Assembly (NCBI GenBank): GCA_012840075.1 | Contig: DUMC01000011.1 | Span: 1 to 53,156, forward strand | Reading direction: 5' to 3' | Source: Clostridiaceae bacterium | Lineage (GTDB): Bacteria; Bacillota; Clostridia; Acetivibrionales; DUMC01 | DNA length: 53,156 bases | Shown here: piece after piece, positions 1 to 53,156 of the stretch | Position numbering within the stretch: position 1 is the first letter of the stretch | How the letters are laid out: each line of letters starts with the position of its first letter | Notes under the pieces: model-generated | Databases searched by the model: none | The model's input: only the letters and a program-made list of their open reading frames with translations | Told to the model about the DNA's origin: nothing | Translations under genes and position numbers: made by a program

Positions 1-2
1 GA

Positions 3-104
3 AGAGGAATGTCCCGTTCTAAGGTTAGGGGACACTCCTCTCTGAATTACGAGTATTCCTTTAGAGAAGAGGAATGTCCCCTTTTGAATGGGGGACACAC
101 CTCT
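3..104. repeat. Two tandem imperfect hairpin repeats
   Basis: Two copies of the same hairpin lie 65 bp apart. Copy 1 (3-41) has arms AGAGGAATGTCCC and GGGACACTCCTCT. Copy 2 (68-104) has arms AGAGGAATGTCCCC and GGGGGACACACCTCT. Each arm pair is complementary apart from one or two positions, and the loops differ. The array touches the window edge and may continue upstream. Palindromes with GGGGAC/GTCCCC ends are widespread intergenic repeats in Clostridia, often thought of as REP-like; that assignment is inference. No transposase is visible nearby. Confidence 0.7.
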
Positions 105-130
105 CTGGGTTTAAGGAAGAGTTACATACC

Positions 131-412
131 TTACATTTTTTTGGTGAATGCAGAATCTATCAATAAGCATCCTATAATAACTTCCGCCAGAATTGTAAAA
201 CTTGAAATGATTATTGAGGTACCGATAAATTCTTTATAAGGATCATGATTGAAAATAAACCTGTTTAACACTAACAACATAGTTCCGGATGCAAACAGTG
301 ACAGGAATATATTTATACCAATTCTGATAAATTTAACGGTCGTCTTATTAAGTTTCAGAAATTCCTTGTGTAATATTTCCATAGTTTTATTTATATTATT
401 TAATTTATTCAT
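131..412 (-). CDS. Small two-helix membrane protein, unknown function
   Basis: This 93-aa protein is not one I recognise. The ATG at 412 was chosen because a strong purine-rich GAGGGGGGT site lies just upstream on the minus strand; a longer reading frame would put this site inside the gene. The N-terminal 35 residues are polar and lysine-rich, with a short amphipathic stretch. Two hydrophobic segments follow, near residues 33-52 and 65-88, separated by a loop containing NHDPYKE, and the protein ends in a charged FTKKM tail. It is therefore probably an integral inner-membrane protein with a cytoplasmic N-terminus. It is transcribed divergently from dnaG. There is no Cys or catalytic motif to suggest a role. 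The strong ribosome-binding site and clean membrane-protein pattern support a real gene, but its function is unknown. Confidence 0.6.
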   Translation of the reverse strand: MNKLNNINKTMEILHKEFLKLNKTTVKFIRIGINIFLSLFASGTMLLVLNRFIFNHDPYKEFIGTSIIISSFTILAEVIIGCLLIDSAFTKKM

Positions 413-886
413 AATACCCCCCTCATAAGTAAAAATAAAGTTACAAAACAAAGTCGTAAATTAAACTATGTGAAACTATATGTTAAAGCCTATAGTTAGA
501 ATCTAAAAGTTACTTTTATGTTATATGTTAACATAAAGTAATAGCATGTACAATAAGTAAAAAATTCCAAACTTTAGTATAAATTTGTAAGTTTATGAAA
601 TAATTATCTATAAATTTATTATTCAAAATGAAGGATATTTACATATGTGTGTAGAATATATTAAATAAATTTCCGGTAATATAATTGTAATGAAGTATTA
701 ATTTTAGGCATAGTGAATTAAATAAAACCAGGCAGATATGATATTAATTTCATAATAAATTTTTGCAATAAAAAGAAGGATTTTTTAGAATTATGTCGAA
801 TATAATAATTGAAGATTTTATAACGAAGATTTTTAACCTATAAAATATAATTGTAGAAAGGGATGAGTGAATAATTGTAGTGAAAA
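413..886. other. AT-rich spacer between divergent genes
   Basis: This 474-bp stretch separates the small membrane protein from dnaG. It holds no convincing ORF or RNA gene. An imperfect AT-rich inverted repeat at about 510-541 (TTACTTTTATGTTA against TTAACATAAAGTAA) has no T-tract and is not an obvious terminator. Promoters for both flanking genes must lie here, but I could not pick a -35/-10 pair with consensus spacing. Confidence 0.4.
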
Positions 887-2716
887 ATGAAGGCCTTTTT
901 TACTGAAGAGTTTATAGAGGAAGTTAGAATGAATAATGATATAGTAGAAGTAGTATCCGAATATGTGCACTTGAAGAGAAAAGGCAGATACTTTTTTGGC
1001 CTTTGTCCCTTTCATAACGAAAGAACACCTTCCTTCACCGTAACTCCTGATTTGCAGATTTTTAACTGTTTTGGTTGCAATAAAGGCGGAAATGTTATTC
1101 ATTTTATAATGAGTATAGAAAATCTTGATTTTGTTGAAGCTATAAAATTTCTAGCTGAAAGGGCAGGCATGGAACTTCCGGGTAATGACAATTCTGAAAG
1201 TGCCAAAGAATATAAGTTAAAAACTGAAATTTTGAATATAAATAAATTTGTAGCCCAAAGTTATTATAATAATTTAATGTCTGAAAAAGGGAGTGGCGCA
1301 AGGGAATATCTTAGTAGAAGGAAAATAAACCATGCCGTAGTAAAAAAATTCGGTTTGGGGTATTCTTTCCCCGGAAATACCCTTTATGAGCTGCTTCAGG
1401 AAAAAGGTTTTAGTAAAGAAGCTATAATAAAAAGCGGGTTAGTAATAGAAGGAAAAAGAGGGAAATATTTTGACAGATTCAGAAACAGACTAATGTTTCC
1501 GATATTTGATGTTAGGGGTAATGTAATTGGATTTGGCGGGAGAGCGCTGGATGATACATTACCAAAATATATGAATTCTCCTGAAACTCTTGTATACAAC
1601 AAAGGCAGGAATCTATATGCTTTAAATTTTGCTAAAAATTTTAAGGATAAAAAGCTGATTATTGTTGAGGGTTATATGGATGTTATAACCCTTCACCAAA
1701 ATGGAATAATAAATAGTGTGGCTTCTTTAGGAACCGCTCTTACTGAAAATCAAGGACGATTGTTAAAAAAATATGCAGAAGAGGTCATAATTTCTTTTGA
1801 TGCTGATGCAGCAGGACAGAAAGCGGCTATGCGAAGTCTGGATATGCTTACAAATATTGGATGTAAAGTTAAAGTATTAACTATACCAAATGGCAAAGAC
1901 CCTGATGAATATGTAAGAGAAAACGGTCCGGAAGCTTTTAAAGAATTAATTGATAATTCCATGAATCTTGTGGAATATAAAATAGGCGCAGTTAAAAAAA
2001 ATATAGATACCAATACTACGGAAGGAAAAATCGAATTTGTAAAAAAAGCAGCAGAAATATTATCATTGATTGAAAGCCCGGCAGAATTGGAAATATATAT
2101 AAGAAAAATATCAGAGCAGTATGAAATAAGCATGGGCTCTTTATATGCGGAAGTACAGAACAGGAAGAGTCCTAAGAAAGTTAATAAAGAGTTGAGAAGT
2201 TTTTCAAAACGACAAAATGTACCTGACGGGAAAAAAGAATTTCTCAACAAAATAGAAATTAGTAAAACATTCAATAACGACAAAAAAATAATATATAGCG
2301 AATTAATTCTAATTGCAATTTTATGTATGGACAACAGTGTATTTAAACTTGTTAAAGATAAATATGATTTAAATAGCTTCAGCGAAGAAAATAAACATAT
2401 TGCTTCTTACGTGTACGAAAAACTGGAAGCAAAAGCGAGAATTGTACCTGTTGAGTTATTGAATTCAATGGATGCCGACAAAGCCGGAGAATTCGCAAGA
2501 ATACTGGAACAGGAATGTAATTTCGATGATAGTGAAAAGGCAGTAGTTGACATAATTAATAGATTATTTACATTAAAACTTGAAAATCGGAAGCAAGAAA
2601 TATTAGAAAAGATTAGGAATAAAGATAAATTGAATTTGAATAGTTTGCAAATCAACGAATTGTTAAAAGAATTAAACGATTTAGTGTTCGAGATAAAAAA
2701 GTATTCGGAACCGTAA
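887..2716 (+). CDS. dnaG: DNA primase
   Basis: DnaG makes the RNA primers used by the replisome. The 609-aa length is normal for the family. The N-terminal CHC2-type zinc-binding domain is visible, with C40, H43, C61 and C64 in CPFH and CFGC motifs. The RNA-polymerase core follows, with the conserved GFGGRAL stretch at 216-222. The TOPRIM fold has its conserved glutamate at E261 in VEGYMD and the DAD acidic pair at D305/D307. The C-terminal 200 residues are divergent, as is usual for the helicase-interacting domain. The ATG at 887 is the only plausible start because an in-frame stop lies just upstream. Its Shine-Dalgarno site is weak and distant (GAAAGGGATGAG around 857-867). It sits 22 bp ahead of rpoD, the classic macromolecular-synthesis arrangement, and the two are probably cotranscribed. 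Confidence 0.97.
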
Positions 2717-2738
2717 TAAGGAAGGAGGAGGGTATTTT

Positions 2739-3815
2739 TTGAAAGCAAATAACGACACAAGAAAAGCAATTTTAAAAGAATTAATTGAAAAAGGAAAAGC
2801 AAAAGGAATGCTTACTTATAAAGAAATAATGGATGCATTTGAAGAAATTGAGTTAGATCCTAACCAGATCGATAAAATATATGAAACTGTTGAAAAAATG
2901 GGAATTGATGTAGTAGATGATTTTGATGAAGAAATAGAGGAAATAAGTGATGAGGAACTGGATGATTTGAATCTTCCTGAAGGAATTAGCATAGATGATC
3001 CCGTTAGAATGTATCTGAAGGAAATCGGGAAAGTACCTTTATTGACACCCGAAGAAGAAATCGAATTGGCTAAAAGGATGGAGCAAGGTGACGTTGCTGC
3101 AAAACGTAGATTAGCTGAGGCAAATTTAAGGTTAGTTGTAAGTATTGCCAAGAGGTATGTTGGTAGGGGAATGCTCTTTCTCGATCTGATTCAAGAGGGG
3201 AACTTGGGCCTTATAAAAGCAGTTGAGAAATTTGATTATAGGAAAGGTTATAAATTCAGCACATATGCTACCTGGTGGATCAGACAAGCAATTACCAGGG
3301 CAATCGCTGATCAAGCACGTACAATAAGAATACCTGTTCATATGGTGGAAACCATAAACAAGCTTATAAGAGTATCCAGGCAATTACTGCAAGAGTTAGG
3401 GCGTGAACCGACTCCCGAAGAAATTGCTAAAGAAATGAATATGCCGGTTGAAAAAGTAAGAGAGGTAATGAAAATCTCTCAAGAACCGGTTTCACTGGAA
3501 ACACCTATTGGAGAAGAAGAAGACAGCCATTTAGGTGATTTTATTCCTGATGATGAAGCTCCGGCTCCTGCAGAATCTGCTGCTTATACTTTATTAAAAG
3601 AACAACTCATGGAAGTACTCGATACATTAACACCGCGTGAAGAGAAAGTCTTAAGACTTCGTTTTGGACTTGATGATGGCAGAGCAAGGACCCTCGAAGA
3701 AGTAGGTAAAGAATTTAACGTCACTAGAGAAAGAATAAGACAAATTGAAGCAAAAGCATTGAGAAAGCTTAGACATCCAAGCAGAAGCAAAAAGTTAAAG
3801 GATTATCTTGATTAA
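2739..3815 (+). CDS. rpoD: RNA polymerase primary sigma factor (SigA/RpoD)
   Basis: This is the housekeeping sigma factor that directs RNA polymerase to TTGACA/TATAAT promoters. At 358 aa it has the compact size typical of Firmicutes SigA. A short region 1.1 is followed by an acidic stretch (about residues 64-80), region 1.2 ([12 protein letters not shown]), region 2 with the core-binding and -10-recognition helices ([14 protein letters not shown]), region 3, and region 4 with the -35 recognition helix ([17 protein letters not shown]). The start is TTG, set by the GGAGGAGG site at 2723-2730 about eight bases upstream; no ATG is suitably placed. A long hairpin terminator follows directly. Confidence 0.98.
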
Positions 3816-3828
3816 TTTCACGTAGAAA

Positions 3829-3892
3829 AGAGACGGTACTTTTGCTTCCGGAGTAAACATTACTTTGGAAGTAAAAGTGTCGTTTCTATTTT
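3829..3892 (+). terminator. Terminator after rpoD
   Basis: A long inverted repeat starts 14 bp after the rpoD stop. The left arm (AGAGACGGTACTTTTGCTTCC without its first base, 3829-3849) pairs with GGAAGTAAAAGTGTCGTTTC (3867-3886) with few mismatches, followed by TATTTTAAT. It is consistent with a Rho-independent terminator ending the dnaG-rpoD transcript. Confidence 0.75.
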
Positions 3893-4035
3893 AATATACG
3901 CTAACAATATATAAATATATAAATGAATAAAGAACCGTTACTAGCGAAAAAAATAGGTATGGCTTATAATAGTATGAAATGTGGAGCATTAAAGTTATAA
4001 TGCTTAAAAATCAGCTAAAATAGGCAAAAAACTTG

Positions 4036-4064
4036 TTGACCACTTTAGGTACTGCATTTATAAT
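4036..4064 (+). promoter_or_regulatory. Promoter for the tRNA pair
   Basis: TTGACC at 4036-4041 and TATAAT at 4059-4064 are separated by 17 bp, near-perfect for the primary sigma factor. Transcription should start near 4071, about 30 bp before the first tRNA, consistent with a strong stable-RNA promoter. Confidence 0.8.
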
Positions 4065-4101
4065 ATTACTTGTACTGCTGATGCAGTAATGAAAGTAACG
4101 T

Positions 4102-4177
4102 TCCTCAATAGCTCAGCTGGTAGAGCATGCGGCTGTTAACCGCAGGGTCGTAGGTTCGAGTCCTACTTGAGGAGCCA
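4102..4177 (+). tRNA. tRNA-Asn (GTT)
   Basis: A complete 76-nt cloverleaf including an encoded CCA end. The acceptor stem TCCTCAA pairs with TTGAGGA. The D-arm is AGCTCAGCTGGTAGAGC, the anticodon loop contains CTGTTAA with anticodon GTT at 4135-4137, and the T-arm carries GGTTCGAGTCC. GTT reads asparagine codons. It is the first gene of a two-tRNA transcript. Confidence 0.95.
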
Positions 4178-4182
4178 TTTTA

Positions 4183-4259
4183 GGGCCTTTAGCTCAGTCG
4201 GTCAGAGCGGCCGGCTCATAACCGGTTGGTCCGGGGTTCGAGTCCCTGAAGGCCCACCA
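4183..4259 (+). tRNA. tRNA with CAT anticodon (elongator Met or Ile2)
   Basis: A complete 77-nt cloverleaf with encoded CCA. The acceptor stem is GGGCCTT/AAGGCCC and the anticodon CAT lies at 4217-4219 inside loop CTCATAA. It is not the initiator: the 1-72 position is a G-C pair and the anticodon stem lacks the three G-C pairs next to the loop that mark initiators. Elongator tRNA-Met and tRNA-Ile2 (whose C34 TilS converts to lysidine) both carry CAT. The sequence alone does not let me separate them with certainty. It lies 5 bp after tRNA-Asn in the same transcript. Confidence 0.93.
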
Positions 4260-4282
4260 AGTTTATATAATAAAGTTAAAAT

Positions 4283-4320
4283 AAAAAAGTAAGGATATTA
4301 ATCCTTGCTTTTTATTTTTA
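4283..4320 (+). terminator. Terminator after the tRNA pair
   Basis: AAAAAGTAAGGAT and ATCCTTGCTTTTT form a 13-bp stem with an ATTA loop. The stem runs into TTTATTTTTA, a typical Rho-independent terminator. Confidence 0.8.
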
Positions 4321-4350
4321 TGTGAAAAATATTTTAATTTACAAAGGGAT

Positions 4351-5094
4351 GTGCTCACCATCTTGGATCAAAGATTAATGACCATCGCTGAAATGGTGCC
4401 GGAGTGCAAGTTTGTATGTGATATTGGAACGGATCATGCTTATCTGCCCATTTACCTCCTGGAAAATAATATTTGCCAGAAAGCTGTAGTTGTTGAGGTT
4501 AAGGAAGGACCTCTCAAAGCAGCCTATAACAATATAAGTAAAAAAAATCTTCAAGATTGTGTAGAAGCTATACTGGGAGACGGAATAAAAGCACTTGAAA
4601 AATCCCTTTATTTAAAAGAGGGGAAAGATGATTATACCATTATAATAGCCGGTATGGGTGGAAACTTAATAATTAAAATACTTTCAGAAGGGCTTGATTT
4701 TGCAAAAGAAGCCAAAACTATCATATTACAACCGATGAGTAAACTGGAAGTTGTGTATGAATGGCTTGCAAAACATGGCTTTGATATAATAGATGAAAGC
4801 CTTGTAAAAGACGGTAATAAATTTTACAATGTACTTGCTGTTAAATGGTCAGGGATTGAGAAACCATGTAAACCTATTGATCTATATGTTGGTAAAAAGC
4901 TTGTTGAAAAAAGGGATCCCTTGCTTGGTGAATATATTAATTGGAAAATATCAGTGCTTAATAAGATTATTATAGGATTAAAAAAATCTATAGATTGTAA
5001 CGGACAAAAAATAAACGAAAAAGAAGACACTCTCAATAAGTTAATAAGCATAAAAAATGAAATGGTGGATATATTAAAGTTACTTTCCAAGTAA
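4351..5094 (+). CDS. trmK: tRNA (adenine-22-N1)-methyltransferase TrmK
   Basis: TrmK methylates N1 of A22 in the D-loop of tRNA using S-adenosylmethionine. The Rossmann SAM-binding motif is clear (DIGTDHAYLP, residues 24-33), as is the AGMGG motif near residue 106 and the LQPMSKLEVVYEWL stretch typical of this COG2384 family. The C-terminus (about 190-247) is a charged helical extension typical of the family. Length 247 aa is normal. The GTG at 4351 is used here, but the AAAGGG site ends only two bases before it. TTG at 4363, which begins at LDQRLMTIAEMV, aligns better with known family starts and may be the true initiation codon. It is followed 33-42 bp later by a Nif3-family gene, a pairing also found in other Firmicutes downstream of the primary sigma factor. 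Confidence 0.9.
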   Translation: MLTILDQRLMTIAEMVPECKFVCDIGTDHAYLPIYLLENNICQKAVVVEVKEGPLKAAYNNISKKNLQDCVEAILGDGIKALEKSLYLKEGKDDYTIIIAGMGGNLIIKILSEGLDFAKEAKTIILQPMSKLEVVYEWLAKHGFDIIDESLVKDGNKFYNVLAVKWSGIEKPCKPIDLYVGKKLVEKRDPLLGEYINWKISVLNKIIIGLKKSIDCNGQKINEKEDTLNKLISIKNEMVDILKLLSK

Positions 5095-5136
5095 ATAATT
5101 TCGAATGGAATTTCTGAGACGATTGGGGTGAGCAGG

Positions 5137-5970
5137 TTGACTATAAAATGCAGCCATATAGCCGGATACATGAACATGATTGCTCCTTTAGAGTTGGCAG
5201 AAGAATGGGATAATGTAGGGTTGATTATTGGAGATCCGGAACAAAATATAAACAAACTCCTGGTATGCCTTGATGTTACCGGTGAAGTTGTAGATTATGC
5301 AATTGAAAATGAAATAAATATGATAATATCTCATCATCCGTTAATTTTCAACTCTATTAAAAGGATTATATTTTGTGATTGGAAAGGAAAGTTAATTCAT
5401 AAGCTGATAGAAAACAGCATCAGTGTTTACTGTGCTCATACTAATTTAGATTATGCTAAATCCGGAGTAAATTGGAGTCTGGCTAAAGCCCTTAAGCTGG
5501 AAAATATAAAAAACGCATTTAATATTAAAAGGTTACCTAAACCCGGTATTCATTTGGAGCAAGAAGAGTACTATAGTCTGGCAAAGACGGGAAACTTAAA
5601 GACACCGCTAAAATTAATAGATTTTATAGAACATGTAAAACAAGTCCTAAATGTAGATTATGTTAGGTTTGTAGGAAAAGTTGAGGACTTAGAAAATAAA
5701 GAAATTAGTAAAGTTATGGTCTTTTCCGGAAGTTTTGATAATGATATATTACGATATATTAACCATGAAATTGATATTATTGTGACAGGCGATATAAAAT
5801 ACCATTCAGCTCTCGAAATGTTGGAAATAGGTGTTTGTGCATTGGATGCAGGTCATTTTGCAACAGAAAACATTATTGTTCCGGTTCTTTGTAAAATGTT
5901 AAAAGAAAAATTTCCTCAGCTTGATGTGATAGGGAAAACTGATGCAATAAAACCCTTCATATTGTGTTGA
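5137..5970 (+). CDS. Nif3/YqfO family dinuclear-metal protein
   Basis: A 277-aa member of the Nif3-like (NGG1p-interacting factor 3) family, often annotated as a GTP cyclohydrolase I type 2 homologue; its true biochemical role is unsettled. Metal-binding family motifs are visible: ISHHPLIF, CAHTNLD and a C-terminal DAGHFATE. The B. subtilis relative carries a PII-like insertion between the two halves, giving about 370 aa. This protein is too short to contain it. TTG at 5137 was chosen because GGGGTGAG at 5125-5132 is correctly placed for it and the resulting start (TIKCSHI) matches the family; a GTG at 5128 overlaps that site. The stop codon overlaps the -35 box of the RNase P RNA promoter. 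Confidence 0.87.
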   Translation: MTIKCSHIAGYMNMIAPLELAEEWDNVGLIIGDPEQNINKLLVCLDVTGEVVDYAIENEINMIISHHPLIFNSIKRIIFCDWKGKLIHKLIENSISVYCAHTNLDYAKSGVNWSLAKALKLENIKNAFNIKRLPKPGIHLEQEEYYSLAKTGNLKTPLKLIDFIEHVKQVLNVDYVRFVGKVEDLENKEISKVMVFSGSFDNDILRYINHEIDIIVTGDIKYHSALEMLEIGVCALDAGHFATENIIVPVLCKMLKEKFPQLDVIGKTDAIKPFILC

Positions 5971-5995
5971 CAACTTTACATACTGCTATTATAAT
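5967..5995 (+). promoter_or_regulatory. Consensus promoter for RNase P RNA
   Basis: TTGACA (5967-5972) and TATAAT (5990-5995) with a 17-bp spacer are a perfect housekeeping promoter. The -35 overlaps the TGA stop of the preceding gene. The predicted start near 6002 implies a leader of about 125 nt that must be processed off before the mature RNA at about 6126. Confidence 0.85.
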
Positions 5996-6125
5996 ATAAA
6001 AGCCGGCTAAAAATAAAATAAAAATTTTACTTATTAATTGTTTATACTTATGTTTTAAATTTTATGGATTAATCGATTATATTTTGAGAATAATTAAGAA
6101 TAAATTGAAAATGAATAAATTGACG

Positions 6126-6487
6126 GTAATAAAATATGAGTAGGTCGGACAGTCGCGTGTATAAGCTGAAAAGCTGTACATGAGGAAAGTCCGGGCTCCG
6201 TAGGGCAAGGTGCCGGGTAACCCCCGGTGAAGGCGACTTCAAGGAAAGTGCATAGAAAATAACCGCCTGACTTTATGTCAGGTAAGGGTGGAAAGGTGAG
6301 GTAAGAGCTCACCAGCGGTCAGGCGACTGGCCGGCTTAGAAAACCCCACCTGGAGCAACACCGCGATAGGGAGTTAAGGTGGCCCGCCGTTCCCTGGCAG
6401 GTGGCTTGAGCTGTGCAGTAATGCATGGCCTAGATAGATGACTGTTAAAACAGAACCCGGCTTATGGACTTACTCATATTTTATTAC
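6126..6487 (+). ncRNA. rnpB: RNase P RNA (catalytic subunit)
   Basis: The ribozyme that matures tRNA 5' ends. Universally conserved elements are present: GAGGAAAGTCCGGGCTC near the 5' side, which pairs into helix P4 with ACAGAACCCGGCTTA near the 3' side, and the GGAGCAACA stretch in the specificity domain. The overall arrangement looks like the ancestral A type. Helix P1 is unusually clear: GTAATAAAATATGAGTA at 6126-6142 is perfectly complementary to TACTCATATTTTATTAC at 6471-6487. The mature ends may lie a few bases inside this 17-bp stem. A consensus promoter lies upstream and a terminator follows immediately. Confidence 0.95.
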
Positions 6488-6495
6488 GAATAGAA

Positions 6496-6532
6496 AGAAA
6501 ACACTGGCTCTTGGTCAGTGTTTTCTTTTTAT
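6496..6532 (+). terminator. Terminator after rnpB, between convergent genes
   Basis: AGAAAACACTG (6496-6506) and CAGTGTTTTCT (6516-6526) form a perfect 11-bp stem, followed by TTTTTATT. The stem is preceded on the other side by an A-run, so it could also stop transcription of the oxidoreductase gene arriving on the minus strand. Confidence 0.85.
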
Positions 6533-6564
6533 TCTACATAATTGTTTAAAAATTGTTTAAATAG

Positions 6565-7626
6565 TTACTTAGAAGCTTTTTTCCAATCTTCATCCAAACC
6601 TAGACCGCGTAAATCAGCAATTTGATTATTCTTTTCAGCCTCATAAAGACGCCAAATCACCCTTAGTCCTTGCAAACTCCTGGGACCATCTGTCAAAGGT
6701 CTTTTTCCGTTTTTTATACAATCAATGAAATGGAGAATTTCGAACTGGGTTTTTTTAGTCTGATCATCTTCCTCTGCCAATACCTGCGTTCTTGAAGATG
6801 TGTCAAGGTTTGCTTTTTCTTCTTTTATATGTGAATGTAGATATAACTTACCTTCAGCTTTGTTATACTCGAGCATACCTTCAGTGCAGTGTATATGAAA
6901 ACTATAACCTAACCTGGTTCCTCTTGCTCCCCAAGTACCAAAATGGTAACCCATTGCTCCGTTTTCAAACTCAATAATTGCATTGCTGGTACCTTCCTTT
7001 TCCATCCATGGAGTACCAAAATTAGTTCCCATGTGTACTCCACGGATGGGATTTCCAAGAAACCATAATAAAAGGTCAATGTAATGACAACCATGACTGA
7101 AGAACTGACCGCCTCCAAGACGTTTGGCTGAACGTGCCCAGTGCCCCTCAGGGTATTTTGTGAATTGTTCGGTCCAAATAGACATCTGAAAAACTTCTCC
7201 GTATGTTTTTGCATCAACTAATTCTTTCATTTTTATAACAATCGGCCAATATCTTACAGGGTACGCCGTCATAAGTATCCTTTTATTTTTTTCAGCAGTT
7301 TCAATAAGTTTAATACATTCATCTTCGGTATTACACATGGGCTTTTCCATGAGAACATGTTTACCACCTTCCAGAAAAAACATACCGGCTTCAAAATGCA
7401 AATCATGCGGCAGTGAAATCAATACTGCATCTACGTTATCCAACATTTCTTTGTAATCTGTTACCGAAATTTGCGCTCCTACAATTTCAGCAGCTTCTTT
7501 TGCTCTTTCCGGGATGATGTCACAAGTCGAAGTAAGTTTTATTTCATTGCTTATTTCCAACAGTCCTCTTAAATGGGACTTGGCCATTCCTCCACATCCT
7601 ATCAGACCAAGACGGATTTTTCCCAT
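6565..7626 (-). CDS. Gfo/Idh/MocA family oxidoreductase
   Basis: A 353-aa NAD(P)-dependent sugar or cyclitol dehydrogenase-like protein. The N-terminal Rossmann fold begins MGKIRLGLIGCGGMAKSH, whose GxGGxA-type turn binds the nucleotide. EKPMCN near residue 95 carries the conserved EKP lysine. The C-terminal domain contains GGGQFFSHGCHYIDLLLWFLG, holding the DxxxH-like catalytic region. The ATG at 7626 was chosen because GGAGGTG lies 8 bases upstream; a GTG directly before it is an alternative. The gene stands alone on the minus strand with no transporter or kinase beside it, so the substrate cannot be inferred. An operator-like palindrome lies upstream at 7743-7752. Confidence 0.88.
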   Translation of the reverse strand: MGKIRLGLIGCGGMAKSHLRGLLEISNEIKLTSTCDIIPERAKEAAEIVGAQISVTDYKEMLDNVDAVLISLPHDLHFEAGMFFLEGGKHVLMEKPMCNTEDECIKLIETAEKNKRILMTAYPVRYWPIVIKMKELVDAKTYGEVFQMSIWTEQFTKYPEGHWARSAKRLGGGQFFSHGCHYIDLLLWFLGNPIRGVHMGTNFGTPWMEKEGTSNAIIEFENGAMGYHFGTWGARGTRLGYSFHIHCTEGMLEYNKAEGKLYLHSHIKEEKANLDTSSRTQVLAEEDDQTKKTQFEILHFIDCIKNGKRPLTDGPRSLQGLRVIWRLYEAEKNNQIADLRGLGLDEDWKKASK

Positions 7627-7742
7627 CACTAATACACCTCCGAAAACAAATAAATTGAACTTATTCAAAAAATTAAATTTTTAAAAGTATATGGTTAAAT
7701 AATATCTTACAATAAATACTATAATATAAATAATATAATAAT

Positions 7743-7752
7743 TAAACGTTTA
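7743..7752. promoter_or_regulatory. Candidate LacI/CcpA-type operator
   Basis: TAAACGTTTA is a perfect palindrome with a central CG, the core shared by LacI-family and catabolite-responsive operators. The dyad extends weakly outward (AATAA on the left, TTATT on the right). It lies 117 bp upstream of the oxidoreductase start and 136 bp upstream of tepA. Regulation of the sugar oxidoreductase is the more natural guess, but a 10-bp palindrome in AT-rich DNA may be fortuitous. Confidence 0.35.
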
Positions 7753-7887
7753 CAGTTATTATTTTTTTATTAGGTGTTTTAATAAATCAGGCATATCCGT
7801 AAATTTAAATTTTAAGTATGATGTAATTAACTTAAGATATAATAATATCATGATATCTTTTAATTTTTCAAAGGAGTGTGTGACGTT

Positions 7888-8580
7888 TTGGTTGAAGAAA
7901 ATACAAGTGAAGTTTCAAATACAGATGTAGATAATAACATAGGAGCAACTTCCGTAAAAAATCCTAAAGGTAACATCCATTGTTTAACCATTATAGGTCA
8001 AATTGAAGGACATATAGTTTTACCCCCTCAAAATAAAACTACAAAGTATGAGCATATAATTCCGCAACTTGTAGCTATTGAAGAAGATGAAAATATTGAT
8101 GGATTATTACTGATTTTAAATACCGTAGGAGGAGATGTAGAAGCAGGGTTGGCCATTGCGGAAATGATAGCAAGCATGTCAAAACCCACCGTTTCACTGA
8201 TTTTGGGCGGAGGACACAGCATAGGAGTTCCTATGGCAGTTGCCGCTGATTATTCCTTTATTGCTCCTTCTGCAACAATGACTATACATCCGTTAAGATT
8301 AAGCGGATTAATAATCGGTGTTCCTCAAACTTATAAATATTTTGATAAGATGCAGGAAAGGATCGTTCAATTCGTAGCTAATAATTCTAAAATTAGTACG
8401 GAAGAGTTTAGAAAGTTAATGTTAAAAACAGGCGAACTTGCTAACGATGTAGGTACTGTACTGTTTGGTGAAGAAGCTGTAAAATATGGCATTATTGATG
8501 AACTGGGAGGCCTTTCGGCTGCCCTTAATAAGCTCTATGAACTTATCGAAAAAAAGAGAAAAGAGGGCCGAATACAATGA
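7888..8580 (+). CDS. tepA: ClpP-fold serine protease, TepA family
   Basis: A 230-aa ClpP-like peptidase of the TepA (YmfB) group, cytosolic and without a signal peptide. The oxyanion-hole segment [14 protein letters not shown] is followed by the nucleophile serine in [11 protein letters not shown] and the catalytic histidine in MTIHPLRL, in the spacing expected for the ClpP fold. The N-terminal 25 residues are acidic and unconserved. TTG at 7888 was chosen because AAGGAG (7871-7876) is correctly spaced; the in-frame GTG at 7876 overlaps that site. It overlaps ylzJ by the ATGA pattern. In Bacillus the order tepA-ylzJ-spoIIIE is conserved, and the same order is seen here with a chemoreceptor gene inserted before ftsK. 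Its substrates are not established; roles in export or spore-protein turnover have been proposed. Confidence 0.88.
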
Positions 8581-8804
8581 TCATCTATTCTATAATTCCG
8601 AATGAAATAATCTTTGCAAGTAATAAAGACTGTCCTGAAATGCTTGAGGTGGAGTATGAAGGCGAGAAAGTTGAGGTTTACGAAAGAGGCAGAAACGAGT
8701 ATGTTATAAATCGCATAATAAGTTCATCTCCTAAAGCTTTTTTGAATAAAAATTTACAACCGGGAACAGTAATTAAAACTAATATAAAATTTGCTGTAAA
8801 ATAA
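8577..8804 (+). CDS. ylzJ: YlzJ-like small protein
   Basis: A 75-aa protein matching the YlzJ-like family in size, sequence and place. The start [13 protein letters not shown] and the internal [31 protein letters not shown] pattern resemble the Bacillus protein. It has no membrane segment or known catalytic motif and no established function. The ATG overlaps the tepA stop by 4 bp, indicating translational coupling. Confidence 0.75.
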
Positions 8805-8824
8805 ATGCTTCTGTTATTCACCAC

Positions 8825-8851
8825 GGGGTGCATTTAATAAAATTATGTCCC
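8825..8851. repeat. Short member of the GGGGTGYATTTAAT hairpin family
   Basis: GGGGTGCATTTAATAA opens a short imperfect hairpin closed by ATTATGTCCC. The opening block matches those at 36121, 50561 and the reverse complement at 36254-36269. It lies 20 bp after the ylzJ stop. Confidence 0.45.
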
Positions 8852-8900
8852 TTGACAAATATTTCTTCATATAAAAAATTTGCCCATCTAAAATAAATTT

Positions 8901-8944
8901 ACCCATCACTTTACCTGATGGTAAAAATGATGGGTTGTTTTATT
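8901..8944. terminator. Bidirectional terminator between ylzJ and the chemoreceptor gene
   Basis: ACCCATCACTTTACC and GGTAAAAATGATGGGT form a 15-bp stem with one bulge and a TGAT loop, followed by TGTTTTATT. It separates the tepA-ylzJ transcript from the convergent chemoreceptor gene and could serve both. Confidence 0.75.
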
Positions 8945-8982
8945 CACATATAGACTTACCTTTTTCAAATCAACTTGTAAAT

Positions 8983-11244
8983 CTACTCTATCTTAAATAC
9001 GCTGATTTCCTGTAACAGTTTCGATGCAAGCTCATTTAAGTCGTTTGCTTGATTTGCAAGTTCTTGTATACTTGAAACTTGTTCCTCCACAGAAGCCGTT
9101 ATCTCTTCGGAATAAGCAGCGGTTTCCTGGGAAACTGCGGAAATATTCTGGATAGATATCATCGTTTCTTCTTTCTTGCTTTCCATCTGTCTAATAGCTT
9201 CAATTATATTTTTGATTTTTTCTGCCAACAATTCAGTGGAAGAAGATATCTTATTGAATACATTTATGGTGCTTGATACTGCATCGCCTTGAGAACTTAT
9301 TATTTTTTCCGCTCTTGCAGCTCTATCTACTGTTTCAACCGTTTGTTTCTGAATGGATTTGATTAATTCGGCAATTTCTCTTGAAGCTGACATGGATTGT
9401 TCTGCAAGTTTCCTAACTTCACTTGCTACTACGGAAAAACCTCTGCCCATCTCTCCGGCCCGAGCCGCTTCTATCGCTGCATTTAATGCTAGCAGGTTTG
9501 TCTGGCGAGCTATATTGCTTATAACTTCTACTATTTCACCTATGGATTCGGAGTTTTTGCCTAGGGTATGTATATCCGACAGGATATTGCCGGCTATGGC
9601 AATTGTCTCGTTGGATTTTTCCGCCAAATCTTCTATTGAAGAGATACCTTCTCTCGTAAACTCAAGAGTCCTGGTTGAAAACTCTTCAATTACCTTGGCA
9701 TTTTCCGTTACATTATTTATGTATTCGGCAAGTTCACTCATCTTTATTGTGCTTTGCTCTGCATCGCTTGCCTGTGAAGAAGCACCTTGGGCTATTTCCT
9801 GCATAGCGATGGATATGTCATTTGAAACGGCAGATATTTGTTGAGTTGTTTTTGCCACATTAGATGCAGAAGAGGATACCTTTTGAGTCAAATTAATAAC
9901 ATTTCTAATTAGATTGCGCATGTTTTCTATCATTGCAGATATATTACTTGATAAGAACCCAAATTCATCCTTGCGGTCGGATTTTACATCCACAGTAAGA
10001 TTACCGGTAGAAGCATGACTTGCTACTTTATTGATACTGGTAATAACTTTACTGAAACTTATTGTTGTGGACAATCCCATAGCAATTGCAGCCAGTATTG
10101 ATATTATAACCAGTAATGTAGTTGTTGAAGCAATTTGCCTTGCAGAAGAAAGTAATGCTGCTTCGGGTATGAAACTGAATAATATAAAGCCGGTTTCGCC
10201 TATTTTTTGGTAAAACATAAGATATTTATTTTTATTAATTGTAACAGGTAAATGACCTGCAAGTTCATTGCTTTCTACAATCTGCTTATAAAAGCTTTGT
10301 TCTGTTACATTAATGCCGACAGTCCCTTTTTCCTCTTCACTTGTACTAATGGTTTCGCTTTCTGAATCATTAACTTCTGTTGCAGCACTTTTAATTACGG
10401 AGTAACTATAACCGTCAGAACTGACAAAGTGTATTTCACTTCCTTCACTAAAATGCATGTTTTCGAAAAGCCCATCAAGAATACTATTCTTAAGATCGAT
10501 TAACAAAGCACCGATAGGTTTGTTTGTTGTTAAACTTCTTATCATCCTTCCTACACTTAAAACAAAATCCCTTGATTTGAATTCAGTAATCACGTCTAAA
10601 TCCTGATGGTTACCAAACCATACCAAGTTGAAATTACCTTCGCTAATTCGTTTATAAAAATCAGTTTCCTTAATATCTTCAATTCCATAACCAACTGTTT
10701 TATATAAAGCGGAAGATGTACCGGTGTACAAGACTTTTTTATCTTCGCCTAATAGAAGTATACTTTCAATAAATTTATTACCAACAGCGTACCTGGCAAA
10801 TTCCCTGCTTGCTTGTTGTTGCAGCAAAATTAAATCAATACTGCCGGGTTGAAACCTTCCATTTTTATTAGTTAGGTAATCCTGTATGGTTTCATCTAAT
10901 ATTACCTGTGTTGAAAAAGCATCGATATTTTCAAATACCATTTCCAGATAACTTCCTGCCTGGAACATGGTATCTTTAGTAGATGAAATGGCAAGATTTT
11001 TTATGGAAAATGAGGCAGAAGTATAAGATATTATACCGAGTAATAGTATTGGCAAAACAAGAGATAAAAAGGCTGCAATTAACCTTGTTCTTATGCTATG
11101 AAAAAACTTTGGACTTAATAAAAATTTTAGATTTTCAGGTTGGATTTTTTTTAAATTTTTTGGAATAAATTCATTTTTTTTCAATTTAGTCAGGGTACTA
11201 TCATTTATGATTTCGTTTTTTTTAGGCATGCCTTTTTTTTTCAT
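8983..11244 (-). CDS. Methyl-accepting chemotaxis protein
   Basis: A 753-aa membrane chemoreceptor. A 54-residue basic cytoplasmic N-terminus precedes membrane segment 1 (about 55-76). A roughly 295-residue extracellular domain of Cache type follows, which should bind the unknown ligand. Membrane segment 2 is near 372-395, followed by a HAMP linker and a long coiled-coil signalling domain. The hairpin tip that contacts CheA and CheW is unmistakable ([20 protein letters not shown] around residues 575-595). The start is ATG with AGAGGTG upstream. A sigma-D-type promoter is visible at 11310-11336. The gene interrupts the usual ylzJ-ftsK neighbourhood in the opposite direction. No other chemotaxis gene is in the window. 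Confidence 0.95.
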
Positions 11245-11309
11245 TTTTTACAAAACACCTCTTTCTGATGAGATCACTTTATATTAAATAATAGAACCTT
11301 ACGATTATA

Positions 11310-11336
11310 TAATCGGCTAAAATACAGATAAATTTA
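11310..11336 (-). promoter_or_regulatory. Sigma-D (sigma-28) type promoter of the chemoreceptor gene
   Basis: On the minus strand TAAA (11336-11333) is separated by exactly 15 bases from GCCGATTA (11317-11310). The motility sigma factor consensus is TAAA-N15-GCCGATAT, so this matches in 11 of 12 positions. Transcription would begin near 11302, about 58 bases ahead of the chemoreceptor start codon. The -10 also forms part of a perfect palindrome, CGATTATATAATCG, at 11302-11315. Confidence 0.75.
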
Positions 11337-11450
11337 GCAAATTTAGCCACATCCACTACAATAAACATGAAAATTATGTTATTATTAATTTGGTATCATT
11401 TTTAAATATTAATTTACATTAACACTTTCATCGTTAGGAGGTATATCATA

Positions 11451-14060
11451 TTGGGGGTTCGTAAAAAACAAAAGAAAAAATATGTAATTAAAAGAAAAAC
11501 AAAAGAATCTTCAAAAAAATCGGTCAAAGAAAAAAACAGTAATATCAAGTATGAAATTATAGGACTTATATTACTGGCAACAGGGCTGTTAATATTTTTA
11601 GGTTTTTATATAAATGATTCCATGGGAATCTTTGGGACGTTTACAAGAAAAGCACTAACAGGATTGTTAGGTATTCCTTCAATAATTATTCCTATTTTAT
11701 TTATAATATTTGCAATTTTTCTAATATTTAAAAAAGATAAGATTGCTGTTAAAAAGAAATGTCTGTATTCCATAATTCTTACTATATTAATTGCGGCAAT
11801 TTTTCAAGCAGGTACTTATCAAGAAGGTGACTTTGTAAATCGGTCACCTGGAAGTTGTATATCGAAGTTTTTTGAAGACGGAAATAAATTTGTAGGAGGG
11901 GGAGTTTTAGGAGGTATAATTGCTCTTCCTTTACTTTTGTTGTTCCAGTCATTAGGTACAATTATTATTTTATCAACGGCTTCCATAGTTGTAACTATTT
12001 TGATTACAAATATTTCTCTAAGTGATATTGCAAGAAAACTTTTTGTTTCAATTATTGCGCAAATAAAAGCTATATATCAGGGTATAAAGGAAGTAAAAGA
12101 TGAAAATGCATTACCCGATGATGAGGAATATGAAGAAAATATAAATAATTTAGGAACTGCCAAAGATACGAGAAAAAATGTTCATGAGAGTCCATTTACT
12201 GAAGATACTGCTGAATATGACGAAGATGTAGGATTTACTCTTAAAATCTCGGGACTTCAACCTGAAAACGCAGGTGATTCACATCATGAGAAAAAAGTAA
12301 TAGATATGAAAAAACATAGAAAATTCAAATATTTTACGCTTGGAGAAGACAAAAATAAAATTGATGAAGAAAATATCGACAGCAATTTAAAACAAGCTGA
12401 AAAATCCAATGAAGGTGAGCCAAGAAGTCAAAGCCAAGGATGCGAAAATGAAAATATTGATTTTATATTAAATGTTAAAAGCAGTAAATCAGAAAAAACA
12501 TCTGAATTATCAGATGATATTCATGGAAAAAGTAGAAAGGCAATTGAAAATAAAACAAAAGATGAAATTGACTCTCATAGTTTGCAGCAAACAATAAAGG
12601 AAACATTATATAAGTATCCTCCTTTAAGCCTTTTAAACGAAAGCAACGGCAGCGAAAAAAGCTTAAAATCATACAGAACTGCTGCAATTGAAGGTGCCAG
12701 AAAGCTTGAAGAAACATTAAGAAGTTTTGGCGTTGAAGCAAAAGTTGTAAATGTTAGCATAGGACCCACAGTAACCCGGTATGAATTGCAGCCCAATACG
12801 GGAGTGAAGGTTAGCAGGATCGTTAGCCTGGCAGACGATATTGCCCTCAACCTGGCTTCTGCCGGTATAAGAATAGAAGCTCCTATTCCGGGTAAAGCAG
12901 CGGTTGGTATAGAAGTGCCAAATAAAGAGGTAACCCCGGTTTTATTAAGCGAAATATTAGCGTCTCCTGAATTTAACAATCACCTTTCAAAAGTAGCTTT
13001 TGCCGTGGGAAAAGATATTTCCGGAGAATGTATTGTTGCTGATATTGCGAAAATGCCTCATTTATTAATCGCAGGAGCTACCGGTTCCGGTAAAAGCGTT
13101 TGTATTAACAGCTTGATAATGAGCATACTTTATAAAGCATCTCCCGATGAAGTTAAAATGATATTAATAGATCCCAAGGTTGTTGAACTGGGTGTTTATA
13201 ATGGCATTCCGCATTTGCTGATACCCGTCGTTACTGACCCAAAGAAAGCAGCAGGGGCTCTAAATTGGGCAGTGCAAGAAATGGTTAATAGATATAAGCT
13301 TTTTGCAGATAAAGGAGTCAGAGACATTAAGAGTTATAATGAACAGGTAACTGAAGAAGATGAACAAAGTAAACTTCCTCTGATAGTCATAATAATCGAT
13401 GAGTTGGCAGATCTTATGATGGTTGCTCCTGGAGAGGTTGAGGATGCCATATGTCGTTTAGCTCAAATGGCCAGAGCTGCGGGAATGCACCTGGTTATTG
13501 CTACACAACGTCCTTCAGTAGATGTAATAACAGGATTAATCAAGGCAAACATACCATCCAGAATTGCTTTTGCCGTTTCTTCCCAAGTGGATTCAAGAAC
13601 CATTCTTGATATGGCAGGCGCAGAAAAATTGCTTGGTAAAGGTGATATGCTGTTTTATCCTACAGGTAGGCAAAAGCCTTTGAGGGTACAGGGAACATTC
13701 GTTAGTGATAAAGAAATAGAAAAAACAGTTGAGTTTATTAAATCCCAGTGTAATTATGAATATGACGTTACAATATTAGATGAAATAGAAAATAGCATTA
13801 CTTCAAGAAATGACAATGTGGATCAGGATTGCGATGAATTGCTTGAACAAGCAATTGATTTGGTTGTTGAAGCAGGACAGGCTTCAGTATCCCTAGTTCA
13901 AAGAAAATTTAAAGTAGGGTATGCAAGAGCAGCCAGGATAATTGACCAGATGGAAGCAAGAGGAATAATAGGAGGATACGAAGGCAGCAAACCAAGGCAG
14001 GTCTTGATTACAAAGCAGCAGTGGGAGGAGATGAAGATGTCATCTCCATTTGAATCTTGA
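11451..14060 (+). CDS. ftsK: FtsK/SpoIIIE family DNA translocase
   Basis: An 869-aa hexameric motor that pumps chromosomal DNA through the division or sporulation septum. The basic N-terminal tail (1-34) is followed by about five hydrophobic segments near 35-53, 69-93, 104-121, 150-167 and 168-188. A charged, low-complexity linker of roughly 210 residues comes next. The RecA-like motor has Walker A GATGSGKS near 542-549 and Walker B IIIIDELADL near 650. A C-terminal winged-helix gamma domain (about 800-865, VSLVQRKFKVGYARAARIID) recognises orienting DNA motifs. The start is TTG with TAGGAGGT upstream. Whether it works mainly in vegetative division or in sporulation cannot be told from sequence. 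Confidence 0.95.
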   Translation: MGVRKKQKKKYVIKRKTKESSKKSVKEKNSNIKYEIIGLILLATGLLIFLGFYINDSMGIFGTFTRKALTGLLGIPSIIIPILFIIFAIFLIFKKDKIAVKKKCLYSIILTILIAAIFQAGTYQEGDFVNRSPGSCISKFFEDGNKFVGGGVLGGIIALPLLLLFQSLGTIIILSTASIVVTILITNISLSDIARKLFVSIIAQIKAIYQGIKEVKDENALPDDEEYEENINNLGTAKDTRKNVHESPFTEDTAEYDEDVGFTLKISGLQPENAGDSHHEKKVIDMKKHRKFKYFTLGEDKNKIDEENIDSNLKQAEKSNEGEPRSQSQGCENENIDFILNVKSSKSEKTSELSDDIHGKSRKAIENKTKDEIDSHSLQQTIKETLYKYPPLSLLNESNGSEKSLKSYRTAAIEGARKLEETLRSFGVEAKVVNVSIGPTVTRYELQPNTGVKVSRIVSLADDIALNLASAGIRIEAPIPGKAAVGIEVPNKEVTPVLLSEILASPEFNNHLSKVAFAVGKDISGECIVADIAKMPHLLIAGATGSGKSVCINSLIMSILYKASPDEVKMILIDPKVVELGVYNGIPHLLIPVVTDPKKAAGALNWAVQEMVNRYKLFADKGVRDIKSYNEQVTEEDEQSKLPLIVIIIDELADLMMVAPGEVEDAICRLAQMARAAGMHLVIATQRPSVDVITGLIKANIPSRIAFAVSSQVDSRTILDMAGAEKLLGKGDMLFYPTGRQKPLRVQGTFVSDKEIEKTVEFIKSQCNYEYDVTILDEIENSITSRNDNVDQDCDELLEQAIDLVVEAGQASVSLVQRKFKVGYARAARIIDQMEARGIIGGYEGSKPRQVLITKQQWEEMKMSSPFES

Positions 14061-14085
14061 CACTATCTTTAAAAGAGTTTACAAT
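14057..14085 (+). promoter_or_regulatory. rny: Promoter for rny
   Basis: TTGACA (14057-14062), which overlaps the ftsK stop codon, and TACAAT (14080-14085) are separated by 17 bp. A transcript would start near 14092 with a leader of about 36 nt. Confidence 0.6.
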
Positions 14086-14127
14086 TAATCTATACTGAGA
14101 ACCACCTAAAATTGAGGATATTGACCA

Positions 14128-15708
14128 TTGATAACTGAATACAGGGAGGTGTACGATATTTTTTCTTACGGTTTACTAGTAGGGCTATTAATAGCAGTTA
14201 TTGCTTCATTTATAACGTTTAAACTTGGTGTTAATTATAGAAAGAAGATTGCTGAAGCTGAAATCGGTAGTGCAGAACAAGAGGCGAAAAGGATTGTAAG
14301 TGAAGCCCAGAAAGCAGCCGAAGCTAAAAAAAGGGAAGTTCTTCTTGAAGCAAAGGAAGAAATTCATAAAAGCCGCATGGAGCTTGATAAGGAAATAAGA
14401 GAAAGAAGAAATGAACTTCAACGCTCTGAAAGGCGACTTGTACAAAAAGAAGAAACATTAGACAGAAAACTTGAATTTTTGGAACAAAAGGAGGAAATGT
14501 TAAATAAAAAGGTAAAAGAAGTTGAAGAACAGGAACAAAAAATAAAGGAAGTTCTTGATCAACATATAAAAGAACTTGAAAGGATTTCAGGTTTTACTGT
14601 AGATGAAGCAAAAGAATACCTTCTAAAGAGTGTTGAAAACGAAGTAAAGCATGAAATGGCAATTATGATAAAGGAACTGGAAGCAAAGGCTAAAGAAGAA
14701 GCAGATAGGAAAGCTAAAGAAATCATTGCATGTGCAATTCAAAAGTGTGCTGCCGATCATGTTTCTGAAATGACAGTATCAGTAGTGCCGCTTCCTAATG
14801 ATGAAATGAAGGGAAGAATCATCGGCCGTGAAGGTAGAAATATAAGAACGCTGGAAACACTGACAGGTATTGATTTAATCATTGATGATACGCCTGAGGC
14901 TGTGATTCTTTCAGGATTTGACCCGATAAGAAGGGAAATAGCCAGAATAGCTCTGGAAAAATTAATTCTTGACGGAAGGATTCATCCTGCAAGAATTGAA
15001 GAAATGGTCGAAAAAGCCAAAAAAGAAGTAGATAGTATTATAAGGCAAGAAGGTGACAATGCTACCTTTGAAACCGGAGTTCACGGGTTACATCCTGAAT
15101 TGATAAAACTTTTAGGTAAGCTTAAGTTCAGAACAAGCTATGGACAAAATGTGCTGCATCATTCAATAGAAGTTGCACATTTAGCAGGAGTTATCGCTGC
15201 AGAGCTTGGCGTTGATGTAACGCTCGCTAAAAGAGCAGGATTGCTCCATGATATAGGAAAAGCGGTAGACCATGAAGTGGAAGGTTCCCACGTGGCTATC
15301 GGGGCTGAACTGGCAAAGAAGTACAAAGAAAGTGATGAAGTAGTAAATGCTATATTGGCTCATCATGGTGATGTCGAGGCAACATCGATTATATCCGTGA
15401 TTGTCCAAGCTGCTGACTCAATTTCGGCAGCAAGGCCAGGAGCCAGAAGAGAAACATTGGAATCTTATATAAAGAGAATAGAAAAACTTGAGGAAATTGC
15501 AAATTCGTTTGCAGGTGTAGAAAAATCATATGCAATACAAGCAGGTAGAGAGATAAGAATTATTGTAAAACCTGAAGATGTAACTGATGATGAAATTGTT
15601 TTAAAAGCACGTGAAATTGTAAATAGGATTGAAAATGAACTTGAATATCCCGGACAAATCAAGGTCAATGTTATAAGAGAAACCAGAGCCGTGGAATATG
15701 CAAAATAA
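14128..15708 (+). CDS. rny: Ribonuclease Y
   Basis: RNase Y is the membrane-anchored endoribonuclease that starts mRNA decay in many Firmicutes. At 526 aa it has the family length. One N-terminal membrane helix (about 14-32) is followed by a long coiled coil rich in Glu, Lys and Arg (about 40-190). A KH domain comes next ([15 protein letters not shown]) and then an HD domain with metal ligands in [11 protein letters not shown] and LLHDIGKA. There is no ATG near the start. TTG at 14128 is supported by GAGGA about 9 bases upstream; an AGGGAGGTG sequence at 14142-14150 lies inside the frame and faces no conventional start codon. Rny is followed by ymdB, as in Bacillus, with a strong terminator between them. 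Confidence 0.96.
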
Positions 15709-15731
15709 TATTGAAAATAATATTGATTATA

Positions 15732-15770
15732 AAAGTAAAAAGCGTGGTAACACGCTTTTTACTTTATATA
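15732..15770 (+). terminator. Terminator between rny and ymdB
   Basis: AAAGTAAAAAGCGTG and CACGCTTTTTACTTT make a perfect 15-bp stem with a GTAA tetraloop. The T-rich 3' arm provides the release tract. It suggests that ymdB has its own promoter or depends on read-through. Confidence 0.8.
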
Positions 15771-15822
15771 ATATAAATTAGAGTAATAAGTACGTCCTTT
15801 TATTTAGATCGGAGGAAATAAA

Positions 15823-16602
15823 TTGAAAGTTTTGTTTATTGGAGACATCGTAGGCAATCCCGGTAGAAAAGCGGTAAAGTCAGTTGTACCGGAAATGAAG
15901 AAAAGTCTGTCCATAGATTATTGCATAGCAAATTGTGAAAATTCGGCGGGCGGCAGTGGAATCACCTATGCAGTTGCCCAGGAATTATTTGATTTAGGAA
16001 TAGACGGCATAACTTTAGGAAATCATACATGGTCAAAAAAAGAAGTAACCAATCTTTTGGATACCGAAGCAAGAATAGTAAGACCTGCTAATTATCCTCA
16101 GGACTTGCCCGGAAAAGGATCTGCAATTATCAGTCATGAAGGTAAGAATCCCATAGGATTGTTAAACATTTTAGGAAGAGTATACATGGACGGAGTTGAA
16201 TGTCCCTTCAGAACCGCAGACAGGGAAGTTCAATATCTAAAGAATTACACAAAAATTATCTTAATAGATATGCATGCTGAAGCCACATCGGAAAAAAATG
16301 CACTAGCATGGTATCTGGATGGAAGAGTTAGTTGTGTTTTAGGAACTCATACACATGTCCAAACTGCCGATGAAAGGATTCTTCCATGCGGAACCGGCTA
16401 TATTACTGATGTGGGGATGACCGGACCTTATGAAGGAGTATTGGGTGTAGACAGAGAAATTATAATAAATAAATTTCTTAATTTTATGCCTGTTAAATTC
16501 GAATTAGCCAAAGGAAAAACACAGTTTAATGCTGTTTTACTGGAAATCGACGAAGGAACAGGAAAAACCTGTAAAATCGAAAGGATAAATCATTTGATAT
16601 AA
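15823..16602 (+). CDS. ymdB: YmdB-type metallophosphoesterase
   Basis: A 259-aa calcineurin-like phosphoesterase of the YmdB group. The B. subtilis enzyme hydrolyses 2',3'-cyclic nucleotides and influences biofilm and motility choice. Metal-site motifs are clear: FIGDIVGNPGR at the N-terminus (D8), CENSAGGSG, GNHTWSKKE and GTHTHVQTADERIL. The start is TTG with GGAGGAAA 6 bases upstream. It is cytosolic, with no signal peptide. Placement after rny is conserved in Firmicutes. Confidence 0.93.
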   Translation: MKVLFIGDIVGNPGRKAVKSVVPEMKKSLSIDYCIANCENSAGGSGITYAVAQELFDLGIDGITLGNHTWSKKEVTNLLDTEARIVRPANYPQDLPGKGSAIISHEGKNPIGLLNILGRVYMDGVECPFRTADREVQYLKNYTKIILIDMHAEATSEKNALAWYLDGRVSCVLGTHTHVQTADERILPCGTGYITDVGMTGPYEGVLGVDREIIINKFLNFMPVKFELAKGKTQFNAVLLEIDEGTGKTCKIERINHLI

Positions 16603-16655
16603 TTTCACGTATAACTACAATGTAATTCATAATTAAATTTCTAAATTTTAAGGAA

Positions 16656-17516
16656 GTGATTGCCTTCAAGAACTTGTTTAATAATCATGATGCAAATAAG
16701 TATTACAACATTTTTGTTAAAAAGGGAGAACTAGAATATATAAAATTTTCCAATTTAGAAAAATACGGATACCTAATTGAACACTGCTTTACCACGCGGA
16801 AAGGCGGTGTCAGCACAGGAGAATTTTCATCTTTAAATCTCGGACTAAAAAAGAAAGACAGCAGGGAAAATGTGATAGAAAACTTTAGAAGGATTTGTAG
16901 AGCTTTAAATATTGAATTATCAAATGTTGTATTATCAGATCAGGTACATGGCACCAATATACGGGTGGTTACGGAAAAGGACAGAGGAAAGGGCATATTA
17001 GTTGACAACGATATTAAAGATTGTGACGGGCTGATAACTAATACTAAAAATGTAGCAATAGTTACTTTTTATGCTGATTGTGTGCCGGTTTTTCTTTTCG
17101 ATCCTGAAAAGAGGGTTATCGGGCTTGCACACTCCGGATGGAAAGGGACTTTGGAACAAATAGCTGCAAATGCAGTCAATATTATGGTTACAAGATTTAA
17201 ATGCAGTCCTGAAAACATTGTTTCGGCAATTGGACCTTCCATAGGCAAATGTTGTTTTGAAGTAGGAAACGAAGTGAAAGAAAAATTCATAAATAAAATC
17301 AGTTGGAGCGAAAATTTTTGTACAAAAAAAGATGAAGAAAAAACATATATTGATTTGCAGGGAATAGTAAAACAAACACTTATTAACAGCGGATTAAGAA
17401 GCGAGAATATATTCATCAGCAATATTTGTACAAAATGCAATAAAGACATGTTCTTTTCACACAGGGGTGATATGGGAAAAACAGGTAGCCTTGCAGCTAT
17501 AATGCAGTTAAAATAA
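16656..17516 (+). CDS. pgeF: Laccase-domain protein PgeF/YfiH
   Basis: A 286-aa multicopper-oxidase-fold family protein, now usually called peptidoglycan editing factor PgeF; relatives also show purine nucleoside phosphorylase or adenosine deaminase activity. The metal-site motifs are visible: SDQVHGTN, TFYADCVPVFLFD, GLAHSGWKGT and IGPSIGKCCFEVG. The start is uncertain. GTG at 16656 directly abuts AAGGAAG, and TTG at 16674 is also in frame but 17 bases from it. The gene lies 15 bp before a lipoprotein gene and is probably cotranscribed with it. Confidence 0.9.
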   Translation: MIAFKNLFNNHDANKYYNIFVKKGELEYIKFSNLEKYGYLIEHCFTTRKGGVSTGEFSSLNLGLKKKDSRENVIENFRRICRALNIELSNVVLSDQVHGTNIRVVTEKDRGKGILVDNDIKDCDGLITNTKNVAIVTFYADCVPVFLFDPEKRVIGLAHSGWKGTLEQIAANAVNIMVTRFKCSPENIVSAIGPSIGKCCFEVGNEVKEKFINKISWSENFCTKKDEEKTYIDLQGIVKQTLINSGLRSENIFISNICTKCNKDMFFSHRGDMGKTGSLAAIMQLK

Positions 17517-17531
17517 TCCAGGGGTGGAAAG

Positions 17532-19259
17532 ATGAAAAGAAAGTTCAGAAGAATACTTACATTTATCTTTATCGCTATATATCTTTGTTTAATAACTTCG
17601 TGTTATGAAATCAACACATTTACCGATGTTGGAGATGAAACTTTACAAAACACTAATTACCTCCAATCAGAAAATATAGTAGACAATGGTCCTGTAAATG
17701 GAGGAACATTGAATTTATTTTGCACCTATCCCGACAATTTAGATCCTTTATTAACTAAAAATCCATATCTAAAAAATTATTTCCGATTTGTATTTGATAG
17801 CATGGTAAAAATAAGCAAAAGTCAAATCCCTGAAGGTCAATTATGTGATAAGTGGTTTGTTTCGGAAGACGGATATACCTGGACATTCCATGTGCGTGAA
17901 AATATTGTCTGGCAGGATGGCTATCCTCTAACTGCAGAGGACATTAAATTCACAATAGATAAATTAATCACATATAAAGAAAATACAATTTATAAAGCTA
18001 ACGTAAACAATATTTCATCTGTAAGAGTAATAGATCGATATACAATAGAAATAACCTTAAAAAAACCAAACGCTTTTACTCCTGAATTAATGACCTTTCC
18101 TATCGTATCAAGTCGTTTTTACTCAAACCCCGAAAATGTCAATGAAGCTTTTAAGTCCAGGTTCCCACCAGGAACGGGTCCATTTAGTTTTAAAGCTTAT
18201 GAAGAAAACAGTCACATAATTCTTACTGCAAGCAAATCATGGTGGAGAAAAAAACTTAATGCCGACGGGAATACATTGGAAATGCCCTATATAAATGACA
18301 TTAATATTAAATTTTACAAAAACTCAAGAGAAGCATATAGCGCTTTCCAAGTAAGAAATACGGACGTAATTTTTGCAAGTGAGAAGGATATGGATTTATA
18401 CACAGGCAGAACAGCTATAAGTTTAAAAAAATTTATTAACGGAAAGTGGGATTTTATATCTTTTAATCTTTCTAACCCTCTTTTAAGTGAAAAAACAGTG
18501 CGTCAATTTATATATTCATGCATCGATATTGGTGAAATAATCGGAGAGGTTCTACCGGGAAAGGCCATTGAAAGCAATATTCCATTAATACCCGGAACCT
18601 GGTTGCATGAAATACAAACAGACAACAATAATAAAGAAATAGTTGAAAAGCTATATACAAGTACAAGGATGAAATTGCTCGAAAACGGATGGGAAGAATA
18701 TAATGGCGAATTTTATAGTAAAGTGAATGGTATCTTAAAGCCGGTAGCATTTGAACTACTCGTTAACGAAGAAAATTCCTACAGAGTAAAGGTAGCGGAA
18801 AAAATAGCAGAGAATTTGACCAATAAAGGAATAAGAGTGACGTTAAAAACAGTACCTTGGGACCAAATGCTCAATCTTATAAATTCGAAAAAGTACGATA
18901 TGGCGATATTAGGCTGCACAATACCGGATTATCCTGATTTATCATTCCTATACTCCATACCATATCTGGACAATCAAAAGCCTACTAATTCTAATGAATA
19001 TCCCCTAGCTACTAATATCTCCGGATATTATAATGAAAAAGTACAGGAGCTAATAGTAAATATATATGAATCAAGAAATAGGGACGAATTAAAGAAAATA
19101 TTTACTGACTTAATAAACATAATAAATGAGGAATTACCCTACATAGGTTTATTTTTCTATACTGACGCCATTGTTTATTATAATAACATAGGAGGAAACA
19201 TTGACCCGTATTTATGGGACGGGTATAATAATATAACTGAGTGGTATATTATAAAGTAA
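17532..19259 (+). CDS. Peptide/nickel-type ABC transporter substrate-binding lipoprotein
   Basis: A 575-aa family 5 extracellular solute-binding protein (OppA/DppA-like). The signal peptide has a basic start (MKRKFRR), a hydrophobic core and the lipobox LITSC near residues 20-24, so it should be lipid-anchored outside the cell. Family features include GGTLNLFCTYPDNLDPL near residue 55, the PEGQLCDKWFVSEDGYTWTF segment and the GTGPFSFKAYEE region. No permease or ATPase gene lies beside it, which is unusual for such a protein. It may work with a transporter encoded elsewhere or sense peptides. It is preceded closely by pgeF and followed 49 bp later by lspA, whose product would process its signal peptide. 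Confidence 0.9.
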   Translation: MKRKFRRILTFIFIAIYLCLITSCYEINTFTDVGDETLQNTNYLQSENIVDNGPVNGGTLNLFCTYPDNLDPLLTKNPYLKNYFRFVFDSMVKISKSQIPEGQLCDKWFVSEDGYTWTFHVRENIVWQDGYPLTAEDIKFTIDKLITYKENTIYKANVNNISSVRVIDRYTIEITLKKPNAFTPELMTFPIVSSRFYSNPENVNEAFKSRFPPGTGPFSFKAYEENSHIILTASKSWWRKKLNADGNTLEMPYINDINIKFYKNSREAYSAFQVRNTDVIFASEKDMDLYTGRTAISLKKFINGKWDFISFNLSNPLLSEKTVRQFIYSCIDIGEIIGEVLPGKAIESNIPLIPGTWLHEIQTDNNNKEIVEKLYTSTRMKLLENGWEEYNGEFYSKVNGILKPVAFELLVNEENSYRVKVAEKIAENLTNKGIRVTLKTVPWDQMLNLINSKKYDMAILGCTIPDYPDLSFLYSIPYLDNQKPTNSNEYPLATNISGYYNEKVQELIVNIYESRNRDELKKIFTDLINIINEELPYIGLFFYTDAIVYYNNIGGNIDPYLWDGYNNITEWYIIK

Positions 19260-19308
19260 GAAGAAAATGGAAGAAAACGAGACCTGTTTTGGATAAAGGA
19301 GGAAAGTA

Positions 19309-19791
19309 ATGGGGAGTATAATATGGATCCTGATAATGGCTCTGATTATTATCTCTGATCAGATTACCAAACATATAGTTTCAACCAATATTAAGGTAGG
19401 GGAATTGATACCTGTAATAAACAACTTCTTTTATATTACTTATCATACAAATACAGGAGCTGCCTGGGGAATATTACAAGATAAGCTATATATTCTCATA
19501 CCTTTAACTATTGTGTTTTCTTTAGTCATGTTTTACATGTTATTTAAAACAGAGCATAAACTATTAAAGATTGCATTATCATTTATACTTGGAGGAGCAA
19601 TTGGTAATTTGATTGACAGGGTAGTAAAAGGTAGTGTGGTAGATTTCCTTGACTTTTATTTCGGAAAATTTCATTTTCCAACCTTCAATATAGCTGACTG
19701 TTTTATTGTAATTGGAACAATTTTATTAGGAACATATATAGTACTTTATGGTAAGGAACCGGAAGAAGAAGAAAAGAAGGAAAGCGCATGA
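19309..19791 (+). CDS. lspA: Lipoprotein signal peptidase (signal peptidase II)
   Basis: LspA is the inner-membrane aspartyl protease that removes lipoprotein signal peptides. The 160-aa protein has four hydrophobic segments. The catalytic pair is D103 in GNLIDR and D130 in FNIADCF, and NTGAAWGI is the conserved loop near residue 49. The ATG follows AAAGGAGGAAAG. Its last codons overlap the start of the downstream pseudouridine synthase by 4 bp, a conserved pairing in Firmicutes. Confidence 0.97.
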   Translation: MGSIIWILIMALIIISDQITKHIVSTNIKVGELIPVINNFFYITYHTNTGAAWGILQDKLYILIPLTIVFSLVMFYMLFKTEHKLLKIALSFILGGAIGNLIDRVVKGSVVDFLDFYFGKFHFPTFNIADCFIVIGTILLGTYIVLYGKEPEEEEKKESA

Positions 19792-20723
19792 AAGACTTAA
19801 AGTTGGTTTCAAATACTGACGGGGTTAGAATAGATTCATGGCTTGCAAAAGAATTAGAAGGTTATTCTCGGTCTTATCTGCAAAAGTTAATAGAACAGGA
19901 TTTAGTTTATGTAAATGGGAAAAAAATCAAGGCAAATTATAAAGTGAAAAAAGGTGATGAAATTTCCATAACCATACCTGAACCGGAGACGCTGGACATA
20001 GAACCGGAAAATATTCCGTTGGATATACTCTATGAAGATGAGCACATTTTAGTCGTTAATAAACCTAAAGGCATGGTAGTACATCCGGCAGCAGGAAATT
20101 ATTCAGGTACTTTGGTAAACGCGATTATGAATTATTGCGGCGACAATCTGTCAGATATTAACGGAATTATACGGCCGGGGATTGTCCACAGACTGGACAA
20201 GGATACTTCAGGAGCTTTGATTGTAGCCAAAACTAATGAAGCTCATAAAATTATATCTGAAAAACTGAAAGAACATGATATAACACGCATATATATTGCA
20301 TTAGTCAAGGGAATAATAAAGGAAGACAAGGGTAAAATTGATTTACCTATCGGAAGACATCCGATTGACAGGAAAAAGATGGCCGTAAACACCAAGAACG
20401 GTAGGAAAGCAGTTACACACTATAGAGTGCTTGAAAGATTTGATGACTCAACATATGTGGAGTTAAGCCTTGAAACCGGACGAACTCACCAGATAAGAGT
20501 TCATATGTCGTATATAGGACATCCTGTTATAGGAGATGAAGTATATGGAGGGAGGCAAAAAGGCTATAATTTAAAGGGACAGGCTTTGCATGCAAAATGT
20601 ATAAAATTCCATCATCCAATTACAGGAGAGTATATGCATATTGAGGCACCGATACCTGATTATTTTGAAAAGTTGCTAAAAGAAAAAAGAAGAAGAATGT
20701 CAAATAATAAAAATTTTATATAG
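19788..20723 (+). CDS. rluD: RluD-type 23S rRNA pseudouridine synthase
   Basis: A 311-aa RluA-family pseudouridine synthase. An N-terminal S4 RNA-binding domain (about 13-60) precedes the catalytic domain, with motif HRLDKDTSG whose D137 is the nucleophile. RTHQIRVHMSYIGHPVIGDEVYGG further supports the family. The exact target positions cannot be assigned from sequence, since RluD-, YlyB- and RluB/C-like paralogues share these motifs. It is translationally coupled to lspA by the ATGA overlap. Its TAG stop coincides with the -35 of a candidate pyr-operon promoter. Confidence 0.9.
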   Translation: MKDLKLVSNTDGVRIDSWLAKELEGYSRSYLQKLIEQDLVYVNGKKIKANYKVKKGDEISITIPEPETLDIEPENIPLDILYEDEHILVVNKPKGMVVHPAAGNYSGTLVNAIMNYCGDNLSDINGIIRPGIVHRLDKDTSGALIVAKTNEAHKIISEKLKEHDITRIYIALVKGIIKEDKGKIDLPIGRHPIDRKKMAVNTKNGRKAVTHYRVLERFDDSTYVELSLETGRTHQIRVHMSYIGHPVIGDEVYGGRQKGYNLKGQALHAKCIKFHHPITGEYMHIEAPIPDYFEKLLKEKRRRMSNNKNFI

Positions 20724-20749
20724 ACATTAATTTTCATATATGATATCAT
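20721..20749 (+). promoter_or_regulatory. Candidate promoter of the pyr leader
   Basis: TAGACA (20721-20726) and TATCAT (20744-20749) are separated by 17 bp. Both boxes deviate from consensus, but the position upstream of the PyrR-responsive leader fits. Confidence 0.35.
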
Positions 20750-20815
20750 AAACAAGAATTAAGAACTAATATCATAATGGAAAGATATCAAAAATAAAAT
20801 ATAAAAACAATTAAT

Positions 20816-20907
20816 GTAGACCTTTATTTAGTATGGTTTCGTGAGGTTGCAAAGGTGTTAATTGTGATCAAAAATTGCTTCTTGCATTAATGCAGAGAAG
20901 CTTTTTT
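20816..20907 (+). promoter_or_regulatory. PyrR-responsive attenuator leader
   Basis: The transcript upstream of pyrR contains GGTTTCGTGAGGTT at 20835-20848. This matches the PyrR-binding consensus ARUCCNGNGAGGYU at the NGNGAGG core. It is enclosed by CCTTT (20821-20825) and AAAGG (20851-20855), which can pair. An intrinsic terminator follows: GCTTCTTGCA and TGCAGAGAAGC (20877-20901, one bulge, TTAA loop) and then T6. By analogy with Bacillus, UMP-bound PyrR would stabilise the binding loop and favour termination. Pairing of the antiterminator is inferred. Confidence 0.75.
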
Positions 20908-20923
20908 AAAGTTTACAAAGATA

Positions 20924-20980
20924 AAGGGGCGCACCCTTTCCCCATCCCATTGATACTTACGGGAAAAGGAATGTCCCTGA
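20924..20980. repeat. Degenerate hairpin repeat in the pyrR leader
   Basis: GGGGCGCACCCTTTCCCC and GGGAAAAGGAATGTCCCT form an imperfect inverted repeat across a 16-nt loop. The block AGGAATGTCCC also occurs in both hairpins at 3-104, so this may be a decayed copy of that family lying between the attenuator and pyrR. Confidence 0.4.
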
Positions 20981-21009
20981 TCTATAAAAATATAGGGAGA
21001 GTGGAAAAT

Positions 21010-21564
21010 ATGGAAAATATGGTTGAAAAAGCTCAAATCATGAATGAATCGGAAATTTCAAGAGCTATTTCAAGAATAGCTCATGAGATCATTGAAAAGC
21101 ACAAAGGTGTTGACGACGATTTGTTGATTATAGGAATACATCGACGTGGTGTGCCGCTTGCCGAAAGGATCGCAAAAAAAATACAGGAAGTGGAAAACAA
21201 ACCTGTTAAAGTCGGCAAGTTAGACATAACTTTTTACAGAGATGATTTGAGTACCTTGGCAGAACATCCTGTTGTTAATCGAACTGAAATAAATTGGCCG
21301 GTGACTAATAAAAAGATAATCTTGGTAGATGATGTACTTTATACCGGCAGGACAGTTAGAGCGGCCATCGATGCAATTATGGATCTTGGCAGACCCAGCA
21401 TGATACAGCTGGCTGTATTGATAGATAGAGGTCATAGGGAATTACCTATTAGAGCTGATTATGTAGGAAAGAATGTTCCTACTGCAAGGAACGAAGTCAT
21501 TCATGTAAAACTAGTGGAAATTGACGGTGTCAATAAGGTAGTAATATCACAAAAGCTTGATTGA
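21010..21564 (+). CDS. pyrR: PyrR bifunctional pyr-operon regulator / uracil phosphoribosyltransferase
   Basis: PyrR binds the leader RNA of pyr genes when UMP is high and also has uracil phosphoribosyltransferase activity. The PRPP-binding motif [14 protein letters not shown] is at residues 106-119, and [14 protein letters not shown] and DITFYRDDL are family motifs. With the ATG at 21010 the protein is 184 aa, close to the usual 180. AGGGAGAG upstream supports this start; an ATG nine bases later is possible. A much longer upstream reading frame exists but would run through the terminator hairpin of its own leader, so I reject it. Confidence 0.94.
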
Positions 21565-21576
21565 ATTACTACGAAC

Positions 21577-21607
21577 AGTAAGGATTAAGTTCTATCCTTA
21601 CTTTTTT
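21577..21607 (+). terminator. Terminator between pyrR and pyrB
   Basis: AGTAAGGAT and ATCCTTACT form a 9-bp stem followed by TTTTTT. I find no PyrR-binding loop between the pyrR stop and this hairpin, so it may be a constitutive partial terminator rather than a second attenuator. Confidence 0.75.
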
Positions 21608-21666
21608 AATGTAATTTTAAAGTTTTTACTGTATTTTAAAATTAAATTTAAAAGGAATGGGAAGTA

Positions 21667-22608
21667 ATGAGTCTGAAGGGCAAGGATTTATTGGGTCTTA
21701 GGCATCTTACAAAAGAAGAAATAGAGTACATACTCGACATTGCAAAGACAATGAAACTTGTGTTGCTGTCAAACAATAAAAAGACTCCACACCTGCAGGG
21801 AAAATCAGTTGTTACCCTGTTTTATGAAAACAGTACAAGGACAAGGCTTTCTTTTGAGCTGGCATCTAAATATATGGGTGCCAGCTCTGCCAACATTGCT
21901 GCTTCATCAAGCAGTGTTGCAAAAGGAGAATCTCTTATTGATACTGCACGTACAATAGACCAAATGGGGACGGATGTAATTGTAATCAGGCATCCTATGG
22001 CAGGTGCACCTGCACTGATTGCCAAAAATGTAAAAGCAGCGGTAATTAACGCAGGTGACGGAATGAATGAACATCCGACCCAGGCCCTTCTTGATATTTT
22101 TACTATAATAGAAAAGAAGGGGTCTCTTAAGGGACTCAAGGTAGCAATTATAGGTGATATATATCACAGTCGAGTTGCAAGAAGTAATATTTGGGGTATG
22201 ACGAAGTTAGGAGCCGAAGTCTGCGTTGCAGGACCTGCAACCTTATTACCTCCGCAACTTGAGATGACGGGAGTAAAAGTATATAGTACTGTGCAAGAAG
22301 CGCTAATAGATGCTGATGTTGTAATGGGACTCAGAATTCAATTAGAAAGACAAAAAAGCGGTTTATTTCCTTCATTGAGAGAATATTCACGGTTTTTCGG
22401 TCTAGATGAGAAACGTTTAAAACTTGCTAAAAAAGATGTACTTTTACTGCATCCAGGTCCTGTAAACAGGGGTGTTGAATTAACAACGTCAATAATTGAC
22501 GGTGAGCATTCACTAATAAACGAACAAGTTACAAACGGCGTAGCAGTTAGAATGGCACTATTATATTTATTAACCAGAAAGGGTGATAGTATTGAAGCTG
22601 TTAATTAA
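21667..22608 (+). CDS. pyrB: Aspartate carbamoyltransferase catalytic subunit
   Basis: PyrB condenses carbamoyl phosphate with aspartate, the first committed step of pyrimidine synthesis. At 313 aa it fits the catalytic chain. The carbamoyl-phosphate-binding motif STRTRLSFE, the loop [22 protein letters not shown] near residue 138 and the C-terminal [11 protein letters not shown] are all present. No regulatory chain (pyrI) follows, as usual in Firmicutes. Its 3' end overlaps the ribosome-binding site and start of pyrC. Confidence 0.97.
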
Positions 22609-23881
22609 AAACGGTCATGTAGTCGATGCCAGGACAAAAAGAGACGGAATATTTGATATATTGATAGATGAAGGGAAAATAGTTGAAATAGGTAAGGATC
22701 TGGAAGTAGGCAGTAATTGCGACTACATTGACGCAGCAGGAAAGTATGTTATACCCGGTTTAGTCGATGCTCACTGTCACTTAAGAGATCCTGGATACGA
22801 ATATAAAGAGGATATTGAAAGCGGCTCTGCCAGTGCAGCTATGGGCGGTTTTACCTCAATTGCATGTATGCCCAATACAAATCCCTGTATTGATAATCAG
22901 GAAGTGGTCAAATATATTATTAACAAGGCAAAACAGGAAGCTTATGTTAATGTTTATCCTATTGGAGCTATAACAAAAGGTCAAAAAGGTGAAGAACTTG
23001 CAGAAATCGGGGAACTTAAATTTGCAGGTGCAGTAGCAATTTCAGATGACGGCAAGCCGGTTAAAAGTTCATCTTTAATGAAAAAAGCCCTTCAATATGC
23101 TTCTATGTTTGATATTACGGTAATATCACATTGCGAAGACTTGGATTTGGTAGAGGACGGAGTGATGAATGAAGGATATCAATCAACTGTTATGGGATTG
23201 AGAGGTATTCCGTCCGTTGCAGAATCCATAATGGTAGCAAGGGATCTCTTGCTGGCAGAATACACAAATACACCTATACATATTGCCCATGTCAGTACGG
23301 AAACCTCTGTTGAACTAATAAGGTTTGCCAAAAAAAGAGGTGTAAAAGTAACTGCAGAAACATGTCCTCACTATTTCTCATTAACGGAAGAAGCATGTGA
23401 AGGTTTTAATACAATGGCTAAGGTAAACCCACCTTTAAGAACAAAGAAAGATGTTGAAGCAATTATTGAAGGATTAAAAGACAGTACAATTGATGTTATA
23501 GCAACGGACCATGCTCCTCATCATGAGGATGAAAAAAATGTTGAGTTTAACATGGCAGCAAGTGGAATGGTAGGTTTTGAAACCGCACTTTCACTAGTTG
23601 TTACCAATCTTGTAAATCCAGGTATACTTACAATAGAACAAGTAGTGGAAAAGATGTGCCTGAATCCTTCACGTATTCTAGGTTTAAATAAAGGTGTGCT
23701 GGAAGTAGGCAGAACGGCAGATATTACAATATTTGACGTAAATGAGGAAAGAATAATAGATGTAAATAAATTTAAATCAAAAAGTAAGAATTCTCCTTTT
23801 GATAAATTTAAATTAAAGGGTGTAGTATATCATACAATAGTTAACGGAAAAGTTGTGGTAAGAGAAAAAGTTTTACTATAA
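22592..23881 (+). CDS. pyrC: Dihydroorotase
   Basis: PyrC cyclises carbamoyl-aspartate to dihydroorotate. This 429-aa type I zinc amidohydrolase shows the metal-binding [10 protein letters not shown], the HCED and HIAHVST histidines and the ATDHAPHH motif. The CMPNTNP substrate segment is also clear. TTG at 22592 was chosen because AAAGGGTG lies about 7 bases upstream and gives the usual [12 protein letters not shown] start; a GTG three codons earlier is less well placed. It overlaps pyrB by 17 bp. Confidence 0.96.
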
Positions 23882-23916
23882 TTTATTGTGCCGTAAAAAA
23901 GAAAGGGGGCTGTGTA

Positions 23917-24858
23917 ATGTTTATTGACAATTTAGTTGATAAAATAAAAGAAAAGAATAATCCAACCGTAGTCGGTCTCGATCCTAGAATTGAATATGTG
24001 CCGCATTCGATCAAAGAAAAGGCTTTTAATACCTATGGGAAAAATTTGAAGGGGTGTTCGGAAGCTATATTTGAATTTAATAAAAGAATAATCAATGCAA
24101 TAGCTGATATAGTACCGGCTCTGAAATTACAGCTTGCATATTATGAATTATATGGAATATACGGCATGGAAGTCCTTGCTAGGACCATAAATTACGGACG
24201 GGGTAAAGGGTTGCTGATTATTTGCGACGGTAAAAGAAATGATATTGGAAGTACGGCAGAAGCTTATTCTTCAGCCTATTTGGGGAAGGTTAACATAGAT
24301 GAAGGCATTCAGGAAACCGTCTTTGACGCAGATGCGTTAACGGTAAATCCTTTTTTAGGTTTTGACGGAATAAATCCATTTATTAATGACTGTAGCAAAT
24401 ATGGAAAAGGTATATTTATCCTGGTAAAAACATCAAATAAGTCATCCGGTCAATTACAAGATCTTTTAACTCATGAAGGCAAAAGCGTTTATGAAGTAAT
24501 AGCGGAACTGGTAAATGAATGGGGTAAAAACCTTATTGGTAAATATGGGTACAGCAGCGTCGGAGCAGTAGTAGGAGCTACATATCCGAACCAGGCAAAG
24601 ATATTAAGAAAAATCATGAAAAACTCATACATTCTTGTACCTGGATACGGAGCTCAGGGTGGAACTGCAAGGGATGTTGTACATTCCTTTAACTGTGACG
24701 GACTGGGAGCTATAATAAATGCATCCAGAAGCATAATGTGCGCTTATAAATCAGATACTTGGAAAGAAAAATACAGTGAAGATGAGTTCGATATTGCAGC
24801 AAGAGAGGAAGCAATCAAGATGAGAGACGATATAAACAAAGCACTGGAATCAAAATGA
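23917..24858 (+). CDS. pyrF: Orotidine 5'-phosphate decarboxylase
   Basis: PyrF decarboxylates OMP to UMP, the last step of the pathway. The protein is 313 aa, matching the longer subfamily 2 enzymes rather than the 240-aa type. The catalytic D104-K106 and D109 tetrad region CDGKRNDIG is intact, as are VVGLDPR at 18-24 and the phosphate-binding VPGYGAQGG near residue 248. ATG with GAAAGGGGG upstream. Confidence 0.95.
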   Translation: MFIDNLVDKIKEKNNPTVVGLDPRIEYVPHSIKEKAFNTYGKNLKGCSEAIFEFNKRIINAIADIVPALKLQLAYYELYGIYGMEVLARTINYGRGKGLLIICDGKRNDIGSTAEAYSSAYLGKVNIDEGIQETVFDADALTVNPFLGFDGINPFINDCSKYGKGIFILVKTSNKSSGQLQDLLTHEGKSVYEVIAELVNEWGKNLIGKYGYSSVGAVVGATYPNQAKILRKIMKNSYILVPGYGAQGGTARDVVHSFNCDGLGAIINASRSIMCAYKSDTWKEKYSEDEFDIAAREEAIKMRDDINKALESK

Positions 24859-24923
24859 CAATAAATTCAAAGTCCCAGAGGCATTGTGATGTGTAAGATG
24901 TAAAATAGCAAAGGAGATGAGTA

Positions 24924-25742
24924 ATGCAACCGGTTTTATTCGAGAAAATTGTCCATAATGAAGAACTTGTACCCAGCATATTTAAATTGGTTTTTAAATC
25001 GGAATATATAGCACAAAATGCAAAACCGGGTCAATTCGTAAATATAAAATGCTGCGAAGGGATAAACACAATTCTCAGAAGGCCAATAAGCATTTGCGAT
25101 GTAGACAGAGATAATAATTACGTTACCATAGTCTATCAAAAACGCGGAAAAGGGACGGAATATCTTTCTCGAGCAAGAGAAGGGGACACCCTTAATGTTA
25201 TTGGTCCCCTTGGAAGATCTTTTGAAATGTCAGACCGATATAAAAATATAGCTGTTGTCGGAGGAGGAATAGGTATCTTTCCGTTATTGTTCCTTCTAAA
25301 GGAAAGCAAAACTATGAAAAAAACAGCATTTATTGGCTTTAGGAACAAGGAAAATTACGTACTTATAGATGAATTTGAAAGATATGCAAATGATTTGTTC
25401 ATATCTACGGATGACGGGAGTTTTGGATATAAAGGTTTTATCACGGATTTATTCGAGAATGGAATTGCAAATGAAAAATTTGATATAATATATACATGTG
25501 GTCCTGAGGCAATGATGGAAAAGGTTGTGAAAGCATCTTACCAAGCAGGGATACCTTGCCAGGTAAGTCTTGAGCAGAGGATGGGATGCGGTATAGGAGC
25601 CTGTCTCGCCTGCGTATGCAGAATAAAGATAATCTCGGAATCAGAAAAGGAAAATAGTAATAAAAGCTGGCACTACAAGAGAGTTTGCAAAGACGGACCT
25701 GTATTTTGGGGTCACGAGTGGTATGAATGGGGCCAGGCTTGA
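24924..25742 (+). CDS. pyrK: Dihydroorotate dehydrogenase electron-transfer subunit
   Basis: PyrK carries FAD and a [2Fe-2S] cluster and passes electrons from class 1B dihydroorotate dehydrogenase to NAD+. The FAD-binding motif RRPISICDVD is near residues 52-61, GGGIGIFPLLFLL is the nucleotide-binding turn, and the cluster motif CGIGACLACVC lies near 222-232 with a further cysteine in YKRVCKDGPVF. Length 272 aa. It directly precedes pyrD, its partner. Confidence 0.95.
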   Translation: MQPVLFEKIVHNEELVPSIFKLVFKSEYIAQNAKPGQFVNIKCCEGINTILRRPISICDVDRDNNYVTIVYQKRGKGTEYLSRAREGDTLNVIGPLGRSFEMSDRYKNIAVVGGGIGIFPLLFLLKESKTMKKTAFIGFRNKENYVLIDEFERYANDLFISTDDGSFGYKGFITDLFENGIANEKFDIIYTCGPEAMMEKVVKASYQAGIPCQVSLEQRMGCGIGACLACVCRIKIISESEKENSNKSWHYKRVCKDGPVFWGHEWYEWGQA

Positions 25743-25774
25743 AAAGTTGAATTATTGTTTTGGGGTGAAACTTA

Positions 25775-26692
25775 ATGACTGATAGTCTGTTAAAAGTTGA
25801 AATCGCAGGTATTAAACTTAAAAACCCTGTTATAGCCGCATCCGGTACATTTGGATTTGGTAGGGAATATTCGGAGTTTATCGATTTAAATAAATTGGGA
25901 GGTATTTCAGTTAAAGGACTTACATTGAAACCTAGAGAAGGTAATAAACCTCCCAGAATAGCAGAGACTCCTGCCGGAATATTGAATAGTATCGGATTGC
26001 AGAATCCCGGCGTTGATGCTTTTATTAAAGACGAACTGCCATTTCTTAAGCAATTCGATACTGCTATTATTGCCAATATTGCAGGCAACACCATAGAAGA
26101 ATATTGCGAACTGGCAGAAAAACTTTCAGATACTGATATAGATGCATTTGAACTTAATGTATCATGTCCAAACGTAAAAGAAGGATGTGTTGCCTTTGGC
26201 AACACAGTTGAAGGAATATCGAAAATTACAAAGCAGGTAAAAAAATATTGCAAAAAACCGCTTATTGTAAAGTTAACACCTAATGTAACAGATATTAAGG
26301 AAATCGCAATGGCGGCAGAAGCTAACGGTGCAGATGCAATCTCATTGATAAACACTATTTTAGGAATGGCTATAGATATTCACAAAAGAAGACCTATACT
26401 TGCGAATAATTTCGGAGGGTTGTCAGGACCTGCAGTCAAGCCCATAGCGGTGAGAATGACCTATGAAGTGGCAAGTGTTGTAAAAATACCGGTAATAGGA
26501 ATGGGCGGAATAACATCGGGAGATGATGCCATAGAGTTTTTCCTTGCAGGAGCTTCAGCAGTAATGGTAGGAACCTGGAATTTTGTTAATCCTTATGCTT
26601 GTATTGAGATTATTAACCAGATAAAAAGTTACTTGACCATGTATAAATACAAGAGTATATATGATATAATAGGAAAAATACAGTTAAACTAA
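25775..26692 (+). CDS. pyrD: Dihydroorotate dehydrogenase, class 1B catalytic subunit
   Basis: PyrD oxidises dihydroorotate to orotate using FMN. The active-site cysteine is C131 in [10 protein letters not shown], the signature of class 1B enzymes that work with PyrK. FMN-binding motifs NSIGLQNPG and [12 protein letters not shown] are present. Length 305 aa is normal. Confidence 0.97.
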
Positions 26693-26770
26693 CGAAAAAT
26701 CAGTTAAATTAATAATATAAACAAATAAAACAACTAAGTTAAATAGAAAAACATTCAAACAGGTGAAGCT

Positions 26771-27454
26771 ATGGTAACGAGGTTAATTTTAGTAAGACAT
26801 GCCGAAGCTGAAGGAAATGTAAACAGAGTGTTTCACGGCTGGACGGACTCTGATATAACTGAAAAAGGCCATATGCAGGCAAAATTAGTGGCAGAACGTT
26901 TGAAAAATTTTAAAATCGACGTTCTATACTCCAGCAGTCTTAAGAGAACACTTAAAACTGCTGAGTATATTTCAAAAGCAATCGGATTGCCTATCATAAG
27001 AACAGATAAATTAAAAGAGATTAACGGTGGTGACTGGGAAAACGTACCTTGGAGTATATTACCAAAAAAATGGCCCGAAGCATATGATTCATGGGAAAAT
27101 AAACCATATATTCATCAAATGCCAAACGGCGAATCCATGAAAGAATTTCAAGAAAGGCTTGTTGATGAAGTAGAAACTATTATTAATAACAATAAAGGCA
27201 AAATTATTTGTATAGTAACCCACGGCACGGCAATCAGAGTTCTTACATGTTATTTTCATCACTGTAATCTGGAAAATATTAACGAAATAAATTGGGTGGA
27301 AAATACATCTATCACGATAGTTGATTATAAAGACGGTGTATATAAGGTAGTGGTTGAAGGGGATTCTTCGCATTTGGAGCAACATATGAAAACTTTGGAA
27401 AACCAAGACTGGTGGCTGGAAAAAGCTACAGAACTATATAAAAAGAAAGAGTGA
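26771..27454 (+). CDS. Histidine phosphatase family protein
   Basis: A 227-aa phosphoglycerate-mutase-like phosphatase. The RHG-type motif is VRHAEAEGN, with the phosphorylated histidine at H10, and the second histidine is in THGTAIRV. SSSLKRTLKTAEYI and the ENTSIT segment are family features. Relatives include cofactor-independent phosphatases such as alpha-ribazole phosphatase and PhoE, and the substrate cannot be assigned. It lies within the pyr transcript between pyrD and an OPRT-like gene. A nucleotide-related phosphatase role is possible but is inference. Confidence 0.88.
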   Translation: MVTRLILVRHAEAEGNVNRVFHGWTDSDITEKGHMQAKLVAERLKNFKIDVLYSSSLKRTLKTAEYISKAIGLPIIRTDKLKEINGGDWENVPWSILPKKWPEAYDSWENKPYIHQMPNGESMKEFQERLVDEVETIINNNKGKIICIVTHGTAIRVLTCYFHHCNLENINEINWVENTSITIVDYKDGVYKVVVEGDSSHLEQHMKTLENQDWWLEKATELYKKKE

Positions 27455-27459
27455 GAATA

Positions 27460-28380
27460 ATGAATATGTTAGGCAATAAACTCATAGAATGGCTTTTTGA
27501 AACCAATGCACTAAGAGTAAGCAGCGCAGATAATCCTTTTTGGTATACTTCCGGAACGATAGGACCGTATTATATAAACACACATTTTTTATACGGAAAC
27601 GAAGAAAAAGCAAATAAACTTTTGGAATTTATAGATAATAAAAAGGATGAAATATATAATTTCCCAATAGAGCTTACAAATGTAATGTGGGAGAATTACG
27701 AAAAAGATGCTATTTATAAAGGTGTGATTGAGCAATTATGTACTTTCATAAAAGATACCGTCGGGTTGGATGAAATTGATTATATTTCCGGCGGGGAAAG
27801 AAGGGACTGGTTTTTTTCCTTCTTGACCGCAAAAATACTCGGTAAACCCCACTTAACCATTTATAAAGATTTAAGCATTACTGAATATAACAATAACCAT
27901 GTTAGAAAGGTCAAAAACATTAAAGATATTGATGAAAATGAAAATGAAAATAATAGTATTGGTGACGATAATGTGACAAACATAAAAGGCAAAAAGGTTT
28001 TGCATATTACTGATCTTGTTACTGAAGCATCAAGTTTTGAAAGGTCATGGATACCTGCCGTAAAAAATGTCGGCTGGAATATTAAATGGAGCATTGCTAT
28101 TGTTGACAGAAACCAAGGAGGTAAAGAATTACTCCAGAGGCTGGGAGTTAATTTATACTCAATTGTTAATATAGAAGAATATACATTTGAGAAAGCCCTT
28201 AAACTTGGATTAATAAATGATGCGCAATATAAGATGATCATAGATTATATAAATGACCCAAAAGGTTCAATGAGAAAGTTTTTACAAGAAAATCCTGAAT
28301 TTTTACAAAAATCCCTGTCAATGGGAGGAAAAATAGCTGAAAGAGCAAAACTATGTATTGAAAAGAAAATATATTTTTAA
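27460..28380 (+). CDS. Divergent orotate phosphoribosyltransferase-like protein
   Basis: A 306-aa protein that resembles orotate phosphoribosyltransferase but is about 100 residues longer than classical PyrE. PyrE-like features are LRVSSADNPFWYTSGTIGPYYIN at 18-40 (a PyrE N-terminus pattern), ISGGERRDWFFS at 109-120, a PRPP-loop-like stretch ITDLVTEASSF at 183-193, and VDRNQGG at 216-222. The PRPP loop lacks the usual TTGGS. A low-complexity acidic insert (DENENENN) sits at about 158-165. No classical pyrE occurs in this otherwise nearly complete pyr operon, so this gene may supply the step; that is inference. ATG at 27460 was chosen; the reading frame opens slightly earlier with a GTG overlapping the previous stop. 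Confidence 0.72.
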   Translation: MNMLGNKLIEWLFETNALRVSSADNPFWYTSGTIGPYYINTHFLYGNEEKANKLLEFIDNKKDEIYNFPIELTNVMWENYEKDAIYKGVIEQLCTFIKDTVGLDEIDYISGGERRDWFFSFLTAKILGKPHLTIYKDLSITEYNNNHVRKVKNIKDIDENENENNSIGDDNVTNIKGKKVLHITDLVTEASSFERSWIPAVKNVGWNIKWSIAIVDRNQGGKELLQRLGVNLYSIVNIEEYTFEKALKLGLINDAQYKMIIDYINDPKGSMRKFLQENPEFLQKSLSMGGKIAERAKLCIEKKIYF

Positions 28381-28407
28381 AATATATTTTAAAGGTGAGA
28401 TGTATAA

Positions 28408-29796
28408 ATGTCAAAAAACTTTGACACTCAAACAGAATTTATAAAAATAATAAGAAATGCAAATGAAGGTTTAAATAAAAAATACCACATAACAACTTTC
28501 GGATGCCAGATGAATGAAAATGATTCCGAAAAGCTTGCCGGCATGCTTACCCAAATGGGCTATGAAGAAACCTCTGATATTAACGAAAGTGACATAATAA
28601 TATATAATACTTGTTGCGTTAGGGAAAATGCAGAATCAAAAGTTTTCGGGCATCTGGGTACTTTAAAAAGTTTAAAAAAAGAAAAACCTGATACAATAAT
28701 AGCAGTCTGCGGTTGTATGGTACAACAAGAACATATAGTTGAAGAGATAAGAGAAAAATATCGAAATGTGGATTTGGTTTTCGGTACTCATAATCTCTAT
28801 AGATTTCCTGAACTGTTGTATACCGTCTTAAGCACACGTGATCATTTGTATGATATACAAAATATTGACGGTGAAATAGTTGAAGGTGTGCCGGTAGTAA
28901 GAAAAGACGGAATAAAAGCATGGGTAACCATCATGTATGGTTGCAATAACTTTTGTTCCTATTGCATCGTACCTTATGTAAGGGGAAGAGAGCGAAGCAG
29001 AAGTGTTGAAGATATAATTAATGAAGTTATAATGCTGGCACAACAGAATTATAAAGAAATTACGCTTTTAGGACAAAACGTAAATTCTTACGGCAAAGAT
29101 TTAGGTGGAAGAGGTGCGAGTTTTCCTGAGTTGCTTTATAAATTAAACGAAATAAAAGGTATAGAAAGAATACGATTTACAACTTCCCATCCTAAAGATA
29201 TATCAGATGATTTAATAAAAGCAATTAAAGAGTGCGAGAAGGTTTGTGAACATCTTCATTTGCCTCTCCAGTCAGGAAGCACGAAAGTATTAAGAGAAAT
29301 GAACAGGAAATATACAAAAGAACAATACCTTGAAATTGTCCATAAAGTGAAAGAGACTGTTCCGGGAATAGCACTTACAACGGATATTATCGTAGGTTTT
29401 CCCGGGGAAACGGAGGAAGATTTCGAAGATACACTTGATGTGGTAAGAAAAGCTGAATTTGATAATGCATTTACTTTCATTTATTCCGAAAGAGTAGGAA
29501 CACCTGCAGCAAAAAGAAAAGATCAGGTTCCTGATGAAATAAAGAAGACAAGGTTTGAAAGGTTATTGGAAGTTCAAACTGATATAAGCAAAAAAATTAA
29601 CGATAAATTATTAGGTGCTGAATTGGAAGTTCTTATAGAGGGACCAAGTAAGAAAAAATCTGATATTTATACCGGCAGAACGAGAACAAATAAAATCGTC
29701 AATTTTGTAGGTGATAAATCTTTAATTGGCCAACTAAAAACGGTAAAAATAGTAAAGGCTCAAACCTGGTATCTCGAAGGGAAGTTATTATTGTAA
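28408..29796 (+). CDS. miaB: tRNA-2-methylthio-N6-dimethylallyladenosine synthase MiaB
   Basis: MiaB is a radical-SAM enzyme that adds the 2-methylthio group to i6A37 in tRNA. The N-terminal domain binds the auxiliary cluster through C33, C69 and C103. The radical-SAM motif CNNFCSYC gives C179, C183 and C186. A C-terminal TRAM domain (about 390-460) binds RNA. Length 462 aa. It requires i6A made by MiaA, encoded about 6 kb downstream. Confidence 0.97.
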   Translation: MSKNFDTQTEFIKIIRNANEGLNKKYHITTFGCQMNENDSEKLAGMLTQMGYEETSDINESDIIIYNTCCVRENAESKVFGHLGTLKSLKKEKPDTIIAVCGCMVQQEHIVEEIREKYRNVDLVFGTHNLYRFPELLYTVLSTRDHLYDIQNIDGEIVEGVPVVRKDGIKAWVTIMYGCNNFCSYCIVPYVRGRERSRSVEDIINEVIMLAQQNYKEITLLGQNVNSYGKDLGGRGASFPELLYKLNEIKGIERIRFTTSHPKDISDDLIKAIKECEKVCEHLHLPLQSGSTKVLREMNRKYTKEQYLEIVHKVKETVPGIALTTDIIVGFPGETEEDFEDTLDVVRKAEFDNAFTFIYSERVGTPAAKRKDQVPDEIKKTRFERLLEVQTDISKKINDKLLGAELEVLIEGPSKKKSDIYTGRTRTNKIVNFVGDKSLIGQLKTVKIVKAQTWYLEGKLLL

Positions 29797-29815
29797 GTTA
29801 ACTCAAACAGCGGAT

Positions 29816-29853
29816 GAATTCAGTGGAGGTGTTGCAATCCTCCATTGAATTTT
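29816..29853 (+). terminator. Possible terminator after miaB
   Basis: GAATTCAGTGGAGG and CCTCCATTGAATTT form a stem of about 13 bp with one mismatch. The following T-tract is short (TTTTAC), so termination may be partial. Confidence 0.55.
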
Positions 29854-29900
29854 ACATCAATTCTCTTTTAAAAAGTGAGAAACTGCTTGATTTTTGGAGT

Positions 29901-29955
29901 TTAATACATATTGTATTAATTCTTGTGTGAAAACATATATAATTAATTCTTGTGT
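29901..29955. repeat. Short inverted and direct repeats upstream of mutS
   Basis: TTAATACA and TGTATTAA form a perfect dyad at 29901-29919. ATTAATTCTTGTGT occurs twice, at 29915-29928 and 29942-29955. They lie just upstream of the mutS ribosome-binding site and could bind a regulator, though AT-rich repeats also arise by chance. Confidence 0.4.
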
Positions 29956-29986
29956 TAAATGCATCCATATAGAAAGAGGTCTACAA

Positions 29987-32599
29987 ATGGAAAAACTAAC
30001 ACCGATGATGCAACAATACTTAGAAATAAAAAAGCAATACAAGGATTGTATACTTTTTTTCAGGCTGGGTGACTTTTATGAAATGTTTTTTGAAGATGCT
30101 GAAATAGCATCCAGAGAATTAGAAATAACTCTTACAGGAAGAGATTGCGGGTTAGAAGAAAGAGCTCCGATGTGCGGAGTTCCGTACCATTCCGTTAATT
30201 CATACATAGCAAAGTTAATAAATAAAGGATATAAAGTAGCTATATGCGAGCAAATGGAAGACCCGGCTTTAGCTAAAGGTATTGTTAAAAGGGAAGTAGT
30301 TAGGGTCATAACACCCGGAACGGTTACGGAATTGTCAATGCTGGATGAAAAAACGAATAATTTCCTATTATCCGTGTATAAAAATAAAGACTTATACGGT
30401 ATTGCAGCAGTAGATATTACAACAGGAGAGTTTTTTACTACAAGGATTATATGGGGTAATACTTTTTCAAAATTATTGGATGAAATTGCAAAGTATTCTC
30501 CATCTGAAATTATTGTAAACCTGGAATTATATAGCGATATCTCAAAGAAGAACGAAATAGTATCAAGGTTTAATACATACATTAACAAGCTTGATGATGA
30601 TTACTTCAGGCTTGATAATTGCATAGAAAAGATAAATTCTTATTTTGAAGATAAAAAAATTGAAGAATTGTCCGTTAATGCCTGCGGAGCATTGCTGACT
30701 TATTTGGAAGAAACTCAGAAAGTAAGCCTGACCCATATTAGGAAAATAGAAATCTACCAGATAGAAGAATATATGACTTTAGATGTCTCAACAAGACGGC
30801 ATCTGGAGCTTACTGAAACAATGAGAGATAAAACCAGGAAGGGTTCGTTAATATGGGTAATGGATAGAACCGTTACTTCAATGGGGGGACGTACTCTCAG
30901 AAAATGGCTTGAGCAACCTTTAATCAGGGTGGCGGATATTCAGGAGAGACTTGATGCTGTTGCTGAGCTAAAAGATAAATACATGGTACGAATGGAAACC
31001 AGGGAGCACCTAAAGAAAGTTTACGATATTGAAAGATTAATGAGCAAGATTATAATAGGAAATGTAAACTGCAGGGATCTAATAGCTTTGAGAGATTCCA
31101 TCAGACAAATACCACAGATTAAGGATTTGCTCAAAAATTGTACTGCAAAGTTAAATGTTAAGAACTATGAAGGGCTGGACACCCTGCAAGATGTACACGA
31201 CCTAATAGAAAAGTCCATTATTGACGACCCGCCGACAACAGTTAAAGAAGGCGGAATAATAAAGTCAGAATTCAACGAAGAATTGGCAAGGTTGAGGCAG
31301 GCAGCAACGAACGGCAAAAAATGGATTGCTGAACTTGAAGCAAAGGAAAGGGAAAAAACAGGTATAAAAAATCTTAAAGTAGGATTTAACAAGGTTTTTG
31401 GTTATTATATAGAGGTTACGAAATCAAATTATTCATTGGTTCCCGATAATTACATAAGAAAGCAGACTCTTGCCAATTGTGAAAGATATATAACCCAAGA
31501 ACTCAAGGAACTTGAAGACACTATATTAAACGCAGAACAAAAAAGCGTAGAACTTGAATATAATATTTTCCTGGAAATTAAAGATGAAATAGCTTCACAT
31601 GTAGAAAGAATAAAAAACACTGCATCTTGTTTAGCGGAAATTGACGTAATTTGTTCACTGGCAGAATTAGCAGACAGGGAAAATTATTGTATGCCTGAAG
31701 TAGATGAAAGCGGAGTAATCATGATCGAAGAAGGCAGACATCCGGTAGTGGAAAAAATGATGGTTTCCGGTGCTTTCGTACCCAACGATACTTACCTTGA
31801 TACAGCAGAGAACAGGGTAGCTATCATCACCGGTCCAAACATGGCCGGAAAATCAACCTACATGCGTCAGGTTGCCCTTATCGTACTGATGGCTCAGGTC
31901 GGGAGCTTTGTTCCGGCAAAATCAGCAAGAATAGGTGTTGTAGATAAAATTTTCACCCGCGTGGGAGCAACGGATGATCTGGCTTCCGGTCAAAGCACTT
32001 TTATGGTAGAGATGACAGAGGTAGCAAACATACTTCAAAATGCGACAAAAAACAGTCTTATTATACTTGATGAAGTGGGAAGAGGTACAAGTACTTTTGA
32101 CGGGTTAAGTATAGCGTGGGCTGTAATTGAGTATATATCCAAGAAGAATATAATAGGGGCAAGAACCATGTTCTCAACCCACTACCATGAGCTTACGGGG
32201 CTTGAAGGTAAAATAGAAGGAATTAAAAATTACAGAGTTACGGTGGAAAAAAAAGGAGATGAAATTATTTTTTTAAGAAAGATAGTACGAGGAGGAGCCG
32301 ATGAAAGTTACGGCATTGAGGTGGCAAAACTTGCAGGACTTCCGAAAGCAGTAATTGACAGAGCCCATGAAATACTCAAGCAGTTGGAAGAAGCTGATCT
32401 TTCCAAAAAAGAAGTAAGACAAAGAAAAAACAAAAAGCCATTGGAAGGACAGATAGATATATTTGAATATGATAGTTTTAACAGGCGATACGAAGAATTG
32501 GTAAACGAAATTAAAAATGTAGATGTGACAACAATAACGCCAATCGAAGCTTTAAATATACTATATAAGTTACAACAAAAAGTGACAAAGGGGGAATAA
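29987..32599 (+). CDS. mutS: DNA mismatch repair protein MutS
   Basis: MutS recognises mismatches and small loops and recruits MutL. The 870-aa length is standard. The mismatch-binding domain carries the FYEMFFEDA motif with the conserved Phe-x-Glu, near residue 30. The ABC-type ATPase has Walker A ITGPNMAGKSTYMRQ near 612-626 and Walker B IILDEVGRGTSTFDG. THYHELTGLEG also fits. ATG at 29987 follows AAAGAGGT. A longer in-frame extension upstream is rejected because homologues start at MEKLTPMMQQYLE. Confidence 0.98.
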   Translation: MEKLTPMMQQYLEIKKQYKDCILFFRLGDFYEMFFEDAEIASRELEITLTGRDCGLEERAPMCGVPYHSVNSYIAKLINKGYKVAICEQMEDPALAKGIVKREVVRVITPGTVTELSMLDEKTNNFLLSVYKNKDLYGIAAVDITTGEFFTTRIIWGNTFSKLLDEIAKYSPSEIIVNLELYSDISKKNEIVSRFNTYINKLDDDYFRLDNCIEKINSYFEDKKIEELSVNACGALLTYLEETQKVSLTHIRKIEIYQIEEYMTLDVSTRRHLELTETMRDKTRKGSLIWVMDRTVTSMGGRTLRKWLEQPLIRVADIQERLDAVAELKDKYMVRMETREHLKKVYDIERLMSKIIIGNVNCRDLIALRDSIRQIPQIKDLLKNCTAKLNVKNYEGLDTLQDVHDLIEKSIIDDPPTTVKEGGIIKSEFNEELARLRQAATNGKKWIAELEAKEREKTGIKNLKVGFNKVFGYYIEVTKSNYSLVPDNYIRKQTLANCERYITQELKELEDTILNAEQKSVELEYNIFLEIKDEIASHVERIKNTASCLAEIDVICSLAELADRENYCMPEVDESGVIMIEEGRHPVVEKMMVSGAFVPNDTYLDTAENRVAIITGPNMAGKSTYMRQVALIVLMAQVGSFVPAKSARIGVVDKIFTRVGATDDLASGQSTFMVEMTEVANILQNATKNSLIILDEVGRGTSTFDGLSIAWAVIEYISKKNIIGARTMFSTHYHELTGLEGKIEGIKNYRVTVEKKGDEIIFLRKIVRGGADESYGIEVAKLAGLPKAVIDRAHEILKQLEEADLSKKEVRQRKNKKPLEGQIDIFEYDSFNRRYEELVNEIKNVDVTTITPIEALNILYKLQQKVTKGE

Positions 32600-32612
32600 A
32601 AGGAAGCATAAA

Positions 32613-34589
32613 ATGGGCAAAATAATAACTTTAGACGAAAACACAATAAACAAAATAGCAGCAGGAGAAGTAATTGAAAGACCGGCATCAGTCGTAAAAG
32701 AACTGATGGAAAACAGTATTGATGCAGGTGCTAAAAGAATCTCCGCGGAAATAAAAAAAGGTGGGATTTCCCTCATCAAAGTTACCGATGACGGATGCGG
32801 TATTGAAGAAGATGATGTTCAAATTGCTTTTGAGAGGCATTCAACCAGCAAGATAAAGCATTCCGAAGATTTGTCATCCATATTGACTCTGGGTTTTCGT
32901 GGTGAAGCTTTAGCCAGCATTGCTGCTGTTTCAAAGGTCGAAATGGTAACCAGAACTGCAAATAAAAGCTATGGGATTAATATTTTTGTAGAAGGCGGTA
33001 AAATCCAAGGATTAAAAAAGGTAGGGGCTCCCATAGGCACAACAGTCACGGTAAGAGAACTCTTCTATAATACACCTGCAAGGTTTAAGTTTCTTAAAAA
33101 AGATTCAACTGAAACCGGATATGTTTCAGATATTATAAGCCGTATTGCTTTAGGCAATCCTGATATATCGATTAAATTTATAAACAATGGTACAGTCGTA
33201 ATCCATACCCCCGGGAATAACGACTTGTTAAGTACAATTGCAAGTATTTACGGTACTGAAATAATCAGGTATCTTTCGGAGATCAATTACCGGGAAGAAT
33301 ATATAAAAATAACCGGATACGCCGGTTCAGCAGAAATTTCAAGGGGCAACAGAAACCATCAATCCGTATTTGTAAACGGAAGATATATCAAAAGCAAGAT
33401 TATTACATCTGCAATAGATGAAGCTTATAAAACTATTTTGATGAAAGGAAGATTCCCATTTGTTGTATTAAAGGTAGAAATTAATACAGCAGAAGTAGAT
33501 GTAAATGTTCACCCAGCTAAACTGGAAGTTAGATTTTCAAATGAAAATGATGTGTTCAGAGCAGTCTATAATGCTGTTATCAGCAGTTTGGTTAAAGGTG
33601 CAAAAATTAGTGAATATAACGGTAAAACTAGAATTAATAGCATCCCGGTTTCCGCTGAGACGCGCGATACTATCAAAGAAAAACAACAAACTATTGACTT
33701 ATACGATCAAAATCGTGGATATATAAATAAAAATAAAGAATTACGGGAAAGCAAAGATTTACTAAATGACAGCAATAATGCTTGTTCTTACGGCGGTAAT
33801 GATCTTTATGTTTACGACAAAGATAGTCACGCTAAAGACATGGAGGCTGGCGATTATAGATTTGACAATAATTATAACAACAATAATTTTGACAATAATT
33901 ATGGCAGAAATTATGATAATGAGTATGACAATGATGAATATGAAAATAATGAATATGAGAATGGTGAATATGGCAAAGGCGAATATGGCAACGATATAGA
34001 GCAAATCAGAAATTCCAAAATCGTCGGGCATTTATTTTCCACTTACATTTTGCTTCAAAAAAATGATTGTATATTTATTGTCGATCAACATGCAGCTCAT
34101 GAGCGTATTATGTTTGAGAGACTGAGGGAAAAATTCAAAAATAATCAAAATTTGGCTCAGTTTTTAATAACACCTGTATTGATTGAATTAACTTATCAGG
34201 AATTGCAGCAAGCTTTGGAAAACAAAAATTTACTGAACAAATTAGGTTTTATTTTTGAAGAGTTTGGCAATAATTCTATACTGCTAAGGTCTATGCCATA
34301 TAAAGATCAAGAAGGTGATGAAAAAGAAGTATTTTTTAAGGTACTTGACTGTATAACAACATACTCAGGTAAGTTAGACAATGGATTAAAACTGGAAGAA
34401 GAAGCTTTATATCAAATAGCATGTAAAGCTGCGATAAAAGCTAACCTGAATCTGGACGACAGGGAAAAATATGAGTTGATAAATGAATTAATCAAGCTTG
34501 ATAATCCTTATACATGTCCGCATGGCAGACCGACGATTATAAAAGTATATAAAGATGACATAGAAAAAATGTTTAAAAGGAAGGTATAA
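32613..34589 (+). CDS. mutL: DNA mismatch repair protein MutL (endonuclease type)
   Basis: MutL couples MutS to strand removal. The GHKL ATPase shows SIDAGAKRI, VTDDGCGI and GFRGEALASIAAV. The C-terminal domain retains the endonuclease motif DQHAAHERIMFE near residues 490-501 and the CPHGRP metal-site motif near 640, so this is a nicking MutL as in organisms without MutH. The 658-aa protein has an unusual linker at about 400-463, made of repeated Asn, Asp, Glu, Tyr and Gly triplets (for example NNYNNNN and ENNEYENGEYG). The gene follows mutS by 13 bp in one operon. Confidence 0.97.
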   Translation: MGKIITLDENTINKIAAGEVIERPASVVKELMENSIDAGAKRISAEIKKGGISLIKVTDDGCGIEEDDVQIAFERHSTSKIKHSEDLSSILTLGFRGEALASIAAVSKVEMVTRTANKSYGINIFVEGGKIQGLKKVGAPIGTTVTVRELFYNTPARFKFLKKDSTETGYVSDIISRIALGNPDISIKFINNGTVVIHTPGNNDLLSTIASIYGTEIIRYLSEINYREEYIKITGYAGSAEISRGNRNHQSVFVNGRYIKSKIITSAIDEAYKTILMKGRFPFVVLKVEINTAEVDVNVHPAKLEVRFSNENDVFRAVYNAVISSLVKGAKISEYNGKTRINSIPVSAETRDTIKEKQQTIDLYDQNRGYINKNKELRESKDLLNDSNNACSYGGNDLYVYDKDSHAKDMEAGDYRFDNNYNNNNFDNNYGRNYDNEYDNDEYENNEYENGEYGKGEYGNDIEQIRNSKIVGHLFSTYILLQKNDCIFIVDQHAAHERIMFERLREKFKNNQNLAQFLITPVLIELTYQELQQALENKNLLNKLGFIFEEFGNNSILLRSMPYKDQEGDEKEVFFKVLDCITTYSGKLDNGLKLEEEALYQIACKAAIKANLNLDDREKYELINELIKLDNPYTCPHGRPTIIKVYKDDIEKMFKRKV

Positions 34590-34598
34590 TCAGTAGCT

Positions 34599-35519
34599 AT
34601 GGATAATGTAATAGTAATTGTAGGACCTACCGCTTCCGGAAAAACAAAAATTTCCATAGAACTTGCAAAGTTGATAGGAGGAGAGATAATATCCGCTGAT
34701 TCGATGCAAGTATATAAATATATGGATATCGGTACTGCTAAGCCTACTTTGGAAGAAAGACAAGGTATTGAACATTATCTTATAGATGTAGTATATCCGG
34801 ATGATGAATTTAATGTTGTAAAATTTCAGAAACTTGCTCTTGAGTATATAGAACATATTTTAAGAAAAGGAAAAATACCTATAGTTGCGGGAGGAACAGG
34901 TCTTTATATAAACTCCCTTATTTATAATATAAAATTTTCGGAAAGCGCCACTGATTGGAAACTGAGAGAAGAATTAAACAAAATAGCCCTTACAAAGGGC
35001 AGCAAATATTTACATGATATGTTGAAGGAGATCGACCCTGAAGCAGCAGCTAAAATCCATTATAATAATACTAAAAGGATTATCCGAGCTATTGAAGTAT
35101 ACAGAACAACAAACAAGCCAATAACCTACCATCAAAAGATGTCAAGGCTTGAACCGCCAAAATATAATTTTATCTTAGTTGGATTAACTATGGACAGAGA
35201 ACTGTTATATGATAGGATTAACAAAAGAGTGGATGATATGTTGAATAAAGGTTTGGTAGACGAAGTGAAAAAACTTATCGACATGGGATACCACGAAAAA
35301 TTACAATCTATGCAAGGTTTAGGTTATAAGGAACTTTTTTGGTATTTTAAAGGCAAGACAACTTTGGAAGAGTCAATATATTTCTTAAAAAGAAACACAA
35401 GACATTATGCAAAAAGACAAATAACATGGTTTAAACAAAATAAGGATATTAATTGGATTGATATAGACGAAAATACAGATATAAATGATATCACAAACCA
35501 GATTATTAATTTTATATAA
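34599..35519 (+). CDS. miaA: tRNA dimethylallyltransferase MiaA
   Basis: MiaA transfers the dimethylallyl group to A37 of tRNAs that read UNN codons. The P-loop GPTASGKT is at residues 9-16, DSMQVYKYMDIGTAKPT and VAGGTGLYIN are conserved, and KRNTRHYAKRQITWF lies near the C-terminus. Length 306 aa. It lies 9 bp after mutL and ahead of hfq, a mutL-miaA-hfq order also known in proteobacteria. Confidence 0.97.
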   Translation: MDNVIVIVGPTASGKTKISIELAKLIGGEIISADSMQVYKYMDIGTAKPTLEERQGIEHYLIDVVYPDDEFNVVKFQKLALEYIEHILRKGKIPIVAGGTGLYINSLIYNIKFSESATDWKLREELNKIALTKGSKYLHDMLKEIDPEAAAKIHYNNTKRIIRAIEVYRTTNKPITYHQKMSRLEPPKYNFILVGLTMDRELLYDRINKRVDDMLNKGLVDEVKKLIDMGYHEKLQSMQGLGYKELFWYFKGKTTLEESIYFLKRNTRHYAKRQITWFKQNKDINWIDIDENTDINDITNQIINFI

Positions 35520-35670
35520 CAATATTGCATAATATATTGAATATTATGGAATAATCTAGTAATATAAACTTATCGTAATAATGAAATCTTTATGAAAATA
35601 AAGATCATAAACTAAATTATAGATGTTAATAATTGAAAAAGGTAGCAAAATACAGAACAGGAGGTTTATA

Positions 35671-35922
35671 ATGAAAAGCAATATTAATTTGCAGGATGTT
35701 TTTTTAAATCAGGTTAGGAAAGAACATATTGCTGTTACCATTTATCTTACTAATGGTTTCCAGCTAAAAGGTATGGTTAAAGGATTTGATAATTTTACCG
35801 TAATCCTTGAAAGTGACGGTAAGCAACAAATGATTTACAAACATGCTATTTCAACAATAAGCCCTGTGAAGAACGTAAGTATTATATTCAGTGAATCTAA
35901 TAAGGATAAAGACAACAATTAA
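35671..35922 (+). CDS. hfq: RNA-binding protein Hfq
   Basis: Hfq is the Sm-like hexameric RNA chaperone. With ATG at 35671 it is 83 aa. The Sm1 region is [41 protein letters not shown] (start near residue 6) and the Sm2 motif is [10 protein letters not shown]. The C-terminus is short and acidic, unlike the long tail of enterobacterial Hfq. A perfect AGGAGG at 35659-35664 supports the start, so a longer upstream frame is not used. Confidence 0.96.
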
Positions 35923-36120
35923 TTATATTAAGCAGGATTGTAACTTGTGTTTTAACAATAAAAATGTACGGAAAATCGATTTAAATTAGGTATTCATAAC
36001 CTTTATGCTTTATTCTCATTGAAGATTATTAGTATGTTTTCATCAGCAATGTAATATTTTGAGCTTATTATGCGAATAAAGTTATATAAGGTTTGTACGT
36101 ATAATCTAAAACCTAAAGCC
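35923..36120. other. Spacer after hfq
   Basis: This AT-rich 198-bp stretch precedes the 149-bp palindrome. I see no ORF, tRNA or clear terminator in it. Together with the palindrome it forms a 416-bp gap between the convergent hfq and lexA genes. Confidence 0.4.
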
Positions 36121-36269
36121 GGGTGTATTTAATTAATGTGATTATAACATGGCAAAACGATTTCTTTATAAAGAACATATTGTACAAAGGTATTTAAGTT
36201 CGGATTTGATAAAGTTTAAATACAGAAATCGTTTTACCATACATATCAACATATTAATTAAATGCACCC
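36121..36269. repeat. 149-bp palindromic (MITE-like) element between hfq and lexA
   Basis: Arms of about 45 bp, 36121-36165 and 36224-36269, are inverted copies of each other. They share GGGTGYATTTAATTAAT at the outer ends and AAACGATTTCT at the inner ends, with about eight mismatches and one indel between. The 58-bp centre codes nothing. No target-site duplication is obvious. It may be a miniature inverted-repeat element or a large RNA hairpin that ends the convergent transcripts. Confidence 0.75.
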
Positions 36270-36338
36270 AAAAATATTTTTTGTAGTAAAGCATTAATAT
36301 AGAATACTTTATTAATACAAAATAAATAATTTAACTAT

Positions 36339-37016
36339 CTATAACTTCCTAAATACTCCAATTACTTTCCCTAAAATTTTAAGATTGTCTTTAACGATTA
36401 TGGGATCCATGTAATTATTCTGAGGTTGTAATCTAAAATGATCTTTTTCCTTATAAAAAGTTTTTATAGTGGCTTCATCATCAATTAATGCTACTACAAT
36501 ATCACCGTTTTCTGCGGTATTCTGTTGCCTTACTAAAACAAAATCCCCATCGAGTATACCTGCATTTATCATACTTTCTCCTTCAACTCTTAACATGAAA
36601 ACCGTCGAATTTTGAACAAACTCAGAAGGAACAGGAAAGTAATCTTCAATATTCTCAACGGCAAGAATCGGCATACCGGCTGTTACTTTTCCCACAATAG
36701 GGATATTAACAATTCCTTTATCATCATATTTCATTAGTGAATTCACAACGTCCGTGGACTTAGCGGATGATTGCTTTTCCGAACCATGGATGATCTTTAA
36801 TGCTCTTGGTTTAGTTGGATCTTTATGAATAAAACCATGTTTTGCTAACCTTTCAAGATAACGGTGAACCGTTGAAGTTGACTTAAAACCTACAGCTTTA
36901 CATATTTCCCTTACTGATGGCGGATAACCTTTTTCGCTAACTTGTTTGTTTAGAAAATCAAGTATTTGCTTTTCCTTTTCATTCAGTTTTATTTTATTAG
37001 TCTTTTCCTTCTTCAT
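36339..37016 (-). CDS. lexA: LexA repressor
   Basis: LexA represses SOS genes and cleaves itself when RecA is activated by DNA damage. The 225-aa protein has an N-terminal winged helix-turn-helix ([26 protein letters not shown], starting near residue 32) and a C-terminal latent protease. The scissile bond is A113-G114 in KVTAGMP. Serine S148 in GESM and lysine K185 are separated by 37 residues, as in other LexA proteins. It is about 20 residues longer than typical, largely in the linker (about 75-105). ATG with TGAGGTG upstream. Autoregulation is indicated by the SOS-box-like site overlapping its -35. Confidence 0.97.
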
Positions 37017-37091
37017 TATAGCACCTCATTCCATATCAATTTTAAGCTAATAACTGCTTCAAAGCAAAACAGGATATAAAGAGCTAATAAT

Positions 37092-37129
37092 AGTATATCA
37101 TAAAATGCCGAAAAGTCAAACGTGTGTTC
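37092..37129 (-). promoter_or_regulatory. lexA promoter with LexA box
   Basis: On the minus strand GAACACACGTTT (37129-37118) matches the GAAC-N4-GTTY LexA/DinR box. It overlaps TTGACT (37119-37114), which is followed by a 16-bp spacer and TATACT (37097-37092). LexA bound here would block its own transcription. Confidence 0.7.
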
Positions 37130-37135
37130 ACTAAA

Positions 37136-37173
37136 GGGGGAATTTAATAAATATGAAGAAAGTTAATGCACCC
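37136..37173. repeat. Possible degenerate copy of the GGGTGCATTTAAT hairpin
   Basis: GGGGGAATTTAATAA at the left and TTAATGCACCC at the right are imperfectly complementary and resemble the ends of the 149-bp element. It lies between the two divergent SOS promoters. Confidence 0.35.
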
Positions 37174-37241
37174 TTCATTAAAAGCGTATTTATAAGTTTA
37201 AAAATATTTGCCAATAACATCCCTTAAAAATAAAAAAACTC

Positions 37242-37296
37242 TTGACATGAGAACACATGTTCATATATAATTTAGTCGATAGGAACAAATGTTTCC
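37242..37296 (+). promoter_or_regulatory. SOS promoter with two LexA boxes
   Basis: TTGACA (37242-37247) and TATAAT (37266-37271) with an 18-bp spacer form a strong promoter. A perfect LexA/DinR-type palindrome, GAACACATGTTC (37251-37262), fills the spacer. A second palindrome, GGAACAAATGTTTCC (37282-37296), covers the expected transcript start. Confidence 0.8.
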
Positions 37297-37314
37297 TGAT
37301 GGGAGAGGTTATTC

Positions 37315-37602
37315 ATGAAGAAAAAATATGTTTTAAAAAACAAATTAAGATTTACAATTTTTTTAATCACTTTAATTGTAACAACAGTCGTTGGCTTTTT
37401 AGGAACAACGGTTAATGGATACAAAGAAAATACATATTTTGAAGTGCGTGTTAGTAAGGGCGATACTTTATGGGAAATAGCAACCAAAAACGCAAAATCA
37501 GGAGATGTTCGAAAGCTCATTTATAAAATAAAAAAGATTAATAATCTGAAGGATAGTGTCATATATCCCGGAATGATCTTGAAAATACCGGATACCGATT
37601 AA
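37315..37602 (+). CDS. SOS-controlled LysM peptide, YneA-like cell-division suppressor
   Basis: A 95-aa protein with a basic N-terminus, one membrane segment (about 13-33) and a C-terminal LysM domain (about 42-91; VSKGDTLWEIATKNAKSG, ending YPGMILKIP). This is the architecture of B. subtilis YneA, which is encoded divergently from lexA and delays division after DNA damage. The lexA-adjacent position, the divergent orientation and two LexA-box-like sites at its promoter all fit. LysM domains bind peptidoglycan, so it should act at the cell envelope. ATG with GGGAGAGG upstream. Function as a division inhibitor is inferred from context. Confidence 0.8.
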   Translation: MKKKYVLKNKLRFTIFLITLIVTTVVGFLGTTVNGYKENTYFEVRVSKGDTLWEIATKNAKSGDVRKLIYKIKKINNLKDSVIYPGMILKIPDTD

Positions 37603-37748
37603 AAATCAAGCAATGTAAATTTAAGATATTAATCAATGTAAATCTGAGTATATTCTTTGCTCTAAAATCTTGTCTAATTAATATTGAAATGGTAAAATTA
37701 AGTAGGCGGGTAATTTCTATAATCTATAGTAATAGGGAGGTATGAATA

Positions 37749-38591
37749 ATGAAAAAAGGTATTAACATATGGTCATTTCCAGCAGGCATGAAAATTGTTG
37801 ATTGCATTAAACTGGCAAAAAAGGCCGGATTTGAAGGAATTGAACTTGCTTTAAATGAGACCGGAGATTTAAGTCTTGAAAGCAGTGATGAAGAAATTTT
37901 AGGGTATAAAAAGGCCGCTGAAGAAATAGGTATTGAGTTGACCAGTTTAGCTACCGGTTTGTACTGGACATATTCTCCAACAAGCAACAAACCTGAAATA
38001 AGAGAAAAAGCTAAAGAAATAATCAAAAAACAATTAGATGCGGCTGCATTGTTGGGTGTAGATACAATACTTGTTGTTCCCGGTGCAATTAGCGGTCTTG
38101 AAGCAACTCCTGAAGACGAGATCGTTGAGTATGATGTTGCTTATGAGAGAGCACTTCAAGTAATGAAAGAACTTGCACCTTATGCTGAAGAGAAAAAAGT
38201 TTGTATAGGCATCGAGAATGTATGGAACAAATTCCTGCTATCACCTTTGGAAATGAGGGACTTCATTGATAAGGTAGGTTCTGATTATGTAGGGTCATAT
38301 TTTGATGTAGGTAACGTTATTTACTCCGGATATCCGGAACACTGGATAAAAATTTTGGGTAAAAGAATCAAAAAGGTACATTTCAAAGACTTTAGAAGAA
38401 GTGTTGGCACCCTTGGCGGTTTTGTAGATCTTTTAGCAGGTGATGTTAATTATCCGGCAGTAGTTAAAGCATTAAATAATGTTGGATATAATGGTTACGT
38501 AGTGGCAGAAATGATACCTAATTATACTCATTATACAGATCAGATTATTTATAACACATCAGCATCAATGGATAGAATTTTAGGAAGATAA
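37749..38591 (+). CDS. Sugar phosphate isomerase/epimerase family protein (AP-endonuclease 2 fold)
   Basis: A 280-aa TIM-barrel protein of the xylose-isomerase-like family. Recognisable parts are GFEGIELALNETGDL near residue 27, VVPGAIS, CIGIENVWNKFLLSPLEMRDFID near residue 155 (metal-binding glutamate region), SYFDVGNVIYSGYPEHWI and VHFKDF. These resemble L-ribulose-5-phosphate 3-epimerase-type enzymes, but substrate cannot be assigned. ATG follows ATAGGGAGGTATG. It has no sugar-metabolism neighbours. Confidence 0.8.
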   Translation: MKKGINIWSFPAGMKIVDCIKLAKKAGFEGIELALNETGDLSLESSDEEILGYKKAAEEIGIELTSLATGLYWTYSPTSNKPEIREKAKEIIKKQLDAAALLGVDTILVVPGAISGLEATPEDEIVEYDVAYERALQVMKELAPYAEEKKVCIGIENVWNKFLLSPLEMRDFIDKVGSDYVGSYFDVGNVIYSGYPEHWIKILGKRIKKVHFKDFRRSVGTLGGFVDLLAGDVNYPAVVKALNNVGYNGYVVAEMIPNYTHYTDQIIYNTSASMDRILGR

Positions 38592-38648
38592 TTTTAATTT
38601 AAGATGATTTAATTTCTTTTTCTTACTTTTATTATTTATTTCCGTTTT

Positions 38649-38769
38649 TTAATTACATTGTGATTTTACAACAAAGCCTTAGTTAGTTCTTGACTTGAAT
38701 GTAATTAAGCCCTTTAAACCGGAAATTGCGAAAAGTAAATTCAATAAAACAAGTTCAATTTTACTTTTC
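38649..38769. repeat. Nested inverted repeats between convergent genes
   Basis: TTAATTACATT (38649-38659) and AATGTAATTAA (38698-38708) are a perfect 11-bp inverted pair. A second pair, GAAAAGTAAATT (38730-38741) and AATTTTACTTTTC (38757-38769), overlaps the stop codon of the minus-strand membrane protein gene and could be its terminator. A short GCCCTTTAAAC copy next to it is inverted again at 38780-38789. Confidence 0.5.
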
Positions 38770-40644
38770 CTGTTCTCCGTTTAAGGGGCTCTGTTGTTTT
38801 ATAATCTTATCAAGAATCTGCCTTACTTCCTCGCTTTCAGAACAATTGCCGCAATATTTTAAGTATTCTTCATAGTAGAAACTTGCGTTTTTCAAATCAT
38901 TCATAAGATAATAAGTATCCCCTAAAGATTTAAGTATGAAAGTAGACCTTGGGTCCAATTCGTAACCTTTTAGGAAAGCTTTGAGAGCTTCTTCCGTTTT
39001 CCCCAGCTTTAAATATGCATTTCCAAGATTGTTATATGCGTACTTGGATTTGCTTATCTGATTTGCTATATTAGCTTCCTCAATACATTTTTCATATTGA
39101 CCTTTCAAAAGATATACTTTTGCAAGATTACAGTGTGCAGTACTGTTTCTATGGTTCAAACTTATAGCTTTTAAAAATTCTTTTTCCGCCAATTCCAGGT
39201 ATTCCTTTTTTTCTTTATTTTCTTCATATGCATCAAGATAATTAGTGGCAAGAACTGAGTGTGCCCTGTCACTATTAGGTGCTTTTTTCACCACATCAGT
39301 CCACAGCCTTATGCTGTCACTGAAAATATAATTTCTGTATAAAGTTACACAAGAGTAACCTATTATCATTATACACCACACAATGAGCAACAACCGCAGG
39401 TATTTGCTTAATATTTGCTTATTGAAATTATAAAATTGACTGTCTTCATTATTGTTGCCTTCCATACCGTTCAAACCGTGCTCTTTATATTCACAGACTT
39501 TAATTCCTTTAGCCATATCGATAAACCCAAAACTTACCAGGAAGTATGCAAATCCGGCCAGAGGAAAATAAAGCCTGTGCTCAAAATAAACATCTTTTAT
39601 GGAAATAAATGAAGATTCAACTGAAAGTCCTATAAAAAACCATATTATGCCAAAAGACATAAGCTTATTAATCTTAATAACAATTAAAGAAAAAATGCCT
39701 ATTATCAGGAGGATAATTAGCGAAACATATGAGTTGTTTTCCCAAATGGTAGTAGATATGGGATAGTCATTGCCGTAATCAAAATTTAGATTATATGGGA
39801 CTAAAATTTTTTTAATATAATCGATAATAACGTTCATTTGAGTATAGAAATAATGCATTCTGTTCATGGAAGTACTAGCCTTGAAAGTAACGTTGGGATC
39901 ACTCTGGCTGTATCCCCCCAAAAACAAATTCGTTGCGGGTATTATAGGTATCGTTAAGAATAATATGAATAAAACAAGGCAGCGCTTCTGCCATGTAATT
40001 TTATACTCTTTCATAAAAAACAGAAATTCTATAAATGCCAGCATAAACGGGATGGTTATTGTATTTTCTTTTGTAAACATAGCCATTATAGTAAACAACA
40101 CTACCAATAGAAAGTATTTTACCTCATCCTTCGTCCTATATTGGATATAAAATAGAACGGACATAAGGTAAAACGTTGCTGCAAGTGAGGCTGTCCTTTG
40201 GATAATATAAGTAACCGCATTAACCTGAACAGGATGGCAAACAAAAATAGAAGATGCCAGTAACGAAATTATGTTTTTTACTGCCACTGCAGATTTTCCT
40301 GTAAAATATCGGAGGTTTAGAATTTTATTAAGTATTAAATAAACGATGAATCCATTAAATACATGAATTACAAAATTAACAACATGATAACCGAAAACAT
40401 CCGTACTATTGAAAAAATAATTTAGCGAAATAGTAAAATATAAGATGAACCTGTTGGAATAAAAATTCCATATAGTGGCAAAGTCAAGAGGATTCCTGAT
40501 TGCATAGTTGTTGGTTATGGAACTGAAGTCATCCAAGGTAAAAGGAGCAAAGAAGCTGTTTATATATACACAAAGCGACAATGCGAAAATAGTAGCAAAA
40601 ACAAGATATTTGTTATTCAATTTTCTTTCAAAATTTATTAACAT
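38761..40644 (-). CDS. GT-C-like polytopic membrane protein with C-terminal TPR repeats
   Basis: A 627-aa protein with about ten hydrophobic segments in the first 440 residues and TPR repeats after that. The first loop carries the acidic pair D38-D39 in TLDDFSSI, the position of the catalytic Asp in GT-C glycosyltransferases such as PMT/GT39 proteins. YFEHRLYFPLAG lies near residue 340. The C-terminal region (about 460-610) contains four or so TPR units (AHSVLATNYLDAYEE, AHCNLAKVYLLKGQYEK, AYNNLGNAYLKLGKTEEALKAFLKGYELDP). The layout resembles eukaryotic TMTC O-mannosyltransferases. A role in protein or envelope glycosylation is plausible but unproven. ATG with AAAGAGGTAG upstream. It is a lone gene. 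Confidence 0.75.
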   Translation of the reverse strand: MLINFERKLNNKYLVFATIFALSLCVYINSFFAPFTLDDFSSITNNYAIRNPLDFATIWNFYSNRFILYFTISLNYFFNSTDVFGYHVVNFVIHVFNGFIVYLILNKILNLRYFTGKSAVAVKNIISLLASSIFVCHPVQVNAVTYIIQRTASLAATFYLMSVLFYIQYRTKDEVKYFLLVVLFTIMAMFTKENTITIPFMLAFIEFLFFMKEYKITWQKRCLVLFILFLTIPIIPATNLFLGGYSQSDPNVTFKASTSMNRMHYFYTQMNVIIDYIKKILVPYNLNFDYGNDYPISTTIWENNSYVSLIILLIIGIFSLIVIKINKLMSFGIIWFFIGLSVESSFISIKDVYFEHRLYFPLAGFAYFLVSFGFIDMAKGIKVCEYKEHGLNGMEGNNNEDSQFYNFNKQILSKYLRLLLIVWCIMIIGYSCVTLYRNYIFSDSIRLWTDVVKKAPNSDRAHSVLATNYLDAYEENKEKKEYLELAEKEFLKAISLNHRNSTAHCNLAKVYLLKGQYEKCIEEANIANQISKSKYAYNNLGNAYLKLGKTEEALKAFLKGYELDPRSTFILKSLGDTYYLMNDLKNASFYYEEYLKYCGNCSESEEVRQILDKIIKQQSPLNGEQEK

Positions 40645-40878
40645 ACACTACCTCTTTCTGCTTGGATTAATTATTAATTGACTTTCCTTACAGAATAAAT
40701 ATAAACTAAAATAATTATATTCAATGTATATTGTAAATCTATCACAACAAACTAATAAGTGTAAAGATGTGGGAATTTGTTTACTATTTCATCCGCTGAA
40801 TTTAAACTTTCATTATATGTGGTTAAATAATGAATTATGTGTTACAATAATTTAGAATAAATAAAAAGATAAAAAGAG

Positions 40879-42090
40879 ATGAAAGAAATGAGAGGTATGA
40901 TTAGGGAACAAGAAATAATCAAAGAGTATGAAGAAAACGGTAAAGTTCAAGAAGTGTATTTGGATAATTCTGCTACAACAAGGCCGTATGATGAAGTAGC
41001 AGAATATATGAATTATATTAACAAATTTATTTATGGTAATCCTTCTTCTTTGCATAAAAAAGGTATTGAAGCGGAAAAAATGATGAAGAAGGCAAGGCAA
41101 AGTATTGCCGATACTTTGGGTGCTTCTCCTAAGGAGATTTTCTTTACGTCAGGAGGAACGGAATCAAATAACCTGGCTATAATCGGTTACTTAAGAGCAA
41201 ATCCCAGGAAAGGCAAACATGTGATAACATCAAAGATTGAGCATCCTTCAGTATTGGAGGTATTTAAATTCCTGGAGGAAAACGGATATAATGTAGATTA
41301 CATTGATGTAGATAAAAACGGAATAATTGATCTTGAGATGCTCAAGAAAAAAATATCAAAAGAAACAGCTTTAATTAGCATTATGTATGTTAATAATGAA
41401 ATAGGAAGCATCCAGCCCATTGATGAAATAGTTAAAATTAGAAATACATGTAATAAAGAAACAGTTTTTCATGTAGATGGTGTACAAGCTTTCGGAAAGT
41501 TTAAGATTAACCCTGCTAAATCCGGTATTGACCTTCTTACGATTAGTTCTCATAAAATTCATGGACCAAAAGGTGTAGGCGCTCTTTATGTGAATGAGAA
41601 AGTAAGAATAAAACCTATAATTTTCGGCGGAGGGCAGGAAACATTAATTCGTTCAGGAACGGAAAATTTAGCAGGTATATGCGGATTTGGTCTTGCCTGC
41701 GAGATATGTAATGAAAATATTAATGCGAATTGGTCGAAGGTGCTTGAAATAAATAAATACTTCAGGAATAAATTGAAGGAAAATATCAAAGACATTATCA
41801 TTATATCTCCGGAGGATGCATCACCGTATATACTTAACGTATCTTTTAAAAATATAAAAGGAGAAGTTCTGCTTCACCATTTGGAGGAAAAGGAAATATA
41901 TATTTCAACAGGTTCTGCATGTTCATCAAGAAAAAGCAAGCGAAGCCATGTTCTTCAGGCTATGGGTCTTTCGGGAGACATTATAGACGGTTCGGTAAGA
42001 TTTAGTTTTAGCGAAATAAATACTTTAGAAGAAATCGATTATACCGTTGATGCTTTAAAAGAGATTATACCTAAGATAAGATTTAAATAG
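40879..42090 (+). CDS. Cysteine desulfurase (ThiI-partner type)
   Basis: A 403-aa pyridoxal-phosphate enzyme that takes sulfur from cysteine. VYLDNSATTRP near residue 26, TSGGTESNNLAI, HVDGVQAFGK, the PLP lysine K226 in SSHKIHGPKG and the persulfide cysteine C348 in STGSACSSRK are all intact. It is directly upstream of thiI, so it probably supplies sulfur for 4-thiouridine and thiazole, like the NifZ-ThiI pair of Bacillus. Start: ATG 40879 has only a weak site; ATG 40888 or 40897 could also be used, and the first 20 residues are not conserved. A second desulfurase gene is at 47706. Confidence 0.93.
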   Translation: MKEMRGMIREQEIIKEYEENGKVQEVYLDNSATTRPYDEVAEYMNYINKFIYGNPSSLHKKGIEAEKMMKKARQSIADTLGASPKEIFFTSGGTESNNLAIIGYLRANPRKGKHVITSKIEHPSVLEVFKFLEENGYNVDYIDVDKNGIIDLEMLKKKISKETALISIMYVNNEIGSIQPIDEIVKIRNTCNKETVFHVDGVQAFGKFKINPAKSGIDLLTISSHKIHGPKGVGALYVNEKVRIKPIIFGGGQETLIRSGTENLAGICGFGLACEICNENINANWSKVLEINKYFRNKLKENIKDIIIISPEDASPYILNVSFKNIKGEVLLHHLEEKEIYISTGSACSSRKSKRSHVLQAMGLSGDIIDGSVRFSFSEINTLEEIDYTVDALKEIIPKIRFK

Positions 42091-42212
42091 TTAAGATTTA
42101 AAGTGAACAAAGTTTAGGTAGAATTAATTAAATTTAATTAAAAATGTAAAGTTGATTTGGAAAATTTTGTCAAACAAAGGTTAAAGTAAATTGTAGAAAG
42201 GAGAAAGATATT

Positions 42213-43397
42213 TTGGATAAAAACAACAAGATGAAAGTATTATTACTAAGATGCGGTGAAATAATGTTAAAAGGGCTTAACAGGGCTACTTTTGAAAATA
42301 AGCTGGTTGATAATATAAAGCACGCTATACACGGATTAGGAGCAGCAAGCGTAAAGAAACACCATGGAAGAATTTATGTGGAACCTTTGGAAGATGATTA
42401 TGATTTTGAAAAAGCTATAGAAGCTTTGTCAAAGGTTTTCGGAATAGTATCCTTAAGCCCTGCAGTTAAAATAAATAATGACTTTGAAGAAATAAAACAA
42501 GCTTCATTGGAATTAACGAAAAAAATGATTGAATCAGGGAAGGGAAACACTTTCAAAGTAGTTGCAAAAAGAAGCAATAAGAAATTCTTCATGGACTCTT
42601 CGGAAATAAACAGAGAATTGGGTGCTTATCTGCTTCGGAACTACCCTACACTGACAGTTGATGTTAATAACCCATCTTTTAGTGTGTACGTTGAAGTCCG
42701 AGAATTTACATATGTTTATACTGAAATAATTCAAGCAGGCGGAGGATTGCCCGTAGGAACAAACGGTAAGGCTATGGTCCTTTTATCCGGTGGTATTGAT
42801 AGCCCTGTGGCAGCATGGATGATGGCTAAAAGAGGAGTGGAAATAGAAGCCGTACATTTCTATAGTTACCCTTACACAAGCGAGAGGTCTAAAGAAAAGG
42901 TAATTGAAATTGTCAGAGCACTTACTCCCTATTGTCGGAGTATAAATCTCTATATAGTGCCGTTTACCGAAATTCAAGAGCAAATTGCTGAGAAATGTCC
43001 TTATGATCAAATAACAATAATTATGAGGAGATTCATGATGATTATAGCTGAAAGGCTTGCAAGGAAATCAGGAGCTCTTTCCATAGTTACAGGCGAAAGC
43101 CTTGGACAGGTTGCAAGCCAGACAATGGAAAGTATATATGTAACTAATTCTGTAGTAAGCATGCCGGTTTTCAGACCACTGATAGGTATGGATAAAAATG
43201 AAGTAATAAGCATAGCCAGAAAAATAGGTACATTTGAAATATCCATATTACCTTATGAAGATTGCTGCACTGTTTTCGTAGCAAAGCATCCTGAAACAAG
43301 GCCGAAACTTGAAAGAATTTTACAGTCGGAATCCAACTTGGATGCTGAAAACTTGATAAATAGAGCAATTGAAAATGTTGAACTTATAAAAATATAA
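42213..43397 (+). CDS. thiI: tRNA 4-thiouridine sulfurtransferase ThiI
   Basis: ThiI adenylates U8 of tRNA and transfers sulfur to it, and it also supplies sulfur for thiamine. The 394-aa protein has an N-terminal THUMP domain (about 60-165) and the PP-loop LSGGIDSPVAAWMM near residue 190. It ends soon after the synthetase domain and lacks the C-terminal rhodanese domain of the E. coli enzyme. TTG start with AAAGGAGAAAG upstream. It lies 122 bp after its probable sulfur donor. Confidence 0.96.
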   Translation: MDKNNKMKVLLLRCGEIMLKGLNRATFENKLVDNIKHAIHGLGAASVKKHHGRIYVEPLEDDYDFEKAIEALSKVFGIVSLSPAVKINNDFEEIKQASLELTKKMIESGKGNTFKVVAKRSNKKFFMDSSEINRELGAYLLRNYPTLTVDVNNPSFSVYVEVREFTYVYTEIIQAGGGLPVGTNGKAMVLLSGGIDSPVAAWMMAKRGVEIEAVHFYSYPYTSERSKEKVIEIVRALTPYCRSINLYIVPFTEIQEQIAEKCPYDQITIIMRRFMMIIAERLARKSGALSIVTGESLGQVASQTMESIYVTNSVVSMPVFRPLIGMDKNEVISIARKIGTFEISILPYEDCCTVFVAKHPETRPKLERILQSESNLDAENLINRAIENVELIKI

Positions 43398-43522
43398 ATG
43401 CGTTCCTTATAAAGTCCTAAATATAATTATGTATATAAAATTCTAATATAAGTTGTTGACATGATGAAATTTTTGGAGCAAAATCATTATATATAAATAC
43501 CATAGCCATTATTTCGGAAAAT

Positions 43523-43553
43523 TGTTAGCATTGTAAGAATGCTAACAGTTTTT
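43523..43553 (+). terminator. Terminator after thiI
   Basis: TGTTAGCATT and AATGCTAACA form a perfect 10-bp stem with a 5-nt loop, followed by GTTTTTC. Confidence 0.75.
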
Positions 43554-43641
43554 CAATAAGTTTAAGAATAATAGTTAGTTCATACATACATAGTTTGGAA
43601 TAATTAATTCATATATGTTCAGCCGTATGGAGGTTTTATTA

Positions 43642-44637
43642 ATGAAATTGGAAGTTGGAAAGATTCCGAATGATATACTAAAGGAAATTGTACTAAATAA
43701 AATAAAGCACAATCGCGAAGAAGTAATTCTAAGACCTCAGATAGGAGAAGACTGCTGTGGTGTAGACTTTGAGAACTATATATGCGTCCTTTCCAGCGAC
43801 CCAATAACAGGAGCAATAAATGAAATAGGAAGTTTGGCAGTAAATGTTTCATGTAATGATGTGGCTGCTTGCGGAGTAGAACCTTTGGGTCTTTTGGCTA
43901 CGATTTTGGCACCTGAGGGTACGACTATTGAAGATATTGATACTGTTATGACCCAGTTAACAAATGCTGCAAATCAGTTAAAAGTTGATATTATAGGCGG
44001 GCATACGGAAATAACAAAAGCTGTAAATAAAATGGTTATTATTACTACAGCAATCGGAAAGGTACAAAAAGGTAAACTTGTTACATCTTCGGGTGCAAAG
44101 GTCGGGGACAGCATTATCATGACAAAAACTGCAGGACTCGAAGGTACTGCAATAATAGCCCATGACAAAGAAGAAGAACTGACAAGAATATTTGGAAAGG
44201 ATTTTGTAAATAATGCCAGATCCTTTATAAATAATATAAGCGTAGTAAAAGAAGGTGTGATTGCAAGCAGGTTTGGTGTTAATGCAATGCATGATATTAC
44301 GGAAGGCGGAGTACTGGGAGCCGCATGGGAATTAGCTGAAGCGTCACAAGTCGGAGTCATGCTGTATAAAGAAAAGATACCTGTTGCATATGAAACTAAA
44401 GAGATTTGCAAATTATATTCTATTGATCCATTAAGACTTATATCCAGCGGATGTATGCTTATTGCATGCAGTAACGGTCCGGAACTTGTAAGGGAATTAG
44501 AAAGAAACGGTATAATGGCAACCATTATAGGTGAAGTAACAAAAGATAAAAGGAAATTAATTATTGAAAAAACTGATAATGGTAGTAATATTGCTACTAT
44601 AGATCCTCCGGGATCAGATGAATTATTTAAAATCTAA
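43642..44637 (+). CDS. HypE-related AIR synthase-like protein
   Basis: A 331-aa protein of the AIR-synthase/HypE/ThiL/SelD fold. The N-terminal nucleotide-binding half has LRPQIGEDCCGVDFENYICVLSSDPITG-type acidic motifs near residue 32 and VNVSCNDVAACGVEPLG. The C-terminal half has MHDITEGGVLGAAWELAEASQ. It resembles stand-alone HypE-like proteins of Clostridia found without a hydrogenase maturation cluster. HypE needs a C-terminal cysteine, and this protein ends in DELFKI without one, so it is probably not a true HypE. ATG at 43642 follows TGGAGGT. The function is unknown. Confidence 0.78.
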   Translation: MKLEVGKIPNDILKEIVLNKIKHNREEVILRPQIGEDCCGVDFENYICVLSSDPITGAINEIGSLAVNVSCNDVAACGVEPLGLLATILAPEGTTIEDIDTVMTQLTNAANQLKVDIIGGHTEITKAVNKMVIITTAIGKVQKGKLVTSSGAKVGDSIIMTKTAGLEGTAIIAHDKEEELTRIFGKDFVNNARSFINNISVVKEGVIASRFGVNAMHDITEGGVLGAAWELAEASQVGVMLYKEKIPVAYETKEICKLYSIDPLRLISSGCMLIACSNGPELVRELERNGIMATIIGEVTKDKRKLIIEKTDNGSNIATIDPPGSDELFKI

Positions 44638-44657
44638 AAACATTTAATAAAGCATTG

Positions 44658-44686
44658 TTGGATATAATTTCATTTTTGTATATAAT
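44658..44686 (+). promoter_or_regulatory. Promoter for glyA
   Basis: TTGGAT (44658-44663) and TATAAT (44681-44686) are 17 bp apart, 40 bp ahead of the glyA start codon. Confidence 0.65.
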
Positions 44687-44725
44687 TCGACTGAAACTGA
44701 TACAAAAAGAAAAGGAGAAGATAAG

Positions 44726-45973
44726 ATGATAAATTTAAGAAAAATTTATAATGTTGATCCGGAAGTTGCAGAAGCAATTAAAGATGAAATTAATAGGCAA
44801 AACAACAAGATCGAGCTGATAGCCTCCGAAAATTTTGTAAGCGAAGCAGTAATGGAAGCTATGGGAACTCCTTTAACAAATAAATATGCTGAAGGATACC
44901 CAGGCAAAAGATATTATGGTGGATGCGAGCATGTAGATGTAGTTGAAAAAATTGCAATACAAAGAGCAAAAGAGCTTTTCGGAGCAGAACATGCAAATGT
45001 CCAGCCTCATTCAGGTGCACAGGCAAATCTTGCTGCTTTTTTTGCTGTTCTGGAACCAGGTGATACCATCCTTGGAATGGATTTATCACATGGCGGTCAC
45101 TTAAGCCACGGAATGGCAAAAAATATTTCCGGAAGATATTTTAAAGTTGTTTCATATGGCGTAAGAAAAGAAGATTGTCTCATAGATTACGACGATGTAC
45201 TGAAAAAAGCTAAGGAAGCAAGACCTAAATTAATTATTGCAGGTGCCAGTGCATATCCAAGAATAATTGATTTCAAAAAATTCAGAGAAATAGCTGATGA
45301 GGTAGGTGCCTATCTCATGGTGGATATGGCACATATCGCAGGGTTAGTTGCAGCAGGGCTTCATCCAAATCCAGTACCGTATGCCCATATAGTAACTACT
45401 ACAACCCATAAAACTCTTAGGGGACCAAGGGGCGGCATGATACTATGTAGTGCTGATATGGCTAAGAAGATAGACAGTGCAGTTTTCCCCGGTACACAAG
45501 GCGGTCCGTTAATGCATGTAATAGCTGCTAAAGCTGTATGTTTTAAAGAAGCTCTCTCCGAAAATTTCAAGAATTATCAAAAACAGATAGTTAAAAATGC
45601 TAAAGTTCTTGCGGACAGTCTTATGAGCAAAGGATTTAAGCTGGTTTCAAATGGTACCGATAACCACTTAATGTTAGTAGATTTAACAAATAAAAATATA
45701 ACAGGAAAAGATGCTCAATATATGCTTGATGAAGTAGGCATAACTGTTAATAAGAACGGCATCCCATTTGATACAAGAAGTCCTTTTGTTACCAGCGGAA
45801 TAAGAATTGGTACACCTGCAGTAACTACTCGCGGTATGAAGGAAGATGACATGGAGGTAATTGCCGAACTGATAAATTTGACTCTCACCGATAATGAAAA
45901 TTCAAAAGAAAAAGTAATAAAGACCGTTAAAGAAATTTGTGAGAAATACCCCTTGTATCAATGGGAAATCTAA
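44726..45973 (+). CDS. glyA: Serine hydroxymethyltransferase
   Basis: GlyA interconverts serine and glycine using tetrahydrofolate and supplies one-carbon units. The 415-aa length is typical. The PLP lysine is K229 in [26 protein letters not shown] near residue 34, [15 protein letters not shown] near 52, and VDMAHIAGL are hallmarks. ATG with AAAAGGAG upstream. A consensus promoter precedes it, and rarA follows 16 bp later. Confidence 0.98.
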
Positions 45974-45989
45974 GGATGTGTGTTAAGTC

Positions 45990-47285
45990 ATGGATAATAT
46001 GACTAAGCAACCATTGGCTTACAGAATGTGTCCGAGAACCCTTGAAGAGTTTGTCGGGCAGGAACATATAATTGGGAAAAATAAGCTACTGTACAGGATG
46101 ATTAAGGCCGATAGAATTAGATCCGTAATTCTATACGGCCCTCCGGGTACAGGCAAAACTTCACTTGCAAGAGTAATTGCAGCATCGACAAAAACCCATT
46201 TTGAGCAACTTAATGCGGTTACGGCAGGTGTTGCGGATATAAAAAAAATCGTTGAAGATACGAAAAATCATTTTCTCAACCCAAAAGGCAAAACCGTATT
46301 ATTTATAGATGAAATACATAGATTTAATAAAGCTCAACAAGATGCATTGTTGCCTTATGTCGAAGACGGAACTATAGTTCTTATCGGTGCAACGACGGAA
46401 AATCCGTTTTTCGAGGTTAACAAAGCATTGATATCAAGGTCTTCCGTATTTATGCTTAAACCTCTTAGCGAAAGCGATATAAGGAAAATAATAATGAATG
46501 CTTTAAATGATAAAGAAAGAGGACTGGGCTCATATGACCTTGAAATAGAAGAGCAAGCCATATCCTATCTTGCCAATATATCAAACGGAGATGCAAGAGT
46601 CGCATTAAATGCATTGGAATTAGCAGTTATAACCTCGGATATAGCAGAAGATTCAAAGATACATATAACTGTTGATGTAATAAAGGATTGTGTCCAAAAA
46701 AGACCTATAGTCTTTGACAAAGCAGGAGACAGCCACTATGACAATATCAGCGCTTTTATAAAATCAATGAGGGGTAGCGACCCTGATGCAGCAGTGTTTT
46801 ATCTGGCGCGTGCTTTAGCAGGAGGGGAAGACCCTGAGTTTATAGCTAGGAGAATAATTATAGCAGCTTCCGAAGATGTTGGGATGGCAAATCCTGCTGC
46901 TCTGCAAGTTGCTGTAGCAGCCGCAGAAGCCGTAAAGATGATAGGAATGCCGGAAGCACGGATTATATTGGCACATGCAGCCATAATGGTAGCTACAAGT
47001 CCTAAATCTAACTCCGCATATGTTGCCATTTCTAAAGCTCTGCATGACGTTGAAACAAAACGTACCGGTGAAATACCAATGCATCTTAGAAATCCGGTTA
47101 CAGATGGCATGAAAAAACTTGGATATGGACAAGGATACAAGTATCCACATGATTATGAAGGGAACATTGTAGACCAGGATTATTTACCTGAAGAAATGAA
47201 AAGAACTATTTACTATAACCCTACAAAAAACGGTTATGAAGCTAAAATTAGGGAGTGGCTGGATAAACGCAGAAAAAAAGATTGA
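45990..47285 (+). CDS. rarA: Replication-associated recombination protein A (RarA/MgsA)
   Basis: RarA is a clamp-loader-like AAA+ ATPase acting at stalled replication forks. The 431-aa protein has the Walker A GPPGTGKTSLA near residue 51, Walker B LFIDEIHRFNK near residue 108, sensor motif GATTENPFFEVN and the conserved C-terminal tetramerisation domain (KSMRGSDPDAAVFYLARALAGGEDPEFIARR). ATG with AAGGATG upstream. It is probably cotranscribed with glyA. Confidence 0.97.
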   Translation: MDNMTKQPLAYRMCPRTLEEFVGQEHIIGKNKLLYRMIKADRIRSVILYGPPGTGKTSLARVIAASTKTHFEQLNAVTAGVADIKKIVEDTKNHFLNPKGKTVLFIDEIHRFNKAQQDALLPYVEDGTIVLIGATTENPFFEVNKALISRSSVFMLKPLSESDIRKIIMNALNDKERGLGSYDLEIEEQAISYLANISNGDARVALNALELAVITSDIAEDSKIHITVDVIKDCVQKRPIVFDKAGDSHYDNISAFIKSMRGSDPDAAVFYLARALAGGEDPEFIARRIIIAASEDVGMANPAALQVAVAAAEAVKMIGMPEARIILAHAAIMVATSPKSNSAYVAISKALHDVETKRTGEIPMHLRNPVTDGMKKLGYGQGYKYPHDYEGNIVDQDYLPEEMKRTIYYNPTKNGYEAKIREWLDKRRKKD

Positions 47286-47335
47286 AAATATTTAAAAAAA
47301 GATTGAAATAGATTGAAAGAAATCGAAAGGATTGT

Positions 47336-47512
47336 GTGCTATTATTCATGAAAAGACGCTTAATTGCATGGTTACTGCTGATAGGATTTATCTTGTTGTT
47401 GTTAAATATCATGGTTATTGGATACTATAGAATACCAAGTATTGTGTTATATTTGATAATAATGTTTTATTATATGTTTTTTGTTCATAATAAAAAAAAT
47501 GATAATATGTAA
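47336..47512 (+). CDS. Very small two-helix membrane protein, unknown
   Basis: A 58-codon reading frame after rarA encodes a strongly hydrophobic peptide with two membrane segments (WLLLIGFILLLLNIMVIGYY and IVLYLIIMFYYMFFV) and a polar HNKKNDNM tail. I chose GTG at 47336 because AAAGGA lies about five bases upstream; ATG at 47348 would give 54 aa but is about 17 bases from the site. AT-rich DNA can mimic membrane proteins by chance, so the evidence is the ribosome-binding site and a clean two-helix pattern only. Function is unknown. Confidence 0.45.
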   Translation: MLLFMKRRLIAWLLLIGFILLLLNIMVIGYYRIPSIVLYLIIMFYYMFFVHNKKNDNM

Positions 47513-47621
47513 TGTGTTAGCATGCAAAAAAGTGGGTATGATATTGATGTATACAATATTATGATATTGATAATTATATTTATGATGTTTTTATAAATGA
47601 TATAATTATAGTTAAATATAG

Positions 47622-47641
47622 TTAAATAAAATTTTATTTAA
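47622..47641. repeat. Perfect 20-bp AT palindrome upstream of nifS
   Basis: TTAAATAAAATTTTATTTAA is a perfect 10+10 palindrome lying 64 bp before nifS and about 16 bp upstream of a candidate -35 (TTGAAC, 47658). It could be an operator, but AT-only palindromes are common in such DNA. Confidence 0.4.
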
Positions 47642-47705
47642 TCTTTGTTTTGCGGATTTGAACAATAGTACAACGGATATATATTATACGGAGGCGTAAA
47701 AAGTA

Positions 47706-48896
47706 ATGGAAAAAACTATATATTTTGATCACGCAGCTACTACACCGGTGAGACCTGAAGTACTTGAAGCCATGTTGCCGTTTTTTACAGAAAAGTTTGG
47801 GAATCCTTCCACAATATATAGTTATGGTAGGGAAAGCAAAAAGTATATAGAAGATGCCAGGGACAAAGTTGCTAAAGCTTTGGGAGCTCAAAGCAAGGAA
47901 ATATTCTTCACAGGTTCAGGTACGGAAGCTGATAACTGGGCTATTAAAGGTGTAGCATATGCAAACAGGAAAAAAGGAAACCACATTATTACTACTTCTA
48001 TAGAGCATCATGCGGTGCTTCATACTTGCAACTTTTTAGAAAAAGAAGGATTCGAGGTTACTTATCTGCCTGTAGATAAGGATGGTTTAGTAGACCCTGA
48101 ACAGGTTAGAGAAGCAATAAAACCTGAAACCATCCTGATTAGCGTTATGTTTGCCAATAATGAAATTGGCACCATTCAACCTATTAGTGAGATAGGAAAA
48201 ATCGCAAAAGAAAAAGGAATTATTTTTCATACAGATGCAGTACAAGCAGTAGGAAGTGTTAATGTAAATGTGGAAGAATTAAATGTTGACCTTTTGTCTC
48301 TTTCTGCTCATAAATTTTACGGACCTAAAGGTGTAGGAGCTTTATATATAAGAAGAGGAACAAAAATTACTTCTTTTATGCATGGAGGAGCACAGGAAAG
48401 AGGGAAGAGGGCAAGTACGGAAAATGTTCCCGGAATAGTTGGACTTGGAAAAGCCATAGAGCTTGCTACCGCCAACATAGAGGGAAATGCAAAGTATGTT
48501 AAGAGATTGCGCGACAGAATAATTGATGAAGTACTAAACACTATTCCTTATGTAAGGTTAAATGGTCATAGAGAAAAAAGACTACCGGGTAATATTAATT
48601 TTTCCTTTGAATTTATAGAAGGTGAATCATTATTATTATTGCTTGATATGAAGGGAATTGCAGCTTCAAGTGGTTCTGCTTGTACATCAGGTTCTTTGGA
48701 TCCGTCCCATGTTTTACTGGCAATAGGCTTGCCCCATGAAATAGCCCATGGGTCATTAAGAATAACACTAGGACCTGATAATACTGATGAAGAAGTAGAT
48801 TACTTTTTAAGCGTTTTACCTGAAATCGTAGGAAGACTTAGAGAAATGTCTCCTTTATACGAAGCTGTAAAAAATAAAAATAAAAGCAAAAAATGA
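47706..48896 (+). CDS. nifS: Cysteine desulfurase NifS/IscS
   Basis: A 396-aa PLP-dependent desulfurase for iron-sulfur clusters and tRNA thiolation. Hallmarks are [14 protein letters not shown] at the start, [14 protein letters not shown]203 in [10 protein letters not shown] and the persulfide cysteine C326 in [10 protein letters not shown]. It is followed by iscU and mnmA, which both take sulfur. The C-terminal tail is lysine-rich. ATG with CGGAGGCG upstream. No IscR repressor gene precedes it. Confidence 0.96.
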
Positions 48897-48970
48897 AAAC
48901 AGAGAAAATAATCATCAGTTTTGTGTTTTTTATAAATTATTTTATTATTTAGAAAGAGGGTAATAATTAT

Positions 48971-49429
48971 ATGTACAGCCAAAAAGTAATGGATCATTTT
49001 ATGAATCCAAGAAATATGGGGGAAATAGAGGATGCAGACGGTGTAGGTCTGGTTGGTAATCCTAAATGCGGAGATATAATGAAAATGTATCTTAAAATAG
49101 AGAATGATGTAATCGTAGATGCCAAGTTCAAAACATTCGGGTGCGGTGCGGCTGTTGCAACCAGCAGTATCTCTACTGAAATGATTAAAGGAAAAACCAT
49201 AGAAGAAGCTCTTAAAATCACTAATGAAGCTGTAGCAGAAGCATTGGACGGACTACCTCCGCAAAAAATGCATTGTTCAAATCTAGCTGAAGAAGCCATA
49301 AAAGCAGCAATAGAAGACTATAGAAAGAGAAAAGGAATTACCGGAAATAATCAAAACAGTTTTGAATCTTGCCAAGGTTGCTGCAAAAAATGCGAAGATG
49401 TACATGATGATTTTCATGAAGAAGAATAA
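48971..49429 (+). CDS. iscU: Iron-sulfur cluster scaffold IscU/NifU-N
   Basis: A 152-aa scaffold that assembles [2Fe-2S] and [4Fe-4S] clusters. The three ligand cysteines are present: C33 in NPKCGD, C58 in TFGCGAA and C102 in MHCSNLA, with D35 nearby. The protein has an extra 25-residue tail carrying C134, C137, C138 and C141 and two histidines (CQGCCKKCEDVHDDFH). That tail is absent from E. coli IscU and may bind metal. It follows nifS by 74 bp and precedes mnmA by 42 bp. Confidence 0.94.
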   Translation: MYSQKVMDHFMNPRNMGEIEDADGVGLVGNPKCGDIMKMYLKIENDVIVDAKFKTFGCGAAVATSSISTEMIKGKTIEEALKITNEAVAEALDGLPPQKMHCSNLAEEAIKAAIEDYRKRKGITGNNQNSFESCQGCCKKCEDVHDDFHEEE

Positions 49430-49471
49430 AAATTGAAGATGAATAAAAATTAATGGAGGACAGGAAAGAAA

Positions 49472-50548
49472 GTGGCATCAAAAAAAGTAATGGTTGGTAT
49501 GAGCGGCGGCGTAGACAGTTCAGTTGCAGCCGCCTTACTTTTAGAAAAAGGTTACGATGTAATAGGAGTAACAATGCACATGTGGGAAGATCCCACAACA
49601 GAAGATGTAAGAGAAGATGCATGTTGTTCTTTATCAGCAGTGGAAGATGCCAGAAGAGTAGCAAATAAACTAAAAATTCCACACTATGTGTTGAACTTCA
49701 AGGATATATTTAAAAAGACCATTGTAGATTACTTTATAGATGAGTATTTAAAGGGAAGGACTCCAAATCCGTGTATTGCTTGTAATAAATTCATTAAGTT
49801 CGGAATTTTTATAGAAAAAGCTCTTTCAATGAATATTGACTATGTGGCTACAGGACATTATGCCAGAATAGTATATGACAATGACAAAGAAAGATACTTG
49901 CTTAAAAAGGCATTAACCAAGGAAAAAGATCAATCATATGTTTTATACAATATTAAAAAAGAGAATTTGAGCAGGGTGCTTTTTCCTATCGGAGACTATG
50001 ATAAAAATGAAGTTAGAAATTTAGCCAAAAAGTATGAGCTACCTGTTGCTACAAAACCAGATAGCCAAGAAATCTGTTTCATACAAGACAATGATTATGC
50101 CGGTTTTATCAATCGAATAGCAAAAGAAAACATTAAACCTGGATATTTTGTTGATACGAAAGGAAATATTTTAGGTGAACACAAAGGTATAATCAATTAC
50201 ACTATAGGGCAGAGAAAAGGGCTTGGCATCAGTTTCGGCAAACCTATGTATGTAGTTCGAATTGACAGCAAAAATAACCAGGTCGTTCTTGGAGATGCTG
50301 AAGATTTGTTTTCAACAGAATTGATAGCAGAGGATGTAAATTTTTTATCAATAGATTCTCTTGAAGAACCTTTAAAAGTAAATGCAAAAATAAGGTATTC
50401 TGCAAAAGAGTCTCCGGCCACTATATATCCCTTGGAAGAAGGCAAAGTCAAGGTAATTTTTGAGCAACCGCAAAGAGCGATAACTCCCGGACAATCAGTA
50501 GTATTTTATGATGGAGATATTGTAGTAGGTGGAGGTATAATTTCTTAG
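49472..50548 (+). CDS. mnmA: tRNA-specific 2-thiouridylase MnmA
   Basis: MnmA introduces 2-thiouridine at the wobble position of Lys, Glu and Gln tRNAs. The PP-loop SGGVDSSVAA is near residue 11. The catalytic cysteines are C101 in NPCIAC and C202 in SQEICFI, and GHYAR and GQRKGLGI are conserved. Length 358 aa is normal. GTG start; GGAGG lies about 12 bases upstream with AGGAAAG closer. It is the last gene of a nifS-iscU-mnmA group. Confidence 0.97.
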   Translation: MASKKVMVGMSGGVDSSVAAALLLEKGYDVIGVTMHMWEDPTTEDVREDACCSLSAVEDARRVANKLKIPHYVLNFKDIFKKTIVDYFIDEYLKGRTPNPCIACNKFIKFGIFIEKALSMNIDYVATGHYARIVYDNDKERYLLKKALTKEKDQSYVLYNIKKENLSRVLFPIGDYDKNEVRNLAKKYELPVATKPDSQEICFIQDNDYAGFINRIAKENIKPGYFVDTKGNILGEHKGIINYTIGQRKGLGISFGKPMYVVRIDSKNNQVVLGDAEDLFSTELIAEDVNFLSIDSLEEPLKVNAKIRYSAKESPATIYPLEEGKVKVIFEQPQRAITPGQSVVFYDGDIVVGGGIIS

Positions 50549-50560
50549 AATATGATTTTT

Positions 50561-50601
50561 GGGGTGTATTTAATAACTTAAATACACCCCATTTATTATA
50601 A
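50561..50601. terminator. Terminator-like hairpin after mnmA
   Basis: GGGGTGTATTTAA and TTAAATACACCCC make a perfect 13-bp stem with a TAAC tetraloop, followed by ATTTATTATAA. It lies between the convergent mnmA and LCP genes. The arm sequence matches the repeat family at 8825 and 36121. Confidence 0.7.
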
Positions 50602-50636
50602 TTATTCAAATATCTATTTAACATAATTATTTAAAA

Positions 50637-51575
50637 TTATTTAAAAAAATTTTCTTCTACCATCTTTTTGATTTCTTCCTCATTATATAAATAATAGTAT
50701 GGTGAGTAATCCATTGAACTACCCGGTAATGTAAAGAATTTAACTTTTTCAAGGCTAAAATTATTAACAGTTTTCACTAATTTAAAAACTTGGCTTAAAG
50801 TTACGTTTGTTTCTAGGTTATCAAAAACCGTATCTATTATTTCATTTAATTTAGGCAAGTATATAATGTTCATCTTTTGCTTTATTAATTCTTTAATAAA
50901 GTTCTGTTGTGCTTCTATTCTTTTTAGATCGGAACCATCATAATACTTAAGCATTTCTTCGGTATAACCGTTATTTGGATGTCTAAATCTTAAATATTCT
51001 TCAGCCATTTTACCATCCATTAAATGTTTACCCTTTTTTATATGAATATGAAGATCCTGAAGAGGATCATCATAGTCAAGGTCTACAGGAACCTCGATCC
51101 ATACTCCGCCTAAAAGATCGATTATTTCCCTAAAAGTTTCAATGTTCAAGTAAACATAATGTTTAATTTCAATACCCATTATATTGCTTAGATGATTCAT
51201 CAATAAATTGCTTCCGCCTCTTTTGGCATAAAGTGAGTTAATCTTAACAGCACTTCCTGTATCTAAAACAATTTTTGTGTCCCTGGGTATTGACATAACA
51301 TTTGCCTCACTGGTAGCCGGATTGTAATTAACTAAGATCATTGTATCAGTATTTGCTTCTGATTTATCGCCAATAAGAACCAACACATTAAAAGGTTCAT
51401 TATCAGGTACAAACGGTTTCAAAATATTTTCATTTTCACTTTCGTCGTCATCTAAAGAAGATGACGCTTCATCAGCAGAGTAAGTTTTTAGGTAGTTAAG
51501 CATTACGACCCCCGTGGCGAATAAAAACACAAGCAATATGGAAGTCAACGCAAAATAAAACTTTCTAAAACTCAT
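50637..51575 (-). CDS. LytR-CpsA-Psr (LCP) family cell-wall enzyme
   Basis: A 312-aa membrane-anchored protein with a membrane helix at about 7-28 and an extracellular LCP domain. LCP enzymes attach teichoic acids or other polymers to peptidoglycan. VLVLIGDKSEANTDTMILVNYNP near residue 70, the conserved SIPRDT segment, SLYAKRGG and EEYLRFRHPNNGY with the catalytic Arg and Asp region are seen. The linker from 33 to 55 is acidic (SSSLDDDESENEN). GAGGAG sits about 12 bases upstream of the start. Confidence 0.92.
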   Translation of the reverse strand: MSFRKFYFALTSILLVFLFATGVVMLNYLKTYSADEASSSLDDDESENENILKPFVPDNEPFNVLVLIGDKSEANTDTMILVNYNPATSEANVMSIPRDTKIVLDTGSAVKINSLYAKRGGSNLLMNHLSNIMGIEIKHYVYLNIETFREIIDLLGGVWIEVPVDLDYDDPLQDLHIHIKKGKHLMDGKMAEEYLRFRHPNNGYTEEMLKYYDGSDLKRIEAQQNFIKELIKQKMNIIYLPKLNEIIDTVFDNLETNVTLSQVFKLVKTVNNFSLEKVKFFTLPGSSMDYSPYYYLYNEEEIKKMVEENFFK

Positions 51576-51698
51576 ATGACCTTGTAACTCCTCACTACAT
51601 TTTTTATGCTTTTATCTATTTTTTATCTATTTTTGTTCTATGTTTCTTTATTTTTTATCACTTTCTTTAAATATTTCTTTTAAATTAAAGCCTTTTTT

Positions 51699-51727
51699 AT
51701 TATAATTCGATTTTTCTATAAAGTAAA
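51699..51727 (-). promoter_or_regulatory. Promoter of the LCP gene
   Basis: On the minus strand TTTACT (51727-51722) and TATAAT (51704-51699) are separated by 17 bp, about 125 bp upstream of the LCP start codon. Confidence 0.5.
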
Positions 51728-51825
51728 TAGGGTTTATTTTAAGTTTTTTATTCTTTTTTTAGACTCAAGTATTTAATTTTTTGTTCCTCATTTTGTTATA
51801 ATTTGTTACTTTGTTCCTTTATCAT

Positions 51826-51862
51826 CTATCATCGTGTATCATCGTGGTGTATCATCGTGGTT
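51826..51862. repeat. Three imperfect TATCATCGTG tandem units
   Basis: The 10-bp unit TATCATCGTG occurs three times, with GG between the last two copies. The array begins outside and extends into the 3' end of the recombinase gene and encodes its final HDDTPR residues. Confidence 0.5.
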
Positions 51863-52831
51863 TTTATCCTCATCCATGCTGATATTTGCAAGGGGATTTT
51901 TCTCAACGGCATTCTTAAGTTGTTCATTATCAACATGAGTATAAATTTCAGTTGTAGCTACGCTTTCATGACCCAGAATTTGTTGAAGAGCACGGATATC
52001 AACTTTACCGTACTTATACATAAGGGTAGCAGCTGTATGCCTTAATTTGTGAGTTGAATACCTTTCAGGGTCAAGACCGGCTTCTGTAATATATTTTTTT
52101 ACAATGTGTTGGACGGTTTTATTGCTGATCCTTTGTTTTCTTTCGCTTAAGAAAAGGGCATTTTTATCTTTTACTCCATCCTTAGGCCTGACCTGCAAAT
52201 ATCTTTCAATTGCTTTTATGCAAGCATTATTTAAGTAAATGGTTCTTTCTTTATTACCTTTTCCAATAACAGTTAAGGTGTTATTTTTAATATTGTTAAT
52301 ATTTATGTTTACAAGCTCTGATAATCTAAGCCCGCAATTTAAAAAAAGTGTTAAAATTGCATAATCCCTTTCACGATGTTTGCCGTTAACAGCTTCAAGA
52401 AGTCTTTTGCTTTCCTCAAAGTTAAGATATTTAGGCAACCTTTTTAGGATTTTCGGAGATTCAAGCTCTGAAGCAGGATTAGTTTCCAAAAGCCTTGCCT
52501 TAACGTAAAGATAGTTAAAAAAAGACTTTATACTGGCAACTTTTCTGGCACGTGAGCGCGATTTGTTATTGCGTTCACGAGACAAAAAAGACATATATTC
52601 ATATAAGTCACTAAGAGTTACGGTTCTAATAAGATCTATGTCTACATCGTCAATTTTTATTTTTTCAAATTCAATATTAGCATCTACTAAATTTTTATGT
52701 AACTTCAAGAAACGTAAAAAAGTTCTCAAATCAAAATAGTATTCTTTAACTGTATTTTTAGATTTACCTTTAACGGTTTCTATATAATTAAAAAATTCAC
52801 GCAGAATCGGTGGAGCATCATCCATGTACAT
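51839..52831 (-). CDS. XerC/D-type tyrosine recombinase
   Basis: A 330-aa site-specific recombinase, most likely a chromosome-dimer resolution enzyme. The N-terminal SAM-like DNA-binding domain covers about 10-115. The catalytic set is complete: R169 in CGLRLSE, K191 in GKGNKER, H261 and R264 in HKLRHTAA, H288 in LGHES and nucleophile Y297. ATG at 52831 with AGGAGGA eight bases upstream. The last 20 residues are a variable acidic tail ending in a repeat-encoded segment. No adjacent att site, phage gene or excisionase is visible, so a phage integrase is unlikely. Confidence 0.9.
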   Translation of the reverse strand: MYMDDAPPILREFFNYIETVKGKSKNTVKEYYFDLRTFLRFLKLHKNLVDANIEFEKIKIDDVDIDLIRTVTLSDLYEYMSFLSRERNNKSRSRARKVASIKSFFNYLYVKARLLETNPASELESPKILKRLPKYLNFEESKRLLEAVNGKHRERDYAILTLFLNCGLRLSELVNININNIKNNTLTVIGKGNKERTIYLNNACIKAIERYLQVRPKDGVKDKNALFLSERKQRISNKTVQHIVKKYITEAGLDPERYSTHKLRHTAATLMYKYGKVDIRALQQILGHESVATTEIYTHVDNEQLKNAVEKNPLANISMDEDKNHDDTPR

Positions 52832-53156
52832 ACTCGAGTCCTCCTATAATTGTGCCTTGTTTATATATTTATTATAGTAAACTATTTTAAATATTGAAAG
52901 TTATAATTAAAGCGGGAACTTTTAAAATTACGTCTCTTTGCAAATATTTTTAATAGGAATAACTATTTAAAGAATAAACATGAAAGTAAAAAAGGGCATG
53001 GAATTTTGTTAATTTTTTTAACAATTATGGATTAACACGGTTTTTTGTAATATTTTCAATATATAACAATTATAACAATAAGGCAACTCTATAATAATTA
53101 ATAATAAATCATAAATCAGGTTACAATAATATTAAATTATTTAAATTATACACATC
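52832..53156. other. AT-rich spacer at window end
   Basis: No ORF or RNA is visible in these 325 bp. On the minus strand TTTCAA (52899-52894) and TATAAT (52876-52871), 17 bp apart, are a candidate promoter for the recombinase gene. A perfect small dyad TTGTTAA/TTAACAA with a five-T loop lies at about 53007-53025. Confidence 0.4.

Follow-up and report, generated by a model that had tools for sequence, protein, structure and literature searches.

A divergent PyrE-like protein as the probable orotate phosphoribosyltransferase of a Clostridiaceae bacterium and most of its order

Results

The pyr cluster and its last gene

The window, i.e., the whole stretch of 53,156 nucleotides analyzed, is contig C69 of a host genome of 3.78 Mb (193 contigs, 97% complete). 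Its pyrimidine genes run in the order pyrR-pyrB-pyrC-pyrF-pyrK-pyrD and are followed by a histidine phosphatase gene (hisP), an open reading frame (ORF) resembling orotate phosphoribosyltransferase (OPRT) and miaB-mutS.

20875..21564 (+): pyrR (NCBIfam), coordinates of the listed ORF; the true start probably lies downstream of the listed one
21667..22608 (+): pyrB (NCBIfam)
22583..23881 (+): pyrC (NCBIfam)
23917..24858 (+): pyrF, OMP decarboxylase (NCBIfam)
24924..25742 (+): pyrK (NCBIfam)
25775..26692 (+): pyrD (NCBIfam)
26771..27454 (+): histidine phosphatase (Pfam His_Phos_1, E 2e-58), a member of the pyr operon in several lineages
27460..28380 (+): divergent OPRT (PyrE-like) gene, 306 aa, called from the ORF, its family, the OPRT profile match and the fold of the relative L021

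The best NCBIfam models for pyrR, pyrB, pyrF, pyrK and pyrD pass their curated cut-offs, and pyrC passes TIGR00857. The region between pyrR and pyrB contains a terminator-like hairpin and T-run at 21577-21602 (+), which would fit PyrR attenuation. Within 19500-30200, Rfam gave no element at or above its gathering score, and promoter-like sites were not more numerous than in shuffled sequences. Many of the relatives examined have carA-carB between pyrF and pyrK; in the window the pair is absent at this place (24858-24924). The histidine phosphatase at 26771-27454 is CobC/PspA-like and follows pyrD in several lineages. In Clostridium thermocellum it is kept in the pyr operon although the OPRT-like gene sits elsewhere, and in two genomes one open frame runs through hisP and the OPRT-like gene (L028 of G054, 556 aa; L099 of G043, 512 aa).

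Sequence features of the OPRT-like protein

The OPRT-like ORF is intact. It begins with an ATG at 27460, five bases after the end of the hisP ORF at 27454, and ends with a stop codon at 28378-28380; an alternative GTG start at 27451 would give 309 aa. The following features were assigned within it.

27535..27591 (+): hood motif of the N-terminal part, PFWYTSGTIGPYYINTHFL, which aligns with PFxWASGxxSPxYCDNR of Bacillus-type PyrE
27595..27735 (+): approximate position of an insert of ~45 residues compared to classical PyrE (alignment), helical in the L021 model
27790..27807 (+): GGERRD, aligned where PyrE has its pyrophosphate-binding loop (GPAYKG or GTSTAG)
27859..27870 (+): IYKD, the last conserved motif ahead of the flexible-loop position
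27931..27954 (+): low-complexity insert DENENENN within the flexible-loop position, specific to this sequence
28009..28035 (+): altered PRPP loop TDLVTEASS (family consensus ADLITEASS)
28102..28122 (+): VDRNQGG, aligned to LDREQGG of human OPRT
28261..28377 (+): C-terminal extension reaching past classical PyrE, with helical structure in the L021 model

Database models recognize this protein poorly. The 306-aa sequence has no significant match in Pfam, and no phosphoribosyltransferase (PRT) match was obtained in Pfam for any of the 32 family members of alignment A2. All NCBIfam pyrE matches are sub-threshold, with 33.5 bits for TIGR00336 (curated cut-off 106.8), 34.9 bits for NF001729 (245) and 18.6 bits for TIGR01367 (150.25); the best one spans residues 176-268.

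A preliminary description of this DNA, made from the letters alone, had pointed to a PyrE-like N-terminal part, to GGERRD and VDR motifs, to an altered PRPP loop and to a low-complexity ENENEN insert. All of these were located in the ORF: PFWYTSG..GPYYIN at residues 26-40, GGERRD at 111-116, ENENEN at 159-164, TDLVTEASS at 184-192 and VDRNQGG at 215-221. With the exception of ENENEN they are family-wide and thus not due to chance. The insert is real and belongs to this sequence only, as none of the 31 other A2 rows has a letter in the columns of residues 158-165; residues 138-176 form a stretch of 39 here, compared to 18-22 residues in the other A2 members. A long low-complexity stretch rich in N, Y, E and D in MutL (ORF 32613-34589) resembles the ENENEN run, and such inserts may be a trait of the host genome. 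An extra C-terminal domain, also proposed before, holds for the last ~40 residues; the remainder is the ordinary C-terminal part of long PyrE proteins, and the alignment to the pyrE model reaches residue 268.

Homology and fold

A profile built from the 32 members was compared with PDB sequences, and its top three matches were the PyrE of B. cenocepacia (4ohc, E 8.6e-8), human OPRT (E 1e-6) and the PyrE of B. anthracis (E 2.3e-5). Using hhalign, Bacillus-type PyrE aligned with E 1.2e-9 over 205 columns (query 3-251), giving a profile collinear with OPRT in which the family has ~45 extra residues after the hood and ~40 at the C-terminus. Apt (E 1e-6) is nearer to the family than E. coli-type PyrE (E 9e-6), but its alignment is shorter. 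PyrR gave a probability of 3.2% (E 0.014), so similarity to PyrR was not established.

AlphaFold predicted the window protein with a pLDDT of 38.6, and the structure comparison was therefore made with the relative L021 (43% identical), modelled from four sequences with a pLDDT of 82.6 and a pTM of 0.81. Among the best 1000 Foldseek chains, in which the last ~30 residues of the model remain uncovered, the best solved match is S. pyogenes OPRT (Z 19.8, rmsd 2.2 Å, 197 residues). The first 22 rows are all OPRT or UMPS (Z 19.8 to 14.9, rmsd 2.0-2.8), and the first APRT appears at Z 14.5. Thus, the model of the relative has a type I PRT fold with an N-terminal hood, to which OPRT is closest; the relation to type I phosphoribosyltransferases on which the preliminary description depended is borne out at this level.

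Active-site motifs

Motifs were counted in 72 distinct members chosen by HMM; this set replaced one picked by the presence of GERRD, which was circular. In the alignment, the hood motif SG..SP of Bacillus- and E. coli-type PyrE reads SG..GP in the family, and the pyrophosphate loop GTSTAG/GPAYKG is exchanged for GGERRD, with GERRD present in 71/72 members. [IVL][YFW]K[DN] precedes the flexible-loop position in 69/72. The motif KD[HYF]G, which carries the catalytic Lys103, was found in 0/72 distinct members, while the catalytic loop motif is present in 31/31 Bacillus-type and 28/29 E. coli-type sequences of classical PyrE. In L114 and L115 the loop pattern caught the earlier IYKD, and the two loop lengths obtained for them among the 72 are artefacts. 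The altered PRPP loop noticed in the window protein extends to all members counted: instead of the two-acid motif [ED]D..T.G, all 72 members have one acid followed by [AGS]SS, and the residue before the Asp is A in 60, S in 7, T in 2 and C in 1 (not measured in 2).

According to passages of PMC10087573, the mobile-loop residue Lys103 of E. coli OPRT contacts the PRPP pyrophosphate in the adjacent subunit; acetylation of this lysine lowers kcat 150-300-fold, and the modified enzyme fails to complement a pyrE deletion. Because modification of Lys103 is so damaging there, the loss of KD[HYF]G is a real departure from classical OPRT. This is softened by two proteins that do not keep the Lys103 feature, the C. 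botulinum enzyme, in which Lys103 is not conserved according to the same passages, and the pyrE_Therm copy L054. A large number of polar residues show no or almost no variation among 32 members, a pattern that would fit an enzyme better than a decaying copy.

Distribution and exclusion of classical PyrE

Relatives of the family occur in 55 of the 58 genomes of the order, a count that takes in incomplete copies at the ends of contigs as well as a fragment of 37 residues (G015). OMP decarboxylase is found in 57/58 and TIGR00336 over cut-off in 1/58. Among the three genomes without the family, G051 carries a pyrE_Therm gene directly after pyrF (TIGR01367, 223.6 bits against a cut-off of 150.25), and the pyr contigs of G024 and G049 stop inside pyrK and pyrD, just ahead of the place where the gene is expected. 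As only these 3/58 genomes are without the family, a Fisher test at the level of the order is not significant (p 0.10).

At the level of the class, 391 genomes were tallied by hand, scoring classical PyrE as TIGR00336 with E <= 1e-12. The family profile matched 73 genomes and 68 were kept, including a 56-position fragment (G084); five matches (G415, G132, G373, G275, G137; E 2e-6 to 8e-5) were dropped as weak cross-hits. One genome has both genes, 67 have the family only, 276 PyrE only and 47 neither. Classical PyrE is accordingly missing in 67/68 family carriers and found in 276/323 non-carriers (Fisher p 5e-43, without correction for relatedness). Both states occur in different genomes of the same taxonomic family in four cases, with the divergent family and classical PyrE in G351 vs G071 and others (f31), G080 and G113 vs G139 (f40), G406 vs G081 (f41), and G122, G149, G173, G278 and G313 vs G095, G196, G258 and G295 (f55).

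The sole genome of the class set with both genes is G019, which belongs to the order. Its classical PyrE is an extra, stand-alone copy (L053, C2:197327-197788, TIGR00336 122.9 bits) next to a gene that resembles NUDIX by eye, and its divergent copy sits in the pyr operon. Ten of the 47 genomes with neither gene (G114, G217, G218, G226, G238, G257, G263, G270, G402, G411) belong to taxonomic families with carriers; therefore, losses or assembly gaps also occur. Two of the family matches in the class contain an internal stop codon (G113, G286). In a phylum sample of 398 genomes, matches with E <= 1e-10 were restricted to the own genome and four others, all of family f152. No relatives of the 306-aa protein were found in plasmid and viral collections.

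Gene neighborhoods were inspected in 24 hand-picked family loci, with the window as an additional case. The gene lies directly after pyrD or pyrD-hisP in 14/24 (L021, L022, G019, G020, G028, G034, G063, G072, G140, G243, G286, G351, G389, G422), as it does in the window, and near pyrD without following it directly in 3/24 (G113, G172, G406). It is found beside miaB, apart from the pyr operon, in one (G014), and no pyr gene is in view in six (L020, G068, G080, G122, G149, G491), where some contigs are short. Classical pyrE is located <= ~1 kb downstream of pyrD in G071, G081, G196 and G051. Within f31, the divergent and the classical genes occupy a like position.

OPRT candidates in the own genome and in C. 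thermocellum

The absence of a classical pyrE from a cluster containing pyrB, pyrC, pyrF, pyrK and pyrD, which the preliminary description had noticed, extends from the window to the assembly: neither TIGR00336 nor TIGR01367 has a match over cut-off in the own genome (97% complete, 193 contigs). The nine PF00156 places of this genome were named by NCBIfam as PyrR, Hpt, Prs, Prs-like, ComF, Apt, Apt-like and two PurF, where ComF and one shorter PurF are named from best matches scoring under cut-off. Given the state in relatives, a pyrE hidden in an assembly gap is unlikely.

C. thermocellum ATCC 27405 (G014) has its genome in one contig, which contains a 1853-aa scaffoldin frame and a cohesin whose sequence equals that of a CipA chain at 140/140 residues. 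Eight PRT places exceed the Pfam cut-off (Hpt, PyrR, Prs, Apt, PurR, ComF, Upp, PurF); a ninth PF00156 row, L087 (E 0.109), falls under it and was left unnamed. Beyond these places, the search found just the family member as a candidate for OPRT in this genome. In strain DSM 1313, taken here as agreeing with the searched strain ATCC 27405, passages of PMC5779722 report that pyrF deletion yields a 5-FOA-resistant uracil auxotroph, in which plasmid-borne C. bescii pyrF brings back prototrophy and 5-FOA sensitivity. FOA is converted to 5-FOMP by PyrE before PyrF acts, as stated in a passage of PMC5058259. Since the 5-FOA phenotype needs OPRT, the experiments described in these passages mean that OPRT activity exists in C. 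thermocellum, whose completed genome offers the family member as the one good candidate.

Discussion

We conclude that the 306-aa protein is very probably the OPRT of the organism and belongs to a divergent clade of PyrE; we infer its activity, substrate and residue roles. This agrees with the structurally unusual OPRT that the preliminary description had suggested, and it is now supported by the lack of another pyrE, the gene position, the exclusion of classical PyrE, the L021 fold and the 5-FOA genetics of C. thermocellum. Because the protein fails the sequence tests for classical PyrE, we speak of a divergent OPRT clade and not of an ordinary PyrE.

The gene would encode the enzyme for orotate + PRPP -> OMP + PPi in this organism and most of its order, as a divergent clade closest to Bacillus-type PyrE and standing where classical PyrE is absent. 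In the proposed mechanism, built on a type I PRT core, the N-terminal hood (YTSG..GPYYIN) would close over orotate, and the loop ADLITEASSYERAW, which has a single acid where the classical loop has two, would hold PRPP. In place of the lysines of the classical loop, the arginines of GGERRD, perhaps with K136, would hold pyrophosphate, and a different loop would stand in for the mobile KD[HY]G loop. We lean, with moderate confidence, towards a rebuilt active site in which the Lys103/His105 mobile loop and one PRPP acid have been lost and GGERRD, K136, H182 and an SSYERAW segment carry out catalysis; the insert and the C-terminal extension may change the oligomeric state or regulation.

Loss of two catalytic OPRT motifs in 72/72 members is what still speaks for a regulator derived from OPRT, which the preliminary description had named as the other option: a PyrE-derived pseudoenzyme or pyr-operon regulator, with OPRT activity supplied by another, unrecognized protein. 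The same operon does contain a PRT-derived regulator, pyrR; on the other hand, PyrR is thereby already present beside the OPRT-like gene. Moreover, searches of the own genome and of C. thermocellum turned up no further OPRT candidate, and the strong mutual exclusion with classical PyrE would be unexpected for a regulator. We thus regard this explanation as very unlikely.

The profile comparison could also be taken to indicate a PRT for another base, orotate being handled by a promiscuous Apt, Hpt or PyrR/UPRT, as Apt profiles align better (E 1e-6) than E. coli-type PyrE and 15/32 members have a weak match to an Apt model. However, the gene is positioned in the pyr operon and its product has an OPRT-like hood and C-terminal part, the structural scores of the L021 model favor OPRT (19.8) over APRT (14.5), and it is PyrE that is excluded, whereas both the own genome and C. 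thermocellum have Apt. This makes a different substrate highly improbable. We give equally little credence to the protein being one half of a two-part OPRT which receives its loop residues from a partner, e.g., the adjacent histidine phosphatase. Classical OPRT does take its mobile loop from the neighboring subunit (a passage of PMC5430920), hisP is adjacent in several lineages, and the shared open frames in G054 (556 aa) and G043 (512 aa) join the two. Nevertheless, the gene has no hisP separating it from pyrD in G351, G140, G286, G422, G389, G063, G072 and L021, and the two are apart in G014.

If the divergent OPRT is what we propose, a pathway gap is closed in a Clostridia order that includes the biofuel organism C. 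thermocellum, for a gene that the curated pyrE models score far under threshold and for which Pfam shows no phosphoribosyltransferase match. A pyrE-like locus for counter-selection would be offered for these organisms. Were the enzyme active, it would also allow a natural test of the extent to which catalysis needs the much-studied OPRT loop, because modification of Lys103 nearly abolishes activity in E. coli. In the freely accessible literature searched, including passages of PMC3478167, PMC4172971, PMC5779722, PMC10087573, PMC5430920, PMC3566075 and PMC5058259, the protein was not found named as an OPRT; it may already be annotated or described elsewhere.

Among known systems, the PyrE of the Bacillus/Streptococcus/Burkholderia type (3m3h, 4rv4, 2aee, 3dez, 4ohc, 9e5g) is most similar, sharing a collinear hood, PRT core and C-terminal part and the same gene neighborhood downstream of pyrD. 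The family differs from it by the ~45-residue insert after the hood, the ~40-residue C-terminal extension, the missing KD[HY]G loop, the one-acid PRPP loop and GGERRD in place of GTSTAG/GPAYKG. The OPRT domain of human UMP synthase (2wns), the best Foldseek row, aligns at the DRxQGG motif and the PRPP-loop region. In humans, OPRT and OMP decarboxylase form one fusion protein, which retains the classical loop as KDYG. The pyrE_Therm OPRT (TIGR01367), in the one copy examined (L054 of G051), also lacks KD[HY]G and is a precedent for an OPRT without this loop; it differs in keeping the two-acid VEDVITTGGS and in having no insert. Apt is similar in the type I PRT core, but scores lower than Bacillus-type PyrE and the OPRT structures and has no counterpart of the C-terminal part. 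The enzyme activity itself is old; what is notable is the rebuilt active site that we propose, together with the gap filled in a cellulolytic order.
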